From positions 3,820,001-3,884,000 of the forward strand of contig NZ_CP045740.1 in assembly GCF_009650765.1 (NCBI RefSeq): a stretch of DNA of 64,000 nucleotides, read 5' to 3'. The notes beneath the pieces were generated by a model. That model saw nothing but the letters and a program-made list of their open reading frames with translations. It did not search any database and was not told where the DNA came from. Shown here piece after piece: positions 1 to 64,000 of this stretch. Origin of the DNA: Streptomyces sp. SUK 48 (GTDB lineage Bacteria > Actinomycetota > Actinomycetes > Streptomycetales > Streptomycetaceae). Positions within the stretch are counted from its first letter, which is position 1; each line of letters begins with the position of its first letter. The position numbers were made by a program, and so were the translations under genes.

Positions 1-43
1 ACTTAACCACCAGAACTATGTGCTGATCATGAAGGAGCCACCG

Positions 44-535
44 GTGGAGTTCGACGTCACGATCGAGATCCCGAAGGGTTCGCGGAACAAGTACGAGGTG
101 GACCACGAGACCGGTCGGATCCGTCTGGACCGTCGCCTCTTCACCTCGACCGCCTACCCGACCGACTACGGATTCGTCGAGAACACCCTCGGCGAGGACG
201 GCGACCCGCTGGACGCGCTGGTCATCCTCGACGAGCCGACCTTCCCGGGTTGCCTGATCAAGTGCCGCGCGATCGGCATGTTCCGGATGACGGACGAGGC
301 GGGCGGCGACGACAAGCTGCTGTGCGTGCCGGCCACCGACCCCCGGGTGGAGCACCTGCGCGACATCCACCACGTGTCGGAGTTCGACCGCCTGGAGATC
401 CAGCACTTCTTCGAGGTCTACAAGGACCTGGAGCCCGGCAAGTCCGTCGAGGGCGCCAACTGGGTGGGCCGCACGGAGGCCGAGCAGGAGATCGAGCGGT
501 CCTACAAGCGCTTCGAGGAGCAGGGCGGTCACTGA
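44..535 (+). CDS. ppa: Inorganic pyrophosphatase (family I)
   Basis: Hydrolyses cytosolic pyrophosphate to two phosphates, which pulls biosynthetic reactions forward. The 163-residue product has the usual bacterial family I length. The Mg-PPi binding signature D-x-D-P-x-D is at residues 52-57, just after [10 protein letters not shown]. An upstream in-frame GTG at 20 exists, but GAAGGAG at 31-37 sits at proper distance only from the GTG at 44, and the protein then starts [12 protein letters not shown] as in homologues. A strong hairpin follows the stop. It is a monocistronic housekeeping gene; the family assignment is secure. Confidence 0.96.
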
Positions 536-550
536 CCCCCCGGTTCGCAC

Positions 551-581
551 AACGGGCCGCACGCTTCGTGTGCGGCCCGTT
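551..581 (+). terminator. Hairpin terminator after ppa
   Basis: Twelve-base perfect arms (551-562 and 570-581, AACGGGCCGCAC and its complement) around a 7-nt loop, 15 bases after the ppa stop. The arms end in TT but there is no long U-run, as is usual in Streptomyces. Confidence 0.8.
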
Positions 582-649
582 TGCATGCCCGCGTGGGGTG
601 CATGCGCATACTGAGGCCAGCGGAAGGTGTCGTTCAGGGACGGTGCGAG

Positions 650-2305
650 GTGACGGAGGCGGACGACCGCAAGCCCCGGTCGGACGAGGCGCGGTACGAC
701 CCGGAGATCACATCGGAGTTCGCCATCCCCAAGGGACTCGACGTCCCGAGGACGGGGGGCGAGCCGGAGACGACCTCCGAGTTCCAGGTGCCGCAGGGGC
801 TGCTCACGCCGCAGCCGCCGGCCGGTGAGCCGGAGGGGTCGGCGTTCAGCACGCCCAGAACGTACGGCCCCCAGGGCGGGTTGACGGCGTTCACCCCGGC
901 CACCGGGGTGCCCCTGGTCAGCCTGGTCAAGGACGCGCCCTGGCAGGACCGGATGCGCACCATGCTGCGCATGTCGGTGGCGGACCGGCCCGCGCCGGAG
1001 CCGGTGCAGCACGAGGAGGAGAGCGGCCCGGCCGTCCCGCGCGTGCTGGACCTGACCCTGCGTATCGGCGAGCTGCTGCTGGCGGGCGGCGAGGGCGCGG
1101 AGGACGTGGAGGCCGCGATGTTCGCGGTGTGCCGGTCCTACGGCCTGGACCGCTGCGAGCCCAACGTCACCTTCACCCTGCTGTCGATCTCGCACCAGCC
1201 GTCCCTGGTCGAGGACCCGGTGACGGCCTCGCGGACGGTACGGCGCCGGGGCACCGACTACACCCGGCTGGCGGCCGTCTTCCGGCTGGTGGACGACCTG
1301 ACCGACCCCGAGACCCATGTCTCCCTGGAGGAGGCGTACCGGCGCCTCGCGGAGATACGCCGTAACCGGCACCCCTACCCCGGCTGGGCGCTCACCCTGG
1401 CCAGCGGGCTGCTGGCGGGCGCCGCCTCGATGCTCGTCGGCGGTGATCTGATCGTCTTCTTCGCGGCGGCGGTCGGCGCGATGCTCGGCGACCGGCTCGC
1501 CTGGCTGTGCGCGGGGCGCGGGCTGCCGGAGTTCTACCAGTTCACGGTGGCCGCGATGCCGCCCGCGGCGATCGGGGTGGCGTTCTCGCTGGCCCATGTG
1601 GACGTGAAGGCGTCCGCGGTGATCACCGGTGGACTGTTCGCGCTGCTGCCCGGACGGGCGCTGGTGGCGGGCGTCCAGGACGGCCTGACGGGCTTCTACA
1701 TCACCGCCTCGGCCCGTCTCCTGGAGGTTCTGTACTTCTTCGTGGGCATCGTCGCCGGTGTCCTGCTCGTCCTGTACTTCGGCGTGAAGGTGGGCGGCAA
1801 GCTCAACCCGGAGGCGGCGCTGCACATCTCCGAGCGCCCCCTGATCCAGATCGTGGCCTCCATGCTGCTGTCGCTGACCTTCGCGGTGCTGCTCCAGCAG
1901 GAACGGTCCACCGTGCTCTGGGTGACGCTCAACGGGGGCGTCGCCTGGAGCGTGTACGGCGCGATGCACTATGTCGCCGACATCTCGCCGGTGGCCTCCA
2001 CGGCCGTCGCCGCGGGCCTCGTCGGGCTGTTCGGGCAGCTGCTGTCCCGCTACCGCTTCGCCTCCGCGCTGCCGTACACCACGGCCGCGATCGGGCCCCT
2101 GCTGCCCGGTTCCGCCACGTACTTCGGGCTGCTGAACATGGCCCAGAACAACGTGGACAAGGGGCTGGTGTCACTGGCCAACGCGGCGTCGCTGGCCATG
2201 GCGATCGCGATCGGGGTCAACCTGGGTTCGGAGATCTTCCGGCTGTTCCTGCGGGTCGGCTCCCCCGGGAAGCGCCGGGCGGCGAAGCGGACCAGGGGAT
2301 TCTGA
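650..2305 (+). CDS. Threonine/serine exporter (ThrE) family membrane protein
   Basis: A 551-residue protein of the ThrE family, which exports threonine and serine by proton antiport in Corynebacterium. It has a hydrophilic N-terminal part of about 125 residues, the soluble ThrE domain beginning near LDLTLRIGELLLAGGEGAEDVE, and about ten membrane segments in the C-terminal half. The N-terminal tail carries a duplicated motif (TSEFAIPKGL, then TSEFQVPQGL). The chosen GTG at 650 follows GCGAGG and gives VTEADDRK; an open frame extends to 581 without a convincing ribosome site. Substrate is inferred from family only. Confidence 0.85.
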   Translation: MTEADDRKPRSDEARYDPEITSEFAIPKGLDVPRTGGEPETTSEFQVPQGLLTPQPPAGEPEGSAFSTPRTYGPQGGLTAFTPATGVPLVSLVKDAPWQDRMRTMLRMSVADRPAPEPVQHEEESGPAVPRVLDLTLRIGELLLAGGEGAEDVEAAMFAVCRSYGLDRCEPNVTFTLLSISHQPSLVEDPVTASRTVRRRGTDYTRLAAVFRLVDDLTDPETHVSLEEAYRRLAEIRRNRHPYPGWALTLASGLLAGAASMLVGGDLIVFFAAAVGAMLGDRLAWLCAGRGLPEFYQFTVAAMPPAAIGVAFSLAHVDVKASAVITGGLFALLPGRALVAGVQDGLTGFYITASARLLEVLYFFVGIVAGVLLVLYFGVKVGGKLNPEAALHISERPLIQIVASMLLSLTFAVLLQQERSTVLWVTLNGGVAWSVYGAMHYVADISPVASTAVAAGLVGLFGQLLSRYRFASALPYTTAAIGPLLPGSATYFGLLNMAQNNVDKGLVSLANAASLAMAIAIGVNLGSEIFRLFLRVGSPGKRRAAKRTRGF

Positions 2306-2310
2306 GCGGC

Positions 2311-3366
2311 TTACTGCTCGCGGTAGTCGTACGGGTACGGGTGCTGGTTCTGGCCTCGGTCGTCCTGGCTCTGGCCCTGCTGCTGCGGGTACTGCCGGGG
2401 GTCGTAGTACGGCTGCTGGGGCTGGTGCTGGTTCCAGTCCTGCTGCGGGTTCCAGTCCTGCTGCTGGGGCTGCTGGTACCGGGGCTGCTGAGGCTGCTGA
2501 TACGGGGGCTGCTGGTACTGAGGCTGGGGCGGGTTGCCGTAGCCCTGGGGGCCGCCGTACTGCCGGCCGCCGTAGCCCTGGTCGTGCCCCTGGTCGCCGT
2601 ACGGCTGCTGGCCGCCGTACTGCTGCTGCCCGTGGCGCTCGTCCGGCTCGATGCGGCGCAGCCGGGTCGTGGCGTCGTCCATGACCGGCGGCTGCGGGAA
2701 GCGCGGCGCCTCGGCGGCGGGGCGGGGCTGCTCCCCGGCGGCCTTCTTGCTCTTGCCGCGGGCCCGGAGGTACTCGATCGCGATCGGGACCACCGAGACG
2801 AGGACGATCAGGATCAGGATCGCCTCGATGTTGTCCTTGACGAAGCCGATGTTGCCGAGCCAGGAGCCCAGCAGGGTGACGCCCGCGCCCCACAGGGCGC
2901 CACCGATGATGTTGAAGGTCAGGAAGGAGCGGTAGCGCATGCCGCTCACGCCCGCGATGATCGGCGTGAAGGTGCGCACCACCGGCACGAAGCGGGCCAG
3001 GATCAGCGACTTGGGGCCGTACTTCTCGAAGAACTCGTGCGCCTTGACCACGTTCTCCTGTTTGAACAGGCGCGAGTCCGGCCGGTTGAACAGGGACGGG
3101 CCGACCTTCTTCCCGAACATGTAGCCCGCCTGGTCGCCCAGGATCGCGGCGACGCAGATCAGGGCGATCGCGCCCCACAGCGGGAAGTCCAGCTGGTGCG
3201 AGGTGATCAGCAGACCGCAGGTGAACAGCAGCGAGTCGCCGGGCAGGAAGAAGCCGATGAGCAGGCCGGACTCGGCGAAGACTATGAGCAGCAGACCCCA
3301 GACGCTGTACGTGTCGAGCAGATAGTTGGGATCGAGCCAGCTCGGGCCTAGGGCGAGTGTCATCAC
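2311..3366 (-). CDS. DedA family membrane protein with Q/P/Y-rich C-terminal tail
   Basis: The first ~230 residues are a DedA/SNARE-associated (VTT-like) membrane domain, with FFLPGDSLLFTCGLL near residue 40 and ARFVPVVRTFTPIIAGVSGM near residue 125. DedA proteins act as lipid scramblases or flippases needed for envelope homeostasis, including undecaprenyl phosphate recycling in some members. The last ~115 residues are an unusual cytoplasmic tail of degenerate QQPQYQQP/WNPQQ repeats, encoded by imprecise DNA repeats at about 2340-2640. It is convergent with the ThrE-like gene, with only 5 bases between stops. Family is clear; the substrate is unknown. Confidence 0.88.
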   Translation of the reverse strand: MMTLALGPSWLDPNYLLDTYSVWGLLLIVFAESGLLIGFFLPGDSLLFTCGLLITSHQLDFPLWGAIALICVAAILGDQAGYMFGKKVGPSLFNRPDSRLFKQENVVKAHEFFEKYGPKSLILARFVPVVRTFTPIIAGVSGMRYRSFLTFNIIGGALWGAGVTLLGSWLGNIGFVKDNIEAILILIVLVSVVPIAIEYLRARGKSKKAAGEQPRPAAEAPRFPQPPVMDDATTRLRRIEPDERHGQQQYGGQQPYGDQGHDQGYGGRQYGGPQGYGNPPQPQYQQPPYQQPQQPRYQQPQQQDWNPQQDWNQHQPQQPYYDPRQYPQQQGQSQDDRGQNQHPYPYDYREQ

Positions 3367-3499
3367 GGGTCCGGGCTCCTGAAGGGGGGAGAAGGGGCGG
3401 CTACGGTGACCGGGTAGGGCCGCACAAAGCTATCAACGTGACGTGACCGTCCCGGGTTCCCCCGAGGGCCCCGGGACGACGGCGGGAAAGCGGTGATCC

Positions 3500-3865
3500 A
3501 TGGGACTCGACGACTTCGGCGGCGGTCAGGGACCCCAGCCGGACGTACTGGTCGTGACGACGAACGACGTGCCGGGCCACCGGGTGGAGCAGGTGATCGG
3601 CGAGGTCTTCGGGCTCACCGTGCGCTCCCGGCATCTGGGCAGCCAGATCGGCGCCGGGCTGAAGTCGATGATCGGCGGCGAGCTGAAGGGGCTCACCAAG
3701 ACACTGGTGGAGACCCGCAACCAGGCCATGGAGCGCCTGGTGGAGCAGGCACGCGCGCGGGGCGCCAACGCGGTGCTCGCCTTCCGCTTCGATGTGACGG
3801 AGGCGGCGGACGTGGGGACCGAGGTGTGCGCGTACGGCACGGCGGTGGTCCTGGCCCGGGAGTGA
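3500..3865 (+). CDS. YbjQ (UPF0145) family protein
   Basis: A 121-residue soluble protein. VLVVTTNDVPGHRVEQVIGE opens the YbjQ domain and ANAVLAFRFD closes it. YbjQ proteins form decameric rings and are often labelled heavy-metal-binding, but no biochemical function is established. Starts at ATG 3500. It is divergent from the DedA gene with a short intergenic region. No metal-binding cysteines are visible, so a metal role is not supported here. Confidence 0.85.
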   Translation: MGLDDFGGGQGPQPDVLVVTTNDVPGHRVEQVIGEVFGLTVRSRHLGSQIGAGLKSMIGGELKGLTKTLVETRNQAMERLVEQARARGANAVLAFRFDVTEAADVGTEVCAYGTAVVLARE

Positions 3866-3902
3866 CCCGGGCCAGGACCGTGCTCGGGAGCGCGCCGGCC
3901 GC

Positions 3903-4664
3903 TCAGGAGGTCTGCCGGTCGGCGTTCGCCAGGATGGCCTCGTGCAGATGTGCGGCGAACCCGGGGTGCTGCGCGTCGTAGAACGCGGTGAAGCGCTCGT
4001 CGGCGACATACATCTCGGCGAGACAGCGGTGCATCGGGTACGGGCAGTCGTAGAACCACCTGCCGATGTGCTGCCGGTGCTCCTCGGCCAGGGCCCTGGC
4101 CGCCTCCCCCGTCGCGGGCTCGCCGGCGGCCACCAGGCGGGCGTAGCGCTTCTGCCAGTCGTCCGCCTCGGCCTGGAGCCGCTTCCAGTCCTCCTTGCCG
4201 TAGGCGGCGGCGCGGCGCTGGGACTCGGCCCACTGCGCCGTGCCGCCCCAGCGGGCCTCCGCCTCCTCGGCGTACTGCTCGGGGTCGTTGTCCCCGAACA
4301 CCTCGAACCGTTCCTCGGGTGTCAGATCGATGCCCATCCTGCGTGCCTCCATGGCGTGTTCCACGGCCTCGGCCATGCGGCGCAGCTTCTCGATCCGGGC
4401 GGTCAGCAGGGCGTGCTGCCGGCGCAGGTGTGCGCGCGGGTCCGCGTCCGGGTCGTCGAGCAGCACCGCGACCTCGTCGAGCGGAAAGCCGAGCTCCCGG
4501 TAGAACAGGATCCGCTGGAGCCGGTCGAGGTCGGCGTCGGTGTAGCGGCGGTGACCCGCATGGGTGCGTCCGCCGGGCGCCAGGAGGCCGATCTCGTCGT
4601 AGTGGTGCAGGGTGCGCACCGTGACACCGGCGAACCCCGCGACCTGTCCCACGGAGTAGCTCAA
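3903..4664 (-). CDS. tipA: TipA: MerR-family thiopeptide-sensing autoregulator
   Basis: Product is 253 residues, the same length as S. lividans TipAL. The N-terminal MerR winged helix begins SYSVGQVAGFAG, a coiled coil follows at about 75-108, and a TipAS drug-binding domain runs from residue 110. Cys214, in the context HRCLAEMYV, matches the cysteine that bonds covalently to thiostrepton. Met110 begins MGIDLTPEERFEVFG, the counterpart of the TipAS internal start, and GGAGG lies 8 bases before its ATG (4337), so a separate short form is likely. The TTG at 4664 was chosen because GGAAGG lies correctly upstream and homologues begin here. A MerR-type promoter lies just upstream. Confidence 0.95.
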   Translation of the reverse strand: MSYSVGQVAGFAGVTVRTLHHYDEIGLLAPGGRTHAGHRRYTDADLDRLQRILFYRELGFPLDEVAVLLDDPDADPRAHLRRQHALLTARIEKLRRMAEAVEHAMEARRMGIDLTPEERFEVFGDNDPEQYAEEAEARWGGTAQWAESQRRAAAYGKEDWKRLQAEADDWQKRYARLVAAGEPATGEAARALAEEHRQHIGRWFYDCPYPMHRCLAEMYVADERFTAFYDAQHPGFAAHLHEAILANADRQTS

Positions 4665-4703
4665 CTGTCCGCTTCCTTCCGTTCGTTGTGCGGTACGACG
4701 GTC

Positions 4704-4734
4704 AGCCTGCGGCCTCACGCCACGTGAGGTGCAA
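4704..4734 (-). promoter_or_regulatory. tipA promoter with MerR-type operator
   Basis: On the minus strand, -35 TTGCAC (4734-4729) and -10 CAGGCT (4709-4704) are separated by 19 bases, the overlong spacer typical of MerR-controlled promoters. The spacer holds the dyad CCTCACG-n-CGTGAGG (4713-4729). This closely resembles the thiostrepton-inducible tipA promoter as I remember it and supports autoregulation by the adjacent gene. Confidence 0.85.
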
Positions 4735-4842
4735 GCCCGCGGCGTCCCTGATGCCGGGGCACGGGGGTCAGGGTAGGCGTCCGGGTCGTTCCGGATGTCG
4801 GGTCGGTGCGGCCTTGCATAAGGTGGCGGCGAGGAGGCAGCC

Positions 4843-6249
4843 ATGGCCCTGCACAAAGGTCCGCAGAAGCATCAGGAGCGGGTGTTGTCCGTCAACCCGT
4901 TCTTCGGGGAGGCGAACCCGGTCGGCGGTATGACCGAGGCCCCGCCCACCCACCGGCTTCCGGACGCCCCGATGCCGCCCGCGACGGCGTACCAGCTGGT
5001 CCACGACGAGCTGATGCTGGACGGCAACTCCCGGCTGAACCTGGCCACGTTCGTCAGCACCTGGATGGAGCCCCAGGCCGGGGTGCTGATGGCGGAGTGC
5101 CAGGACAAGAACATGATCGACAAGGACGAGTACCCGCGCACCGCCGAGCTGGAGCGGCGCTGCGTGGCGATGCTCGCGGATCTGTGGAACGCACCGGATC
5201 CGGCGGCCGCGGTGGGCTGTTCGACCACGGGCTCCAGCGAGGCGTGCATGCTGGCCGGGATGGCCCTGAAGCGGCGCTGGACGCAGCGCAACGCCGACCG
5301 GTACCCGGGCGCGCGGCCCAACCTGGTGATGGGGATCAACGTCCAGGTGTGCTGGGAGAAGTTCTGCAACTTCTGGGAGGTGGAGGCGCGGCTGGTCCCC
5401 ATGGACGGCGACCGCTACCACCTGGACCCGCAGGCGGCGGCCGAGCTGTGCGACGAGAACACCATCGGCGTCATCGGCATCCTCGGCTCGACCTTCGACG
5501 GGTCCTACGAGCCGATCGCCGACCTGTGCGCGGCCCTGGACGCCCTCCAGGAGCGCACCGGGCTGGACATCCCGGTGCATGTGGACGGGGCGTCCGGCGC
5601 GATGGTGGCGCCCTTCCTGGACGAGGACCTGGTGTGGGACTTCCGGCTGCCGAGGGTGGCCTCCATCAACACCTCGGGGCACAAGTACGGACTGGTGTAC
5701 CCGGGCGTCGGCTGGGCCCTGTGGCGGGACGGGGAGGCGCTGCCCGAGGAGCTGGTCTTCCGGGTGAACTACCTGGGCGGCGACATGCCGACCTTCGCCC
5801 TCAACTTCTCCCGCCCCGGCGCGCAGGTCGTCGCGCAGTACTACAACTTCCTGCGGCTGGGTCGCGAGGGCTACCGCGCGGTCCAGCAGTCCACCCGTGA
5901 CGTGGCCCGCTCCCTCGCCGACCGCATCGAGGGCCTCGGCGACTTCCGGCTGCTGACCCGGGGCGACGAGCTCCCGGTGTTCGCGGTGACCACGGCCGAC
6001 CATGTCACGGCGTACGACGTGTTCGACGTCTCCCGCCGGATGCGCGAGAGCGGCTGGCTGGTCCCCGCGTACACCTTCCCGGCCAACCGGGAGGACCTCT
6101 CGGTCCTGCGCATCGTCTGCCGCAACGGCTTCTCGCACGACCTGGCCGACCTCTTCCTGGACGACCTGACCCGCCTCCTGCCGGAGCTGCGCCGCCAGCC
6201 GCATCCGCTGACCCGGGACAAGGAGGCGGCGACCAGCTTCCACCATTAG
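4843..6249 (+). CDS. gad: Glutamate decarboxylase (PLP-dependent)
   Basis: Decarboxylates glutamate to GABA, consuming a proton. The 468 residues match bacterial GadA/GadB length. The PLP lysine is Lys281 in NTSGHKYGLVYPG, Asp248 in HVDGASG should contact the PLP ring nitrogen, and SSEACMLAG lines the phosphate site. Starts at ATG 4843 behind GAGGAGGCAGCC. It is divergent from tipA. No glutamate/GABA antiporter gene is adjacent, so it may serve GABA metabolism rather than a classical acid-resistance system. Confidence 0.94.
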   Translation: MALHKGPQKHQERVLSVNPFFGEANPVGGMTEAPPTHRLPDAPMPPATAYQLVHDELMLDGNSRLNLATFVSTWMEPQAGVLMAECQDKNMIDKDEYPRTAELERRCVAMLADLWNAPDPAAAVGCSTTGSSEACMLAGMALKRRWTQRNADRYPGARPNLVMGINVQVCWEKFCNFWEVEARLVPMDGDRYHLDPQAAAELCDENTIGVIGILGSTFDGSYEPIADLCAALDALQERTGLDIPVHVDGASGAMVAPFLDEDLVWDFRLPRVASINTSGHKYGLVYPGVGWALWRDGEALPEELVFRVNYLGGDMPTFALNFSRPGAQVVAQYYNFLRLGREGYRAVQQSTRDVARSLADRIEGLGDFRLLTRGDELPVFAVTTADHVTAYDVFDVSRRMRESGWLVPAYTFPANREDLSVLRIVCRNGFSHDLADLFLDDLTRLLPELRRQPHPLTRDKEAATSFHH

Positions 6250-6364
6250 GACACCGTCACCGGGAGGTCCGGTGGTCGCCACCGGCCCGGCGGCCGGTGG
6301 CGGCTCGGCGCCCGGTGGCGGCTGAGTGGTCGGCGGCCGGTCGGTGGCCGGCGGCGGGTTCCGG

Positions 6365-6907
6365 TCAGCCCCGCGCCCGCTCCAGGGCCACCAGTTCGAA
6401 CGCGGTCTTCCCGTCCAGGGACTCGCGGATGATGTCCGCGTGACCGGCGTGGCGGGCGGTCTCGCGGATCAGGTGGAGGCAGAGCCAGCGCAGCGAGACC
6501 CGGCCCTCCGGCGGGAACCAGGGGTGCGGCGGGAGCGCGAAGGTGTCGTCCAGGCTCGGGGCGGAGCGGATGAACTTCTCCGTATCGGCGGCGATCCGCT
6601 CCCAGTGGGCGAGCTGCGCGGCGACCGTCTCCTCGCCGACCAGCTCGAAGCTCTCGTGCCAGTCGGACTCGTCCCGGCGCACCGGCGGCGCCTCCTGCCC
6701 GGCCAGGACGAGCCACATCTGCTCGACCTCGGCCACATGCTTGAGCAGCCCGCCCAGCGACAGCTCGCTCGCGCTCGGGCGGCTGCGGGCCTGTTCCTCG
6801 GTCAGCCCGAGCACCGACCGGCGGATACCGCCGCGCTGCTCCTCGAGGAACGCCAGCAGCGCTCCCCGCTCGTCGCCCCGTGCCTCCGCGGACACATGCG
6901 TGACCAT
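6365..6907 (-). CDS. DinB-fold protein (DUF664 type)
   Basis: A 180-residue four-helix-bundle protein of the DinB/YfiT superfamily, many members of which are metal-dependent thiol transferases. LGGLLKHVAEVEQMW carries the first metal-type His and LRWLCLHLIRETARHAGHAD carries the others. The ATG at 6907 follows GAGGAGAGG; an extension to 6955 lacks a ribosome site. Substrate unknown. Just upstream of gad's 3' end and convergent with it. Confidence 0.8.
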   Translation of the reverse strand: MVTHVSAEARGDERGALLAFLEEQRGGIRRSVLGLTEEQARSRPSASELSLGGLLKHVAEVEQMWLVLAGQEAPPVRRDESDWHESFELVGEETVAAQLAHWERIAADTEKFIRSAPSLDDTFALPPHPWFPPEGRVSLRWLCLHLIRETARHAGHADIIRESLDGKTAFELVALERARG

Positions 6908-7034
6908 GACCGGCCGCCTCTCCTCGGTTGTTCGCCGTGGCGTTCGCCCCGACACCGGAAAAGCTACGGGCCCTCTAGGTCAGATCCTGTCCTAGAAGGC
7001 CCGCGGCGAGGAGGCCGGGACGATCCGGTGGCGA

Positions 7035-8495
7035 TCAGAACGGGAAGGCGCTGCGGCCGTGCTGGACGGAGATCCACTTGACCGTGGTGAACGCCTCCAG
7101 CGTCGTCTCGCCGTTGAGCCGGCCGACACCGGAGTGCTTCTCGCCGCCGAAGGGCACGATCGGCTCGTCGTGCACGGTGCCGTCGTTCACATGGAACATG
7201 CCGGTGTCGATCCGCTTGGCGAAGGAGACGCCGCGCTCGATGTTCCCGGTGTGGACGGCGCCGCTGAGGCCGTAGGGCGTGTCGTTGACGATCCGCACCG
7301 CTTCCTCCTCGCCGTCGAAGGGCACCAGGAAGACGACCGGTCCGAACACCTCCTGCTGGAGCAGCGGGGAGCCGGCGGGGACACCGGTGAGCACCGAGGG
7401 CTCGACCAGGTTGTTGGCCGTACCGCCGTGCAGCAGGGCCGTCGCGCCCTCCGCGAGCGCCTGCTCGACCACGCCCGACACGGCGTTCGCCTGCGCGGAG
7501 TTGATCACCGGGCCGATGACGGTCTCCGGGTCACGCGGGTCGCCCACCTTCAGGGTGCGCACCTTGGCGACGAACTTCTCGGTGAACTCGTCGGCGACCG
7601 AGCGGTCCACGAGGACCCGGTTGGCGGCCATGCAGACCTGCCCCTGGTGCACGAACCGGCTGAAGACCGCGGCGTCCACCGCGTAGTCGAGGTCCGCGTC
7701 GTCCAGCACCACCAGCGCGCTGTTGCCGCCCAGTTCGAGCACCGAGCGCTTGAAGTTCGCGGCGCACACGGTGGCGACGTGCCGGCCCACCTGGTCGGAG
7801 CCGGTGAAGGAGATGACCTTGGGGACGGGGTGCTCGATGAAGGCGTCGCCGATCTCGGCGATGTCGGTGACGACGACGTTCAGCAGCCCGCCGGGCAGCC
7901 CGGCCTCCTCGAAGAGCCTGGCGATCAGGGTGCCGCCCGCGATCGGGGTGTTCTGGTGCGGCTTGAGCACCACGCCGTTGCCGAGCGCGAGCGCCGGGGC
8001 CACGGACTTCAGCGACAGCAGGAAGGGGAAGTTGAAGGGGCTGATCACGCCCACGACGCCCACCGGCACGCGGTAGACACGGTTCTCCTTGCCCTCACCG
8101 GGGGACGGCAGGATCCTGCCCTCGGGGCGCAGCGCCAGGTGGACGGCCTCGCGCAGGAACTCCTTGGCGAGATGCAGCTCGAAGCCGGCCTTCACCCGGG
8201 TGCCGCCGAGCTCCGCGATGATCAGGTCGGCTATGTCCTGCTCGCGGTCCTCGATCAGCCGGAGCACCCGCTCGAACACCGTGCGCCGCGCGTACGGGTT
8301 GGTGTCCGCCCATGCCTTCTGGGCACGCTCGGCGGCCCGGTACGCCTGGTCGATCTCGTCGACGGTGGCCACGGTGATCGAGGCCAGCTTCTCGTCGTCG
8401 TAGGGGTTGAAGTCGATGACGTCCCAGGAACCGCTGCCCGGTCGCCATTCGCCGTCGATGTACTGCTGGGCCAGGTCGCTGAAGTAGGACGACAT
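7035..8495 (-). CDS. Aldehyde dehydrogenase (NAD(P)-dependent)
   Basis: A 486-residue ALDH superfamily enzyme oxidising an aldehyde to its carboxylate. The catalytic Glu is in LELGGNSALVVLDDAD and the nucleophilic Cys in HQGQVCMAANR. Adenine-dinucleotide contacts lie in ISPFNFPFLLSLKSVAPALA and FTGSDQVGRHV. The sequence resembles benzaldehyde/vanillin dehydrogenases more than betaine-aldehyde enzymes, but substrate cannot be fixed. The ATG at 8495 has GAGGG just upstream; a TTG at 8507 would overlap that site. Confidence 0.9.
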   Translation of the reverse strand: MSSYFSDLAQQYIDGEWRPGSGSWDVIDFNPYDDEKLASITVATVDEIDQAYRAAERAQKAWADTNPYARRTVFERVLRLIEDREQDIADLIIAELGGTRVKAGFELHLAKEFLREAVHLALRPEGRILPSPGEGKENRVYRVPVGVVGVISPFNFPFLLSLKSVAPALALGNGVVLKPHQNTPIAGGTLIARLFEEAGLPGGLLNVVVTDIAEIGDAFIEHPVPKVISFTGSDQVGRHVATVCAANFKRSVLELGGNSALVVLDDADLDYAVDAAVFSRFVHQGQVCMAANRVLVDRSVADEFTEKFVAKVRTLKVGDPRDPETVIGPVINSAQANAVSGVVEQALAEGATALLHGGTANNLVEPSVLTGVPAGSPLLQQEVFGPVVFLVPFDGEEEAVRIVNDTPYGLSGAVHTGNIERGVSFAKRIDTGMFHVNDGTVHDEPIVPFGGEKHSGVGRLNGETTLEAFTTVKWISVQHGRSAFPF

Positions 8496-8570
8496 GTGAT
8501 CCCTCAATCACTAGCGGAGCCGTATCCCGGCCACGGTCTGAGTCTGATCACACGTCATCCTACTTGCGGG

Positions 8571-9431
8571 TCAGGAGAGTTGGAGGAGTCCTCTCAGAAG
8601 ATCCCGGCTCTCGTCGGGACCCGGGCTGTCCTGCTGCAACTCCTTCAGAGCCTGCTCGTACTGGGCGACGTCCTCGCGCTTGTCGAGGTACAGCGCACTG
8701 GTCAGCTGCTCCAGGTAGACCACGTCGGAGAGGTCGGACTCGGGGAAGCTGAGGATGGTGAAGGCGCCGCTCTCGCCGGAGTGCCCGCCGAAGCTGAACG
8801 GCATGACCTGGAGCCGTACGTTGGGCCGCTCGGAGACGTCGATGAGGTGCTGGAGCTGGCCGCGCATCACCTCGCGGTCGCCGTAGGGGCGGCGCAGGGC
8901 GGCCTCGTCCAGGACGACATGGAACTCGGGCGCGTTCTCGGAGAGCAGGTACTTCTGGCGCTCCAGGCGCAGCGCGACCCGGCGTTCGACGTCGTCGGCG
9001 CTCGCGCCCTTCATGCCGCGCCGGACCACCGCGCGGGCGTACTCCTCGGTCTGGAGCAGACCGTGCACGAACTGCACCTCGTAGGCGCGGAGCAGGGTGG
9101 CGGCGCCCTCCAGGCCCACGTAGGTGGGGAACCAGTTGGGCAGGACGTCGCTGTAACTGTGCCACCAGCCGGCGACGTTGGCCTCGCGGGCGAGGGACAG
9201 CAGCGACTGGCGCTCCGCCTCGTCCGTGATGCCGTACAGCGTCAGCAGGTCCTCGACGTCTCTCGTCTTGAAGCTCACCCGGCCCAGCTCCATCCGGCTG
9301 ATCTTCGACTCGGACGCTCGGATGGAATATCCCGCCGCCTCGCGCGTGATCCCCCGCGCCTCACGCAGTCGCCTGAGTTGCGAGCCGAGCAGCATCCGCC
9401 GCACCACCGATCCGGGCTCTCCCGCGCTCAC
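8571..9431 (-). CDS. XRE-family regulator with DUF5753 (WhiJ-like)
   Basis: A 286-residue protein with an N-terminal helix-turn-helix (LRRLREARGITREAAGYSIR, about residues 20-40) and the DUF5753 domain (from about residue 100), the architecture of the large Streptomyces WhiJ/Scr1-like family. These are usually encoded with a DUF397 protein and an RsbW-like ATPase. Both lie next door here, so the three probably form one developmental or antibiotic regulatory module. GTG 9431 is preferred because GGGGAGG precedes it at 9 bases. Confidence 0.88.
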   Translation of the reverse strand: MSAGEPGSVVRRMLLGSQLRRLREARGITREAAGYSIRASESKISRMELGRVSFKTRDVEDLLTLYGITDEAERQSLLSLAREANVAGWWHSYSDVLPNWFPTYVGLEGAATLLRAYEVQFVHGLLQTEEYARAVVRRGMKGASADDVERRVALRLERQKYLLSENAPEFHVVLDEAALRRPYGDREVMRGQLQHLIDVSERPNVRLQVMPFSFGGHSGESGAFTILSFPESDLSDVVYLEQLTSALYLDKREDVAQYEQALKELQQDSPGPDESRDLLRGLLQLS

Positions 9432-9739
9432 GTTCGCCAGCCTCCCCAACCGTCTTCAGGGGCCGAAGTCTGCCACTAAAACGCTCCGCGCAGTACTCGT
9501 ACGGTTACGGAAACGGAGAGAGCGGGGCCGTTTCCGTCAGGCCGGACGAGGAGGTGGTCCGTACCATTGACGGTAACCGTCAGGAAGATGGCAGAAAAAA
9601 TGGCCAAGAAGTGGTACGGGCCTGCCTATTTCGGTCGCGTGCACGTGCATCTGCCCTTGCATCTGCTCTTCCCATCCGAAACCATGGTCCCGCGCCACCG
9701 CTGCATCGCAACGACCGCGAATTCCCGGGAGTGCCTCGC
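9432..9739. other. Divergent regulatory region between WhiJ-like gene and ATPase gene
   Basis: A 308-bp gap with no supported gene. It holds the promoters of both divergent genes and is locally A-rich around 9590-9610. The clearest element is the dyad listed at 9568-9582. Confidence 0.5.
9568..9582. promoter_or_regulatory. Candidate operator dyad
   Basis: TGACGGT-A-ACCGTCA, perfect 7-bp arms about one base, between the XRE regulator and the ATPase gene. It is a plausible autoregulatory site for the WhiJ-like protein; no direct evidence. Confidence 0.45.
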
Positions 9740-10237
9740 ATGGGGACGAATGGATCGACCATGCTCAAGCCGTTACGGCAGGGCCTTCCGCCGTTGGATC
9801 CCGCGGCCGTGTCCAACGCCGCGTCCTGTGCTCTGCCGGCGCGGTACGAAGCGGTGCGCGAGGCCCGGCGGTTCACCCGGGACATGCTCGGACAGTGGGG
9901 CGTCGACGAGCGCTTCGACGATGTCTGCCTGGTCGTCTCCGAACTGGTCACCAACGCGCTGCGGCATGCGATGCCCGGTGAGTACGGGTGCACGGAGGAG
10001 CATGTCGCCTCGGTACGGCTGCACTTGATGCGATGGGACGAGCGGCTGGTCTGCGCGGTGCGGGACCCGAGTCACGAGACGCCGGTACCACGGGACTCCG
10101 ACGACTTCTCGGCGGAGTCGGGGCGAGGGCTCTTCCTGGTCGACTCCTTCGCGGACGGCTGGGGCTGGCATCCGCTGGCCGGACCGCTGACGGGCAAGGC
10201 CGTCTGGGCGATGTTCCACGTGGAACGCCCGGCCTGA
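9740..10237 (+). CDS. RsbW-like ATP-binding regulatory protein containing a TTA codon
   Basis: A 165-residue GHKL/HATPase_c protein of the anti-sigma/AbaA-OrfB type. The N box is VSELVTNALRHA and the G-type motif is SGRGLFLVDSFAD. These proteins bind ATP and may sequester sigma factors or modify partners. The ATG at 9740 follows GGGAG at 8 bases; a second Met (9761) is possible. Leucine 12 is encoded by TTA (9773-9775) and lies downstream of either start, so translation may require the bldA tRNA. It sits between a WhiJ-like regulator and a DUF397 gene, the standard trio. Confidence 0.85.
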   Translation: MGTNGSTMLKPLRQGLPPLDPAAVSNAASCALPARYEAVREARRFTRDMLGQWGVDERFDDVCLVVSELVTNALRHAMPGEYGCTEEHVASVRLHLMRWDERLVCAVRDPSHETPVPRDSDDFSAESGRGLFLVDSFADGWGWHPLAGPLTGKAVWAMFHVERPA

Positions 10238-10308
10238 CGTCTACGCGCGTCGCCCCTTCACGCGCCCGCCCGCGTCTGATCCGCGGGAACCGGCGGGCCC
10301 CACCGGGA

Positions 10309-10539
10309 TCAGCCGGCGATCAGGTGGTCGAACTCGCCGTCCTTGATGCCCAGCAGCATCGCTTCTATCTCGGCCCGCGTGTAGACCAGTGCGGGACCGT
10401 CCGGGAAACGGGAGTTGCGGACGGCGACCTCGCCCCCCGGCAGGCGCGCGAACTCCACGCACGAGCCCTGCGAGTTGCTGTGCCTGCTCTTCTGCCAGGC
10501 CACTCCGTCCAGCTGCGTGGCAGCCATGCCGTTGTACAC
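10309..10539 (-). CDS. DUF397 small acidic regulatory protein
   Basis: A short protein with the DUF397 signature WQKSRHSNSQGSCVEFARL followed by VAVRNSRFPDGPALVYTRAE. DUF397 proteins typically pair with WhiJ-like XRE regulators and may act as antagonists; mechanism unproven. Start is uncertain. GTG 10539 (76 aa) has GGGGGG 6 bases upstream; GTG 10599 (96 aa) and ATG 10527 are alternatives with weaker sites. Third member of the module with the XRE and ATPase genes. Confidence 0.82.
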   Translation of the reverse strand: MYNGMAATQLDGVAWQKSRHSNSQGSCVEFARLPGGEVAVRNSRFPDGPALVYTRAEIEAMLLGIKDGEFDHLIAG

Positions 10540-11023
10540 GTCGTACCCCCCGAACACGCCGTCTACGTCGCGGTCCACAGGTCGCTCCCCGGTGTGCACT
10601 GGCTGGTGAGGCCATCGATGCGGTGGTCAACTGACCTGGATCATAACCCTCGCCTCACGTGCAACCGCACGGGCAGATGCACGTGCACGGCGAGTGTTCT
10701 CACCATTACACCCTTGACGTGCGCTTTACCTGACGTTGTGCGGCCGTATGCCGCCGTTTCCACCGAAGCCGTCCCCGCGCTTGCCCCGGGGTGGCCGGTA
10801 CATGCCACTCCGTCCCCGACCATGATCATCCATGGTGCCGGCGGAGCCGGATCACCGGGGCCGGATTTGTCGTGCACAAGTAAGAGACGCATTCCGCGCG
10901 CTTACTGTTGCACGCCTGGCAAGGAAGTCCTGGCGCACCGGAGTTCCCGGCGGGGTCTGCTGATAGCTTGCTGCGGGCCGTCCGGCCGAGGGCGGCGGAC
11001 GCCTACTTCTTGGGGAGCCTGAC
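10540..11023. other. Intergenic region with dyads, no gene seen
   Basis: A 484-bp gap between the DUF397 gene and a lipoprotein gene. It includes the palindrome TGCACGTGCA (10678-10687) and an 11/13 inverted repeat (10872-10884 with 10901-10913, GTGCACAAGTAAG). No convincing coding frame; probably promoters of the flanking divergent genes. Confidence 0.4.
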
Positions 11024-11533
11024 GTGACTTCGGCGACTGCTTCGACCGGTACACGGGTGCGGATCGCGGCCCTGGCCGCGGGACTGGTGGGCGCGCTGGC
11101 GCTGACGGCGTGCGGCGGCGGTGGCGGCACCGACCACTCCTCCGCGAGCCCGTCGAACGCGGCGAGCACCGGCTCCGCCCCCTCCGCCTCCGCCGGCGGC
11201 TCCGGTGTGACCGGCGCCTCCGGCAAGCTCCAGGGCAGCTGGCTGGCCACCAGCGGCGGCACCATCGTGGCCCTGGTGATCAACGGCAAGCAGGCCGGGA
11301 TCTTCGCGACCGGCGGCACCGTGTGCAGCGGCACCGCGGGCACCGAGTCCGGTATGCAGATGATCCACCTGACCTGTGCCAAGGGCAGCAAGGACCGCAC
11401 CACCGGGATGGTCGACTCCATCGACGGCACCTCCATGAAGGTGACCTGGTCGGGCAAGGTGGGGCAGGAGACGTACACCAAGGCGGAGGGCGGCAAGCTG
11501 CCGTCCGGACTGCCGAGCGCCGCCGCGCAGTGA
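11024..11533 (+). CDS. Secreted lipoprotein, function unknown
   Basis: A 169-residue exported lipoprotein. The signal peptide hydrophobic core is LAAGLVGALAL and the lipobox is LTAC, giving lipid-modified Cys at about residue 30, then a Gly/Ser linker. The mature domain (GSWLATSGGTIVALVINGKQ...) is rich in beta-strand-like segments and has two further cysteines that could form a disulfide. GTG 11024 follows TTGGGGAG. I recognise no enzymatic motif. Confidence 0.85.
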   Translation: MTSATASTGTRVRIAALAAGLVGALALTACGGGGGTDHSSASPSNAASTGSAPSASAGGSGVTGASGKLQGSWLATSGGTIVALVINGKQAGIFATGGTVCSGTAGTESGMQMIHLTCAKGSKDRTTGMVDSIDGTSMKVTWSGKVGQETYTKAEGGKLPSGLPSAAAQ

Positions 11534-11680
11534 CCGCCCTTTCCCGTACGGACGGCGCGGCTCTCGCACGGACGCCGCGGGAAACACCTGAAGCGGTGAT
11601 TTGCGAGGGGCGCGCGAACGGAGCCCCCGTCCAGGCGCGATGATGCAGGAGCACCGTCACGACCTCGATGGGACCTGCTC

Positions 11681-12199
11681 ATGCGCGCCTTTCCGCTCAC
11701 CGTCTCCGCCGTTGCCGCCGCCCTGCTGCTGACCGCATGCGGTGGCGGGGGGAACAGCGGCAGCGGCGGCAAGAACAGCTCGGCCTGCCAGATCGGCGGG
11801 GTGTCCCTCCAGGTCGGGGCGGCGAGCGTGGCGCCGGCGGCGGGTGACACCGGCGAGGTGCCGGTCAGCATCACCAACCAGAGCAAGACCTGCACGCTGG
11901 AGAACTTCCCCGGCGTCACCCTGGTCAAGGGCGGCACCAGCGCGAAGCTGTCCGCCCAGAAGGGCGCGAAGGCGCAGAGCCTGAAGCTCGCCAAGGGCGA
12001 CGCCGCGACCTTCACCATCAGCTATGTCCGCGGCAAGGACGGCGACGCCGGCAGCCTCGCGGCCACCGGACTGAAGATCACCCTGCCGGGCGGGGACGCG
12101 GTGCAGAGCTTCCCCTGGAAGTACGGCCCGATCGCCGGCCAGGGCGCCGCGACCGAGCCGAACGCCTCCGTCAGCACCTTCCAGCAGGCCGGCGACTGA
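11681..12199 (+). CDS. Secreted lipoprotein with DUF4232-like domain
   Basis: A 172-residue lipoprotein. Signal MRAFPLTVSAVAAALLLTAC has a lipobox cysteine at residue 20. The mature part (CQIGGVSLQVGAA... CTLENFPGVTLVKGG) matches the Streptomyces DUF4232 immunoglobulin-like domain, usually secreted and of unknown role; two cysteines likely form a disulfide. Same orientation as the preceding lipoprotein, 147 bases downstream, probably its own promoter. Confidence 0.85.
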   Translation: MRAFPLTVSAVAAALLLTACGGGGNSGSGGKNSSACQIGGVSLQVGAASVAPAAGDTGEVPVSITNQSKTCTLENFPGVTLVKGGTSAKLSAQKGAKAQSLKLAKGDAATFTISYVRGKDGDAGSLAATGLKITLPGGDAVQSFPWKYGPIAGQGAATEPNASVSTFQQAGD

Positions 12200-12225
12200 G
12201 CCTCCGGGGGCGCGCGGGCCGCGCC

Positions 12226-13335
12226 TCACCCCAGCCGCGGCCGCGCCCTGACCTGGGCGCGGTCCGCGGCGGCCGCGCCCTCCGTCCAGCCCGCCTCGTC
12301 GCTCACCCCGCGCAGCCGGGTGGTCGTGGTCTGCGGGAACATCCGCTCCATCCGGCCGGTGACGGCTGTCTCGCGGGTGGCCAGCACCGGCAACAGGTCC
12401 TGGGTCACCTGGCTCTCGGCGGCGGCCGCGAGCCGGGCGCCGACCCGGTGGGCGTAGGCGGCGAGGAAGGACTGCCGGAAGGTCTTGGTGCGCTTGCGCC
12501 CACCCGCCCGCTGGCCCGCCTCGGCCTTGGCCATCGCGTGCGTGGCCTGCACCAGCAGGGAGGTGTAGAGCAGTTCGACCGCCTCCAGGTCGCCCTCGAA
12601 GCCGACGACGGTGGAGAAGCAGAGCGGTTCGTTCCACACCGCGCGGCAGTGGTTGGCGGTGGCCACGGCGTCCAGCAGGACGGCCTTGGCCTGTTCGTAC
12701 GGCGGCTCGACGCCGATCCGGCAGGCTCCGGGCGTGTCCGGCGCGGGCGCGGCGGCGGCGAGCAGCGCCTCGTCGACGCTGTGCCGGGCCATCAGCTCCT
12801 GCGCCTTGGCGGTCAGGGCCTCGGCCTCCTCCGGGTAGCCGGTCGCCTCGGCCTTGGCGAGCAGCGCACGGATGCGGCCGAGCAGCCGGGCGGCGGCGGG
12901 GTCGCTCGGGCGGCGGGTCTCCTCCTCCAGGGGTTCGAGGGAGGGCAGGCGCAGCAGCAGGCGGTACAGCTCCAGGACGGTGGTGGCGTGGGAGAAACGG
13001 TCGGCCCCGGCGGCGGGGCCCTCGGGCAGCTCGTCGAGCTGGGCGGCCCAGCGGCGCCCGCGCGGCCGGTCCGCGCCGGACTGCGCCCGGATCAGGGCCG
13101 CGGCCAGCAGCGCGTGCGGCTGCTCCAGCTCGCGCCGCACCAGTCGTACGACATCGGCGGGCGCCCAGCCGCGCCGCCACGCGGTCGCCATGAACTCCTC
13201 GCCGCGCCGCGCGAGTTCGGGGTCCGCGGCGGGGTCGGCGGCGAGCAGGGAGGCGCCCGTGTCGAGGCCGGTGTCGGTGTCGTCGTAGAGCGCGGCCCGG
13301 AAGGCCCGTTCGACGGTGCTGGCGGAACTGGTCAC
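12226..13335 (-). CDS. DUF2786-domain protein
   Basis: A 369-residue cytosolic protein. The DUF2786 motif is around residues 150-190 (LLGRIRALLAKAEATGYPEE, then ALTAKAQELMARHSVDE), followed by a C-terminal region with ERMFPQTTTTRLRG. DUF2786 proteins occur in phages and actinobacteria with no proven activity. Start at GTG 13335 is the first that fits; the ribosome site is weak. Divergent from the Clp-N/HTH gene with a 137-bp gap containing an E. coli-consensus DnaA box (13389-13397). Confidence 0.8.
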   Translation of the reverse strand: MTSSASTVERAFRAALYDDTDTGLDTGASLLAADPAADPELARRGEEFMATAWRRGWAPADVVRLVRRELEQPHALLAAALIRAQSGADRPRGRRWAAQLDELPEGPAAGADRFSHATTVLELYRLLLRLPSLEPLEEETRRPSDPAAARLLGRIRALLAKAEATGYPEEAEALTAKAQELMARHSVDEALLAAAAPAPDTPGACRIGVEPPYEQAKAVLLDAVATANHCRAVWNEPLCFSTVVGFEGDLEAVELLYTSLLVQATHAMAKAEAGQRAGGRKRTKTFRQSFLAAYAHRVGARLAAAAESQVTQDLLPVLATRETAVTGRMERMFPQTTTTRLRGVSDEAGWTEGAAAADRAQVRARPRLG

Positions 13336-13423
13336 ACCGCCGATCGTGCCACGCCCCGCCGACAGTGCGCCGCACACCGTCCACAGCCTGTGGATAAATC
13401 CATGCCGTCCACCCCTCTCGCGA

Positions 13424-13472
13424 GTGTCAACCATCGGTTGACACCGCTCGGGATGCAACCTACGGTTGACAC
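13424..13472 (+). promoter_or_regulatory. Leaderless promoter with two operators before the Clp-N/HTH gene
   Basis: -35 TTGACA (13438-13443) and -10 TACGGT (13461-13466) are 17 bases apart. The seventh base after the -10 is the A of the ATG (13473), so the mRNA is predicted to be leaderless. Operator 1 (13424-13444) has perfect 9-bp arms, GTGTCAACC-ATC-GGTTGACAC, and overlaps the -35. Operator 2 (13454-13472) has CAACC-TAC-GGTTG and covers the -10. Confidence 0.8.
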
Positions 13473-14216
13473 ATGGCGACCAACCCGAACATCACGGCAT
13501 CCGTGCGCCTCGACGACCTCATCGAGGCCATCAAGAAGGTTCATCCCGAACCCCTCGACCAGCTCCAGGACGCGGTGATCGCGGCCGATCACCTCGGCGA
13601 TGTGGCGGACCATCTGATCGGGCACTTCGTGGACCAGGCCCGCCGCTCGGGCGCGTCCTGGACCGAGATCGGCAAGAGCATGGGCGTGACCCGGCAGGCG
13701 GCCCAGAAGCGGTTCGTGCCGAAGGAGTCCGCCGACCTCGACCCCAGCCAGGGCTTCAACCGCTACACCCCGCGCGCGCGGAACGTGGTCATGGCCGCGC
13801 ACAACGAGGCGGTGGCCGCCCGCAATCCCGAGGGCCGCCCCGAGCACCTGGTCCTCGGGCTGCTGGCCGAGCCGGAGGGCATCGCGGCGAAGGCGATCAC
13901 CGCGCAGGACGTCACGCTGGACGCCGTGCGCGGGGCCGCGGCCGCCGCGCTGCCGCCCGCCGCCGAGGAGGTCCCCGACCTCGTCCCCTACGGCCCCGAG
14001 GCCAAGAAGGTCCTGGAGCTCACCTTCCGCGAGGCGCTGCGGCTCGGGCACAACTACATCGGCACCGAGCACATCCTGCTGGCCCTGCTGGAGCACGAGA
14101 ACGGCACCGGCGTCCTCAGCGGGCTCGGCGTCACCAAGGCCGCGGCCGAGGAGTACGTGGACCGGGTCCTCGCCCTGCTCCTGGAGAAGCACTCGCAGAC
14201 CCCCACCGAGGACTGA
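13473..14216 (+). CDS. Clp N-terminal-domain protein with helix-turn-helix
   Basis: A 247-residue protein lacking any AAA+ ATPase module. Residues ~1-90 include a helix-turn-helix (SWTEIGKSMGVTRQAAQKRF, about residues 62-81). Residues ~95-245 are two Clp-N repeats (the second has LRLGHNYIGTEHILLALLEH), the substrate/adaptor-binding fold of ClpA/ClpC. It may be a DNA-binding regulator that senses Clp adaptors or substrates. There is no ribosome site, which agrees with the leaderless promoter. The adjacent operators suggest autoregulation (inference). Confidence 0.88.
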   Translation: MATNPNITASVRLDDLIEAIKKVHPEPLDQLQDAVIAADHLGDVADHLIGHFVDQARRSGASWTEIGKSMGVTRQAAQKRFVPKESADLDPSQGFNRYTPRARNVVMAAHNEAVAARNPEGRPEHLVLGLLAEPEGIAAKAITAQDVTLDAVRGAAAAALPPAAEEVPDLVPYGPEAKKVLELTFREALRLGHNYIGTEHILLALLEHENGTGVLSGLGVTKAAAEEYVDRVLALLLEKHSQTPTED

Positions 14217-14264
14217 AACCGCAGGTCGCGGCGATTGTCAGTGCCGCCTGCCACACTCGCGGTC

Positions 14265-15971
14265 ATGACCGACCGGTGGGCGCTCGCTCCGGCCGAGGAC
14301 GGTGGCGTGGACGTCGCCCCCCTCGGCCCGGACGGGCTGCCCGCCGGACCGGTGCGGCGGGAGAGCGATCCCGCCGGGGCGGTGCGGAGCCGCCCGGAGG
14401 TGACGCGCTGGGTGTGGCGGTCGACCGCCGACGTCTATCCGCGCCTGCTCGCCACGGGGGTGCGAGTGGAGCGGTGCTACGACATCGAGGTCGCCGAGAC
14501 CCTGCTGCTGGGCCACGAGGGGCGGCACGGCGAACCACGCTCGGCCGCCGCCGCCCTGGCCCGCCTCCGGGGCGGCCCCGTGCCACCCGATCCGCCGCAG
14601 CGGGCGGCCGATCCGGGCGCCCAGTCCACGCTGTTCGAGTCCACCGGCGCCGCGCTCCCCCTGGCCGACCTGCTCGCGGTCTACGCCGAACAGCAGCGAC
14701 GGCACGAGAAGGCGGGCGATCCCGGCCGGATGCGGCTGCTGACCGCCGCCGAGTCCGCCGGCACCCTGGTGGCCGCCGAGATGAACCGGGCCGGGCTGCC
14801 CTGGAGCGCCGAGGTCCACCGCGGACTGCTGCGCGAGCTGCTCGGCGAGCGGTACACGGGCGGGGGCGAGCCGCGCCGTCTCGCGGAGCTGGCGGACGAG
14901 GTCTCCGCCGCGTTCGGCCGCCGGGTCCGGCCCGATCTGCCGGCCGATGTGATCAGGGCCTTCGCGCAGGCCGGGATCAAGGTGAGATCCACCCGCCGCT
15001 GGGAGCTCCAGTCCCTCGACCACCCGGCCGTCGCACCGCTGCTCGCGTACAAGAAGCTGTACCGCATCTGGGTGGCCCACGGCTGGTCCTGGCTCCAGGA
15101 CTGGGTGCGCGAGGGCCGCTTCCGCCCGGAGTTCCAGTCCGGTGGCACGGTCACCGGGCGCTGGGTGACCCACGGCGGGGGCGGCCTCCAGATCCCCAAG
15201 GTGATCCGGCGGGCCGTGGTCGCCGACCCCGGCTGGCGGCTGGTGGTGGCCGACGCCGACCAGATGGAGCCGCGGGTGCTGGCCGCGATCTCCCGCGACC
15301 CGGGTCTGATGGAGGTCGCGGGCCGGACGAGCGACCTCTACCAGGCGGTGTCCGAGCGGGCCTTCTCCGGCGACCGCGACCAGGCCAAGATCGCCGTGCT
15401 CGGCGCGGTCTACGGACAGACCTCCGGCGACGGGCTGAAGAACCTCGCCGCGCTGCGCCGCCGCTTCCCGAAGGCCGTCGCCTATGTCGACGAGGCGGCC
15501 CGGGCGGGCGAGGAGGGCCGGCTGGTGCGCACCTGGCTGGGCCGCACCTGCCCGCCGGCCGCGGGAGCCGGCGAGGACGCGGCGGAGGAGGCGGGCATCC
15601 CCGTCGGCCCCGGGGAGGACGAGGCGGAGACCGCGGCCGACGGCCGGACCGCCTGGGCCCCGGGCTACGCCTCCACCAACTCCCGCGCGCGGGGACGCTT
15701 CACGCGCAACTTCGTCGTCCAGGGCAGCGCCGCCGACTGGGCCCTGCTGATGCTCGCCGCCCTGCGCCGGTCCTGCGCCGGGCTCCGGGCCGAGCTGGTC
15801 TTCTTCCAGCACGACGAGGTGATCGTGCACTGCCCCGCCGAGGAGGCCGACACCGTGGTGGCCGCCATCCACGACGCGTCCGCCCTCGCCGGCCGGCTGA
15901 CCTTCGGCGAGACACCGGTGCGCTTTCCGTTCACGACGGCGGTGGTGGAGTGCTACGCGGACGCCAAGTAG
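14265..15971 (+). CDS. Family A DNA polymerase (bifunctional 3'-5' exonuclease/polymerase type)
   Basis: A 568-residue compact Pol I homologue without the 5'-nuclease domain. Polymerase motif A is VVADADQMEPRVLAA, motif B is DQAKIAVLGAVYGQTSG, and motif C is FFQHDEVIVH, with the metal-binding Asp intact in motifs A and C. The N-terminal third is a shrunken exonuclease-like domain whose catalytic DEDD residues I cannot locate, so proofreading is doubtful. Streptomyces carries this gene beside a full polA elsewhere; a repair role is inferred. ATG 14265 is chosen; the frame is open back to 14235. Shares direction with the Clp-N gene. Confidence 0.88.
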   Translation: MTDRWALAPAEDGGVDVAPLGPDGLPAGPVRRESDPAGAVRSRPEVTRWVWRSTADVYPRLLATGVRVERCYDIEVAETLLLGHEGRHGEPRSAAAALARLRGGPVPPDPPQRAADPGAQSTLFESTGAALPLADLLAVYAEQQRRHEKAGDPGRMRLLTAAESAGTLVAAEMNRAGLPWSAEVHRGLLRELLGERYTGGGEPRRLAELADEVSAAFGRRVRPDLPADVIRAFAQAGIKVRSTRRWELQSLDHPAVAPLLAYKKLYRIWVAHGWSWLQDWVREGRFRPEFQSGGTVTGRWVTHGGGGLQIPKVIRRAVVADPGWRLVVADADQMEPRVLAAISRDPGLMEVAGRTSDLYQAVSERAFSGDRDQAKIAVLGAVYGQTSGDGLKNLAALRRRFPKAVAYVDEAARAGEEGRLVRTWLGRTCPPAAGAGEDAAEEAGIPVGPGEDEAETAADGRTAWAPGYASTNSRARGRFTRNFVVQGSAADWALLMLAALRRSCAGLRAELVFFQHDEVIVHCPAEEADTVVAAIHDASALAGRLTFGETPVRFPFTTAVVECYADAK

Positions 15972-16060
15972 GCATGGAGGAGGGCGCGGGCGCGCCGCCA
16001 CGCGGGGTGACGGCGGCGCCGTACGGGCGAACAGCCGACCGGCCCCCGCCCTGTGCCGGT

Positions 16061-19000
16061 TCACCCGGCCAGTAGTTCCCGCAGTTCGGTCCGTACGGAT
16101 CGCTCGTCCGTGCCGGTCAGGGCGGTGAGAGCGGTGTGCCAGGCGGTGCGGGCCTCCTGGTGACGGCCCTGGGCGTGCAGCAGGAGGCCGTGCTGGTGGC
16201 GGGCCAGGCCGCCCGTGTAGCGGTCGGCGCGGGCGTCGGCGCGGCGCAGCAGTTCGCCGCACTCGAGGTACGCCCGCTCCCCCTGCCCCAGTTCCCGCAG
16301 CGCGCGGACCAGGCCGAGCCGGGTCCGGGACTCGCCGTGCCAGTCGCCGTGGCCGCCGAGGATGCTGAGGCTCTGCTCGAAGTGCCGGGCGGCGGCGGCC
16401 GGTTCGCCGAGGGTGAGATGGGCGTAGCCGATGTTGCAGTGCGCGGAGTGGCGCACGATGACGGCGCCGGCCGTCTCCCCGATCGCCAGCGAGCGCCGGT
16501 GCTGCTCGATGGCGGCGCGCGGATCGGTGTGCTCGTAGAGGTTGCCGAGATGGCTGTGGGTGACGGCCTCGCCGACGGGGTCGTCCAGCAGCCGCGCGCA
16601 GGACAGGCTCTGCCGCAGCGCCTCCTCGGACTCCGCGTACCGGCCGAGCCCCTCCAGCAGCAGCCCCCGGTTGTTCAGGCAGCGCCGGACGCGGCTGGGC
16701 ACCCCGAGCCGCCGCCAGCTCTCCAGGCAGCGGTCGGTCAGGGCGAGGGCCTCGTTGTGCCGGCCGGTCAGGAAGTGCAGGCCCGCGAGATCGCCGAGGG
16801 CGTACGCCTGTGCCTCCTCGTCGTCGAGCCGCCGTGCCGCCCCGAGCGCGGCCCGCCCGAGCACCTCCATCTCCGCGACCCGGCCGCTGCGCTGCACATA
16901 CGGGAACAGCACGCGGGCCAGTACGGAGAGATGGGCCAGCCTGCGCGGATCGTCGGCGTCGGCGTTGCGCGCCACCAGCGCGACCACGTTCTCCAGCTCC
17001 GTCTCGCCCCAGGCGAACGCCTGCCCGGCCGACTCGAAGGACCGCAGCCCGGCCACGTCGGCGGCGTGCTCCGGCGGCTGCGCGGGGGTCGGCCGCAGCC
17101 GGTCGTCCAGGTCGAGACCGGGTTCCGTGATGGCGACGAGGGCGCGCTCGGCCGCGGCGGCGTACCAGCGCAGGGCGACGAGGTCGGGGTGCGCCTCCTC
17201 CCGGGCACGGGCGGGAGCCCGGCCGGCCGGGGAAGGACCGGCCGCCGTACCGAACTCGCCGTCCCCCTCGGCCAGTTCGCGGGCGAACTCGCGGACCAGG
17301 TCGTGCGGGGTGTAGCGGCCGTAGGCCGTCTCCTCCAGCAGGGCCACGTCGACCAGGCGGTCCAGGGCGGCCTCGGCACGGCGCGCGTCGATGCCGGTGA
17401 GGCGGGCGAGAAGCGGGGCGCCGTAGGCCGGCAGGTCGAGCGCGCCGATCCGGCGCAGTACGAGGGCCGCGTCCCGGTCGGCCTCGCGTTCGGCGGCGGC
17501 GAGCGCGTCATGGGCGACGGCGAGGGAGCGCCGGACGCTGAGGTCGTCGTACTCCAGCTGCCGCAACCGGCCTCCGGTGGCCGCCAGTTGTCCGGCGAGC
17601 ACGTCCGGGGTGAGGGTGCGCCGGGCCACCAGCCGGGCCGCGACCACGCGCAGCGCCAGCGGCAGTCCGCCGGTCAGCTCGACCAGGGCGTGTCCGGCGT
17701 CCAGCCCCGGACGGCCGCTCAGCGCGCGGAGCAGGGCCGCGCTGTCCTCGCCGGCCAGCGGGGTGAGCGGGAAGCGCCGGGCGCCGTCGAGGGTGGTCAG
17801 CGGGGAGCGGCTGGTGACGATCACCGCGCAGCCGGGGCCGGCCGGGAGCAGGGGGCGCACCTGGGCGGCGTCGGCCGCGTCGTCCAGGACCAGCAGGATG
17901 CGGGCGGGGGCGAGCAGGGAGCGGAGCAACGCGGCCGCCGCGTCCGGGTGTTCGGGCACATTGCGGGGCTCGACCCCGAGGTCGCGCAGCAGGGTGGCGA
18001 GCGCCTGGGCGGGGGCGAGCGGGGGCATGCCGGGGGTGGCGCCGTGCAGGTTGACGTAGAGCTGACCGTCGGGGAAACGTTCCCGCAGCTCATGCGCCAC
18101 GTGCAGGGCGAGCGCGCTCTTGCCGACGCCCGCCATGCCGGAGACCAGGGCGACGGCCGGGCCCGGCGCGGGCGGTTCGGTCAGCGCGTGGCGCAGGGCG
18201 CGGTGGACGGGGGTGCGGCCGGTGAAGTTCGGTGGCGGAGGGGGGAGTTGGGCGGGGGGCGGGCGGTGCGGGGAGGGGGCGTCGGCGTCGTGGCCGTTCC
18301 CCCTCCGCGGGGGCGAGGGCTCCGGCGACTCCGCTTCCTTTGCTTCCTGCGCCCGCTTCGCTTCCTTCTTCTCCTTCGCCCCGCGAGGGGTCTCGGTCGG
18401 CCGGCAGGGCTCATCGCCGGCCCCGGCCCGGTCCCCGGACCCGCCCTCTCCCTCGTGCCCGTCGCGCCCCTGGTGCCCCTCGTCCCCCGGGAGCCAGGCG
18501 TCGTCCCCGCCGCTCCCGCGCAGCACCTCGACATGGGCCTCGCGGATGGCGGGGCCGGGTTCGACGCCGAGTTCCTCGATCAGGCGGCCACGCAGATCGC
18601 GGTGGACGGCGAGCGCCTCGGCCTGGCGGCCGGTGCGGTGCAGGGCGAGCATCAGCTGGCGGTGGTACGCCTCGCGGAACGGATGCTCGGCGACGAGGGC
18701 CGACAGCTCGGGCACGAGTGCCGTCAGCCGCGTTCCGCCGAGGGCGAGTTCGGCGTCGTAGCGCCACTTCAGCAGGATCAGCCGCGCCTCCTCCAGGCGG
18801 GGGACCAGGGTGTGGCCGCCGAGGTCGGGCAGTCCGCTGAGCGGGGTGCCGCGCCACAGCGCGAGCGCCTGCGTGCAGGACCGTACGACGCCGGGCCAGT
18901 CCTGCCGGGCGTGCGCGGCGCGGGCGGCGGCGACCAGCGCGTCGAACACGTCCACGTCCAGCTCGCCCCGGTCGACGCGGAGCAGATAGCCCGGCGGCAC

Positions 19001-19402
19001 GGACCTGAGCCGTTCGGGATCGTCCAGGAGCCGGCGCAGCCGGGTGACATGGTTGTGCAGGGACGCCTGCGCGGAGGCCGGCGGCGCCCCGCCCCACAGC
19101 GCGTCCTTCAGCGACTCGACCGACACGACCCGGCCGGGCTCCAGCAGCAGCGCGGCGAGGAGGGCACGCATCTTGGGGCTGCCGATGGCGCGGAGGGCGT
19201 TGTCGGGTGCGGTCCCGCCGGGTGCGGGCCCGCCGGGTGCGGTTCCGGCGAGGGTGCTCCCGGCGGGGGTGTCGTCGCCGGGGGTGTCGTCCCTGGGAGC
19301 GTCGTCGCCGGGGGTGTCGTCGCCCTGATCGCCGTGCGACGGGCGGTCGTAGAGGACCAGCGGACCCAGCAGTCCGAACCGCAGCTCGCACCGCCCTTTC
19401 AC
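16061..19402 (-). CDS. SARP-type regulator with NB-ARC and TPR domains (AfsR-like)
   Basis: A 1113-residue transcriptional activator. It has an N-terminal OmpR-like winged helix and a BTAD domain to about residue 310. A long charged, Pro-rich linker leads to an NB-ARC ATPase with Walker A GMAGVGKSALALHVA and an ILLVLDDAADAAQV Walker B, and tetratricopeptide repeats run through the last ~350 residues. Such proteins activate secondary-metabolite genes by binding direct repeats at -35. Odd: the winged helix is interrupted by a tandem DDTPGDD/APGG-type insertion (about residues 25-65), encoded by DNA repeats near 19,205-19,325. GTG 19402 follows GTGGAG. It is not syntenic with afsR, and no biosynthetic cluster is visible next to it. 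Confidence 0.9.
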   Translation of the reverse strand: MKGRCELRFGLLGPLVLYDRPSHGDQGDDTPGDDAPRDDTPGDDTPAGSTLAGTAPGGPAPGGTAPDNALRAIGSPKMRALLAALLLEPGRVVSVESLKDALWGGAPPASAQASLHNHVTRLRRLLDDPERLRSVPPGYLLRVDRGELDVDVFDALVAAARAAHARQDWPGVVRSCTQALALWRGTPLSGLPDLGGHTLVPRLEEARLILLKWRYDAELALGGTRLTALVPELSALVAEHPFREAYHRQLMLALHRTGRQAEALAVHRDLRGRLIEELGVEPGPAIREAHVEVLRGSGGDDAWLPGDEGHQGRDGHEGEGGSGDRAGAGDEPCRPTETPRGAKEKKEAKRAQEAKEAESPEPSPPRRGNGHDADAPSPHRPPPAQLPPPPPNFTGRTPVHRALRHALTEPPAPGPAVALVSGMAGVGKSALALHVAHELRERFPDGQLYVNLHGATPGMPPLAPAQALATLLRDLGVEPRNVPEHPDAAAALLRSLLAPARILLVLDDAADAAQVRPLLPAGPGCAVIVTSRSPLTTLDGARRFPLTPLAGEDSAALLRALSGRPGLDAGHALVELTGGLPLALRVVAARLVARRTLTPDVLAGQLAATGGRLRQLEYDDLSVRRSLAVAHDALAAAEREADRDAALVLRRIGALDLPAYGAPLLARLTGIDARRAEAALDRLVDVALLEETAYGRYTPHDLVREFARELAEGDGEFGTAAGPSPAGRAPARAREEAHPDLVALRWYAAAAERALVAITEPGLDLDDRLRPTPAQPPEHAADVAGLRSFESAGQAFAWGETELENVVALVARNADADDPRRLAHLSVLARVLFPYVQRSGRVAEMEVLGRAALGAARRLDDEEAQAYALGDLAGLHFLTGRHNEALALTDRCLESWRRLGVPSRVRRCLNNRGLLLEGLGRYAESEEALRQSLSCARLLDDPVGEAVTHSHLGNLYEHTDPRAAIEQHRRSLAIGETAGAVIVRHSAHCNIGYAHLTLGEPAAAARHFEQSLSILGGHGDWHGESRTRLGLVRALRELGQGERAYLECGELLRRADARADRYTGGLARHQHGLLLHAQGRHQEARTAWHTALTALTGTDERSVRTELRELLAG

Positions 19403-19857
19403 GCCGCTCCACTGCCTTCCCGCGCGGTCGGGGCCGACCGTGCTCCGTGGCGGGCGCGCGCCCGCCGTACTCCTGGCGGGAATCCGTCCCGCGGGCGACG
19501 ATTTCCCGTCACCTTCCGCGGCCGGTCCCCTGACTCCGTCCGCAGGGCTTTCATCCCTGGTCAACGGCTATCCGGAGGTCCGGAGACCGGTGCGCTCACC
19601 GGCCTGCCGCCGCTGCCGCCGGGCGAGATCCGGTCACCTCACCTGTCCCGCACCGACGCCCCTCGGCCACATGTTAGCGATCCGTTGGTGAGACTTGATG
19701 TGATCATTCCATCGGAACCGGCCCGACGGCGCGCGCGTCAGTCGCGTCACTCGGGGGAGTGTCGCCGCAGGTCGGATCCGGGGACGTGGGTGGTCCCGGT
19801 CGGCGGAGGTGAACGACCGGGACCCCGTCCCGCCCCCGCGCCCGCGTCCCCGCGCCC
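19403..19857. other. Intergenic region, no gene seen
   Basis: About 455 bp between the SARP gene start and the end of the glycosyltransferase gene. It probably contains the SARP promoter; a lower-GC patch at 19,665-19,715 is the likeliest place. No convincing conserved coding frame or RNA. Confidence 0.35.
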
Positions 19858-20757
19858 TCAGATCACGGGCGGGCGCCCCAGCCTGGTCAGGCGCCACACC
19901 GTCCGCCAGCGCATCGGACGGCGCTCACCGGCCGGCTCCCGGACCCCCTCCACGAACCCGCCGAACCATGCCCGGAGCCCGGCCACGGACCGGGTGCGGG
20001 CGAGGGTGAGCAGGATCCACACCCCCAGGTGCACCGGGATGAGCGGCAGCGGCAGCCGGCGCCGTACGAGCCAGACGCGGTTGCGGGCGTTGACGCGGTA
20101 GTAGATGGCGTGCCGGGCCGGGGAGGTCTTGGGGTGCTGGAGCAGCAGTTCCGGGCAGTAGCGGATCTTCCAGCCGGCGTCGGCGGCGCGCCAGGCGAGG
20201 TCGGTCTCCTCGTGTGCGAAGAAGAACTCGGCCGGCCAGTCCCCGGTCTCGGCCAGCATGGCCGTGCTCAGGGCGTGGCCGCCGCCCAGGAATCCGGTCA
20301 CATAGCCGCCGCGCAGGGGGTCGGAGCCGCCGATCCTGGGCACATGGCGCTGCTGGGTCTCGCCGTGCCCGTCGGCGATGCGGAAACCGGCGATGCCGAG
20401 GCGCGGGTCGGCGGCGTACAGGTCCCGCACCCGGCGCAGCACGTCGGCGTCGACGAGCAGCCCGTCGTCGTCCAGTTCCACGACGACGTCGACGTCCCCG
20501 AACTCGCGCAGCCGGGCGAGGGCCACGTTGCGCCCGCCGGGGCAGCCCAGGTTCTCCGGCACGTCGATGGTGGTGACCTCGCCGGGCAGGGAGAGGCGGC
20601 GGGCGAACTCGGGGAGCCGGCAGCCGTTGCCGACGATCACGATCCGGGCGGGGGCGAGGTCCTGCTTGCCCACGGACTCCAGGAGGGCGTCGACCTCGGC
20701 GGGCCGGTTGCCCATGGTCACCACGGCGACGGCGATCCTCGGCTGCACCACGTCCAC
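19858..20757 (-). CDS. Glycosyltransferase family 2
   Basis: A 299-residue GT-A fold enzyme. IAVAVVTMGNRPAEVDALL starts the nucleotide-binding half, the metal-binding region is VVELDDDGLLVDADVL (D-x-D-like), and the acceptor-site acidic motif is AHEETDLAWRA. A single C-terminal hydrophobic stretch (LIPVHLGVWILLTLA) suggests membrane association. Acceptor unknown, possibly a surface polysaccharide. Start uncertain between GTG 20757 and GTG 20751; both have only GGGGT upstream. Confidence 0.82.
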   Translation of the reverse strand: MDVVQPRIAVAVVTMGNRPAEVDALLESVGKQDLAPARIVIVGNGCRLPEFARRLSLPGEVTTIDVPENLGCPGGRNVALARLREFGDVDVVVELDDDGLLVDADVLRRVRDLYAADPRLGIAGFRIADGHGETQQRHVPRIGGSDPLRGGYVTGFLGGGHALSTAMLAETGDWPAEFFFAHEETDLAWRAADAGWKIRYCPELLLQHPKTSPARHAIYYRVNARNRVWLVRRRLPLPLIPVHLGVWILLTLARTRSVAGLRAWFGGFVEGVREPAGERRPMRWRTVWRLTRLGRPPVI

Positions 20758-21085
20758 ACCCCATCAGGCCGGCGGCGGCGCGTTCCTGACCGGTGCCGCC
20801 CATCGTTCACCAAGATGCCGCCCCGCCCCCGCCGGTTCGCCCTCCCCCAACCCCTTTACATCCTTTTTGCGGTACTTTGCCGGACACAGGGGAATCACGG
20901 CTCCGGTCGTGACCGACCGACTCGGGCCCGGGCGGCGGGACGGGTGGCGGGGATCTGGCGCGAGCCGCGCCCGAAGCCGGACCGGCCCTTCGGCCAAAGC
21001 CCGCGTCCGGCGCGGGAATTGCCCGCCTTTGACGGCCAGTCGCCAGAAGGAGCGCTTGGCCCGTGCGAGGGGGGCGGGCCTCGGC
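20758..21085. other. Intergenic region, no gene seen
   Basis: A 328-bp gap between the glycosyltransferase and antiporter genes, with a lower-GC stretch at 20,855-20,895. Likely carries the glycosyltransferase promoter and antiporter terminator; nothing else recognised. Confidence 0.3.
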
Positions 21086-22363
21086 TCATGCCTCCTTGCT
21101 GCCGACCGAGGGGACGGTCTCGCCGGTGGGGGACGCCGGGCGGCGCGGCCGGGCGAGGAGCGTCAGCAGCGGGCTGGTCATGGCCGTCGTCACCAGGGCG
21201 ACCAGCACCAGCAGGGTGAAGAGCCGGTCGTGGATGATCCCGGCGCTCAGGCCGACGTTCAGCGCGATCAGCTCGGTGAGTCCGCGAGTGTTCAGCAGCA
21301 CCGCGACGACGGCCGACTCCCGCCTTTCCAGACCGCCCAGCCGACTCGCCAGATAGCCGGGCACCGTCTTCCCGGCGATCGCGATCAGCAGGAGCAGGCC
21401 GAGCAGGGGCACGCTCGCGCGGTCGAGCGCGCCGATGTCCAGGGAGAGCCCGGTCACCACGAAGAACAGCGGCAGCAGCAGATCCGTGGCACCCTCCATC
21501 GCCCGCAGCACATCGGCGTCGGGCGCCCCGCCGCGGCGCGGCATGACCAGCCCGGCCAGGAAGCCGCCGAAGACCGCGTGCAGCCCCAGTTCGGAGGTGG
21601 CCCAGGCACAGCTCGTCGCCAGGACGATCGCCAGCGGCAGTTGCGGCACGAACAGCCCGCCGGGCCGGTCGAGCCACCGGTTCAGCAGCGGACGGACCAC
21701 CACGAGGCCGCCCAGCACGAGTGCCAGGGTCAGCAGGGCGGTCCGCCAGACCGGCGGCCCGTGCGAGGCGCCGGGCATCGCCATGGCGAGCACGGTCCAC
21801 GCGCCGATGTCCATGAGACCGGCGGCGGACAGCGCGACGACACCGGCCCGCGTCCCGGCGATCCCGGTGTCCCGGATGATCGCGGCCAGCACCGGCAGCG
21901 CCGTGATCGACACGGTGACGGCCATGAAGAGCGTGAAGGAACGCGAGTCGACGTGGTGCTCGCCGACCGCGGAGAACGCGGACGGCACGAACGTGACCGC
22001 GCCCGTGCCCAGGAGCATCGGGACGGTCAGGGCGACGGCCCCCACCGACAGGGTCGTCCGGCCGCTCTCGCGCAGCGACCGCAGGCTCAGCTCGTAGCCG
22101 ACCACGAACATGAAGGTGACGATGGCGACCTGGGAGAGGACGGAAAGGTACGGCAGGGCCGCCGCCGGGAACAGCCGGCCGGTCGGGTTCCCCGGCAGCC
22201 GGCCCAGCAGGGTCGGGCCGAGCACCATGCCGGTCAGGATCTGCCCGATGACCGCGGGCTGACCGACCCTCCGGGCCAGCGCGCCGAGCAGCGTGGAGAC
22301 CAGCAGGATGACGGCGATGTCGCCCAGTACGGCGGTGGTGATGTCGGCGACACTCAAGGCCAC
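21086..22363 (-). CDS. Monovalent cation:proton antiporter (CPA2-like)
   Basis: A 425-residue integral membrane protein with about 12 hydrophobic segments and the Na+/H+ exchanger domain. QPAVIGQILTGMVLGPTLLG is the typical second helix region, and HAVFGGFLAGLVMPRRG lies mid-protein. Secreted secondary metabolites or ions as substrate cannot be decided: members near biosynthetic genes sometimes export, but none are here. GTG 22363 is the longest start; TTG 22357 has GGGAG at a better 7-base distance. Seven 16-bp tandem repeats lie immediately upstream. Confidence 0.88.
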   Translation of the reverse strand: MALSVADITTAVLGDIAVILLVSTLLGALARRVGQPAVIGQILTGMVLGPTLLGRLPGNPTGRLFPAAALPYLSVLSQVAIVTFMFVVGYELSLRSLRESGRTTLSVGAVALTVPMLLGTGAVTFVPSAFSAVGEHHVDSRSFTLFMAVTVSITALPVLAAIIRDTGIAGTRAGVVALSAAGLMDIGAWTVLAMAMPGASHGPPVWRTALLTLALVLGGLVVVRPLLNRWLDRPGGLFVPQLPLAIVLATSCAWATSELGLHAVFGGFLAGLVMPRRGGAPDADVLRAMEGATDLLLPLFFVVTGLSLDIGALDRASVPLLGLLLLIAIAGKTVPGYLASRLGGLERRESAVVAVLLNTRGLTELIALNVGLSAGIIHDRLFTLLVLVALVTTAMTSPLLTLLARPRRPASPTGETVPSVGSKEA

Positions 22364-22381
22364 ACTCCCGGTGCTCGGTCA

Positions 22382-22490
22382 GATCGTGCCTGGGTCGGGT
22401 CGCGCTCGGCCAGATCGTGCCCGGGGCGGATCGCGACTGGGGCGGATCGTGCCTGGGGCGGATCGTGGTTGGGTGGGGTCGCGCTCGACA
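22382..22490. repeat. Seven tandem ~16-bp repeats upstream of antiporter gene
   Basis: Units begin GATCGTGC or GGTCGCGC and end in GGGGCG or similar: 22382, 22398, 22413, 22429, 22445, 22461 and 22477. Units 3, 4 and 5 differ from each other by only one to three bases. They lie 19-127 bp upstream of the antiporter start, in its promoter region. Confidence 0.85.
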
Positions 22491-22960
22491 GGGGGGTGGG
22501 GCGCGGGGGGCCTAGTGTCCGGGTAGGGGGGCGGGGCGCGGAGCCGGCGGACGTCGGTCCGGATTCTGGAGGTCGCGCCGGGGCACGGCGGGGATACGTC
22601 CCTGACGGCGTCCCGTTCCGCGACGACGTCCGAGCCGAGGTCGGCACGCACGGGGCGGCCGGCTTCGGGCGGGATGCCCCGCGCCAGCAGGGTGTTGGTG
22701 CCGATCCACGTGCAGCGCCCTCACCGTCGCAGCCGCCTGGCCGAGGTCCGGGGCGCCCCGCACGGCGGGGACACCGCGCGGTCGGCCGGCCTCCGCAGCG
22801 GCACCCGGTCCGCACGGTGGACGACCACGGCGGGGCCGGTACGACACGGTCGCCGTACCGGCGCGGTACGGTTCCCGACCCGCCGCCCGCCAGCAGCCGA
22901 TCGGAAGCCGGCCAAGGCGTTCCTCGGCGTTCCTCGAAGCGACCTTCCTGCATGCGGTGG
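22491..22960. other. Degraded region, no intact gene
   Basis: High-GC sequence between the tandem repeats and the integrase relic. Short open stretches change frame repeatedly and I recognise no domain. It fits debris of a decayed integrated element. Confidence 0.4.
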
Positions 22961-22974
22961 ATCATTGGTGTCGG

Positions 22975-23400
22975 GATGGGGTTCCGGCAGGGGGAGACGT
23001 CGGGCCGCGCCGGCCGTACGTCGACCTGGAAGCGGAGCTGTTCCGCTTGGAGTGGCAGCTTCAGCGCCTCACTTGGCGGCACGGCTGCGCGGCCCCGCAC
23101 GCATGCGGGTCGCGCCTGCACCGCTTCGAGCCGTGCCCGCCGGACTGCACCACGCACAAGGGCTACAAGCGAGGAGTTCAAGGAACTGCTCGTGGAGGCG
23201 AGCATCGATGACCGCCGTCTGTACGACGGGAGCCGGCACACCGCGGAAACGATCCTGAACGAGCTGGGTGCGGACATGCCCACCATCATGGAGATCCTGC
23301 GGCACACCCAGATCAGCCAGACGCGGCGGTACGTGAAGGCAGATCGCACCTGTCGAAGGACGCCATGCGGCGCATGGGCGAGTTCTTCGTGCCCGCGCCG
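22975..23400 (+). pseudogene. Tyrosine integrase relic (internally deleted, frameshifted)
   Basis: Two matching integrase pieces in different frames. The first (about 22985-23165) encodes RLEWQLQRLTWRHGC and HACGSRLHRFEPCPPDC, the cysteine-rich insertion common in Streptomyces actinophage/AICE integrases. The second (about 23170-23340) encodes GSRHTAETILNELGADMP and EILRHTQISQTRRYVK, the C-terminal RHT...H...Y catalytic block. The centre between them and the whole N-terminus are missing, and a further frameshift follows YVK. The relic reads toward the 3' end of tRNA-Thr, the standard orientation for a tRNA-integrated element. Confidence 0.85.
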
Positions 23401-23497
23401 GCCGACCCCGATGCGGGACCAACTGAGACCAGGACTGAGACCGCCGACAGTCGTGCGGCCCGCTCCCGGCGTCGCCCTCGCCTCCGCTGAACGACAA

Positions 23498-23530
23498 AAC
23501 CCCAGGTCAGTGAACTTCTGACCTGGGGTT
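23498..23530 (-). terminator. Rho-independent terminator of tRNA-Thr
   Basis: Perfect 13-bp arms (23498-23510 and 23518-23530) with a 7-nt loop, followed on the minus strand by TTTTG. It begins five bases beyond the tRNA 3' end. Confidence 0.88.
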
Positions 23531-23534
23531 CCAG

Positions 23535-23611
23535 TGGAGCCGCTTTCGGGATTCGAACCCGAGACCTACGCATTACGAGTGCGTTGCTCTGGCCATCTGA
23601 GCTAAAGCGGC
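23535..23611 (-). tRNA. tRNA-Thr (anticodon CGU), CCA encoded
   Basis: Acceptor stem GCCGCTT/AAGCGGC, D-arm AGCTCAGATGGCCAGAGC, anticodon loop CTCGTAA (anticodon CGT, reads ACG), T-arm CGGGTTCGAATCCCG. A discriminator T and an encoded CCA (23537-23535) complete a 77-nt gene. The TTCGAAT block is a typical attB crossover position, and an integrase relic lies just beyond the 3' end. Confidence 0.96.
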
Positions 23612-23718
23612 GTGCTGCGTGCACCTAGGGTGCGGTTGGCAACGTCGGTAAGTCTACACAGGTTCCGGGGGTGCTTCGCACCGGCCCCGGGGCCGGGGTC
23701 CGGGGCCGGTACGGGGAG

Positions 23719-25347
23719 CTAGGAGCAGCGTTTGCCCGGGGTGGGCGGGGTGCCGTGGAGGAGGTAGGTGTCGATGGCGGAGTCGACGCAGGTGCTGCCG
23801 CGCAGGAAGGCGGTGTGGCCGTCGCCGGCGTAGGTCAGGAGGTGCCCGGAGGACAGCTGGCCGGCCAGGGACCGGGCCCAGCGGTAGGGGGTGGCCGGGT
23901 CCCGGGTGGTGCCGACGACCACGATCGGCGCCGCGCCCTTCGCCGTGATGCGGTGCGGCTCGCCCGTGGCCCGCACCGGCCAGTACGCGCAGTTCAGCGA
24001 CGACCAGGCCAGGCCCTCGCCGAAGACCGGTGACGCCTTCTCGAACGCGGCCTGCGCCTGCCGCAGCTGCTCGGGGCCGGTGAAGGCGGGCGGCAGGTCC
24101 AGGCAGTTCACGGCGTTGTTGGCCATCATCAGGTTGCTGTAGTGGCCACTGGCGTCGCGCTCGTAGTAGCTGTCGGAGAGGGCGAGCAGCGCCGCGCCGT
24201 CGCCCTTCATCGCCGAGGTCAGCGCCGCGCGCAGCTGACTCCAGGCGCCCTCGTCGTACATCGCCGCGATCACGCCCGTCGTGGCCAGCGCCTCGCCCAG
24301 CTTGCGGCCGTCGCCGTCGCCCGTCGCCACCGGGTGGCCGTCCAGCCTGCGGAAGAAGGCCCTGAGGTGGTCGGCGGCCCCCGCCTGCGTCGTAGCCCTG
24401 CCCCCGAGCGGGCAGTCCGTGCGGCGCAGGCAGTCCCGCGTGAACGCCTGGAACGCCGTCTCGAAGCCCCGCGCCTGCTCCAGGTTCACGGTGCGGGAGT
24501 CCAGCGAGGGGTCCAGCGCGCCGTCCAGGACCACCCGGCCCACCCGGCTCGGGAAGAGGCCGGCGTAGGTCGCCCCGAGGAAGGTGCCGTACGACGCCCC
24601 CACGTAGTTCAGCTTCGCGTCGCCCAGCGCCGCGCGCAGGACGTCCATGTCCCGGGCCACCTCGACCGTGGAGACATGCCGCAGCAGCCGCGCCGAGTGC
24701 GCCCCGCACGCCTGCGCGAACTTCTGGTCCGCGGCGACCGCCGCGTTCTGCTCCGCCCGGTCGTCGGGGGTCACGTCGGTCTGCGTGTACGTGTCCATCT
24801 GCCGGTCGTCGAGGCACTCGACGGGCTCGCTGCGGGCGACGCCGCGCGGGTCCATCGCCACCATGGCGTAGCGGGCGCGGACCTCGGCGGGGTAGCCGGC
24901 ACCGGCGTACTGCTGGAGGTAGCCCACCGCCGAGCCGCCCGGGCCGCCCGGGTTGACCAGCAGCGAACCGAGCGGCTTGCCCTTGCCGGTGGCGGCCTTG
25001 CGGGTCACCGCGAGCCGTACGTCGCCCGCGCCCGGCCGGTCGTAGTCCAGCGGCGCCTTCATCGTGGCGCACTGGAAGCCGGGGGCGCCGCAGTCGCGCC
25101 AGGTCAGCCGCTGCGTGTAGTACGGGGCCAGCGCAGCCGGAATCGCGCGCGGCAGCGGGGCCAGGACGGGGGCGCTCGCCGCCACGTCGGACCGCGCCGA
25201 CGCCGCCGGGGACTGCTTGATCGAGCTGCTGCCAGGGGAGCACGCGGACACGAGGAGGGCCGCGGTCATCAGGGCGACGGCCGTGAAGCGGGCGCGGGCC
25301 GCGGGATGCCCGCCGCGCGGCCGGGAGGGTGAGGGCCTGGAGTGCAT
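23719..25347 (-). CDS. Secreted alpha/beta-hydrolase, tripeptidyl-aminopeptidase-like lipoprotein
   Basis: A 542-residue exported hydrolase of the Streptomyces SlpD/SlpE and tripeptidyl aminopeptidase group. The signal peptide ends VALMTAALLVSAC with a lipobox. The oxyanion region is LVNPGGPGGSA and the nucleophile elbow GASYGT. The Asp is expected in VVVGTTRDPATPY and the catalytic His in YAGDGHTAF, followed by the TAP C-terminal domain. It probably trims N-terminal tripeptides from secreted proteins or peptides in the cell wall. Transcribed away from the tRNA. Confidence 0.9.
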   Translation of the reverse strand: MHSRPSPSRPRGGHPAARARFTAVALMTAALLVSACSPGSSSIKQSPAASARSDVAASAPVLAPLPRAIPAALAPYYTQRLTWRDCGAPGFQCATMKAPLDYDRPGAGDVRLAVTRKAATGKGKPLGSLLVNPGGPGGSAVGYLQQYAGAGYPAEVRARYAMVAMDPRGVARSEPVECLDDRQMDTYTQTDVTPDDRAEQNAAVAADQKFAQACGAHSARLLRHVSTVEVARDMDVLRAALGDAKLNYVGASYGTFLGATYAGLFPSRVGRVVLDGALDPSLDSRTVNLEQARGFETAFQAFTRDCLRRTDCPLGGRATTQAGAADHLRAFFRRLDGHPVATGDGDGRKLGEALATTGVIAAMYDEGAWSQLRAALTSAMKGDGAALLALSDSYYERDASGHYSNLMMANNAVNCLDLPPAFTGPEQLRQAQAAFEKASPVFGEGLAWSSLNCAYWPVRATGEPHRITAKGAAPIVVVGTTRDPATPYRWARSLAGQLSSGHLLTYAGDGHTAFLRGSTCVDSAIDTYLLHGTPPTPGKRCS

Positions 25348-25452
25348 CAGGCGAGCGTAACGCTGGGCGACGCGACGGATGCGGGGAGTCGGGATTGTCG
25401 CCCCGTACGAGGGACGCGGCCCGGGACGCGCCTCGGGAGGGGGCTCCGGACG

Positions 25453-25550
25453 GACTCCGTCATCGGCCCTGCCCCCAGCACCACCGGCCCCGTCATCGGC
25501 CTGCCGCCAGCGCCACCGGCCCCGTCATCTGCCCGCTCATGACGCCACCG
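25453..25550. repeat. Three imperfect 32-bp tandem repeats
   Basis: Units at 25453-25486, 25487-25518 and 25519-25550 share the core CCGTCATC and end GCCACCG. They lie between the peptidase and the 3' end of holB. Confidence 0.7.
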
Positions 25551-25581
25551 ATTTCGTCACCACCCCCCGCCATCGCCTCCG

Positions 25582-26787
25582 TCACCCCGCCCGCAGCGCC
25601 ATCGTCATCGCCTCCACCGCCAGCAGCGGAGCCACATTGCGGTCCAGCGCGTCGCGGCACGCGGCGATCGCCTCGATGCGGCGCAGGGTGGACTCCGGGG
25701 AGCTGGCGCGGGCCAGCCGGTCCAGGGCGTCCTGCGCGTCGGCGTTGGCGATCGCGACGCGGGAGCCGAGCTGGAGGGCGAGCACGTCGCGGTAGAAGGT
25801 GGTGAGGTCGCCGAGGGCCACGTCCAGGCTGTCGCGCTGGGTACGGGTCCTGCGGCGCTTCTGCATGTCCTCCAGGTCCTTCATCACGCCCGCCGTGCCG
25901 CGCGGCAGCCGGCCGCCCTGGGCCGCGCCGAGCGCCGCCTTCAGCTCCTCGGACTCCTTGCCGTCCATCTCCTCGGCGAGCTGCTTGGCGTCCTCGGCGG
26001 CCGCGTCGACCAGTTCCTGGGCGGCCCGCAGGCAGGCGCCGACCTCGTCCAGGCGCAGCGGGAGCTTCAGGACGGCGGCGCGGCGCTCGCGGGCCGCCGG
26101 GTCGGTGGCCAGGCGCCGGGCGCGGTCCACGTGCCCCTGGGTGGCGCGGGCCACGTCGGCCGCTGCTTGGGGGTCCACGCCGTCGCGTCGTACGAGCATG
26201 TCGGCGACCGCGTCCACGGACGGTGTGCGCAGGTTCAGATGGCGGCAGCGGGAGCGGATGGTCGGCAGGACGTCCTCGATGGAGGGGGCGCAGAGCAGCC
26301 AGACCGTGCGGGGGGCGGGCTCCTCGACGGCCTTGAGCACGGCGTTCGCCGACTTCTCGTTCAGCCGCTCGGCGTCCTCGACCAGGATGATCTGCCAGCG
26401 GCCGTTGGCCGGGGCGGTGAACGACTTGCGGACGGTGTCCCGCATGTCCTTCACCAGGATCTCGGCGCCGACCGCGGCGACCGCGGTGACGTCCGCGTGG
26501 GTGCCGAGCAGCGCGGTGTGGCAGCCGTCGCAGAAGCCGCAGCCGGGGACGCCGCCGAGGGCGCGGTCGGGGCTCACGCACTGGAGGGCCGCGGCGAAGG
26601 CCCGCGCCGCCTGGTTGCGGCCCGCGCCGGGCGGCCCGGTGAACAGCCACGCGTGTGTCATCCGGGACGTCTCCGGCAGCGGTTCGTCCGTCGCGGCGGC
26701 GGTGACCTGGGCGTCGGCGTCCCGGGCGGCGGCGCCCAGCACCGCGCTCACCTTCTCCTGCCCGACGAGGTCGTCCCACACGGTCAT
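25582..26787 (-). CDS. holB: DNA polymerase III subunit delta'
   Basis: A 401-residue clamp-loader subunit. FTGPPGAGRNQAARAFA is the altered P-loop expected of delta' (no ATP hydrolysis). The zinc module is CVSPDRALGGVPGCGFCDGC, the sensor region is IILVEDAERLNEKSANAVL, and the SRC-type motif is IRSRCRHLNLR. It loads the beta clamp with DnaX and HolA. Starts at ATG 26787. It lies downstream of the thymidylate kinase gene, an arrangement common in bacteria (tmk-holB), but here a 44-bp palindrome separates them. Confidence 0.94.
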   Translation of the reverse strand: MTVWDDLVGQEKVSAVLGAAARDADAQVTAAATDEPLPETSRMTHAWLFTGPPGAGRNQAARAFAAALQCVSPDRALGGVPGCGFCDGCHTALLGTHADVTAVAAVGAEILVKDMRDTVRKSFTAPANGRWQIILVEDAERLNEKSANAVLKAVEEPAPRTVWLLCAPSIEDVLPTIRSRCRHLNLRTPSVDAVADMLVRRDGVDPQAAADVARATQGHVDRARRLATDPAARERRAAVLKLPLRLDEVGACLRAAQELVDAAAEDAKQLAEEMDGKESEELKAALGAAQGGRLPRGTAGVMKDLEDMQKRRRTRTQRDSLDVALGDLTTFYRDVLALQLGSRVAIANADAQDALDRLARASSPESTLRRIEAIAACRDALDRNVAPLLAVEAMTMALRAG

Positions 26788-26873
26788 GGGTCACGCCGCC
26801 CTTCCGTCACACTCCGCGTTCCGACCTCCATTGTGCGGGTGGGGTACGACAACCGGGACCAGGCCGGAAACGC

Positions 26874-26917
26874 GGACGGCGCTCTCACCCTGCCGCGGCA
26901 GGGTGAGAGCGCCGTCC
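26874..26917 (-). terminator. 44-bp perfect palindrome between tmk and holB
   Basis: Every base from 26874 to 26895 pairs with 26917 to 26896; the inner sequence is CTCACCCTGCCG/CGGCAGGGTGAG. The transcript would form a 20-bp-plus hairpin 16 bases beyond the MFS-tmk stop. It would stop or attenuate read-through into holB. Confidence 0.85.
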
Positions 26918-26932
26918 CGAAGAGGTCCGGGG

Positions 26933-29900
26933 TCAGCCCCGGCGGCCCCTGCGGGGCTCGTCCTCGTCGTCGTACGACCCCAGCAACTCGTCGGCCAGCG
27001 ACGGCAGATCGTCCAGCGGGGTCTCCTCGGCCCAGTCGGGGCGCGGGCGGCGCCGGGCGGTGCCCTCGGCGCCGGGCCGGGGCATCTCGCGGGTGCGGTC
27101 CCCGGCGCCGGGCTGGGGCATCTCGCGAGTGTGGTCCTCGGAGCCGTCGGGGCCCGGGGCCCGCTCGTCGCGGAAGAAGCCGCGCGGCATCCGGTCGGCC
27201 GGGCCGTCGTCGCGCACGGGCGGCAGTACGGCCGTCTCGTCCGCGCCCACCTGCGGCAGTACGGCGGTCTCGTCGGCGGCGCTCGCGGGCACCTGCGGCA
27301 GCACCGCCGTCTCGTCCGCGGCGCCCGCAGCGGCCGGCGGCTGGGGCAGCTCGGCGGTCGTCTCGGCCTCGGAGGGCGCGTGCCGGGCGTCACGGGTCTC
27401 GCGGCCGAAGGGCCGCTCGTCCTGGTCCGGCGAGACGACCGGGGTCGGCACCGTCTCCTCCGTGCCAGGGCCCGGCGACACCGCCGGGGTGGTGACCGTG
27501 GCCGCGTCCGAGGTCACGCCGGGGGCCTTGGGCTGGGGGCTGCCGGGCCTGCGGGCCGCCACATCGGCGGCCGCGGCCGCCTCGGCGGCCTGACGGCGGG
27601 CCGCCTCGGCGCGGAGCAGGGCGTTCTCCGCCTTGCGCTGCGCCTCCAGGCGCCGGGCCGCCTCCTCGGCACGCTCCTTGGCGAGCCGGGCCTCCTCCTC
27701 GGCGCGGATACGAGCCTGCCGGGCCTCCTCCTCCGCGCGCAGCCGGGCGTCTTCCTCGGCCTGCTCGCGGCGGCGCTCCTCCTCGGCCTTGCGGCGCGCC
27801 TCCTCCTCGGCGCGGGCCTTCTCCTCGGCGAGCAGCCGCTGCCGCTCCTCCTCGGCGCGCCGGGCCGCCTCGGCCGCCCGCCGGCGGGCCTCCTCGGCCT
27901 GCCGCTCGGCCTCGCGGCGCTGCGCCTCCTCCAGCTCGCGGCGCTTGCGCTCCTCCTCCTCGGCACGCAGCCGGGCCAGCTCCTCCTGGCGCTCACGCTC
28001 CAGGCGCTCCTCCTCGGCCTTGCGCGCGGCCTCTTCCTCGGCCTTGCGGCGGGCCTCCTCCTCGGCCTTCCTGCGCGCCTCCTCCCGGGCCTCGATCTCG
28101 GCCTCGGACAGCGGCAGCACGGTGTCGAGGCGGTGCCGGATCACGGTGGTGACGGCCTCGGGCTCCTGTCCGGCGTCGACCACCAGATAGCGGCCCGGGT
28201 CGGAGGCGGCCAGGGTGAGGAAACCGGAGCGCACGCGCGCGTGGAACTCCGCGGGCTCCGACTCCAGCCGGTCCGGCGCCTCGGTGAACCGCTCGCGGGC
28301 GGCCTCCGGGGCGACGTCCAGCAGCACGGTCAGGTGCGGCACCAGACCGTCGGTCGCCCAGCGGTTGATGCGGGCGATCTCGGTCGGGGACAGATCGCGT
28401 CCGGCGCCCTGGTAGGCGACGGAGGAGTCGATATAGCGGTCGGAGATCACCACCGCGCCGCGCTCCAGGGCGGGGCGTACGACGGTGTCGACGTGCTCGG
28501 CCCGGTCGGCGGCGTACAGCAGCGCCTCCGCGCGGTGGGACAGGCCGGCCGAGGAGACGTCCAGCAGGATCGAGCGCAGCCGCTTGCCCACCGGGGTGGC
28601 CCCCGGCTCGCGGGTGAGCACGACCTCGTGGCCCTTGCCGCGGATCCACTCGGCGAGGGCCTCGGCCTGGGTGGACTTGCCGGCGCCGTCGCCGCCCTCC
28701 AGGGCGATGAAGAAGCCGTTTTGGGCCTGCGCCTCGACCGGGTCGTCGCCGCCGAGCAGCGCGTCCTTGAGGTCCTGGCGCAGCGGGATGCCGGACCGGT
28801 CGTCGACCTTGGCGAGCACCAGCGCGGCCACCGGCAGCAGCAGCGCGCCGACCAGCATCAGGGTGAACGAGGCGCCGCCGTGCGCGAACACGAAGCGGCC
28901 GTTCTCCAGCCGGTGCCGGCCGATCAGCCCGGCGACCACCGGGGCGATCACCGCGCCGAGCGCTATGAAGACGCGGACGACGGCCTGGAGGTGCTCGGTG
29001 ACCCGCGCCCTGCGGTAGTCCTCGGTCTCCTGGTCGAGCAGCGCGTGCCCGGTGTTGGCGGCGACGCCCGCGCCGAGGCCCGCAAGGGTGAGGATCAGCA
29101 GCACCGTGGTGACGTCCGGGACCAGCCCGGCGGCCAGCAGCGCGATGCCGGTGAAGGCGATCGCGAGGGCCAGCAGCCGGCGGCGGGACAGCGAGGGCAG
29201 CACCGCGGGGGCCGTACGGATGCCGGCCGCGACGCCGCCGGTCAGGCCGAGCACCAGCAGGCCGAACAGGACCGGGCCGCCGCCCAGGTCGGTCGCGTGC
29301 AGCACGCACACGGAGACGGCGGCGGCGATGACACCGGCCACGGCGGCGCAGGCGAGGACGAGCAGCGGGATCGCGCCCGTGCGCCCCTTGTCGACACCGG
29401 CGCCGGTGCGCGGGCGGCGCAGGCCCTCCAGCGGGGACCGGGGGCGCGGGGTGCGCGTGCCGGGCAGCTCCAGGAAGGTCAGCAGGGAGAGGGAGGCGGC
29501 GAACAGGCCCGCCGCCACGTACGACGCGAGGGCCGCGTGGTGCTGGTCGAACCAGGGCAGGCCGGTGCCCAGCAGGTTGTTGAGCAGGGCGGCGAGGACC
29601 AGGACGGCGGCGGCCAGCGGCACGGCGAGGAAGCCGGTGCGCAGCGCGAGGCGGCGCAGGGCGTCCAGGTGGTCCGGCAGCGGCCGCACGGTCGCGCCCT
29701 CCGGCGGCGGGGCGGGCAGCAGGGCCGGGGCCGCGCTCTCCCGGCACACCGTCCACAGCCGTTCGGCGACGCCGGTGACGAAGGCGGTGACCAGCAGCAC
29801 GGCCGGCGCGTCGGCCGGGGTCCAGTCGATCCACAGGGGGGCCACGATCAGCAGCGCGGCCCGCAGGCCGTCGGCGCCGACCATGGTCCAGCGGCGGTCG

Positions 29901-30241
29901 AGGGGGCCCTCCTGGGCGGTGAGCGTCGTCAGCGGGCCCAGCAGGACCGCGCCGAAGAGCAGGGCGGCGAGGCCGCGGGCCGCGAAGACCGTCGCGACCG
30001 CGAACGCCACGCCCCGGTAACCGCCGCCGAACGATCCCTGGGCGATCGCCGCCTCGAGGACGAGGACGACCAGGACGAGGAGGGCGAGGGTGTCGCCGAC
30101 CCCGCTCACCAACTGCGCGCCCCATAGGCGCCGCAACTGCGGTCGGCGCAACAGGGAACGCACGGCGCGTTCGCGGGAGTCCGCGACCAGGGCGTCGTCC
30201 GGTGCTGGCGTGTGGGCCGTTGGCTGCTCGGCTCGCGTCAT
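26933..30241 (-). CDS. tmk: Thymidylate kinase fused to an MFS-like membrane domain and coiled-coil tail
   Basis: A 1102-residue fusion phosphorylating dTMP to dTDP. Residues ~30-490 are an MFS-like membrane domain with about 12 hydrophobic segments. The thymidylate kinase domain (~500-715) has Walker A EGGDGAGKST, the LTREPGATPVGKRLR loop and the DRYIDSSVAYQGAGRDL lid/DRY motif. Residues ~715-900 form a highly charged Glu/Ala/Arg coiled coil (EEARRKAEEEARRKAEEE type), and ~900-1102 is Pro/Asp-rich and disordered with repeated AVLPQV pieces. Other Streptomyces have the same fusion. What the membrane domain transports is unknown. Confidence 0.93.
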   Translation of the reverse strand: MTRAEQPTAHTPAPDDALVADSRERAVRSLLRRPQLRRLWGAQLVSGVGDTLALLVLVVLVLEAAIAQGSFGGGYRGVAFAVATVFAARGLAALLFGAVLLGPLTTLTAQEGPLDRRWTMVGADGLRAALLIVAPLWIDWTPADAPAVLLVTAFVTGVAERLWTVCRESAAPALLPAPPPEGATVRPLPDHLDALRRLALRTGFLAVPLAAAVLVLAALLNNLLGTGLPWFDQHHAALASYVAAGLFAASLSLLTFLELPGTRTPRPRSPLEGLRRPRTGAGVDKGRTGAIPLLVLACAAVAGVIAAAVSVCVLHATDLGGGPVLFGLLVLGLTGGVAAGIRTAPAVLPSLSRRRLLALAIAFTGIALLAAGLVPDVTTVLLILTLAGLGAGVAANTGHALLDQETEDYRRARVTEHLQAVVRVFIALGAVIAPVVAGLIGRHRLENGRFVFAHGGASFTLMLVGALLLPVAALVLAKVDDRSGIPLRQDLKDALLGGDDPVEAQAQNGFFIALEGGDGAGKSTQAEALAEWIRGKGHEVVLTREPGATPVGKRLRSILLDVSSAGLSHRAEALLYAADRAEHVDTVVRPALERGAVVISDRYIDSSVAYQGAGRDLSPTEIARINRWATDGLVPHLTVLLDVAPEAARERFTEAPDRLESEPAEFHARVRSGFLTLAASDPGRYLVVDAGQEPEAVTTVIRHRLDTVLPLSEAEIEAREEARRKAEEEARRKAEEEAARKAEEERLERERQEELARLRAEEEERKRRELEEAQRREAERQAEEARRRAAEAARRAEEERQRLLAEEKARAEEEARRKAEEERRREQAEEDARLRAEEEARQARIRAEEEARLAKERAEEAARRLEAQRKAENALLRAEAARRQAAEAAAAADVAARRPGSPQPKAPGVTSDAATVTTPAVSPGPGTEETVPTPVVSPDQDERPFGRETRDARHAPSEAETTAELPQPPAAAGAADETAVLPQVPASAADETAVLPQVGADETAVLPPVRDDGPADRMPRGFFRDERAPGPDGSEDHTREMPQPGAGDRTREMPRPGAEGTARRRPRPDWAEETPLDDLPSLADELLGSYDDEDEPRRGRRG

Positions 30242-30296
30242 GCGTTCAGCCTATCCGCAGGCGCCGACACCACACCCCGCACTCCTGGCATGCGCA

Positions 30297-30325
30297 CGCC
30301 CCGACACCAAAGTGATGCCGGGGCG
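30297..30325 (-). terminator. Hairpin between topA and tmk
   Basis: Imperfect hairpin with CGCCCCG/CGGGGCG outer arms (30297-30303, 30319-30325), between the topA stop and the tmk start. It is a likely topA terminator. Confidence 0.6.
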
Positions 30326-30379
30326 GGCGTGGGGCGCGAGGAGACGACCGAGGTCTCGGCCCTGTGAGCCGGGTCGGGC

Positions 30380-33196
30380 TCAGTCCTCCGAACCGGAAGC
30401 CGTCGACTTGGTCGCCGTCGCCTTCTTGGCGGTCGTCTTCTTCGCCGTCGTCTTCTTCGCGGCGCTCGCCGTCGTCTTCTTGGCCGCCGTCTTCTTGGCG
30501 GCGGCCTTCTTCGCCGGCGCCTTCTTGGCGGTCTTCTTGGCCGGACCCTTCGCGCGCTTCTCGGCAAGAAGTTCGAAGCCGCGCTCCGGGGTGATCTCCT
30601 CGACGCTGTCGCCGGAGCGCAGGGTCGCGTTGGTCTCGCCGTCGGTGACGTACGGCCCGAAGCGGCCGTCCTTGACCACGACCGGCTTCTTGGAGACCGG
30701 GTCCTCGCCCAGCTCCTTCAGCGGCGGCTTGGCGGCGGCCCGCCCGCGCTGCTTCGGCTGGGCGTAGATCGCCAGGGCCTCTTCCAGCGTGATGGTGAAG
30801 AGCTGGTCCTCGGCCTGGAGCGAGCGCGAGTCCGTGCCCTTCTTCAGATACGGCCCGTAGCGGCCGTTCTGGGCGGTGATCTCCTGGCCCTCGGCGTCGC
30901 TCCCGACGACACGCGGCAGGGACATCAGCTTCAGCGCGTCGTCCAGCGTCACCGTGTCCAGCGCCATGGACTTGAAGAGGGAGGCGGTGCGCGGCTTGAC
31001 CGCGTTCTTGCCGGTCTTCGGGGTGCCCTCGGGGAGGATCTCGGTCACGTACGGGCCGTAGCGGCCCTTCTTGGCGACGATCTGGTGGCCGGTGGCCGGG
31101 TCGTCGCCCAGCTCGACATCGCCGCTGGGCTCGGCCAGCAGCTTCTCGGCCAGCTCGATGGTCAGCTCGTCCGGCGCCAGGTCGTCGGGGATGTCGGCGC
31201 GCTGGTGCTGCTCGGTGTCCTTCTCGCCGCGCTCGATGTACGGGCCGTAGCGGCCGACCCGCAGCACGATGCCGCTGCCCACCGGGAAGGAGGACACCTC
31301 GCGGGCGTCGATCGCGCCCAGGTCGGTGACCAGTTCCTTGAGGCCGCCGAGGTGGTCCCCGTCGCCGTTGCCCGCGTCGGCGGCGGCGCCGGTGATGGTG
31401 CCCTCGCCGAAGTAGAAGCGCTTCAGCCACGGCACGGCCTGGGCCTCGCCGCGGGCGATGCGGTCGAGGTCGTCCTCCATCTTGGCGGTGAAGTCGTAGT
31501 CGACCAGCCGGCCGAAGTGCTTCTCCAGAAGGTTTACGACGGCGAAGGACAGGAAGGACGGCACGAGCGCCGTGCCCTTCTTGAAGACATAGCCGCGGTC
31601 GAGGATCGTGCCGATGATCGACGCATAGGTCGACGGGCGGCCGATCTCGCGCTCTTCCAGCTCCTTGACCAGGGATGCCTCGGTGTAGCGGGCCGGGGGC
31701 TTGGTGGCGTGGCCGTCGACCGTGATCTCCTCGGCGGACAGCGCGTCGCCCTCGGCGACCTGCGGCAGCCGGCGCTCGCGGTCGTCCAGCTCGGCGTTCG
31801 GGTCGTCGGCGCCCTCGACGTACGCCTTGAGGAAGCCGTGGAAGGTGATCGTCTTGCCGGAGGCGCTGAACTCCACGTCCCGGCCGTCGGCGGCGGTGCC
31901 GCCGATCTTCACGGTCACGCTGTTGCCGGTCGCGTCCTTCATCTGGGAGGCGACGGTCCGCTTCCAGATCAGCTCGTACAGCTTGAACTGGTCGCCGGTC
32001 AGGCCGGTCTCCGCGGGGGTGCGGAAACGATCACCCGAGGGACGGATCGCCTCGTGCGCCTCCTGCGCGTTCTTCACCTTCACCGCGTACGTACGCGGCT
32101 GCGGGGGCAGGTAGTCGGCGCCGTACAGCTGCGTGACCTGGGCGCGGGCGGCCGTGATGGCGGTCTCGCTCAGCGTCGTGGAGTCCGTACGCATGTACGT
32201 GATGTAGCCGTTCTCGTACAGCTTCTGGGCGACCTGCATGGTCGCCTTGGCGCCGAAACCGAGCTTGCGGCTGGCCTCCTGCTGGAGCGTCGTCGTACGG
32301 AACGGCGCGTACGGCGAGCGGCGGTACGGCTTCGACTCCACCGAGCGCACGGCGAAGCGGGTGTTCTCCAGGGCGGCGGCCAGCGCGCGGGCGGTCGGCT
32401 CGTCCAGGTGGAGGGTGTTCGCGGACTTCAGCCGGCCGACGGAGTCGAAGTCACGGCCCTGCGCGACCCGACGTCCGTCGACGGTCTGCAAGCGCGCGAC
32501 CAGCGACGACGGGTCGGAGGAGTCGCCCGCGCGGCCGGTGCCGAAGGTGCCGGTGAGGTCCCAGTACTCGGCGGAGCGGAAGGCGATGCGCTCGCGTTCC
32601 CGCTCGACCACGAGCCGGGTGGCGACGGACTGGACACGGCCGGCCGACAGCCGGGGCATGACCTTCTTCCACAGCACCGGGGAGACCTCGTAGCCGTAGA
32701 GGCGGTCGAGGATGCGGCGGGTCTCCTGGGCGTCGACCAGCTTCTGGTTGAGCTGGCGCGGGTTGGCGACGGCCTCGCGGATCGCGTCCTTGGTGATCTC
32801 GTGGAAGACCATCCGCTTGACGGGGATCTTCGGCTTGAGGACCTCCTGGAGGTGCCAGGCGATGGCCTCGCCCTCGCGGTCCTCATCGGTGGCCAGGAAG
32901 AGTTCGTCGGAGTCCTTCAGCAGGTCCTTGAGCTTCTTGACCTGCGCCTTCTTGTCCGCGTTGACCACGTAGACCGGCTGGAAGTCGTGCTCGACGTCCA
33001 CGCCCAGGCGGCGCACCTCGCCGGTGTACTTCTCGGGCACCTCGGCGGCGCCGTTGGGGAGGTCACGGATGTGCCCGACGCTCGCTTCGACTACGTAGCC
33101 GGGGCCGAGGTAGCCCTTGATCGTCTTCGCCTTGGCAGGCGACTCGACGATGACGAGTCGGCGGCCGCCCTGTGCGGTCTCGCTGGTCGGGGACAA
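30380..33196 (-). CDS. topA: DNA topoisomerase I (type IA)
   Basis: Relaxes negative supercoils. The 938-residue protein begins with the TOPRIM domain (LVIVESPAKAKTIKGYL, then FLATDEDREGEAIAWHL, residues ~100-116). The catalytic Tyr is Tyr334 in YITYMRTDST. C-terminal repeats replace zinc fingers, with at least four copies of GRYGPY or GRFGPY (for example at about 690, 730, 790 and 860). The protein ends in a lysine tail of AKKTAAKKTT-type repeats, which in streptomycete TopA supports high processivity. GTG/ATG choice: the start at 33196 gives MSPTSETAQGG. Essential core gene. Confidence 0.96.
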   Translation of the reverse strand: MSPTSETAQGGRRLVIVESPAKAKTIKGYLGPGYVVEASVGHIRDLPNGAAEVPEKYTGEVRRLGVDVEHDFQPVYVVNADKKAQVKKLKDLLKDSDELFLATDEDREGEAIAWHLQEVLKPKIPVKRMVFHEITKDAIREAVANPRQLNQKLVDAQETRRILDRLYGYEVSPVLWKKVMPRLSAGRVQSVATRLVVERERERIAFRSAEYWDLTGTFGTGRAGDSSDPSSLVARLQTVDGRRVAQGRDFDSVGRLKSANTLHLDEPTARALAAALENTRFAVRSVESKPYRRSPYAPFRTTTLQQEASRKLGFGAKATMQVAQKLYENGYITYMRTDSTTLSETAITAARAQVTQLYGADYLPPQPRTYAVKVKNAQEAHEAIRPSGDRFRTPAETGLTGDQFKLYELIWKRTVASQMKDATGNSVTVKIGGTAADGRDVEFSASGKTITFHGFLKAYVEGADDPNAELDDRERRLPQVAEGDALSAEEITVDGHATKPPARYTEASLVKELEEREIGRPSTYASIIGTILDRGYVFKKGTALVPSFLSFAVVNLLEKHFGRLVDYDFTAKMEDDLDRIARGEAQAVPWLKRFYFGEGTITGAAADAGNGDGDHLGGLKELVTDLGAIDAREVSSFPVGSGIVLRVGRYGPYIERGEKDTEQHQRADIPDDLAPDELTIELAEKLLAEPSGDVELGDDPATGHQIVAKKGRYGPYVTEILPEGTPKTGKNAVKPRTASLFKSMALDTVTLDDALKLMSLPRVVGSDAEGQEITAQNGRYGPYLKKGTDSRSLQAEDQLFTITLEEALAIYAQPKQRGRAAAKPPLKELGEDPVSKKPVVVKDGRFGPYVTDGETNATLRSGDSVEEITPERGFELLAEKRAKGPAKKTAKKAPAKKAAAKKTAAKKTTASAAKKTTAKKTTAKKATATKSTASGSED

Positions 33197-33475
33197 CTTC
33201 GCTCTTCTCTCCGGTCGACGCTGTGGCCTCCCCAGGCCCTGGTCCCGGGGTCGCGGCGTACTGCTGGCACGTGTGACGCTGCGGAGTGTGACGGTACATC
33301 CCGCCCCCGTGTCAAACGGGAAAAGCCCACAACGGCCACTCGAACGGTAACCCGACTACCGGCATTCCTGCCGCCCGGAGTACCGGGTACCCCGTCCGGG
33401 TCCGTCCGGAGCGTGACGCTCCTCTTCCTCTCGCGTTCCTCTCGCGGCACACCGGGAAGCGGACGCCCGCCGACG

Positions 33476-33673
33476 TCAGAGGCGCGTGAGGCAGTAGCCG
33501 CCGAGGGCCAGCGCGAGGGTTCCGGCCGCGCTCGCGAGGGCGGCCGATGCGACCCGGTTCACACCGAGGGCCACCGCCTCACCACGCCGCAGCCGCACCC
33601 CGGTCCACACCAGGAGAGCCCCTCCGAACAGGACAAACACCACCCCGACAAAAACCGCCGGCCCCCGCTCCAT
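33476..33673 (-). CDS. Small two-helix membrane protein
   Basis: A 65-residue hydrophobic protein with two predicted membrane helices (VFVGVVFVLFGGALLVWTG and ALASAAGTLALALGGY) joined by a basic loop. ATG 33673 is preceded by GGGGCGGGG. No family recognised. It lies between topA and the methyltransferase on the same strand. Real gene likely but not certain given its size. Confidence 0.6.
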   Translation of the reverse strand: MERGPAVFVGVVFVLFGGALLVWTGVRLRRGEAVALGVNRVASAALASAAGTLALALGGYCLTRL

Positions 33674-33883
33674 CCCCGCCCCGTCCCTTCCGGCTCCACC
33701 CAGCGCGTGGACCCTGACACGCGGGGGCGACGACCGGGCGACATCGCGGTGAACGGGAGGCCGGCGGTACGACGCTCAGGGGGGCCGGGGAGCCCGGGCA
33801 CGGCTCCCCCGTGCCGGACAGATATTTTTCCGGCCGTTTTGCCATCGGCGGGTGGAGCCGGGGTGCCCCGGGGAGCCGCCCCC

Positions 33884-35404
33884 TCAGACCACCGGCTCCA
33901 GGAACCCCTGTTCCACCAGGAGACGGATCTGGGCCGGGGTCCGGTCGCGGAGGCGGACGGAGTCCTCGCCCATCAGCTGGGCGATGGCGTCCAGGATGCG
34001 GCCGGCGCTCAGGGTGCCGTCGCAGACGCCCGCGAAGCCCGCGCCGACCGTGTCCACCTTGGTGGCGCGGCGCATCCCCCGGTGCTGGCGGAGCACGACG
34101 TGCTCGGGGTCCTCCGCGCCGGGCAGCCCGACCTGTTCCTGCACCACCTCGCCGGCCAGCCTGAAGTGATGGCCGAGCAGCGCCGCGTCGTCGTGCTCGC
34201 GGAGGTAGTCGAGGCGTTCGAAGTGCGCCCGGACGGTGTCCCCGAGGGGCTGCTCCACCGGATGCGGCCACTCCTCCACCGTGAGGGACGGCTCGGCCGC
34301 GTCCGTCCTGCGCAGGGTGATCCAGCCGAAACCGACCGCCTTGACCTTGCGCGCCTCGAACTCGTCGAGCCAGGCGTCGTACCGCGCCTGGTACTGCGCC
34401 GGGTCCTCCCGGTGGTCCCCGGCGTCCCGCAGCCACAACTCGGCGTACTGCGTGACGTCCTGCACCTCGCGCTGCACGACCCAGGCGTCGCAGCCGCGCG
34501 GCACCCACGACCTGAGCCGGTCCTGCCAGTCCTCCCCCGCCACGTGCTGCCAGTTGGCGAGGAACTGCGCGAACCCGCCCTCGTTCAGCCGTTCCCCGGC
34601 CTGCTGGACGAGCGAGCGGCACAGGTCGTCCCCGCCCATGCCGCCGTCGCGGTAGGTGAGCCGGGCGCCCGGGGAGATCACGAACGGCGGGTTGGAGACG
34701 ATCAGGTCGAACTTCTCGTCGTCACGCACCGGTTCGAACAGCGAGCCCTCGCGCAGCTCGGCGGCGGGCGCGCCGGAGAGCGCCAGCGTGAGCGCCGTGA
34801 CATGCAGCGCGCGGGGGTTGAGGTCGGTCGCCGTCACGCGCGTGGCGTGCCGGGAGGCGTGCAGCGCCTGGATGCCCGAGCCGGTGCCGAGGTCCAGGGC
34901 GGCGGCGACCGGCGTGCGCACGGTGATCCCGGCGAGCGTGGTGGACGCGCCCCCGACCCCCAGGACGACGCCCTCGGCCCGCTGTCCGATGCCGCCCGCG
35001 CCGCCGACCGCGCAGCCGAGGTCCGACACGATGAACCAGTCCTCGCCGCCGGGACCGCCGTACGGCCGTACATCCACCGTGGCGGCCACCTCGTCGGCGC
35101 CCACCGGCACCAGCCACCCGGTCTGGACCGCCTCGTCGACGGGGAGGACGGCGGCCACCCGCGCGCGGGGCACGGGCTGCTGGAGCAGGAAGAGCCGTAC
35201 GAGGGTCTCCAGCGGCGTGTCGCCACGGGTCGCCCGCAGCGCGGGCACGGTCTCGCTGCGGGCCAGCGCCGCGTACGCGGGCGCGCCGAGCAGTTCGAGC
35301 AGCCCGTCGGCGGTGAAGGAGGCGGCCAGCAGCGCGTCCCGCAGCCGCGCGGCGGCCTCGGGACGGTCGGCGGCGGGCAGGGGGGCAGGTCCGGAGTCAG
35401 TCAC
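33884..35404 (-). CDS. Class I SAM-dependent methyltransferase (HemK/RlmG-like)
   Basis: A 506-residue protein. An N-terminal ~150-residue domain of unknown role precedes a Rossmann methyltransferase with SAM motif ALDLGTGSGIQALHA (~175), ATDLNPRALHV, and the catalytic motif SNPPFVIS, typical of enzymes that methylate amide or exocyclic nitrogens in glutamine or nucleic acid bases. A C-terminal extension of ~200 residues is actinobacterial. The target is unknown. GTG 35404 begins VTDSGPAP. Confidence 0.86.
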   Translation of the reverse strand: MTDSGPAPLPAADRPEAAARLRDALLAASFTADGLLELLGAPAYAALARSETVPALRATRGDTPLETLVRLFLLQQPVPRARVAAVLPVDEAVQTGWLVPVGADEVAATVDVRPYGGPGGEDWFIVSDLGCAVGGAGGIGQRAEGVVLGVGGASTTLAGITVRTPVAAALDLGTGSGIQALHASRHATRVTATDLNPRALHVTALTLALSGAPAAELREGSLFEPVRDDEKFDLIVSNPPFVISPGARLTYRDGGMGGDDLCRSLVQQAGERLNEGGFAQFLANWQHVAGEDWQDRLRSWVPRGCDAWVVQREVQDVTQYAELWLRDAGDHREDPAQYQARYDAWLDEFEARKVKAVGFGWITLRRTDAAEPSLTVEEWPHPVEQPLGDTVRAHFERLDYLREHDDAALLGHHFRLAGEVVQEQVGLPGAEDPEHVVLRQHRGMRRATKVDTVGAGFAGVCDGTLSAGRILDAIAQLMGEDSVRLRDRTPAQIRLLVEQGFLEPVV

Positions 35405-35495
35405 GGTCCCATTGTGTCCCGCGCGTGCCGGGTGTCCCGCGCGTCGAGGGGGACGGCGCACCCGGCCGTCCCCCACCCGCCGCGCCGGGCGCGGC

Positions 35496-36110
35496 TCAGC
35501 CCGCCGCGGACCCCGCGGAGGGCGAGGACGACGTCGTGGCGGCGACCTTCTTGCAGCTGGGCTGCTGGGCGATGGCGTCCTGGACCTCGCCCTGCTGGAG
35601 GGCCTTGAGGGACGCGGTGCCGCTCTGGTGCTTCTTCTCCAGCTCGGTCATCTGCTGGGCGACGTCGTGCAGCCCGGAGGCGAACTTCGCCTGGTCCTTG
35701 GTGTCCAGGTGGTCGACCTGCTTCTTCAGGTCGGCGTAGGAGGCCGAGAGGCTGTTGAAGCTCTTGACGACATCGCCGAGCCGCTTGGCGCCGCCGGAGA
35801 CCCCGGGAGGCGCGCCGGCCCCCTTGACCGCGGTCGCGATCGCCTTGTAGCCGTCCGACATGTCCTGGAACGCCTGGGAGTCGGTCTTCTGGAGCGTCTC
35901 GGGCTTGGCCGTGTCGGCGGCCGTCGTGGAGATCGCCGAGTTGGCCGCCTTGATCTTCGCGTCCTGCGCCGGCACGGCGTCGCACACCGACTTGGCCCAG
36001 GAGACCAGCTTGGGGTCGGGCCCCTTGGGGGCGCTGTTGCTGCTGCATCCCGACAGCGCAGCCACCAGTACCGCACCGCCGGACAGTGCGGCCGCGAGCT
36101 TCTTGTTCAC
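35496..36110 (-). CDS. Secreted helical lipoprotein
   Basis: A 204-residue exported lipoprotein. Signal VNKKLAAALSGGAVLVAALSGC has a lipobox cysteine at about residue 22. The mature domain is helical, four-helix-bundle-like, with conserved-looking Cys near KSVCDAV and PSCKKV probably paired. The C-terminus is Ser/Ala-rich. GTG 36110 has GAAGGGA 8 bases upstream; an ATG at 36128 lies within that site. No known function; Streptomyces small secreted protein group. Confidence 0.82.
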   Translation of the reverse strand: MNKKLAAALSGGAVLVAALSGCSSNSAPKGPDPKLVSWAKSVCDAVPAQDAKIKAANSAISTTAADTAKPETLQKTDSQAFQDMSDGYKAIATAVKGAGAPPGVSGGAKRLGDVVKSFNSLSASYADLKKQVDHLDTKDQAKFASGLHDVAQQMTELEKKHQSGTASLKALQQGEVQDAIAQQPSCKKVAATTSSSPSAGSAAG

Positions 36111-36278
36111 CGGATTGGTCCCTTCCATGGCTCTCGGGCCCCGGACCCTACACGGCGGACGCACACCCCCCGCACACCGATCGCTCCTTAAGTACCTTTT
36201 AGTACTTTTTGCGCGAGAGAAGGCTCACGACGGGGCCGTACCCGCGCACCCGGACGGAGCCGTACCCGCGCACACGAA

Positions 36279-36317
36279 CGGGCGGGCGGCACGCCCCGAG
36301 GACGCACCGCCCGCCCG
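36279..36317 (-). terminator. GC-rich hairpin after hppA
   Basis: Eleven-base arms CGGGCGGGCGG and CCGCCCGCCCG (36279-36289, 36307-36317), 28 bases beyond the hppA stop. A 24-bp direct repeat containing CCGTACCCGCGCAC (at 36237 and 36261) lies beside it. Confidence 0.75.
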
Positions 36318-36344
36318 CTCTGTGCGCAGGTCGTCTTGCGAAAC

Positions 36345-38753
36345 CTACGAAACCACCGCCGCGTCGGCCGAGTTGGCGACCCGTTCGGGGCCCTCCTCCT
36401 CGTCGCCGACGGCGATGCCGCGCCGCTTGGAGATGTACACGGCCGTGCCGATCACCAGCAGCGCGAGGATCGCGACCCCGATCCGCACGCCGAGGTTCTT
36501 GTCGTGGCCGTAGGAGAACTTGATCACCGCGGGCGCGATGAGCAGCGAGACCAGGTTCATGACCTTCAGCAACGGGTTGATCGCCGGCCCCGCGGTGTCC
36601 TTGAAGGGGTCGCCGACCGTGTCGCCGATCACCGTGGCGGCGTGGGCCTCGCTGCCCTTGCCGCCGTGGTGGCCGTCCTCCACCAGCTTCTTGGCGTTGT
36701 CCCAGGCACCGCCGGAGTTGGCGAGGAACACCGCCATCAGCGTGCCCGCGCCGATCGCGCCGGCGAGGTAGGAGCCGAGCGAGCCGACGCCGAGGGTGAA
36801 CCCGACGAAGATCGGCGCCATCACCGCGAGCAGTCCGGGCGTGGCCAGTTCCCGCAGGGCGTCCTTGGTGCAGATGTCGACGACCTTGCCGTACTCGGGC
36901 GTCTCCGTGAAGTCCATGATCCCGGGCTTCTCCCGGAACTGCCGCCGCACCTCGAACACCACCGAGCCCGCCGAGCGCGACACGGCGTTGATGGCCAGTC
37001 CGGAGAAGAGGAAGACGACCGCGGCGCCCGCGATGAGGCCGACCAGGTTGTTGGGCTGCGAGATGTCCAGGGACAGGCTCAGCGGCGCGCCGGGCCCGCT
37101 GAGCTTCTCCCCGACGTCCTGCACATTGGTGGTGATCGCGTCGCGGTACGACCCGAAGAGCGCCGCCGCCGCGAGCACCGCGGTGGCGATCGCGATGCCC
37201 TTGGTGATCGCCTTGGTGGTGTTGCCGACCGCGTCCAGGTTGGTGAGCACCTGCGCGCCCGCGCCCTGGACGTCGCCGGACATCTCGGCGATGCCCTGGG
37301 CGTTGTCGGAGACCGGTCCGAAGGTGTCCATGGCGACGATCACCCCGACCGTGGTCAGCAGGCCGGTGCCGGCCAGCGCGACCGCGAACAGCGCGAGCAT
37401 GATCGACGTGCCGCCGAGCAGGAACGCGCCGTACACGCTGAGCGCGATGAGCAGCGCGGTGTAGACGGCGGACTCCAGGCCGAGCGAGATGCCGGACAGG
37501 ACGACGGTGGCCGGTCCGGTCAGCGAGGTCTTGCCGATGTCGCGGACCGGGCGCCGGTTGGTCTCGGTGAAGTAGCCGGTCAGCTGCTGGATGACGGCCG
37601 CGAGCAGGATGCCGATGGCCACCGCGACCAGGGCGAGGATTTGCGGGTTCCCGTCCTTGGCCTTGATCGCCGCGTCCGTCACTCCGCCGAGGTCGGCGTA
37701 GCTGGAGGGCAGGTAGACGAAGACGGCGACGGCGACCAGCACGAGGGAGATCACCGCGGAGACGAAGAAGCCGCGGTTGATCGCGGTCATGCCGCTGCGG
37801 TCGGCGCGCCGGGGGACGACCGCGAAGATGCCGATCATCGCGGTGATCACGCCGATGGCGGGCACCAGCAGCGGGAAGGCGAGCCCGGAGTCGCCGAAGG
37901 CGACCTTGCCGAGGATCAGCGCGGCCACCAGGGTGACGGCGTACGACTCGAAGAGGTCGGCCGCCATGCCCGCGCAGTCGCCGACGTTGTCGCCCACGTT
38001 GTCGGCGATCGTGGCGGCGTTGCGCGGGTCGTCCTCCGGGATGCCCTGCTCGACCTTGCCGACCAGGTCGGCGCCGACGTCGGCGGCCTTGGTGAAGATG
38101 CCGCCGCCGACACGCATGAACATGGCGATGAGGGCGGCGCCGAGGCCGAAGCCCTCCAGGACCTTCGGCGCGTCGGCGGCGTAGACGAGCACCACACAGG
38201 AGGCGCCCAGCAGGCCGAGGCCCACCGTGAACATGCCGACGACACCGCCCGTGCGAAATGCGATCTTCATCGCGGTGTGCGAGACGGTGGTGAGATCCTT
38301 TTCGGGTTCGCCGTCGCCCGGGGTGGCTTCCCGGGCCGCCGCGGCGACCCGCACATTGCTTCGTACCGCGAGCCACATGCCGATATAACCGGTGGCGGCC
38401 GAGAAGACCGCGCCGATCAGGAAGAACACCGAACGCCCGGCACGCTGATTCCAGTCGTCCGCGGGCAGCAGCAGAAGCAGGAAGAAGACGACGACGGCGA
38501 ATACGCCGAGCGTGCGCAGCTGCCGGGCGAGATACGCCTTGGCGCCTTCCTGGACCGCCTCGGCGATCTTCTTCATGCTGTCGGTGCCCTCGCCCGCGGC
38601 GAGCACCTGGCGCACCAGGATCCCCGCGACCACCAGCGCGGCGAGGGCTACCGCCGCGATGACGGCCACGATGACCCTGTTGCCGTTGGTGAGCACCGCG
38701 GCCGCGAGGTATGTGGGGTGGTCCAACTCAGAGGGGTAAGAAAGCCCCGCCAT
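36345..38753 (-). CDS. hppA: K+-independent proton-translocating membrane pyrophosphatase
   Basis: Couples PPi hydrolysis to proton pumping across the cytoplasmic membrane. The 802-residue protein has about 16 membrane segments. The pyrophosphatase signature is KAADVGADLVGKVEQG, followed by EDDPRNAATIADNVGDNVGD. AVGNTTKAITKG has Lys at the position that marks the K+-independent class (K+-dependent enzymes have Ala). ATG 38753 follows CAAGGAGGACGA. It complements the soluble ppa of this window. A good promoter lies upstream. Confidence 0.95.
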   Translation of the reverse strand: MAGLSYPSELDHPTYLAAAVLTNGNRVIVAVIAAVALAALVVAGILVRQVLAAGEGTDSMKKIAEAVQEGAKAYLARQLRTLGVFAVVVFFLLLLLPADDWNQRAGRSVFFLIGAVFSAATGYIGMWLAVRSNVRVAAAAREATPGDGEPEKDLTTVSHTAMKIAFRTGGVVGMFTVGLGLLGASCVVLVYAADAPKVLEGFGLGAALIAMFMRVGGGIFTKAADVGADLVGKVEQGIPEDDPRNAATIADNVGDNVGDCAGMAADLFESYAVTLVAALILGKVAFGDSGLAFPLLVPAIGVITAMIGIFAVVPRRADRSGMTAINRGFFVSAVISLVLVAVAVFVYLPSSYADLGGVTDAAIKAKDGNPQILALVAVAIGILLAAVIQQLTGYFTETNRRPVRDIGKTSLTGPATVVLSGISLGLESAVYTALLIALSVYGAFLLGGTSIMLALFAVALAGTGLLTTVGVIVAMDTFGPVSDNAQGIAEMSGDVQGAGAQVLTNLDAVGNTTKAITKGIAIATAVLAAAALFGSYRDAITTNVQDVGEKLSGPGAPLSLSLDISQPNNLVGLIAGAAVVFLFSGLAINAVSRSAGSVVFEVRRQFREKPGIMDFTETPEYGKVVDICTKDALRELATPGLLAVMAPIFVGFTLGVGSLGSYLAGAIGAGTLMAVFLANSGGAWDNAKKLVEDGHHGGKGSEAHAATVIGDTVGDPFKDTAGPAINPLLKVMNLVSLLIAPAVIKFSYGHDKNLGVRIGVAILALLVIGTAVYISKRRGIAVGDEEEGPERVANSADAAVVS

Positions 38754-38795
38754 TCGTCCTCCTTGACGCTTGGGCTGAGCTCAAGATGTGGACGG

Positions 38796-38822
38796 ATTGT
38801 AGGTACCCCTGAGTGATGTCAA
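38796..38822 (-). promoter_or_regulatory. hppA promoter
   Basis: Minus-strand TTGACA (38822-38817) and TACAAT (38801-38796), both near the housekeeping consensus. The 15-base spacer is short; TTTTGA two bases upstream would give 17. The -10 lies about 43 bases from the ATG. Confidence 0.65.
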
Positions 38823-39012
38823 AAGAGCACGGTAAACGGAATTGGCCTGCACGCACCGGTTCGCGAACCCGAAAGAGGTAATGCCTCAAAAGCATTGACG
38901 GACGCCGTCGGTCTCATTGAACCTTGATCGAATGATAGGGCTATTGATCGTGAATTCCTTCACGAATTCCGGGGCGCCCCGGAGGGCGGCCGGAAACGAT
39001 CTGCCCGGAACG

Positions 39013-39046
39013 CGATCAGGGCCCTGCCGGAGCAGGGCCCTGATCG
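39013..39046 (-). terminator. Terminator of the bldG operon
   Basis: Perfect 14-bp arms CGATCAGGGCCCTG/CAGGGCCCTGATCG with a 6-base loop, 47 bases after the anti-sigma stop. Confidence 0.85.
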
Positions 39047-39092
39047 TGCGTTCGGGTTCTTCGGGTGGCGGCGCCGGCCGCGGGCGGCGCGG

Positions 39093-39530
39093 TCAGCCGA
39101 CGGGGACCGCCGGCGGGGCGGCGGGCCAGGTCATGCGGATCAGTCCGCCGTTCTGCCCGGTGGTGACCTCGACGTCGTCCACGAGACCGCTGATGACCGC
39201 GAGGCCCATCTCGTCCTCCTCGGCCTCCACGTCCGCGTCCGCCGCCGCGCCCCCGGCCACCCGCTCGGCGGGGACCGCGTGCGGGGCTTCGTCGCCGACC
39301 TCGATGGAGAACTGTTTCTCCTCCTCGATCAGCGCCACCTTCACCGGCGCGTCGATGCCGCCGACCTGGTGGAGCCCCACGGCACGGGAGCACGCCTCGC
39401 CCACGGCGAGCCGCACCTCGTCCAGGACGGCCTCGTCCACTCCGGCCCTGCGCGCCACCGCGGCCGCCACCAGCCGGGCGGTCCTGACGTGCTCGGGCAG
39501 CGCGCTGAAGCGGAGTTCGACGGTGGCCAT
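39093..39530 (-). CDS. Anti-sigma factor (RsbW-like kinase), BldG partner
   Basis: A 145-residue GHKL ATPase. DEAVLDEVRLAVGEACSRAVG is the N box, and MGLAVISGLVDDVEV is the G1-like region. RsbW-type proteins phosphorylate anti-anti-sigma factors and bind sigma factors. It lies 200 bases downstream of bldG on the same strand, as in S. coelicolor, where the corresponding protein (orf3) interacts with BldG. An acidic insertion (EAEEDE) precedes the G box. ATG 39530 starts MATVELRFSALP. Confidence 0.9.
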   Translation of the reverse strand: MATVELRFSALPEHVRTARLVAAAVARRAGVDEAVLDEVRLAVGEACSRAVGLHQVGGIDAPVKVALIEEEKQFSIEVGDEAPHAVPAERVAGGAAADADVEAEEDEMGLAVISGLVDDVEVTTGQNGGLIRMTWPAAPPAVPVG

Positions 39531-39730
39531 GCATCCCCCTCACGACTACGGGACTGCGGTCGGACGGGCTCGCCGGGCCCGCCCCTCATGAACTTCGTTA
39601 CCCGGATCCGCCGGGGCACACCCGGCGCGGCCCCCTACAGGGTGCGAGACGGGGTACAACGGCCGGAATCAGGCATGACCGACCGGCGGCCCCGCCGCGG
39701 ACAGGCCGCGACGGGGTCGACCGGACAAGG

Positions 39731-40072
39731 TCAGTCGGTGGCCGCCACCGCTTCCTCGACCGAGGTGTGGATCGGGAACACCTTGGTGAGGCCGGTGATA
39801 CGGAAGATCTTGAGAATGCGCTCCTGGTTGCAGACCAGGCGCAGCGAGCCCTCATGGGCACGCACTCGCTTCAGGCCGCCGACCAGCACGCCGAGTCCGG
39901 TGGAGTCGAGGAAGTCCACGCCCTCCATGTCGACGACAAGATGGAAATTGCCGTCGTTCACCAGCTCGACCAGCTGCTCGCGCAGCTTGGGCGCGGTGTA
40001 TACATCGATTTCGCCACCGACCTCGACGACCGTACGATCGCCGACGGTACGGGTCGACAGGGACAGGTCCAC
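39731..40072 (-). CDS. bldG: BldG anti-anti-sigma factor
   Basis: A 113-residue STAS-domain protein required for aerial mycelium and antibiotic production in S. coelicolor. The phosphorylation site is Ser57 in [12 protein letters not shown]. Unphosphorylated BldG binds anti-sigma factors and frees their sigma factors. Length and sequence match BldG as I know it. Starts at GTG/ATG 40072 ([12 protein letters not shown]) behind GGAGGATCC. It is divergent from the helicase gene with only 81 bp between starts and is probably co-transcribed with the following anti-sigma gene. Confidence 0.96.
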
Positions 40073-40153
40073 GGATCCTCCAGCACCTTGCTATCGAGCG
40101 GTCGCCCCTCGGGCACCTTGGCTTGCGGCCCTTGGGACGCAACGCCAGCCGCG

Positions 40154-42657
40154 ATGGCATTCAATCACTTACCGGCCTGCGTGCACGACGCCTTGACCCC
40201 ATTGTCCGTCACGCCAGTGACACACTCGGTGCCGATGGCCAAGAATCACCGATCCGATCAACCCGTGCCGGACCCGGCGTCCCGCCCGTCGCCGGGCGCT
40301 GTCCTGGGCAGACTCGCCTCCGGCCCGAGCCGGGCTGCGCGCATCACTCATACGGAGCACTTGCCCCCGCGCACGGGTCGGCATGCCGTCTGGCCTGACC
40401 GGATTCGGTCCGAGGTGATCGCGGCCGTACGGGAGCGCGGCATCGAGCACCCCTGGGCGCACCAGGCGCTGGCCGCCGAGCACGCCCTGGACGGCGATTC
40501 GGTGGTCGTCGCCACCGGCACCGCCTCCGGCAAGTCCCTCGCCTATCTCGTCCCGGTGCTGTCCACCCTTCTGGAGGGTTCGAAGGCGCCGAACGGCCGA
40601 GGGGCCACCGCGCTCTACCTCTCCCCCACCAAGGCGCTCGCGGCGGACCAGTGCCGATCGGTGAAGGAACTTTCACAACCTCTGGGCACCGCGGTCCGCC
40701 CCGCCGTGTACGACGGCGACACCCCGTACGAGGAACGCGAGTGGGTGCGCCAGTACGCCAACTACGTCCTCACCAACCCGGACATGCTGCACCGCGGGAT
40801 ATTGCCCTCCCACCCGCGCTGGTCCTCCTTCCTGAAGTCGCTGAAGTACGTCGTCGTCGACGAGTGCCACACCTACCGGGGCGTCTTCGGCTCGCACGTC
40901 GCCCAGGTGCTGCGCCGGCTGCGCCGCGTCTGCGCCCGTTACGGCTCCTCCCCGGTCTTCCTGCTGGCCTCCGCGACCGCCGCCGAGCCCGCCGTCGGCG
41001 CGGGGCGGCTGACCGGCCTGCCGGTGGTGGAGATCGCCGACGACGCCTCCCCGCGCGGCGAGCTGGTCTTCGCCCTGTGGGAGCCCCCGCTCACCGACCT
41101 GCACGGCGAGAAGGGCGCGCCCGTGCGCCGCACCGCCACCGCCGAGACCGCCGATCTGCTGACCGACCTGACCGTGCAGGGCGTGCGCTCGGTCGCCTTC
41201 GTGCGCTCCCGGCGCGGCGCCGAGCTGATCTCGGTGATCGCCCAGGAGAAACTGGCCGAGGTCGATCGCTCCCTGGTCCGGCGGGTCGCGGCCTACCGCG
41301 GCGGCTACCTCCCCGAGGAGCGCCGCGCCCTGGAGCGCGCCCTGCACTCCGGGGAACTCCTCGGACTCGCCGCCACCACGGCCCTGGAGCTGGGCGTGGA
41401 CGTCTCCGGGCTGGACGCGGTGGTGATCTGCGGCTACCCGGGCACCCGGGCCTCCCTGTGGCAGCAGGCGGGCCGCGCGGGCCGCTCCGGGCAGGGGGCT
41501 CTCGCGGTCCTCGTCGCCCGGGACGATCCGCTGGACACCTTCCTCGTCCACCACCCGGAGGCCCTGTTCGACCGGCCGGTGGAGTCGACCGTGCTCGACC
41601 CCGACAACCCCTACGTGCTCGCCCCGCACCTGTGCGCCGCCGCCGCGGAACTCCCGCTGACCGAGGAGGACCTCGAACTGTTCGGTCCCGCCTGCGCGGA
41701 CGTGCTGCCGCAGCTGGAGGCCGCGAAGCTGCTGCGCCGGCGGACCCGGGCCTGGCACTGGACCCGCCGGGAGCGGGCCGCCGACCTCACCGACATCCGC
41801 GGCGGGGGCGGGCGGCCGGTGCAGATCGTGGAGGAGGGCACCGGGCGCCTGCTCGGCACGGTCGACGAGGCCGCCGCGCACTCCGCCGTCCACGAGGGCG
41901 CGGTCCACCTCCACCAGGGCCGCACCTACCTGGTGCGCTCCCTCGACCTCGCGGACTCGGTCGCCCTGGTGGAACAGGCCGACCCGCCGTACTCGACGGT
42001 CGCCCGCGACACCACCGCCATCTCCGTCCTGGAGACCGACACCGAGATCCCCTGGGGCACGGGCCGGCTCTGCTACGGCTCCGTCGAGGTCACCAACCAG
42101 GTGGTCTCCTTCCTGCGCAGGCGCCTGATCACCGGCGAGGTGCTGGGCGAGACGAAGCTCGACCTGCCTCCTCGTACGCTGCGCACCCGCGCGGTGTGGT
42201 GGACGGTCACCGAGGACCAGCTGGACGAGGCCCGGATCGGCCCGGAGATCCTCGGCGGCTCCCTGCACGCCGCCGAGCACGCCTCCATCGGCATGCTGCC
42301 GCTCTTCGCGACCTGCGACCGCTGGGACATCGGCGGCGTCTCCGTCCCGCTGCATCCCGACACCCTCCTTCCGACGGTCTTCGTGTACGACGGCCATCCC
42401 GGCGGCGCGGGCTTCGCCGAGCGCGCCTTCCACACCGCCCGCGCCTGGCTCACCGCCACCCGCGAGGCCATCGCCTCCTGCGAGTGCGACGCCGGCTGCC
42501 CCTCCTGCATCCAGTCCCCAAGTGCGGCAACGGCAACGACCCCCTCCACAAACGCGGCGCGGTCCGCCTCCTGACCACCCTGCTGCGCGAAGCACCGGAA
42601 CCGACCGCCCCGCCGAAGGAAACGGCGCCGGCTTCGGGACGGGGGCAGGGAGGCTGA
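40154..42657 (+). CDS. DEAD/DEAH helicase with DUF1998/MrfA-type C-terminus, frameshifted near its end
   Basis: A superfamily 2 helicase like Hrq1/MrfA DNA-repair helicases. Walker A is VVATGTASGKSLAYLVP, Walker B DECH is VVVDECHTYRG, and motif VI is WQQAGRAGRSGQ. The C-terminal metal motif starts CECDAGCPSC. The frame runs to a stop at 42574, but after IQSP the expected KCGNGNDPLHKRGAVRLL continues in the next frame to 42657. A C4 run at about 42515-42518 should be C5. As read, the fourth Cys is lost. Start uncertain: ATG 40154 makes codon 6 TTA (40169-40171); ATG 40234 would exclude it. No good ribosome site at either. Confidence 0.88.
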
Positions 42658-43010
42658 CGCCCGGGGGACGGGGAGCTGACGCGCGGGCGGCCCGACGCGC
42701 GTGGGACCGGAGGCGGGGGCCGGGGCACCGGGCCGGGAGCTGGGGGCTGGGGACCGGTGAGCCGGAGGCCGGTCGCTGGGCCGGGAGGCCGGTCGGGCAG
42801 AGGCTGCCGAGGGCAGATGGGCCGGAGGTCGCCGAGGGCAGGCGGCTCGGCCAGGGGCCGGGGGTCCCGCCGGGCGGGAGGCGCCGCCGGGCCGAGAGTC
42901 GGTGGGCCCTGGAGCAGCGGGCAGGCCCTGGGTCAGTGGTTCAAGTGCCGGTGGCCGCTCCACCCGACGCCCGGCGCCCGGCGCCCGGCCCCCAACGCCC
43001 GACGCCCTCG
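42658..43010. other. Low-complexity GC-rich spacer between helicase and Tad operon
   Basis: About 350 bp of G-rich irregular repeats with recurring GGCCGG, GCCGAGGGCAG and GGAGCTG pieces. No gene seen. It separates two convergent transcription units. Confidence 0.45.
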
Positions 43011-43514
43011 TCACCGGCTCCCCGGGGCGGGCTGCGGAGACCTCGGACCAAGTGCCGGCAGGGCGGAAGGCGGCGGGGCGAAAGCGAAGGCCGGTGGGTC
43101 CGCCGGGCCCGCTCTGGAGCGGACCTCCGCCGTGAACGGACCGCCTCCCGACGCCGCGGTCACGTCCGCGATCTCGCCCTCCACCGCGCAGCGCACCAGC
43201 CGAACCCGCTGGGCCGTCGCCACGCGGCCGGCCAGGACGCAGGCCGCCTCGCCGCCGTCCGCCCAGTGGTCCGCGGCCGCGAGCGCCGCCAGATCCGCGC
43301 CGCCCGCCGCCCGGTGCCGGACGGTGACGGCGTGCCCCAGCGCCAGCACCGCGCCGAACACCACGCAGAGCACCGCGATCGCCCCGAGGCTCCAGACGGT
43401 GGCGGAACCCCGGTCGGAGCCGTACCGGCCCCCCGTTCGCCGCGCCAGGGCCCACCTCCGCAACCCGCCCCGGCCGCTCACCCGAACCCGCACCCGCGCC
43501 CTCCGCCACCTCAC
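43011..43514 (-). CDS. TadE/G-like pilus assembly protein (Rv3654c-type)
   Basis: A 167-residue secreted or membrane-anchored protein. SDRGSATVWSLGAIAVLCVVFGAVLAL is a pilin-like N-terminal helix, followed by LAALAAADHW, as in the Rv3654c helicase/secretion neighbourhood family of actinobacterial Tad loci. The product is likely a minor pseudopilin or assembly factor. GTG 43514 overlaps the TadE stop (GTGA), so the two are translationally coupled. The C-terminus is Pro-rich. Last gene of the Tad operon. Confidence 0.8.
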   Translation of the reverse strand: MRWRRARVRVRVSGRGGLRRWALARRTGGRYGSDRGSATVWSLGAIAVLCVVFGAVLALGHAVTVRHRAAGGADLAALAAADHWADGGEAACVLAGRVATAQRVRLVRCAVEGEIADVTAASGGGPFTAEVRSRAGPADPPAFAFAPPPSALPALGPRSPQPAPGSR

Positions 43515-43897
43515 GGCCCCGCCCCCTTCCCCCCGACCGTCTCCTCGGCCAACGCCACCGCCTCCTCGCGGAGTTCGAAGGGCAGACCGCTGAGCACCGG
43601 CGGCCTCGCCACCACCGTCACGCGCACCTGGTCGCCCTCTCGTCCGACCGTCACCCCGGCCCCGCTCGGTGCTGCCTGACGGGTCACCGACAGCACCGAG
43701 GCGGGCGGGTCCTGGCGGGCGGCGGCCCGGGCGCCCACGCGGGCCGCGTCCACACACCGGATCTGCGCCGCCGCCATGAGCAGCGCCCAGACCAGCGCCA
43801 TCGTGAACGCCACCAGCACGCACAGCGCCATGGCCGCCTCCGCCGTCACGAAGCCCCGGTCCGAGCCTCGGCCCGAGCCCCGTTCACATCCGCGCAC
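43511..43897 (-). CDS. TadE-family minor pseudopilin
   Basis: A 128-residue protein with the TadE signature DRGFVTAEAAMALCVLVAF (Gly-Phe...Glu, pilin-like cleavage site) and one membrane helix, then an extracellular domain. TadE proteins are minor pilins of Flp/Tad systems. GTG 43897 begins inside the end of the preceding pilin gene and has AGAAGG upstream. Confidence 0.82.
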   Translation of the reverse strand: MRGCERGSGRGSDRGFVTAEAAMALCVLVAFTMALVWALLMAAAQIRCVDAARVGARAAARQDPPASVLSVTRQAAPSGAGVTVGREGDQVRVTVVARPPVLSGLPFELREEAVALAEETVGGKGAGP

Positions 43898-44084
43898 TGA
43901 GGGCCTTCTTCACGATGGACTGGAGCTCCGCCCGGACCTCGCCGCTGGTGACGACCTCGTACAGCAGCATGGCGAATCCGACGGCCGCGATGATCCCCAT
44001 CGCGTACTCCGAGGTCACCATTCAGGAGTCCCGGCGGCACACCCGCCGCACCCCGGCCAGCACTTCGACGATCTTCCTCTTCAT
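43884..44084 (-). CDS. Flp-type pilin (DUF4244) with in-frame TGA at the processing site
   Basis: ATG 44084 (after GAGGGGAG) opens a 20-codon leader, MKRKIVEVLAGVRRVCRRDS. TGA follows at 44024-44022, and directly after it ATG 44021 begins MVTSEYAMGIIAAVGF..., 45 codons ending at 43884, in the same frame. Homologues have Gly where TGA stands, as in GMVTSEYA. That Gly is the -1 residue of the type IVb prepilin site, with Glu+5 and Tyr+6 retained. A one-base change (GGA to TGA) explains it. Whether it is a real nonsense mutation, sequencing error or a re-initiation design is open. Too short for most gene callers. Confidence 0.8.
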
Positions 44085-44161
44085 CTCGACTCCCCTCAGG
44101 TCCTGGTCTGTTCTCACGTTGTCCGTCCTCGGTATCCGTCCTCGGTATCCGTCGCCGCTCC

Positions 44162-44941
44162 TCACCTCCCCGCCATCACGCCGCCCGCCAGCCCGATCAC
44201 CACGGGCAGCACGCCGATCGCGACGAAGGCGGGCAGGAAGCACAGCCCCACCGGCGCGGAGATCATTACGGCCGCCCGTCTGGCCCGTGCCGTCGCGGTG
44301 CGGCCCCAGTCCGCGCGGGTGTCCGAGGCGATGCGGGCCACCGGCGCGGCGGCGGGCAGCCCCGACTCGCCTGCCCGCTCCAGCAGCCGCGCCAGGGCAC
44401 CCGCGCCCGGCAGCGCGGCCAGCCCGCGCCACGCGTCCGCCGGTGTGCCGCCGAGCCGTACCTCCGCCGCGCCCCGCGCCAGCGCCTGTCCGACGGGCCC
44501 GCCCAGGGCCTCGCCCACCGCCTGCGCGGCGACCACGGGCCCGGCGCCGGCCGCGATACAGGCGGCCAGCAGATCGGCGGCGAGCGGCAGCCGGCGCGCG
44601 GCCTCGGCGGTATCGACGGCCGCCGCCCCGCCCGCCGCCGCCTGGCCCGCTCGCCAGCGCCAGAGCACGGCCCCGGCGCCGAGGCCCAGCAGCGCCCCGA
44701 CGGGCCCGCCGACCAGCACCCACACCCCGCCCGCCGCACCCACGAGCGGCAGCCATCGCCGCACCGTGTCCACGACCGCCGACCGCGGCTTCCGCGTCGC
44801 GGGCTCCGGTCGCAGCAGTCCGGCCGCCCGCTGCCGCGCCCGGCGGACCCGCCGGGCCGACACCACCAGCCGGCCGCCCCAGCCGAGCGCCACCGCCACC
44901 GCCACGGCCGTCCCCAGCCTGTGCACAACATCCCCGCTCAC
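44162..44941 (-). CDS. tadC: Type II secretion F-family protein (TadC)
   Basis: A 259-residue inner-membrane protein with a GspF-like domain (VDTAEAARRLPLAADLLAACI) and terminal hydrophobic segments (ISAPVGLCFLPAFVAIGVLP). With TadB it forms the membrane platform through which the TadA ATPase drives pilin extrusion. GTG 44941 starts VSGDVVHRLG. Lies 35 bases after tadB and 77 bases before the pilin gene. Confidence 0.85.
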   Translation of the reverse strand: MSGDVVHRLGTAVAVAVALGWGGRLVVSARRVRRARQRAAGLLRPEPATRKPRSAVVDTVRRWLPLVGAAGGVWVLVGGPVGALLGLGAGAVLWRWRAGQAAAGGAAAVDTAEAARRLPLAADLLAACIAAGAGPVVAAQAVGEALGGPVGQALARGAAEVRLGGTPADAWRGLAALPGAGALARLLERAGESGLPAAAPVARIASDTRADWGRTATARARRAAVMISAPVGLCFLPAFVAIGVLPVVIGLAGGVMAGR

Positions 44942-44976
44942 GCCCTCACGTCTCCCTCCACGTCCAGACCCGCGCC

Positions 44977-45828
44977 TCACACCGCCTCCGCTCCCCGCAC
45001 GATCCGCGCCGACCACCACAGCCCGGCCGCCTCGAACACCGCGCCGATCAGCAGGCAGCCCAGGCCGGGGCCGCTGTGCAGGAGGACCCGCAGCGGGGCG
45101 GCGCCCATGGCCGCGCCCAGGAGAAGGCCCAGGACGGGGAGAGCGGCGAGCAGGACGGCGGTGGCCCTGGCGCCGGCCAGTTGGGCGCGCAGGTCGGCAC
45201 GCTGGTCCCGTTCGGCCCGCAGGGCGCCGTCCAGCCGGTCCAGGCCGGCCGCGAGTCCCGCGCCCTGGTCGACGGCCACCCGCCAGCACGCGGCCAGCCC
45301 GAGCAGCCCCTCGGCGCCCGGCTGCCGGGCCGCCACGGCGAGGGCGCCGGGCACGTCCCCGCCGAAGCGGGCCGCCGCGACCACGGCCGCCCGCGCCTCG
45401 CCGAGCCCGCCCGAGTCCCGCGCCGCCCGCAGCAGCGCCTCGCCGGGCTGCCGTCCGGCCCGCACCTCACCGGCGAACGCCCCGCACAGGGCGATCACCT
45501 GGTCCACCCGCCGCTCCCGGGCGCGTCTCGCCTCCCCGGCCCGCCGCACCCGGCGCAGCACGGGCACCCCGGCCGCCCCCGCGACGACCGGAATCACCGA
45601 GCCGCCCAGCAGCGCGAGCAGCAGCCCCGCGACCAGGGCCCACCACTCGGCTCCCCAGCGGTCGCGCAACCGCCGTAATGCCGAGAGGAGTTGATCCTGG
45701 ACCGGCGGAGCGGCCCCCGGCCCTCCGTCCCCGGCCAGCAGCAGCCGCGCCCGCCGCACCCCGTGGTACCGCTCGCACAGCAGCCACCCCAGCGCGGCCA
45801 GACAGATCAGCGCGGCCCCCATCGACAT
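44977..45828 (-). CDS. tadB: Type II secretion F-family protein (TadB)
   Basis: A 283-residue GspF-family membrane protein. Its hydrophobic segments include AALICLAALGWLLC, WWALVAGLLLALLGGSVIPV and TAVLLAALPVLGLLLGAAMG. RVDQVIALCGAFAGEVRAGR is the cytoplasmic GspF-like helix bundle. Pairs with TadC. ATG 45828 is one base beyond the tadA stop, so translation is coupled. Confidence 0.86.
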   Translation of the reverse strand: MSMGAALICLAALGWLLCERYHGVRRARLLLAGDGGPGAAPPVQDQLLSALRRLRDRWGAEWWALVAGLLLALLGGSVIPVVAGAAGVPVLRRVRRAGEARRARERRVDQVIALCGAFAGEVRAGRQPGEALLRAARDSGGLGEARAAVVAAARFGGDVPGALAVAARQPGAEGLLGLAACWRVAVDQGAGLAAGLDRLDGALRAERDQRADLRAQLAGARATAVLLAALPVLGLLLGAAMGAAPLRVLLHSGPGLGCLLIGAVFEAAGLWWSARIVRGAEAV

Positions 45829-45829
45829 C

Positions 45830-47182
45830 TCACCCCTCACCTTCACCACCTCCGAATCCGCCACCCCGGCCACCTCCGATTCCGCCCCGGGCACCGGTCG
45901 TCCCGTCCTCTCGGCCGCCCCCGAACCCGTCACCATCACGGCCCCCGGACCCGGCACCTTCGCCTCCGCCCCATCCGCCGCCGTCGCCACCACCGCCCCC
46001 GCCCTCGTGCATGAACTCCCCCAGCCCACCCAGCAGTCGGGCCAACCGCCCCCACCCCGCCTCCCGCACGAACGCCCGCTCCCCCCACCGCAGCGCGGGC
46101 ACCGTCCGCACCAGACCTGTGGCGTCCCGCTCCAGGACGTGCACCTCGGCGATCCGGCGCCGGCCGGAGCGGTCCCGCACCAGGTGGAGCACCACGGACA
46201 GGGCGGCCGCCAACTGGCTGTGCAGGGCGGCGCGGTCGAGGCCCGCGGCCGTGGCCAGCGCCTCCAGACGGGCCGGGACGTCCCCGGCGGTGTTGGCGTG
46301 GACCGTGCAGCAGCCGCCCTCGTGGCCCGTGTTGAGCGCGGCGAGCAGATGGACGACCTCGGGTCCGCGCACCTCTCCGACGACCAGCCGGTCCGGCCGC
46401 ATCCGCAGGGCCTGGCGGACCAGGTCCTCAAGGGTGACCAGGCCCGCGCCCTCCTGGTTCGCGGGCCGGGTCTCCAGCCGGACGACATGCGGATGGTCGG
46501 GTCTCAGCTCGGCGGAGTCCTCCGCGAGCACGATCCGCTCCCCCGCGCCGACCAGGCCGAGCAGGGCGCTGAGCAAGGTCGTCTTGCCGGTCCCGGTGCC
46601 GCCGCTGACCAGGAAGGACAGCCGGGCGGCCAGCAGGGCGCGCAGAATCCGGTCGCCACCGGGCGGGACGGTGCCGGCCGCCACCAACTCGGCGAGGGTG
46701 AAGGCCCGGGGCCGTACCACCCGCAGGGCCAGGCAGGTGCAGCCGACGGCGACCGGGGGCAGCACGGCGTGCAGCCGGGTGCCGTCCGGGAGCCGAGCGT
46801 CCGCCCACGGCCGGGCGTCGTCCAGCCGGCGTCCGGCCACCGCGGCGAGCCGCTGCGCGAGGCGTCGTACCGCCGCCGCGTCGGGGAAGGCCACCGGGGT
46901 CAGTTCCAGGCCGCCGCCCCGGTCCACCCACACCCGGTCGGGCGCGGACACCAGGACGTCGGTGACCCCGGGGTCGGCGAGCAGCGGCTCCAGGGGCCCG
47001 GTGCCGACGAGTTCGGATCTCAGCCGCTCGGCCACCCCGAGGACCTCGGCGTCCCCGAGGACCCGCCCCTGTGCGCGCAGCGCCTGCGCGACCCGTGCCG
47101 GGGTGGGTTCGGCGCCGCTCTCGGCGAGCCGCCGGCGCACCCCGTCGAGCAGGGCGGTCTGATCAAGCGTTCCGAAGCTCAT
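45830..47182 (-). CDS. tadA: Tad secretion ATPase (TadA/CpaF) with Gly-rich tail
   Basis: A 450-residue hexameric ATPase powering Tad pilus assembly. Walker A is VSGGTGTGKTTLLSALL, the Asp box region is IVLAEDSAELRPDHPHVVR, Walker B is RPDRLVVGEVRGPEVV, and the His box is LNTGHEGGCCTVHAN. The last ~57 residues are almost entirely Gly with Asp/Glu/Arg, a tail absent from typical CpaF proteins. ATG 47182 overlaps the ssd stop (ATGA). Confidence 0.92.
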   Translation of the reverse strand: MSFGTLDQTALLDGVRRRLAESGAEPTPARVAQALRAQGRVLGDAEVLGVAERLRSELVGTGPLEPLLADPGVTDVLVSAPDRVWVDRGGGLELTPVAFPDAAAVRRLAQRLAAVAGRRLDDARPWADARLPDGTRLHAVLPPVAVGCTCLALRVVRPRAFTLAELVAAGTVPPGGDRILRALLAARLSFLVSGGTGTGKTTLLSALLGLVGAGERIVLAEDSAELRPDHPHVVRLETRPANQEGAGLVTLEDLVRQALRMRPDRLVVGEVRGPEVVHLLAALNTGHEGGCCTVHANTAGDVPARLEALATAAGLDRAALHSQLAAALSVVLHLVRDRSGRRRIAEVHVLERDATGLVRTVPALRWGERAFVREAGWGRLARLLGGLGEFMHEGGGGGGDGGGWGGGEGAGSGGRDGDGFGGGREDGTTGARGGIGGGRGGGFGGGEGEG

Positions 47183-48276
47183 CGCGCGCCCCCGGACTCC
47201 ACCAGCGCCCGCTCCCAGAACTCGGCGCAGAACCGGGCCAGCGGGCCGCGTCCGCTCGCGCCCGGCGGTCTGCCGCCGCCCCTCGGCCGCAGCAGCCCGG
47301 GCTCCACCGGCACCTCTCCCGCGAGCGGCAGACCGAGCAGGCGGGCCACTTCGCGGTCGTCCAGACCGGACGCGTACGGACCGCGCACCGCGACCCGCAG
47401 ATCGCGGACGACCACGCCGATGGCGGCGGCGATCCGGCCGGCCGCGGCGAGTGCCCGCAGTTCGGCGGGGACGACCAGGAGGGCCAGGTCGAGCTGGGCG
47501 AGGACCTCGCCGACCCCGTCGTCCAGGCGGCGGGGCAGATCGACCACGACGGTGCCGCCGCGGCGCCGGGCGGCGGCCAGCACCGCCCGCACGGCCTGGG
47601 GCGGCACGGCGACGCAGTCGCCCCGGTCCCAGCTGAGCACCCGCAGGGAGTGCAGCGCGGGCAGCGACTCCTCCAGGGCGCCGCCGCCGACCCGGCCCCG
47701 GGAGGCGGCGAAGGCCGGCCAGCGCAGGCCCTCGGCGCCTTCGCCGCCGAGCAGCACATCGAGACCGCCGCCGAGCGGATCGGCGTCCACCAGCAGGGTG
47801 CGCAGTCCCTCGCGGGCGGCGGTGACGGCGAGCGCGCAGGCCAGGGTGGACGCGCCGGCCCCGCCCCGGCCGCCGATCACGCCGACGGTGAGGGCCGGCC
47901 GGCCGACCCCCTCGGCGACGTCGGCGATCCGGTCGACCAGCCACTGCTCGCCCTCGGGGAGGATCAGGACGTGGTCGGCGCCGATCTCCATGCCGCGCCG
48001 CCATACGTCCGGGTCCTCCCGGTCGCGGCCGATCAGCACCACCTGGCGCCGCCGGGCGGCCCCGAGCAGCCGGTGCGCCGCGTCGTCCCCGACCAGCACG
48101 AGCGGGGCCGCGGCCCAGGTGCCGCCCTGGTCGGGGACGCCGTGGTGCACCTCGGGTGTCGCGCCCGCGGCCGCGCACAGCCGCAGCAGATCGTCCAGCA
48201 GCGCGGCGTCCTCGGTGACGATCAGCGGGCCGCCGCCGCGGGCGGGCGGCGGGTCATGGGTGATGGTTGCGGACAC
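47179..48276 (-). CDS. ssd: Ssd/CpaE-like septum-site-determining ATPase
   Basis: A 365-residue MinD/ParA-family protein. A pseudo-receiver-like N-terminal domain (to ~120) precedes a deviant Walker A VIGGRGGAGASTLACALA and LLVDADPLGGGLDVLLG. CpaE proteins position Tad pili; the actinobacterial Ssd homologue affects septum placement. GTG 48276 with GGGGGAACAC upstream. First gene of the operon ssd-tadA-tadB-tadC-pilin-tadE-tadE-like. Confidence 0.85.
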   Translation of the reverse strand: MSATITHDPPPARGGGPLIVTEDAALLDDLLRLCAAAGATPEVHHGVPDQGGTWAAAPLVLVGDDAAHRLLGAARRRQVVLIGRDREDPDVWRRGMEIGADHVLILPEGEQWLVDRIADVAEGVGRPALTVGVIGGRGGAGASTLACALAVTAAREGLRTLLVDADPLGGGLDVLLGGEGAEGLRWPAFAASRGRVGGGALEESLPALHSLRVLSWDRGDCVAVPPQAVRAVLAAARRRGGTVVVDLPRRLDDGVGEVLAQLDLALLVVPAELRALAAAGRIAAAIGVVVRDLRVAVRGPYASGLDDREVARLLGLPLAGEVPVEPGLLRPRGGGRPPGASGRGPLARFCAEFWERALVESGGAR

Positions 48277-48877
48277 GGTGTTCCCCCTTCGCCGCGCGGC
48301 CCCTCGGCCGCGCGATTTCCCGACATGTGGAGAACCGGCGGACGGCTTCCCTATGAACGGCGACATGAACGACTGTGTGAAGGCCGACCGGAATCGGCCA
48401 TACGCCTCCCGCAAACGGAACCGGCCGTGAACTCGCCGCGGCGGGAGCGCATGGGAAACACGGTGCGGCGATCCGTGAAATCGTGTGGATCTTGGTGGAA
48501 AACCGTGGACAACTCAGGCCCTGTGAATAACTCCGTCACCCGAACCGGTGACGCCTGTACCGACCCCTGTGCGGCATCCTCAGCGCAGCCCTACGATCAC
48601 CCGGAGTAACGAATCATGGGTGCGCGGAAGCGGCGGCCACGGCGCGGAAGCGCCGGCCGCTCGGCCGTACGAGGGAAGGAAAGAGGCGGAAAAACCCGTC
48701 CGGACATGCGACGACCCCCGCCGGGGGGAGAGCGGGGGTCGTCCCCACGGCCGACTCGGGGGGGAGGAGCCGGACCGGGTTAGCACGGTCGCGAACGATC
48801 CGTGACTTCCATGGTGTACCCGAGAGCCTTCTCAGGCAAACCCACGCGCCCCACCTTACGCCGAATGGTGGGCGCCT
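48277..48877. other. 601-bp intergenic region with DnaA-box-like sites and a terminator hairpin
   Basis: Divergent control region for the Tad operon and the HAD gene. Near 48484-48530 lie three DnaA-box-like sequences on the minus strand: AGATCCACA, TTGTCCACG and TTATTCACA. A 12-bp hairpin is at 48710-48743. No gene seen. Confidence 0.5.
48710..48743. terminator. Hairpin GACGACCCCCGC/GCGGGGGTCGTC
   Basis: Perfect 12-bp arms with a 10-base loop, 135 bases before the HAD gene. Could terminate an upstream small transcript or attenuate the HAD mRNA. Confidence 0.6.
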
Positions 48878-49708
48878 ATGCTCGGGGACGTGGAAAACCA
48901 CTCCTTGCCGCGCGCGGCGGCCTTCTTCGACCTGGACAAGACGGTCATTGCGAAGTCCAGCACACTCACCTTCAGCAAGTCCTTCTACCAAGGCGGGCTG
49001 ATCAACCGCAGGGCCGCGTTGCGCACCGCCTATGCCCAGTTCGTGTTCCAGGTCGGCGGTCTGGACCATGACCAGATGGAGCGTATGCGCGCCTATCTCT
49101 CGGACATGGTCCGGGGCTGGAACCAGCAGCAGGTGCGGGAGATCGTCGCCGAGACCCTGCACGACCTGATCGATCCGATCATCTACGACGAGGCCGCCTC
49201 GCTCATCGAGGAGCACCACACGGCCGGCCGGGACGTGGTGATCGTGTCCACCTCGGGCGCCGAGGTGGTCGAGCCGGTCGGTGAACTCCTGGGCGCGGAC
49301 CGGGTGGTGGCCACCCGCATGGTCGTCGGCGAGGACGGCTGCTTCACCGGCGAGGTGGAGTACTACGCCTACGGCCCGACCAAGGCGGAGGCGATCCGCG
49401 AACTGGCCGTCTCCGAGGGCTACGACCTCGACCGCTGCTTCGCCTACAGCGACTCGGCGACCGATCTGCCGATGCTCCGGGCGGTCGGTCACCCGCACGC
49501 CGTCAACCCGGACCGGGCGCTGCGCCGCGAGGCCGTCGCGCGGGACTGGCCGGTGCTGGAGTTCCGCCGCCCCGTGCCGCTCAAGAAGCGGCTGCCCACC
49601 CTCTCCGTACCGCCGCGCCCCGCGCTGGTCGCCGCGGCGGCCGTGGGAGCCGCGGCCGCGACGGCCGGACTCGTCTGGTACGCCAACCGCCGCCGCGGCA
49701 CCGTCTGA
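48878..49708 (+). CDS. HAD subfamily IB phosphatase (SerB-like)
   Basis: A 276-residue haloacid-dehalogenase phosphatase. Motif I is FFDLDKTVIAKSS (nucleophile Asp), motif II is VVIVSTSGAEVV, and motif III/IV is YDLDRCFAYSDSATDLPML. Members of this subfamily are labelled 'inhibition of morphological differentiation' in Streptomyces. Phosphoserine or a phospholipid may be substrate; not determined. The C-terminus has a transmembrane helix (ALVAAAAVGAAAATAGLVW), so it is likely membrane-tethered. ATG 48878; GTG 48890 is possible. Confidence 0.88.
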   Translation: MLGDVENHSLPRAAAFFDLDKTVIAKSSTLTFSKSFYQGGLINRRAALRTAYAQFVFQVGGLDHDQMERMRAYLSDMVRGWNQQQVREIVAETLHDLIDPIIYDEAASLIEEHHTAGRDVVIVSTSGAEVVEPVGELLGADRVVATRMVVGEDGCFTGEVEYYAYGPTKAEAIRELAVSEGYDLDRCFAYSDSATDLPMLRAVGHPHAVNPDRALRREAVARDWPVLEFRRPVPLKKRLPTLSVPPRPALVAAAAVGAAAATAGLVWYANRRRGTV

Positions 49709-49758
49709 CGCACCTGACGCACCCCGCGCCCGACGAGCCCCGCCCGGCGGACCCGCCC

Positions 49759-49785
49759 GAGGTCCGTACGCACCGCACGGACCTC
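49759..49785 (+). terminator. Terminator of the HAD gene
   Basis: GAGGTCCGT and ACGGACCTC arms (9 bp) with a 9-base loop, 50 bases after the stop. Confidence 0.7.
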
Positions 49786-49816
49786 ACACACCGCGCGCCA
49801 CCAAGCGCCCTTTTCA

Positions 49817-49856
49817 CCCCTGCCCGCACCCGAAAGTAAAGAAGTGCGAGCAGGGG
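49817..49856. other. Hairpin with A-rich loop
   Basis: CCCCTGCccGCAC pairs with GTGCgaGCAGGGG around a 14-base loop containing GAAAGTAAAGAA. It borders and may be part of the proposed 6S RNA transcript. Confidence 0.5.
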
Positions 49857-50041
49857 TTCCGCTTGTCCCCGCCCAGCGGTACAAAGAAGTCAGCGGCCCG
49901 CGCGACCATGGACATCCGAGAGGATCCCCAGTCACTACGCATTTGGCCCACGGACCACTGCATGAACACCGGGCACCCACGCGACGTCGACCCGTCGAAT
50001 ACGGGCCAGCCGCACCAGGTACGGGCAAAGTCCCCGTCCTG
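49851..50041. ncRNA. ssrS: Probable 6S RNA (ssrS)
   Basis: A non-coding 434-bp gap between convergent genes contains a 191-base stretch whose ends pair: CAGG with CCTG, GGG with CCC, then GCCC with GGGC and GCGG with CCGC. This suggests one long imperfect rod with internal bulges, as in 6S RNA, which binds sigma70-RNA polymerase. In S. coelicolor, as I recall, a 6S RNA of about 190 nt lies between the HAD gene and the next gene. Strand and exact ends are not decided by sequence alone. Confidence 0.5.
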
Positions 50042-50086
50042 ATGGGCCATTCATCGAGGACGCTTGGTAACCCGGTGCTCATGCCA

Positions 50087-50114
50087 GCGGCGGTACGAGT
50101 TCTCGTACCGCCGC
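50087..50114. terminator. Perfect 13-bp dyad downstream of the fic-like gene
   Basis: GCGGCGGTACGAG-TT-CTCGTACCGCCGC, 29 bases beyond the minus-strand stop at 50143. It is probably a bidirectional terminator, though no U-run is present. Confidence 0.7.
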
Positions 50115-50142
50115 ATCTCTGTCCGCGCCCGGACGCGAAACC

Positions 50143-50967
50143 TCAGGCCGCGCCGCGCTGCAGCGCCTCGCACACCGCCGTCGACTCCCGCGCCCCGAAC
50201 CCGACCGCGCGCCCGCAGTGCGCGATCCACGCCGCCATGCCCTCGGGAGTGCCCGAGACATAGCCCTCCAGCGCCGCCAGGTACTCGGCACGCCCCTGCT
50301 CCGCGTGGCCGACCTCGGCCGGGCAGACCGCCTTGGGGTCCAGGCCGCTGCCGATCAGCACGATCCGCTCGGCGGCGCGCGCGACCAGCCCGTTGTGCGA
50401 GGTGAAGGGGCGCAGCGCGAGCAGCTCGCCGTGCACCACGGCCGCCGTCACCAGGGCCGGGGCGGAGCTGCCCGCGATGATCAGGTCCGCGAGGCCGTCC
50501 AGCCGTCCGGAGACCTCCCGCGCGTCCGGCAGCGGCAGCCCGATCAGCGGCTCGTCCACCGCCTCGCCGTCCTGGCGCGGCCGGCCCACCCGGCTCTCGT
50601 CGCTCGCCGCGGCCACCAGGTGCAGCCGGGCCAGCACCCGCAGCGGCGACTGCCGCCAGATGGAGAGCAGTTGGCCCGCCTCGGCCGTCAGCCGCAGGGC
50701 CGCGCCCATGATCCGCGCCTCGGCCTCGGTGCCGAAGTCGGTGCGCCGCCGCACCTCCTCCAGCGCCCAGTCCGCGCCGGACAGCGCCGCCGAGCCGCGG
50801 GCGGCGCGCAGGGCCGCCTCGGAGGTGATCGCGTTGCTGCGGCGGCGCATGATCCGGTGCCCGTAGACCCGGTCCACGGCCTTGCGCACGGACTCCACGG
50901 ACTCGGGCACGCCGGGCAGTGCGCCCAGGGCCGCGAGGGGATCGGCGGTCGCGCCTGTCGTACTCAT
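50143..50967 (-). CDS. Fic-fold protein with degenerate catalytic motif
   Basis: A 274-residue helical protein aligning with the Fic domain. VVHGELLALRPFTSHNGLVA occupies the place of the HPFx(D/E)GN(G/K)R loop. The catalytic His is Arg186, the Asp/Glu is Ser190 and the final Arg is lost, so AMP transfer is not expected. An N-terminal helix (GSAALSGADW) resembles the inhibitory helix without its Glu. Homologues are common in Streptomyces; role unknown. ATG 50967 lies at the centre of a 24-bp palindrome. It is divergent from the ATPase gene at 51069. Confidence 0.8.
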   Translation of the reverse strand: MSTTGATADPLAALGALPGVPESVESVRKAVDRVYGHRIMRRRSNAITSEAALRAARGSAALSGADWALEEVRRRTDFGTEAEARIMGAALRLTAEAGQLLSIWRQSPLRVLARLHLVAAASDESRVGRPRQDGEAVDEPLIGLPLPDAREVSGRLDGLADLIIAGSSAPALVTAAVVHGELLALRPFTSHNGLVARAAERIVLIGSGLDPKAVCPAEVGHAEQGRAEYLAALEGYVSGTPEGMAAWIAHCGRAVGFGARESTAVCEALQRGAA

Positions 50968-50978
50968 GAGTACGACAG
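50955..50978. promoter_or_regulatory. 24-bp perfect palindrome centred on the fic-like start codon
   Basis: CTGTCGTACTCA joined to TGAGTACGACAG; the minus-strand ATG is at 50967-50965. It may be an operator overlapping a start, or an mRNA hairpin hiding the AUG. No Shine-Dalgarno sequence is seen. Confidence 0.7.
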
Positions 50979-51068
50979 TACGCACCCGATCGGCAGACCC
51001 CTCGAAGGAGTGGTCTTCTTCACTCAACCATGCCACCTACAGCTATCACGCAACTACGCTTGGTGAAC

Positions 51069-52085
51069 ATGAAAATTGCTTTCGTCGGGAAGGGCGGGAG
51101 CGGCAAGACCACGCTCTCCTCCCTCTTCATCCGTCATCTCGCCGCGTCCGGGGCCGCCGCCGTCGCGATCGACGCGGACATCAACCAGCACCTCGGCCCC
51201 GCGCTCGGCCTGGACGAGGCCGAGGCCGCCGCGCTGCCCGCGATGGGCGAGCGGCTGCCGCTGATCAAGGACTACCTGCGCGGCAGCAACCCGCGCATCG
51301 CCTCCGCCGCCACCATGATCAAGACGACCCCGCCGGGCCGGGGTTCGCGGCTGGTGCGGGTACGCGAGCCCAATCCGGTCTACGACGCCTGCGCGCGTCC
51401 GGTGGAGCTCGACGGCGGCGCCGTCCGCCTGATGGTCACCGGCCCCTTCACCGATGCCGATCTCGGCGTCGCCTGCTACCACTCCAAGACCGGAGCGGTG
51501 GAGCTGTATCTGAACCACCTGGTCGACGGCCCCGACGAGTACGTGGTGGTCGACATGACCGCGGGCTCGGACTCCTTCGCCTCCGGCATGTTCACCCGCT
51601 TCGACATGACGTTCCTCGTCGCCGAGCCGACCCGCAAAGGGGTCTCCGTCTACCGTCAGTACAAGGAGTACGCCCGGGACTTCGGCGTCGCCCTGAAGGT
51701 CGTCGGCAACAAGATCCAGGAGCAGGACGACATCGACTTCCTGCGCGCCGAGGTCGGGGACGACCTGCTGGTCACGGTCGGGCGCTCGGACTGGGTGCGG
51801 GCCATGGAGAAGGGCCGGCCGCCGCGGTTCGACCTCCTGGAGGAGGCCAACGCCCGTGCACTCGCGACCCTTCGGGCCACCGCGGACGCCACGTACGAAC
51901 GGCGCGACCGGGAGCGTTACACGCGCCAGATGGTGCACTTCCATCTGAAGAACGCCGAGTCCTGGGGCAACGAGCGCACCGGGGCCGACCTGGCGGCGCA
52001 GGTCGACCCCGGCTTCGTGCTCGGCGAGGGCCTCGAAGCGGGTGTCGAGGCGGATGCCGAGGCGGGCGTTACGACGCCCGCCTGA
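51069..52085 (+). CDS. CooC/ArsA/MinD-like P-loop ATPase
   Basis: A 338-residue SIMIBI-class ATPase. The signature-Lys Walker A is VGKGGSGKTTLSSLF, IDADINQHLG is the switch I region, and DMTAGSDSFASGMFTRFD is the switch II region. Such proteins insert metals (CooC), deliver membrane proteins or organise chromosomes; the target here is unknown. ATG 51069 gives MKIAFVGKGG, with GGTG upstream. Divergent from the degenerate Fic gene with a 101-bp gap. Confidence 0.85.
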   Translation: MKIAFVGKGGSGKTTLSSLFIRHLAASGAAAVAIDADINQHLGPALGLDEAEAAALPAMGERLPLIKDYLRGSNPRIASAATMIKTTPPGRGSRLVRVREPNPVYDACARPVELDGGAVRLMVTGPFTDADLGVACYHSKTGAVELYLNHLVDGPDEYVVVDMTAGSDSFASGMFTRFDMTFLVAEPTRKGVSVYRQYKEYARDFGVALKVVGNKIQEQDDIDFLRAEVGDDLLVTVGRSDWVRAMEKGRPPRFDLLEEANARALATLRATADATYERRDRERYTRQMVHFHLKNAESWGNERTGADLAAQVDPGFVLGEGLEAGVEADAEAGVTTPA

Positions 52086-52115
52086 CCATCCCGCCTCACA
52101 ACTCCCGTCCAGTCT

Positions 52116-53387
52116 CTACCCCTTGACGGCCGGCGCCCCGGGGACTCCCTTGGGCGCCGGGGCCGGGCGGCCGGAGAGGTAGGACGCCCAGCCCGGCTTG
52201 GGCGCCTCGCCGACCTTCAGGCTCCGCAGTTTCTCCAGGGTCTTGGGGTCCTGCGCGTCCAGCCAGTCGGCCAGCTGGTGGAAGGAGACGCAGCGCACCT
52301 CGGGCTTGCCGCAGACCTTCTTCACCACGTCCTCGACGGCGCGCATGTACGTGCCGCCGTTCCAGGACTCGAAGTGGTTGCCGATGACCAGGGGCGCGCG
52401 GTTGCCGTCGTAGACCCGGTCGAAGCCCTGGAGGAGGCTGTCGCGCACCTCGTCGCCCCAGGTGCCGAACTTGTCGGGATCGCCCTGGGTCTGGGTGCCC
52501 GACTGGTTGATCATGTAGTTGTAATCCATGGTCAGCTCTTCGAAGTTGTGCCCGGGGAAGGGGACCAGCTGCATCGACAGGTCCCACAGGCCGTTCTTCT
52601 TCTTCGGCCAGAGCTGGTTGTCGATCCCGCTGGAGTCGTAGCGGAAGCCCAGCTGGCGGGCCGCCTGCACGAAGTTCTTCTGGCCCTCCAGGCAAGGGGT
52701 GCGGCCGCCGATGAGCTCCTTGTCGTAGTCGAAGGGCAGCGGAGCCGCGTTCTTCATGCCGGAGTTGGTCTTCCAGTTCTCCACGAACTGCTTGGCCTGC
52801 GCGATCTCGCTCTTCCACTCGTCCACCGACCAGGTGCCGACCCCGCCGTCGGGACCGCAGAAGTGGCCGTTGAAGTGGGTGCCGATCTCGTTGCCCTCCA
52901 GCCAGGCGAGCCGGGCCTGCTTGACGGTGTCGCTGATCCCCTGCTGGTCGTTGAAGCCGATGTCGGAGCTGCCCGGCGAGTGCTGCGGGGGCTTGTAGAG
53001 GTCGCGTTTGTCCTCCGGCAGCAGATAAACGCCGCTGAGGAAGAACGTCATATTGGCGTTGTTCTCCTTGGCGACCTTGCGGAAGTGCGAGAACAGCTTC
53101 TGGCTGTCCTCGCCCGCGCCGTCCCAGGAGAACACGACGAACTGCGGAGGCTTCTGACCGGGCTTCAGCCGCTCGGGCCTGGGCAGACGGGGCTGCGTAC
53201 CGGTGTACGCGGTCGATCCGTCGCCGAGCAGCCGGAGCACATTCTGGGGCGCGGGTGCCGCGGGCGCCCCCTTCCGCGGGCCGGACGTCCCCTCCGGCGC
53301 ACCATGGGTACCGGTCCCGCACGCCGCGAGCGAGACCGCACAGGCCGCGGCGACCACGCCGACGGCGATCCTCTGGTTGGCGGCCAT
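52116..53387 (-). CDS. Secreted lipoprotein with polysaccharide-deacetylase-like fold
   Basis: A 423-residue exported protein with signal VGVVAAACAVSLAAC (lipobox Cys ~22). The NodB-like motif 1 is FVVFSWDGAGEDS, and EIGTHFNGHFCG carries the HxxxH-type metal-binding site (one His spacing differs). Later NHFESWNGGTY and SFHQLADWL fit motifs 4-5. It may deacetylate cell-wall or extracellular polysaccharide; the divergence from classic NodB motifs leaves activity uncertain. ATG 53387. Confidence 0.82.
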   Translation of the reverse strand: MAANQRIAVGVVAAACAVSLAACGTGTHGAPEGTSGPRKGAPAAPAPQNVLRLLGDGSTAYTGTQPRLPRPERLKPGQKPPQFVVFSWDGAGEDSQKLFSHFRKVAKENNANMTFFLSGVYLLPEDKRDLYKPPQHSPGSSDIGFNDQQGISDTVKQARLAWLEGNEIGTHFNGHFCGPDGGVGTWSVDEWKSEIAQAKQFVENWKTNSGMKNAAPLPFDYDKELIGGRTPCLEGQKNFVQAARQLGFRYDSSGIDNQLWPKKKNGLWDLSMQLVPFPGHNFEELTMDYNYMINQSGTQTQGDPDKFGTWGDEVRDSLLQGFDRVYDGNRAPLVIGNHFESWNGGTYMRAVEDVVKKVCGKPEVRCVSFHQLADWLDAQDPKTLEKLRSLKVGEAPKPGWASYLSGRPAPAPKGVPGAPAVKG

Positions 53388-53745
53388 GTTCCGCCCACCT
53401 TCTTCCTTCTCTCAGACGAACGCTGACGAGGGCTTTTGTGGTGATCCGCCGGGTTTGAACCGACGGCACCGCCCAAGATCACACGGACCCGAGAAGGAGT
53501 GAGTATGACAAGCCGATCAAATGATTTATTCGCCCTTGCGAGGGATCGTCTGGACCATTTGCCCCGGAAAGCTATGAATGATCTTTACGTGGCATTGCCG
53601 ATCCTTTACGAAGCGTTACTCCACCCCTCTCCCCTCCCGACCGCACAGGTCTAAACCAATTTCTCCGACGACCCTTGTCACCGGCCCCTCACGTCTGATG
53701 AGCTGTGGCCTGGGACACATCGGACACCCTCGAAAGGCGGATGTC
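53388..53745. other. Divergent promoter region of the deacetylase and acsA
   Basis: 358 bp, AT-richer at 53515-53600. Holds the acsA promoter and the dre-like sequence at 53645-53660. No gene seen. Confidence 0.4.
53645..53660. promoter_or_regulatory. DasR-like (dre) site upstream of acsA
   Basis: ACAGGTCTAAACCAAT matches the dre consensus AGTGGTCTAGACCACT at 12 of 16 positions and its core GGTCTAGACCA at 10 of 11. Lies 86 bases before the acsA start. DasR control is an inference. Confidence 0.45.
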
Positions 53746-55704
53746 GTGAGCAATGAGAGCCTGGCCAACCTGCTGAAGGAAGAACGCAGGTTCGCGCCCC
53801 CCGCCGACCTGGCCGCACACGCCAACGTCACGGCGGAGGCGTACGAGCAGGCCAAGGCTGACCGGCTCGGCTTCTGGGCCGCGCAGGCCCGCCGGCTGAC
53901 CTGGGCCAAGGAACCGACCGAGACGCTGGACTGGTCGAACCCCCCGTTCGCGAAGTGGTTCAAGGACGGCGCGCTCAACGTCGCCTACAACTGCGTCGAC
54001 CGGCATGTCGAGGCCGGCCACGGCGACCGGGTCGCCATCCACTTCGAAGGCGAGCCCGGCGACAGCCGCTCCCTCACCTACGCCGAGCTGAAGGACGAGG
54101 TCTCCCGCGCCGCGAACGCCCTCCTCCACCTCGGCGTCCGCAAGGGCGACCGGGTCGCCGTCTACATGCCGATGATCCCCGAGACCGCCATCGCCATGCT
54201 GGCCTGCGCCCGGATCGGCGCCGCCCACTCCGTGGTCTTCGGCGGCTTCTCCGCCGACGCGCTCGCCACCCGTATCAAGGATGCCGACGCCAAGGTCGTC
54301 ATCACGTCCGACGGCGGCTACCGCCGCGGCAAGCCCTCCGCCCTCAAGCCCGCCGTGGACGAGGCCGTGGAGAAGGCGGGCACCGTCGAACACGTCCTCG
54401 TGGTCCGCCGCACCGGCCAGGACGTCGCCTTCGACGACACCCGCGACGTGTGGTGGCACGACCTCCTCGCCACCCAGTCGGCCGAGCACACCCCGGAGGC
54501 GTTCGACGCCGAACACCCCCTGTTCATCCTCTACACCTCCGGCACCACCGGAAAGCCCAAGGGCATCCTGCACACCTCCGGCGGCTACCTCACCCAGGCC
54601 GCCTACACCCACTGGGCCGTCTTCGACCTCAAGCCCGAGACCGACGTCTACTGGTGCACCGCCGACGTCGGCTGGGTCACCGGCCACTCCTACATCGTCT
54701 ACGGCCCCCTCGCCAACGGCGCCACCCAGGTCATGTACGAGGGCACCCCCGACACCCCCCACCAGGGCCGGTTCTGGGAGATCGTCCAGAAGTACAAGGT
54801 CTCCCTCCTCTACACCGCGCCCACCGCGATCCGCACCTTCATGAAGTGGGGAGACGACATCCCCGCCAAGTTCGACCTCTCCAGCCTGCGCATCCTCGGC
54901 TCGGTGGGCGAACCCATCAACCCCGAAGCCTGGATCTGGTACCGCAAGCACATCGGCGCCGACCGCACCCCCGTCGTGGACACCTGGTGGCAGACCGAGA
55001 CCGGCGCCATGATGATCTCCCCCCTCCCCGGCGTCACCGAGGCCAAGCCCGGCTCCGCCCAGCGCCCCCTGCCCGGCATCAGCGCCACCGTCGTCGACGA
55101 CGAGGCCAACGAGGTTCCCGACGGCGGAGGCGGTTACCTCGTGCTCACCGAGCCGTGGCCCTCCATGCTGCGCACCATCTGGGGCGACGACCAGCGCTTC
55201 AAGGACACCTACTGGTCCCGCTTCCCGGGCAAGTACTTCGCCGGCGACGGCGCGAAGAAGGACGACGACGGCGACATCTGGCTCCTCGGCCGCGTCGACG
55301 ACGTCATGCTCGTCTCCGGCCACAACATCTCCACCACCGAGGTCGAATCCGCCCTCGTGTCGCACCCGGCGGTCGCCGAGGCGGCCGTGGTCGGCGCCGC
55401 CGACGAGACCACCGGCCAGGCCATCGTCGCCTTCGTCATCCTGCGCGGCACCGCCTCCGCCGACGACGACACCCTCATCGGCACCCTCCGCGACCACGTC
55501 GGCGCCACCCTCGGCCCGATCGCCAAGCCCAAGCGGATCCTCCCGGTCGCGGAGCTTCCCAAGACCCGCTCCGGCAAGATCATGCGCCGTCTCCTGCGGG
55601 ACGTCGCCGAGAACCGCCAGCTCGGAGACGTCACCACCCTCACCGACTCCGGCGTCATGGACCTGATCCAGTCCAGGCTCCCCGCCGCGCCCAGCGAGGA
55701 CTGA
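53746..55704 (+). CDS. acsA: Acetyl-CoA synthetase
   Basis: Makes acetyl-CoA from acetate, ATP and CoA. The 652-residue enzyme has the AMP-forming P-loop motif [19 protein letters not shown], the [12 protein letters not shown] adenylate motif and the hinge [15 protein letters not shown]. Lys611, in [10 protein letters not shown], is the catalytic lysine commonly inactivated by acetylation. GTG 53746 begins [10 protein letters not shown] with AAAGGCGG upstream; an open frame extends to 53578 without support. Transcribed with its own promoter, divergent from the deacetylase. Confidence 0.96.
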
Positions 55705-55911
55705 GCCCGTACGACGGACAAGGGGCGCCCGGCACTCGCCGGGCGCCCTTCGCGCATGTCAGGGGCCTGCCGCTCCCGCTCGCCTTTCCCCCGGCCGAGA
55801 AGTTAGGTAAAGTAACCAAAGCGTCAAAAAGTCAACAAGATCCACATGGGGTGCGCCGGGAAGTCTGGTCGGCAGGTACGTCGTCCTGCCCGCTTCCGGA
55901 GGTCCCCCATC

Positions 55912-57354
55912 GTGACCGCGCCCCGCACCCCGCACCCCGCCCGCAAGGCCCTCGGACGCCTGTCCCTGCCCGAGCGGACCTATGTCGCGGACGCCCTGCG
56001 CACGGAGACCGTCGGCGGAGTGCTCCTGCTCATCGCCGCCGTGACCGCCCTGATCTGGGCGAACGTCCCGGCGCTGCGCCACAGCTACGAGACGGTCGGC
56101 CACTTCAGCTTCGGCCCCGCCGCCCTCGGCCTCAACCTGTCGATCGCCCACTGGGCCGCCGACGGCGTCCTCGCGATCTTCTTCTTCGTCGCCGGTATCG
56201 AGCTCAAACGCGAACTGGTCGCCGGAGACCTGCGCGACCCCAAGGCGGCCGTGCTCCCCGTGGTGGCCGCCCTGTGCGGCATGGCCGTACCCGCGCTCGT
56301 CTACACCGTCACCAACCTCGCCGGACACGGCTCCACCCAGGGCTGGGCGGTGCCCACCGCCACCGACATCGCCTTCGCGCTCGCCGTCCTCGCGGTGATC
56401 GGCACCTCCCTGCCCAGCGCCCTGCGCGCCTTTTTGCTCACCCTCGCCGTCGTCGACGACCTCTTCGCGATCCTGATCATCGCGATCTTCTTCACCGACC
56501 GGTTGAACTTCGCCGCGCTCGGCGGCGCGTTCCTCGGCCTCGCCGTCTTCTGGCTGCTGCTGCGCAAGGGCGTGCGCGGCTGGTACGTCTACCTGCCGCT
56601 CGCCCTCGTCAACTGGGCGCTGATGTACAACAGCGGCGTGCACGCCACCATCGCCGGGGTGGCCATGGGCCTGATGCTGCGCTGCACCACCCGCGAGGGT
56701 GAGCGGCGCTCCCCGGGCGAGCGCGTCGAGCACCTGGTGCGGCCCCTGTCGGCCGGGTTCGCGGTACCGGTGTTCGCGCTGTTCAGCGCCGGTGTGGTGG
56801 TGTCCGGACGGGCGCTCGGCGACCTGTTCACCCGACCGGAGACGCTCGGCGTGGTGCTGGGCCTGGTCGTCGGCAAAGCGCTCGGCATATTCGGCGGCAC
56901 CTGGCTGACCGTCCGCTTCACCCGCGCCTCGCTGAGCGAGGACCTCGCCTGGGCGGACGTCTTCGCGGTCGCCTCGCTCGCCGGCATCGGCTTCACGGTC
57001 TCGCTGCTCATCGGCGAACTGGCCTACGACGGCGACGCGCTCCTCACCGACGAGACCAAGGCCGCCGTCCTCGCCGGGTCCCTGATCGCCGCGATCTGTG
57101 CCACCGTGCTGCTGAAGATACGCAACGCCAAGTACCGGCGGCTGTGCGAGGCCGAGGACCGTGACGACGACCTCGACGGCGTCCCCGACATCTACGAGGA
57201 GGACGACCCCGCGTACCACCTGCGCATGGCCCGCATTCTGGAGCGCAGGGCCGCCGAACACCGGCGGCTCGCCGCCGAGCGGACGGCCGCGGCGGGCGAC
57301 GGGCGTGCCGAAGTGCCGGGCGGGGCAGGCGACGAGGGCGGCCGTCCGGCATGA
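55912..57354 (+). CDS. nhaA: Na+/H+ antiporter NhaA
   Basis: Expels Na+ or Li+ in exchange for protons. The 480-residue protein has about 12 membrane helices. The ion-binding Asp-Asp pair is in LTLAVVDDLFAILII; TATDIAFALAVLA and ASLAGIGFTVSLL are further NhaA signatures. The last ~60 residues are a charged cytoplasmic tail. GTG 55912 follows GGAGG at 9 bases. Followed 98 bases later by the holin-like gene. Confidence 0.94.
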   Translation: MTAPRTPHPARKALGRLSLPERTYVADALRTETVGGVLLLIAAVTALIWANVPALRHSYETVGHFSFGPAALGLNLSIAHWAADGVLAIFFFVAGIELKRELVAGDLRDPKAAVLPVVAALCGMAVPALVYTVTNLAGHGSTQGWAVPTATDIAFALAVLAVIGTSLPSALRAFLLTLAVVDDLFAILIIAIFFTDRLNFAALGGAFLGLAVFWLLLRKGVRGWYVYLPLALVNWALMYNSGVHATIAGVAMGLMLRCTTREGERRSPGERVEHLVRPLSAGFAVPVFALFSAGVVVSGRALGDLFTRPETLGVVLGLVVGKALGIFGGTWLTVRFTRASLSEDLAWADVFAVASLAGIGFTVSLLIGELAYDGDALLTDETKAAVLAGSLIAAICATVLLKIRNAKYRRLCEAEDRDDDLDGVPDIYEEDDPAYHLRMARILERRAAEHRRLAAERTAAAGDGRAEVPGGAGDEGGRPA

Positions 57355-57452
57355 TCTGACGAGACGGTACAAATCAAGACGGTGACCCGGGGCAGGGCGG
57401 CGGCCCGCCCGGCAGGCCCGGGGACACGAAAGAACTCGTAAGGGAGAACGCG

Positions 57453-57941
57453 ATGAGCGCACCCGACGGCAGCCCGGTCGGCGCCGAACGCAGCATCGGC
57501 CAGCTGTTCGCCTCGGCGACGACCGATTTGTCGGCGCTGGTGCACGACGAGATCGCGCTGGCCAAGGCGCAGCTCAAGCAGGACGTGAAGCGCGGCGCGA
57601 CCAGCGGTGGCGCGTTCTCGATGGCGGGCGCGGTCCTGGTGTTCTCCCTGCCGATGCTCAACTTCGCCCTGGCGTACGGCATCCGCACCTGGTCCCACTG
57701 GAACCTGGCGATCTGCTTCGTGCTGTCCTTCGCGGCGAACGTGCTCGTCGCCGGCCTGCTCGCGCTGATCGGTGTGGTGTTCGCGAAGAAGGCCAAGAAG
57801 GGCCGGGGGCCGCAGAAGGTCGCCGCGTCCGTGAAGGAATCGGCGAGCGTCCTCGGGAACGCCAAGCCGCACCCGCGCCCGGAGCTGCCCGAGGACCGCA
57901 GCCCCGCGGCCATCGAGGCTGTGGCACGCTCGTCGTCATGA
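57453..57941 (+). CDS. Phage-holin-family/DUF1469-like membrane protein
   Basis: A 162-residue protein. A helical N-terminus (SIGQLFASATTDLSALVHDE), two membrane helices (GAVLVFSLPMLNFALAYGI and LSFAANVLVAGLLALIGVVF) and a basic tail fit the actinobacterial 'phage holin family' (DUF1469/Pex24p-like). It is chromosomal with no lysis genes, so a true holin role is unlikely. ATG 57453 follows AAGGGAGAA. The stop overlaps the next start. Confidence 0.8.
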   Translation: MSAPDGSPVGAERSIGQLFASATTDLSALVHDEIALAKAQLKQDVKRGATSGGAFSMAGAVLVFSLPMLNFALAYGIRTWSHWNLAICFVLSFAANVLVAGLLALIGVVFAKKAKKGRGPQKVAASVKESASVLGNAKPHPRPELPEDRSPAAIEAVARSSS

Positions 57942-58882
57942 CGGACCCCGCTCATGACCCCGCTCCCGCCTCGCTGGTACGGATCGGGCTGCCCGGACAC
58001 CAGGTGATCCACCGGGACGTCGCCGCGAACGGCGCCCGCTTCCACATCGCGGAACTCGGTGACGGCCCCCTGGTGCTGCTGCTCCATGGCTTCCCGCAGT
58101 TCTGGTGGACCTGGCGGCACCAGCTGGTCGCCCTCGCGGAGGCCGGCTACCGGGCGGTGGCGATGGATCTGCGGGGCGTCGGCGGCAGCGACCGCACCCC
58201 GCGCGGCTACGACCCGGCCAACCTCGCCCTGGACGTCACCGGTGTCATCCGCTCCCTCGGCGAGCCGGACGCCGCGCTGGTCGGGCACGACCTCGGCGGC
58301 TATCTGGCGTGGACCGCGGCGGCCATGCGCCCCAAGCTGGTGCGCCGGCTCGCGGTGGTGTCGATGCCGCACCCGAGGCGCTGGCGCGCGGCGATGCTGC
58401 GCGACGCACGGCAGACCGCCGCCAACTCCTACATCTGGGGTTTCCAGCGGCCCTGGGTCCCGGAGCGTCAACTCACCGCGGACGACGGGGAGCTGGTGGG
58501 CCGTCTGATCCGGGACTGGTCCGGGCCGCGCGAGCCGGAGGACGAGGCGGTGGGCAGGTACCGGCGCGCCATGTGCATCCCCTCCACCGCGCACTGCTCC
58601 GTCGAGCCGTACCGCTGGCTGGTGCGCTCCCTGGCGCGCCCGGACGGCGTGCAGTTCTACCGCAGGATGAAGCGCCCGGTGCGGGTGCCCACGCTGCATC
58701 TGCACGGTTCACTCGATCCGGTGAGCCGCACGCGCAGCGCCGCCGGTTCCGGGGAGTATGTCGAAGCGCCGTACCGCTGGCGGCTGTTCGACGGGCTGGG
58801 CCACTTCCCGCACGAGGAGGACCCGGTGGCGTTCTCGACCGAGCTGATCAACTGGCTGAAGGACCCCGAGCCCGACCGGTGA
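57938..58882 (+). CDS. Alpha/beta hydrolase, epoxide-hydrolase-like
   Basis: A 314-residue alpha/beta-hydrolase. HGFPQFWWTW is the oxyanion HGxP motif. The nucleophile elbow LVGHDLGGYLAW has Asp, typical of epoxide hydrolases and haloalkane dehalogenases rather than esterases. The acid is expected in HLHGSLDPVSR and the His in GLGHFPHEE. ATG 57938 overlaps the previous stop (ATGA), so the pair is translationally coupled. Substrate unknown. Confidence 0.9.
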   Translation: MTDPAHDPAPASLVRIGLPGHQVIHRDVAANGARFHIAELGDGPLVLLLHGFPQFWWTWRHQLVALAEAGYRAVAMDLRGVGGSDRTPRGYDPANLALDVTGVIRSLGEPDAALVGHDLGGYLAWTAAAMRPKLVRRLAVVSMPHPRRWRAAMLRDARQTAANSYIWGFQRPWVPERQLTADDGELVGRLIRDWSGPREPEDEAVGRYRRAMCIPSTAHCSVEPYRWLVRSLARPDGVQFYRRMKRPVRVPTLHLHGSLDPVSRTRSAAGSGEYVEAPYRWRLFDGLGHFPHEEDPVAFSTELINWLKDPEPDR

Positions 58883-59020
58883 CGACGCGGCGCGGAACCG
58901 ATGCGTGGAGTATCCGGTTCCCCGCCACTTGTCACCCGTTCGGCCACATGCCTGCCGCATACGCCAATTGGCCGCCGTCCAAGCGGTTATCGACCTTGGG
59001 GCGGGGGCACACGGACCGGT

Positions 59021-59200
59021 ATGGGCTTGACGCACGACTACAGTGACGCACCCCGCAACCGCCGCTCGGCCACCGGCCTGAGCACGCCTCAGCGAGGCAC
59101 CCCGCAACTCGCGGAAGGCGAACTGCGGGTGGGGATTCCGCGCATCCTGCGCCGCCGGGCCCGCTGGGTCTCGGTGCGCCTGCGTCACCCGCGCAACTGA
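59021..59200 (+). CDS. Small basic protein of unknown function
   Basis: A 59-residue Arg-rich product (MGLTHDYSDAPRNRRS, ending RRRARWVSVRLRHPRN). It lies between the epoxide-hydrolase-like gene and marP. Codon positions look coding, but the ribosome site is weak. No family recognised; could be spurious. Confidence 0.45.
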   Translation: MGLTHDYSDAPRNRRSATGLSTPQRGTPQLAEGELRVGIPRILRRRARWVSVRLRHPRN

Positions 59201-59213
59201 ACCGCACCGCGGC

Positions 59214-60413
59214 TCACAGCGCGCAGCTGTCCGTACCCACCTGCTCGTTCGCCGTGCGGCCGCGGGCGATGTCCGGCCGGATCTCGTCCGCCGTCAGCGC
59301 GTAACCGGTCTCGGCGTCGTCCAGGGACTTGGCGAACACCACCCCGTAGACCCTGCCGTCAGGGGTGAGCAGGGGTCCGCCGGAGTTTCCCTGGCGGACG
59401 GTCGCGTACAGCGAGTAGACATCGCGGCGCACGCTGCCCCGGTGGTAGATGTCCGGGCCGTTGACCGAGATGCGCCCGCGCACCCGGGCCGCGCGCACGT
59501 CGTACGAGCCGTTCTCCGGGAACCCGGCCACGATCGCGCCGTCGCCCCCGGCCGCGTCCGGCGCGGCGAACTTCAGCGCGTCCGCCTTCAGGTCCGGTAC
59601 GTCGAGTACCGCGATGTCGCGCTTCCAGTCGTACAGCACCACCTTGGCGTCGTAGCGCTGCCCCACCCCGCCTATCTGGACGGTCGGCTCGTCCACCCCG
59701 CCGACGACGTGCGCGTTGGTCATCACGCGGCGGTCGCCGAAGACGAAACCGGTGCCCTCCAGGACCTTGCCGCAGCTCTGCGCGGTGCCGGTGACCTTGA
59801 CGATGGAGCGCTGGGCGCGGGTGGCGACCGGGCTGCCGGCGAGGGCCGGGTCCGGCGGCTGCACGTCCTTGATCGGCTCGTCGGAGAACGGGCTGAAGAC
59901 CTGCGGGAAGCCGTTCTGCGCGAGGACCGAGGAGAAGTCCGCGAACCAGCCGTCGGCCCGGGCGGGCAGCGCCCGGGAGACCCCGAGCAGCACCTTGGAG
60001 CCGCGCACCTGCTTGCCGAGGGTCGGCAGGGTGGTGCCGGCCAGGGCGGAGCCGATCAGCCAGGCGACCAGCAGCATCGCCACCACGTTGACCAGCGCGC
60101 CGCCGGTGGCGTCCAGGGCGCGGGCCGGGGACCAGGTGATGTGCTTGCGCAGTTTGTTGCCGAGATGGGTGGTCAGGGCCTGGCCGACGGAGGCGCAGAC
60201 GATGACGACGACCACGGCCACGACGGCGGCGGTGGTGCCCACCTCCGCGTTGTCGGTCACCGCGTCCCAGACGACGGGCAGCGCGTACACCGCCGCGAGG
60301 CCGCCGCCCAGGAAGCCGATCACCGACAGGATGCCCACGACGAAGCCCTGGCGGTAGCCGACCACCGCGAACCACACGGCAGCGACCAGCAACAGGATGT
60401 CCAGCACGTTCAC
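59214..60413 (-). CDS. MarP-family membrane serine protease
   Basis: A 399-residue protein. Four N-terminal membrane helices form a CvpA-like domain (residues ~1-165), then a periplasm-facing chymotrypsin-fold protease has triad His in TNAHVV, Asp in WKRDIAVLD and Ser in RQGNSGGPLL. The M. tuberculosis homologue supports acid and oxidative stress survival by processing a peptidoglycan hydrolase. GTG 60413 starts VNVLDILLLVA and follows GAGGG. The conserved neighbours NUDIX-nth-crp match the mycobacterial order. Confidence 0.9.
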   Translation of the reverse strand: MNVLDILLLVAAVWFAVVGYRQGFVVGILSVIGFLGGGLAAVYALPVVWDAVTDNAEVGTTAAVVAVVVVIVCASVGQALTTHLGNKLRKHITWSPARALDATGGALVNVVAMLLVAWLIGSALAGTTLPTLGKQVRGSKVLLGVSRALPARADGWFADFSSVLAQNGFPQVFSPFSDEPIKDVQPPDPALAGSPVATRAQRSIVKVTGTAQSCGKVLEGTGFVFGDRRVMTNAHVVGGVDEPTVQIGGVGQRYDAKVVLYDWKRDIAVLDVPDLKADALKFAAPDAAGGDGAIVAGFPENGSYDVRAARVRGRISVNGPDIYHRGSVRRDVYSLYATVRQGNSGGPLLTPDGRVYGVVFAKSLDDAETGYALTADEIRPDIARGRTANEQVGTDSCAL

Positions 60414-60536
60414 CGCTAAAGACCCTCGCCTACTCCATTCCGCTTCCCGCGGCTCCAACAAGGCGTCCGGCCCGCCCCCGTGGGGACTTCAGGGACCCTG
60501 CGTCCCCGGGAAAGAGACAGCACGGGGATCACCCTG

Positions 60537-61232
60537 TCATGAGCTCCAGTCGAGCGGGGACAGCTTCTCCCGGTCCCAGGGGCGCTCCCAGCCCGCGTAG
60601 TGCAGCAGCCGGTCGATCACCCCGGCCGTGAAACCCCAGACAAGGGCCGATTCGACCTGGAATGCCGGACCCCGGAATCCGCTGGGGTGGACGACGGTGG
60701 TGCGGTTGGCGGGGTCCGTGAGATCCGCCACGGGGACCGTGAAGACCCGCGCCGTCTCGTTCGGGTCCACCGCGCCGACCGGGCTGGGCTCGCGCCACCA
60801 GCCGATGACGGGCGTGACGACGAAGCGGCTGACCGGGATGTACAGCCGGGGCAGCACGGCGAACGGCTGCACACCGCGGGGGTCGAGCCCGGTCTCCTCC
60901 TCGGCCTCGCGCAGGGCGGCGCGCAGCGGGCCCTCGCCGAGCGGATCGCCGTCCTCGGGGTCGAGGGAGCCGCCCGGGAAGGACGGCTGGCCCGCGTGCG
61001 AGCGCAGTGAGCCGGAGCGCTCCATGAGCAGCAGTTCGGGGCCGCGGGTGCCCTCGCCGAACAGGATCAGCACGGCCGACTGGCGGCCCGAGCCGTTCTC
61101 GGGCGGCAGGAAGCGGCTGAGCTGGCGGGGCTCGATGGTCTCGGCCGCGCGGGCCACCGGGGCCAGCCAGTCCGGCAGTCCCCGGCCGTTCAGCATCACC
61201 GCGTCGCCTCGCGCCTCACTGGCCCAGGTCAT
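60537..61232 (-). CDS. NUDIX hydrolase, CoA pyrophosphatase type
   Basis: A 231-residue NUDIX enzyme. The box begins SFPGGSLDPEDGD and continues ALREAEEETGLDP, with an insertion between Gly and Glu and the NuCoA motif upstream (LLMERSGSLRSHAGQPSFPG, matching the UPF0035 signature). Predicted to cleave CoA and its derivatives to phosphopantetheine plus adenosine 3',5'-bisphosphate. ATG 61232. Sits between marP and nth, same strand. Confidence 0.9.
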   Translation of the reverse strand: MTWASEARGDAVMLNGRGLPDWLAPVARAAETIEPRQLSRFLPPENGSGRQSAVLILFGEGTRGPELLLMERSGSLRSHAGQPSFPGGSLDPEDGDPLGEGPLRAALREAEEETGLDPRGVQPFAVLPRLYIPVSRFVVTPVIGWWREPSPVGAVDPNETARVFTVPVADLTDPANRTTVVHPSGFRGPAFQVESALVWGFTAGVIDRLLHYAGWERPWDREKLSPLDWSS

Positions 61233-61287
61233 CGCCCACCCCCGTCATCTCCTGTCGTCCGGCGCCGGGAGCGCCGGGTTCGTTCCG

Positions 61288-62309
61288 TCACGCGGCCCCC
61301 AGCGGCGGGGCGGGCCTGCCGCCCGCGTCCAGGTACGCCTGCGGCGGGTTGAGCCGCTGCCCCGGCAGGCCGCCCTTCTCGTACTTCAGCAGCTTCCGCG
61401 CCTTCTCCGGGTCGGTCTCGCCCTCGCCGTAGGCCGGGCAGAGCGGGGCGATCGGGCAGGCGCCGCAGGCGGGCTTGCGGGCGTGGCAGATGCGGCGGCC
61501 GTGCCAGATGACGTGGTGGGACAGGTCGGTCCACTCGTTCTTGGGGAACAGCGCGCCGACCGCGGCCTCGATCTTGTCCGGGTCGGTCTCCCCGGTCCAG
61601 CGCCAGCGGCGCACCAGCCGCTGGAAGTGGGTGTCCACGGTGATCCCGGGGCGGCCGAAGGCGTTGCCGAGCACGACGAAGGCGGTCTTGCGGCCGACGC
61701 CGGGCAGCTTGACCAGGTCCTCGAGACGGCCCGGCACCTCCCCGCCGAAGTCCTCCACGAGGGCCTTGGACAGTCCTATGACCGACCTGGTCTTGGCCCG
61801 GAAGAACCCGCAGGGGCGCAGGATCTCCTCGACCCGCTCCGGGTCGGCGGCGGCCAGGTCCTCGGGGTGGGATAGCGGCCGAAGAGACCGGGGGTCGTCT
61901 GGTTGACCCGCAGATCGGTGGTCTGGGCCGACAGGACGGTCGCGACCAGCAGCTGGAAGGGGTTCTCGAAGTCCAGTTCCGGATGGGCGTAGGGGTACAC
62001 CTCGGCCAGCTCGCGGTTGATCCGGCGGGCCCGGCGGACCAGGGCGGTCCGCGACTCCTTGCCCGCCGGCTCGACGGCGACCTTCCTGGCGGGCGCGGCC
62101 TTCCTCACCGGGACCGCGCCGTCGGCGGCCACGGCCTTCTTCGCCGGGGTCACTTTCCGGCCCGAAACGGACGTGCCGGCCGGGGTGGCCTTCCGGGCGG
62201 AAGCGGACTTTCCGGCCGGGGCGGCCTTCTTCGCGGAAGACGCCTTCGCGGCGGATGCCGCCTTTCCGGCAGACCCTGCCTTCCCTGCCGAACCGGTCTC
62301 TTCCGCCAT
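61288..62309 (-). CDS. nth: Endonuclease III (Nth), frameshifted as read, with A/K-rich N-terminus
   Basis: Base-excision DNA glycosylase/AP lyase removing oxidised pyrimidines. The N-terminal part (ATG 62309 onward) runs to [21 protein letters not shown] and then goes out of frame; the rest resumes downstream to 61288. One C is missing in the minus-strand run CCCACCCC near 61,865. The helix-hairpin-helix [12 protein letters not shown] with catalytic Lys, VDTHFQRL with catalytic Asp, and the 4Fe-4S loop ([17 protein letters not shown]) are intact. The first ~90 residues are degenerate (S/A)AKKAAPA-type repeats, like histone H1 tails. Confidence 0.9.
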
Positions 62310-62634
62310 GTCAGCCTTTTTTCTACTTTTCCTACTGCCTTCGGGACCCTGTTCGCCCACAGCGGAATCGCGACGTACAACCACCCGCTAAGCCCCCTTG
62401 GCCTGTGCTCTCACCGGCGTTTTGGACACCCGGCCAGCCTAGAGCCCGGCACCGACATCCGCCCCGGACCCCGAAGATCGGCGCCCGATTGGACCCCTGA
62501 CGCTTACCCCGGCACACCCGTGCGGCATCCTTGTGACAGATCACACTGTTTGGACCGTCCGGCAAAATGAGAACACGGTCCCTGGCACACAGGGGAAGCA
62601 AGATCCCCTGAGCAGGTCGACAAGGAGAGAACTC
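62310..62634. other. nth-crp divergent control region
   Basis: A 325-bp gap. Contains the Crp-like dyad at 62532-62545. No gene seen. Confidence 0.4.
62532..62545. promoter_or_regulatory. Candidate Crp-binding site upstream of crp
   Basis: TGTGACAGATCACA, perfect 5-bp half-sites TGTGA/TCACA 4 bases apart; E. coli sites have 6. It also fits GTGNC-type streptomycete half-sites at most positions. Lies 90 bases before the crp start, suggesting autoregulation. Confidence 0.55.
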
Positions 62635-63309
62635 GTGGACGACGTTCTGCGGCGCAACCCGCTCTTCGCGGCGCTCGACGATGAGCAGGCCGCGGAGCTT
62701 CGCGCCTCGATGAGCGAGGTCACCCTCGCTCGCGGCGACTCCCTGTTCCACGAGGGCGACCCGGGCGACCGCCTGTACGTCGTCACCGAGGGCAAGGTCA
62801 AGCTGCACCGCACCTCCCCCGACGGCCGCGAGAACATGCTCGCCGTCGTCGGTCCCGGCGAGCTGATCGGCGAGCTGTCGCTGTTCGACCCGGGCCCGCG
62901 CACGGCCACCGCGACCGCGCTGACCGAGGTCAAGCTGCTCGGCCTCGGCCACGGCGACCTCCAGCCCTGGCTGAACGCCCGCCCCGAGGTGGCCGGCGCC
63001 CTGCTGCGCGCCGTCGCCCGCCGGCTGCGCAAGACCAACGACGCCATGTCCGACCTGGTCTTCTCCGATGTCCCCGGCCGCGTGGCGCGCGCCCTGCTCG
63101 ACCTGTCGCGCCGCTTCGGCGTGCAGTCCGAAGAGGGCATCCACGTCGTCCACGACCTCACCCAGGAGGAGCTGGCCCAGCTGGTCGGCGCCTCCCGCGA
63201 GACCGTGAACAAGGCCCTGGCCGACTTCGCCCAGCGCGGCTGGCTGCGCCTGGAGGCGCGCGCGGTCATCCTGCTGGACGTGGAGCGACTGGCCAAGCGG
63301 TCCCGCTGA
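62635..63309 (+). CDS. crp: Crp, cAMP receptor-type transcription factor
   Basis: A 224-residue Crp/Fnr regulator controlling germination, growth and antibiotic production in S. coelicolor. The cyclic-nucleotide fold has GDRLYVVTEGKVKLHRTS and the phosphate-binding cassette GELIGELSLFDPGPRTATAT. The helix-turn-helix is TQEELAQLVGASRETVNKAL. GTG 62635 starts VDDVLRRNPLFAAL behind AAGGAGAGAA; an upstream frame to 62533 lacks support. Divergent from nth. A terminator follows. Confidence 0.95.
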   Translation: MDDVLRRNPLFAALDDEQAAELRASMSEVTLARGDSLFHEGDPGDRLYVVTEGKVKLHRTSPDGRENMLAVVGPGELIGELSLFDPGPRTATATALTEVKLLGLGHGDLQPWLNARPEVAGALLRAVARRLRKTNDAMSDLVFSDVPGRVARALLDLSRRFGVQSEEGIHVVHDLTQEELAQLVGASRETVNKALADFAQRGWLRLEARAVILLDVERLAKRSR

Positions 63310-63336
63310 CGCGGCGGTCCTTCCCGGTACGACGTC

Positions 63337-63367
63337 CAGGGCGCGGCTCCTCAGGGGCCGCGCCCTG
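63337..63367 (+). terminator. Terminator of crp
   Basis: CAGGGCGCGGC/GCCGCGCCCTG arms (11 bp) with a 9-base loop, 28 bases after the stop. Confidence 0.8.
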
Positions 63368-63419
63368 AGTCGTCCCTCCCGCCGTAAACCGGCTGCCCCG
63401 GCCCGGTCGGCACGGCACC

Positions 63420-64000
63420 ATGGGCCCCATGCCCGGACCGCCCGCCCCACCCCGCCCGCACGGCCTCGACCCCGACGGCTTCTTCGTCCGCGAGGGCTCC
63501 CTGGCGCGCGTACCCGCCGCGTTCCGGCCGGTCGTGGCCGCCGTACGGGAGCGGCTGCCGGAGGTCTTCGGGGCGCGTCTGGACGGGGCGTACCTCTACG
63601 GGTCGATCCCCCGGGGCACCGCGCGGGCGGGCCGCAGCGACCTGGACCTGCTGATCGTCCTGCGCGAGGAACCGGCCGACGCCGACCGTGCCGCCGTACG
63701 AGCCCTCGGCGCGGCCCTGGACCGGCGGTTCCCGCAGATCGACGGGGCCGGGACGCTGCTGTACGGCCGGGAGCGGCTGCTGAGCGAGCCGGAGCGGTAC
63801 GACATGGGCTGGTTCCTGGCCTGCCTGTGCACCCCGCTGCTCGGGGACGACCTGGCCGGGCTGCTGCCCCGCTACCGCCCCGATTCCCTGCTGGCCCGCG
63901 AGACCAACGGCGACCTCGCCCTGCTGCTGCCCCGCTGGCGGACGCGGATCGCGGCCGCCGGGGACGACGAGGCGGCCCGGCGGCACCTGGTGCGCTTCAT
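63420..64000 (+). CDS. Nucleotidyltransferase-domain protein, 3' end outside window
   Basis: An open frame from ATG 63420 runs off the window (193 codons seen). AYLYGSIPRGTARAGRSDLD carries the GS-(x)n-RG-(x)n-SDxDL metal and nucleotide motif of the Pol-beta nucleotidyltransferase fold, followed by LLIVLREE. The rest is helical. It could be an aminoglycoside-type or toxin/antitoxin-like transferase; this cannot be decided. ATG 63429 is an alternative start. Confidence 0.8.
   Translation, partial: MGPMPGPPAPPRPHGLDPDGFFVREGSLARVPAAFRPVVAAVRERLPEVFGARLDGAYLYGSIPRGTARAGRSDLDLLIVLREEPADADRAAVRALGAALDRRFPQIDGAGTLLYGRERLLSEPERYDMGWFLACLCTPLLGDDLAGLLPRYRPDSLLARETNGDLALLLPRWRTRIAAAGDDEAARRHLVRF

Follow-up and report, generated by a model that had tools for sequence, protein, structure and literature searches.

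The gene for the major pilin of the tad/flp locus of Streptomyces sp. SUK 48, an Flp pilin of the DUF4244 family, carries a TGA where the glycine codon at position -1 of the prepilin is expected. We consider it probable that this is a nonsense mutation, probably a recent one, which is private to the strain or to its closest kin. Judged from the sequence, assembly of the Tad/Flp pilus has probably been lost in SUK 48. As a genome finding, the change is best explained as the loss allele of one strain in an otherwise ordinary Flp pilin gene. If it is real, SUK 48 is by nature a strain that lacks a working pilin gene while the remainder of its tad locus is complete, and such a strain would be useful for learning the role of the Tad pilus in Streptomyces, on which a literature search covering titles and abstract openings found no centred paper.

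The interrupted pilin gene and its tad locus

The window, by which we mean the whole analyzed stretch of 64,000 nucleotides from contig NZ_CP045740.1 (positions 3,820,001 to 3,884,000), contains the following features, given in window coordinates and in the order of transcription.

about 47179..48414, minus strand: TadZ/CpaE-like protein of the Ssd family (TIGR03815, 353.7 bits)
45830..47182, minus strand: TadA ATPase (TIGR03819, 516.1 bits), start predicted from the sequence at 47182
44977..45822, minus strand: TadB-like T2SSF membrane protein (PF00482, 36.5 bits, matched in a longer ORF), start predicted from the sequence at about 45822
44162..44941, minus strand: TadC-like T2SSF membrane protein of 259 aa (PF00482, 52.8 bits, matched in the longer ORF 44162-45289)
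44085..44104, minus strand: Shine-Dalgarno region of the leader start, forming a duplex with the 16S tail of -11.5 kcal/mol
44022..44084, minus strand: 20-codon ORF for the leader of the interrupted prepilin, net charge +5
44022..44024, minus strand: TGA replacing the codon for Gly(-1), the residue preceding the prepilin peptidase cleavage site
43884..44021, minus strand: mature DUF4244/Flp pilin ORF, 45 codons (PF14029, 69.6 bits), with the E5-Y6 motif
43511..43897, minus strand: TadE-like minor pilin gene of the Rv3655c family (NF041390, 111.9 bits), GTG start
43011..43823, minus strand: ORF containing an Rv3654c-family Tad/TadG-like gene (TIGR03816, 96.6 bits, and PF13400; residues 137-240 matched)

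The strand of the pilin gene, left unstated in the original prediction, is the minus strand throughout. The coordinates given there are exact, as 43884-44084 spans precisely the leader ATG through the pilin stop. The leader ORF runs from the ATG at 44084-44082 through MKRKIVEVLAGVRRVCRRDS to the TGA at 44024-44022, and the mature pilin ORF runs from the ATG at 44021-44019 through MVTSEYAMGIIAAVGFAMLLYEVVTSGEVRAELQSIVKKALSARM to the TGA at 43886-43884. Both ORFs share a common reading frame and abut, the second ATG following the internal TGA directly, as had been claimed.

The assignment of the gene to the Flp/DUF4244 pilins, likewise proposed before, is borne out by the match of PF14029 (DUF4244) to the 45-aa ORF, which reaches 69.6 bits (1.5e-19) at a curated cut-off of 27. 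When the genome is searched with PF14029, the only match crosses the TGA (75.6 bits, with '1 TGA' inside), which identifies the leader and the mature part as one interrupted gene. The features that define a DUF4244/Flp pilin are present, namely E5 and Y6 of the mature chain (MVTSEY) and the setting in a tad locus with tadA, tadB/C and tadE. The E5-Y6 motif is shared with the Flp of other actinobacterial tad/flp loci (M. tuberculosis Rv3656c, S. coelicolor Flp), and Met at mature +1 is found in Rv3656c as well (PMC9531140). In contrast to these actinobacterial Flp pilins, SUK 48 has a TGA at Gly(-1), and its leader and mature pilin form separate ORFs. The gene thus lacks what a functional type IV prepilin requires, a Gly or Ala codon at -1 in one ORF that spans leader and mature part, whereas it bears the marks of a nonsense pseudogene: the in-frame stop is missing from intact orthologues, and a search of the genome for paralogues returned nothing. 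The genome (8.34 Mb) is a single contig of 100% completeness, and neither PF14029 nor the 45-aa query detects a second pilin in it that could stand in for the first.

The genes are transcribed in the order tadZ/cpaE, tadA, tadB, tadC, pilin, tadE and Rv3654c-family gene, which matches the order described for the M. tuberculosis tad/flp locus in PMC9531140. Beyond the Rv3654c-family gene follows a DECH-box helicase (TIGR03817) on the opposite strand. That the remainder of the tad operon is intact, as the original prediction held, agrees with the open reading frames of these genes, their profile matches and the dN/dS values given below, which speak for conservation. The GTG start of tadE, whose own Shine-Dalgarno sequence is weak (-5.5 kcal/mol), falls within the pilin ORF, so that translation of tadE probably depends on coupling to the pilin. 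A prepilin peptidase of the A24 family is matched once in the genome (3648250-3648582, L069), in an open frame of 438 aa at a distance of about 215 kb from the tad locus. As a separate observation, a 12-base in-frame near-tandem duplication is located near the tadE start (window 43868-43879), and it has no counterpart in S. murinus, S. griseofuscus or S. malaysiense.

Codon -1 in related genomes

Homologues of the pilin gene were searched in 392 Streptomyces genomes, 18 of which gave no match. Among the best 30 loci, all 29 others carry Gly at -1 followed by ATG (GGA in 16, GGG in eight and GGC in five), and the same holds for 73 of 73 loci from named Streptomyces genomes (36 GGA, 23 GGG, 14 GGC). 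The two sets overlap, with 18 of the 29 loci recurring in the second, and together they comprise about 84 distinct loci. The position of the stop at the Gly(-1) codon is thereby confirmed. In addition, a stop pattern consisting of TRR-ATG plus the mature motif, which detects only genes having that motif, was found in one of the 392 genomes, namely SUK 48. The Gly version of this pattern occurs in 288 of the 392, of which some matches are perhaps not pilin genes (a few genomes have two) and one is the split gene of genome G255 described below; at least about 100 genomes therefore lie beyond the reach of the stop-pattern test. Plasmid records yielded one weak match, in Nonomuraea gerenzanensis.

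Of the relatives with a species name, S. murinus, S. griseofuscus and S. malaysiense are the closest, their DNA being 91.5-91.8% identical across the tad region as aligned (the S. murinus figure covers 1.2 kb only). All three have a Gly codon at -1 in an uninterrupted ORF, whereas SUK 48 has TGA and two ORFs, and in S. griseofuscus and S. murinus the leader consists of the same 20 residues as in SUK 48, followed by Gly. Among proteins from near kin, P0003 is 100% identical in its 45 mature residues, has a slightly different upstream stretch and carries Gly at -1, which shows that a close relative is intact; the near-kin proteins P0122 and P0123 are TadC sequences of 99% identity. The suggestion that one base was exchanged, GGA to TGA, is compatible with these data, a single substitution from the inferred ancestral codon being sufficient.

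A widespread occurrence of the stop was considered on account of 45-aa database entries and rejected. Four proteins of 45 aa occur among the best 120 of 260 proteins, one of them being that of SUK 48 itself (P0002), and the remaining three (P0081, P0082 and P0037) equal the mature pilins encoded by L021, L019 and L093, loci which have the codons GGA, GGG and GGA at -1. Their short forms are consistent with start-calling at the mature Met(+1), which would hide the leader.

The restriction of the stop to one genome, and the presence of Gly in the otherwise identical near-kin protein P0003, would also be expected if the TGA were an assembly error or a minority variant of the sequenced culture and the prepilin gene were in fact ordinary. 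However, the assembly is complete and consists of one contig, and within the 200-base gene the change is a substitution accompanied by neither an indel nor a second lesion, so we regard an error as rather unlikely.

Decoding of the stop and fate of the product

Relatives and genome content bear likewise on the idea that the UGA is read through, by selenocysteine insertion or near-cognate decoding, to give a full-length prepilin. The genome encodes a tRNA-Sec (76.5 bits, anticodon TCA, above the cut-off) with an adjoining SelB-like gene, and an 8-pair hairpin follows the pilin TGA at a spacing allowed by a loose bacterial SECIS rule. However, the SelB match of 217 bits stays under the curated cut-off of 242.25, and a comparable hairpin follows 83 of the 1111 TGAs in the window and, in 46 of 73 relatives, the Gly codon itself, which makes it seem a side effect of coding-sequence conservation. 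Rfam gives no match up to E 5 in 43800-44200, and a SECIS specific to the UGA copy was thus not found, the hairpin being shared with relatives that have no UGA. Neither Sec nor Cys occupies -1 in any of the homologues (0/73 and 0/29, in overlapping sets), and a residue other than Gly at this position would probably block prepilin processing. Homologues with the same TGA and a dedicated read-through mechanism were looked for, and there are none in the genomes covered by the stop-pattern and named-locus tests. A conserved selenocysteine or read-through mechanism was rejected on these grounds, as the stop occurs in no other genome covered and the hairpin is non-specific, and we judge read-through of any kind to be extremely improbable.

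Independently of the pilin, selenocysteine machinery seems to be present in this Streptomyces, in which the tRNA-Sec and the adjoining SelB-like gene, the latter in an 885-aa open frame, are located at G000:C1:7472339-7474188 (L064, L151).

Returning to a nonsense mutation as the preferred reading, the consequences depend on where ribosomes start. The Shine-Dalgarno sequence of the leader is strong, with 1.3% of the 889 ATGs in the window being as strong or stronger, whereas that of the mature ATG amounts to -4.0 kcal/mol, which 44% of these ATGs at least equal. Being average, it gives no indication of independent initiation at the mature ATG. Termination-reinitiation operates in E. coli at distances of a few nucleotides, and, in the experiments described in PMC10666635, moving the stop to +2 nt lowered native coupling by 5, 20 and 70% for three E. 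coli pairs (PMC10666635). Coupling needed no more than the final 15 nt of the upstream gene in these tests, which were performed in E. coli and Haloferax rather than in Streptomyces (PMC10666635). These junctions resemble that of the SUK 48 pilin in having stop and start a few nucleotides apart on one transcript, but they separate two genes, whereas the SUK 48 junction sits inside one interrupted gene. By analogy, re-initiation at the ATG at 44021, yielding a leaderless pilin, is plausible.

Ribosomes from the strong leader start would terminate after 20 codons, and some of them would re-initiate at the abutting ATG to produce the 45-residue mature chain without the basic leader. With such a restart, ribosomes would moreover stay on the mRNA as far as the start of tadE, which would still be translated. 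The mature +1 residue is Met in every locus of both sets compared, the 29 and the 73, and for this reason the ATG after the stop is no coincidence and the leaderless product has the same sequence as a normally cleaved pilin. The hydrophobic stretch of the leaderless product is flanked by a charge of -1 on its N-side and of +2 on its C-side, which by the positive-inside rule favours an inverted membrane orientation. The leaderless chain would therefore likely be inserted the wrong way round or be degraded. Lacking both leader and cleavage site, it would not be a substrate of prepilin peptidase, which cuts at Gly or Ala ahead of the hydrophobic stretch (PMC3244431). Gly(-1) is invariably conserved among the Flp prepilins aligned in PMC9531140, and maturation is described as critical for the incorporation of pilin into the pilus (PMC12075869). 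The Myxococcus Flp pilin KilP polymerizes even when the peptidase KilA is missing, an outcome for which the authors hold another peptidase responsible (PMC12075869). We would thus expect that no Tad pilus is assembled from leaderless pilin. Some function of the leaderless product is possible, and the SUK 48 gene provides a well-defined natural case in which to ask whether pilin made by restart, and hence leaderless, can be inserted and assembled.

Stop and restart could, in principle, take the place of proteolytic maturation, if they split the prepilin and the leaderless pilin still inserted and assembled, with prepilin peptidase being bypassed. With Met at +1, only a stop at exactly -1 yields a restart product equal to the cleaved pilin, the zero spacing favours termination-reinitiation, and the mature ORF is intact and encodes a protein identical to that of P0003. 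How special the position is can be gauged from the codons which one substitution can turn into a stop. The -1 codon is one of 18 such targets in S. malaysiense and one of 17 in S. hygroscopicus, but none of the 16 in S. griseofuscus and none of the 17 in S. murinus, both of which have GGG. With 18 targets, a stop exactly at -1 is a coincidence of about 6%, given one nonsense substitution in the gene, and hence an accident of merely about 1 in 18. Furthermore, the arrangement is seen once and is not conserved, the Shine-Dalgarno sequence of the restart is no better than that of an average ATG, the missing +5 leader suggests that the chain would insert in inverted orientation, and the A24 peptidase gene is retained. 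Maturation by translation is therefore very improbable in our view, and we give slightly less credence still to its full form, in which a free leader peptide and an assembled mature pilin would make the Tad pilus independent of control by prepilin peptidase.

Conservation of the tad genes and a second interrupted pilin gene

For the six other tad genes, all dN/dS values between SUK 48 and S. griseofuscus, S. malaysiense and S. hygroscopicus are below 0.5, although these values average the entire divergence from other species, most of which preceded the stop, and thus have little bearing on its age. They amount to 0.17-0.24 for tadZ, 0.18-0.22 for tadA, 0.24-0.38 for tadB, 0.27-0.38 for tadC (here without the last codon), 0.09-0.24 for tadE and 0.40-0.47 for the Rv3654c-type gene. 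A comparison of S. griseofuscus with S. malaysiense gives, for the genes in this order, 0.20, 0.17, 0.32, 0.56, 0.16 and 0.69. The mature pilin shows two to three non-synonymous changes against each relative, which are too few for a rate. Decay is not visible, from which it follows that the stop is probably recent or an error; the absence of decay in the mature 45 codons would be equally expected if the gene still worked in some way.

Interruption of the pilin with the machinery kept is not confined to SUK 48, and is found at least twice among the matches examined. In the Streptomyces genome G255, about 9.4 kb of inserted DNA separates roughly the first eleven mature codons of the pilin gene from the remainder, with tad genes on both sides:

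L077 (C1:5264000-5283000), about 3375-12797: insertion in the G255 pilin gene, encoding a DUF6262 protein and, next to each other, two tyrosine recombinases of 387 and 843 aa

In both genomes, the major pilin is interrupted while tadA, tadB, tadC, tadE and the Rv3654c-type gene lie alongside, but the interruption is an insertion in G255 and a stop codon in SUK 48. The G255 insertion also encodes an alpha/beta hydrolase and a protein with a metallo-beta-lactamase fold, and its arrangement of recombinases and DUF6262 protein presumably resembles that of Tn554-type elements.
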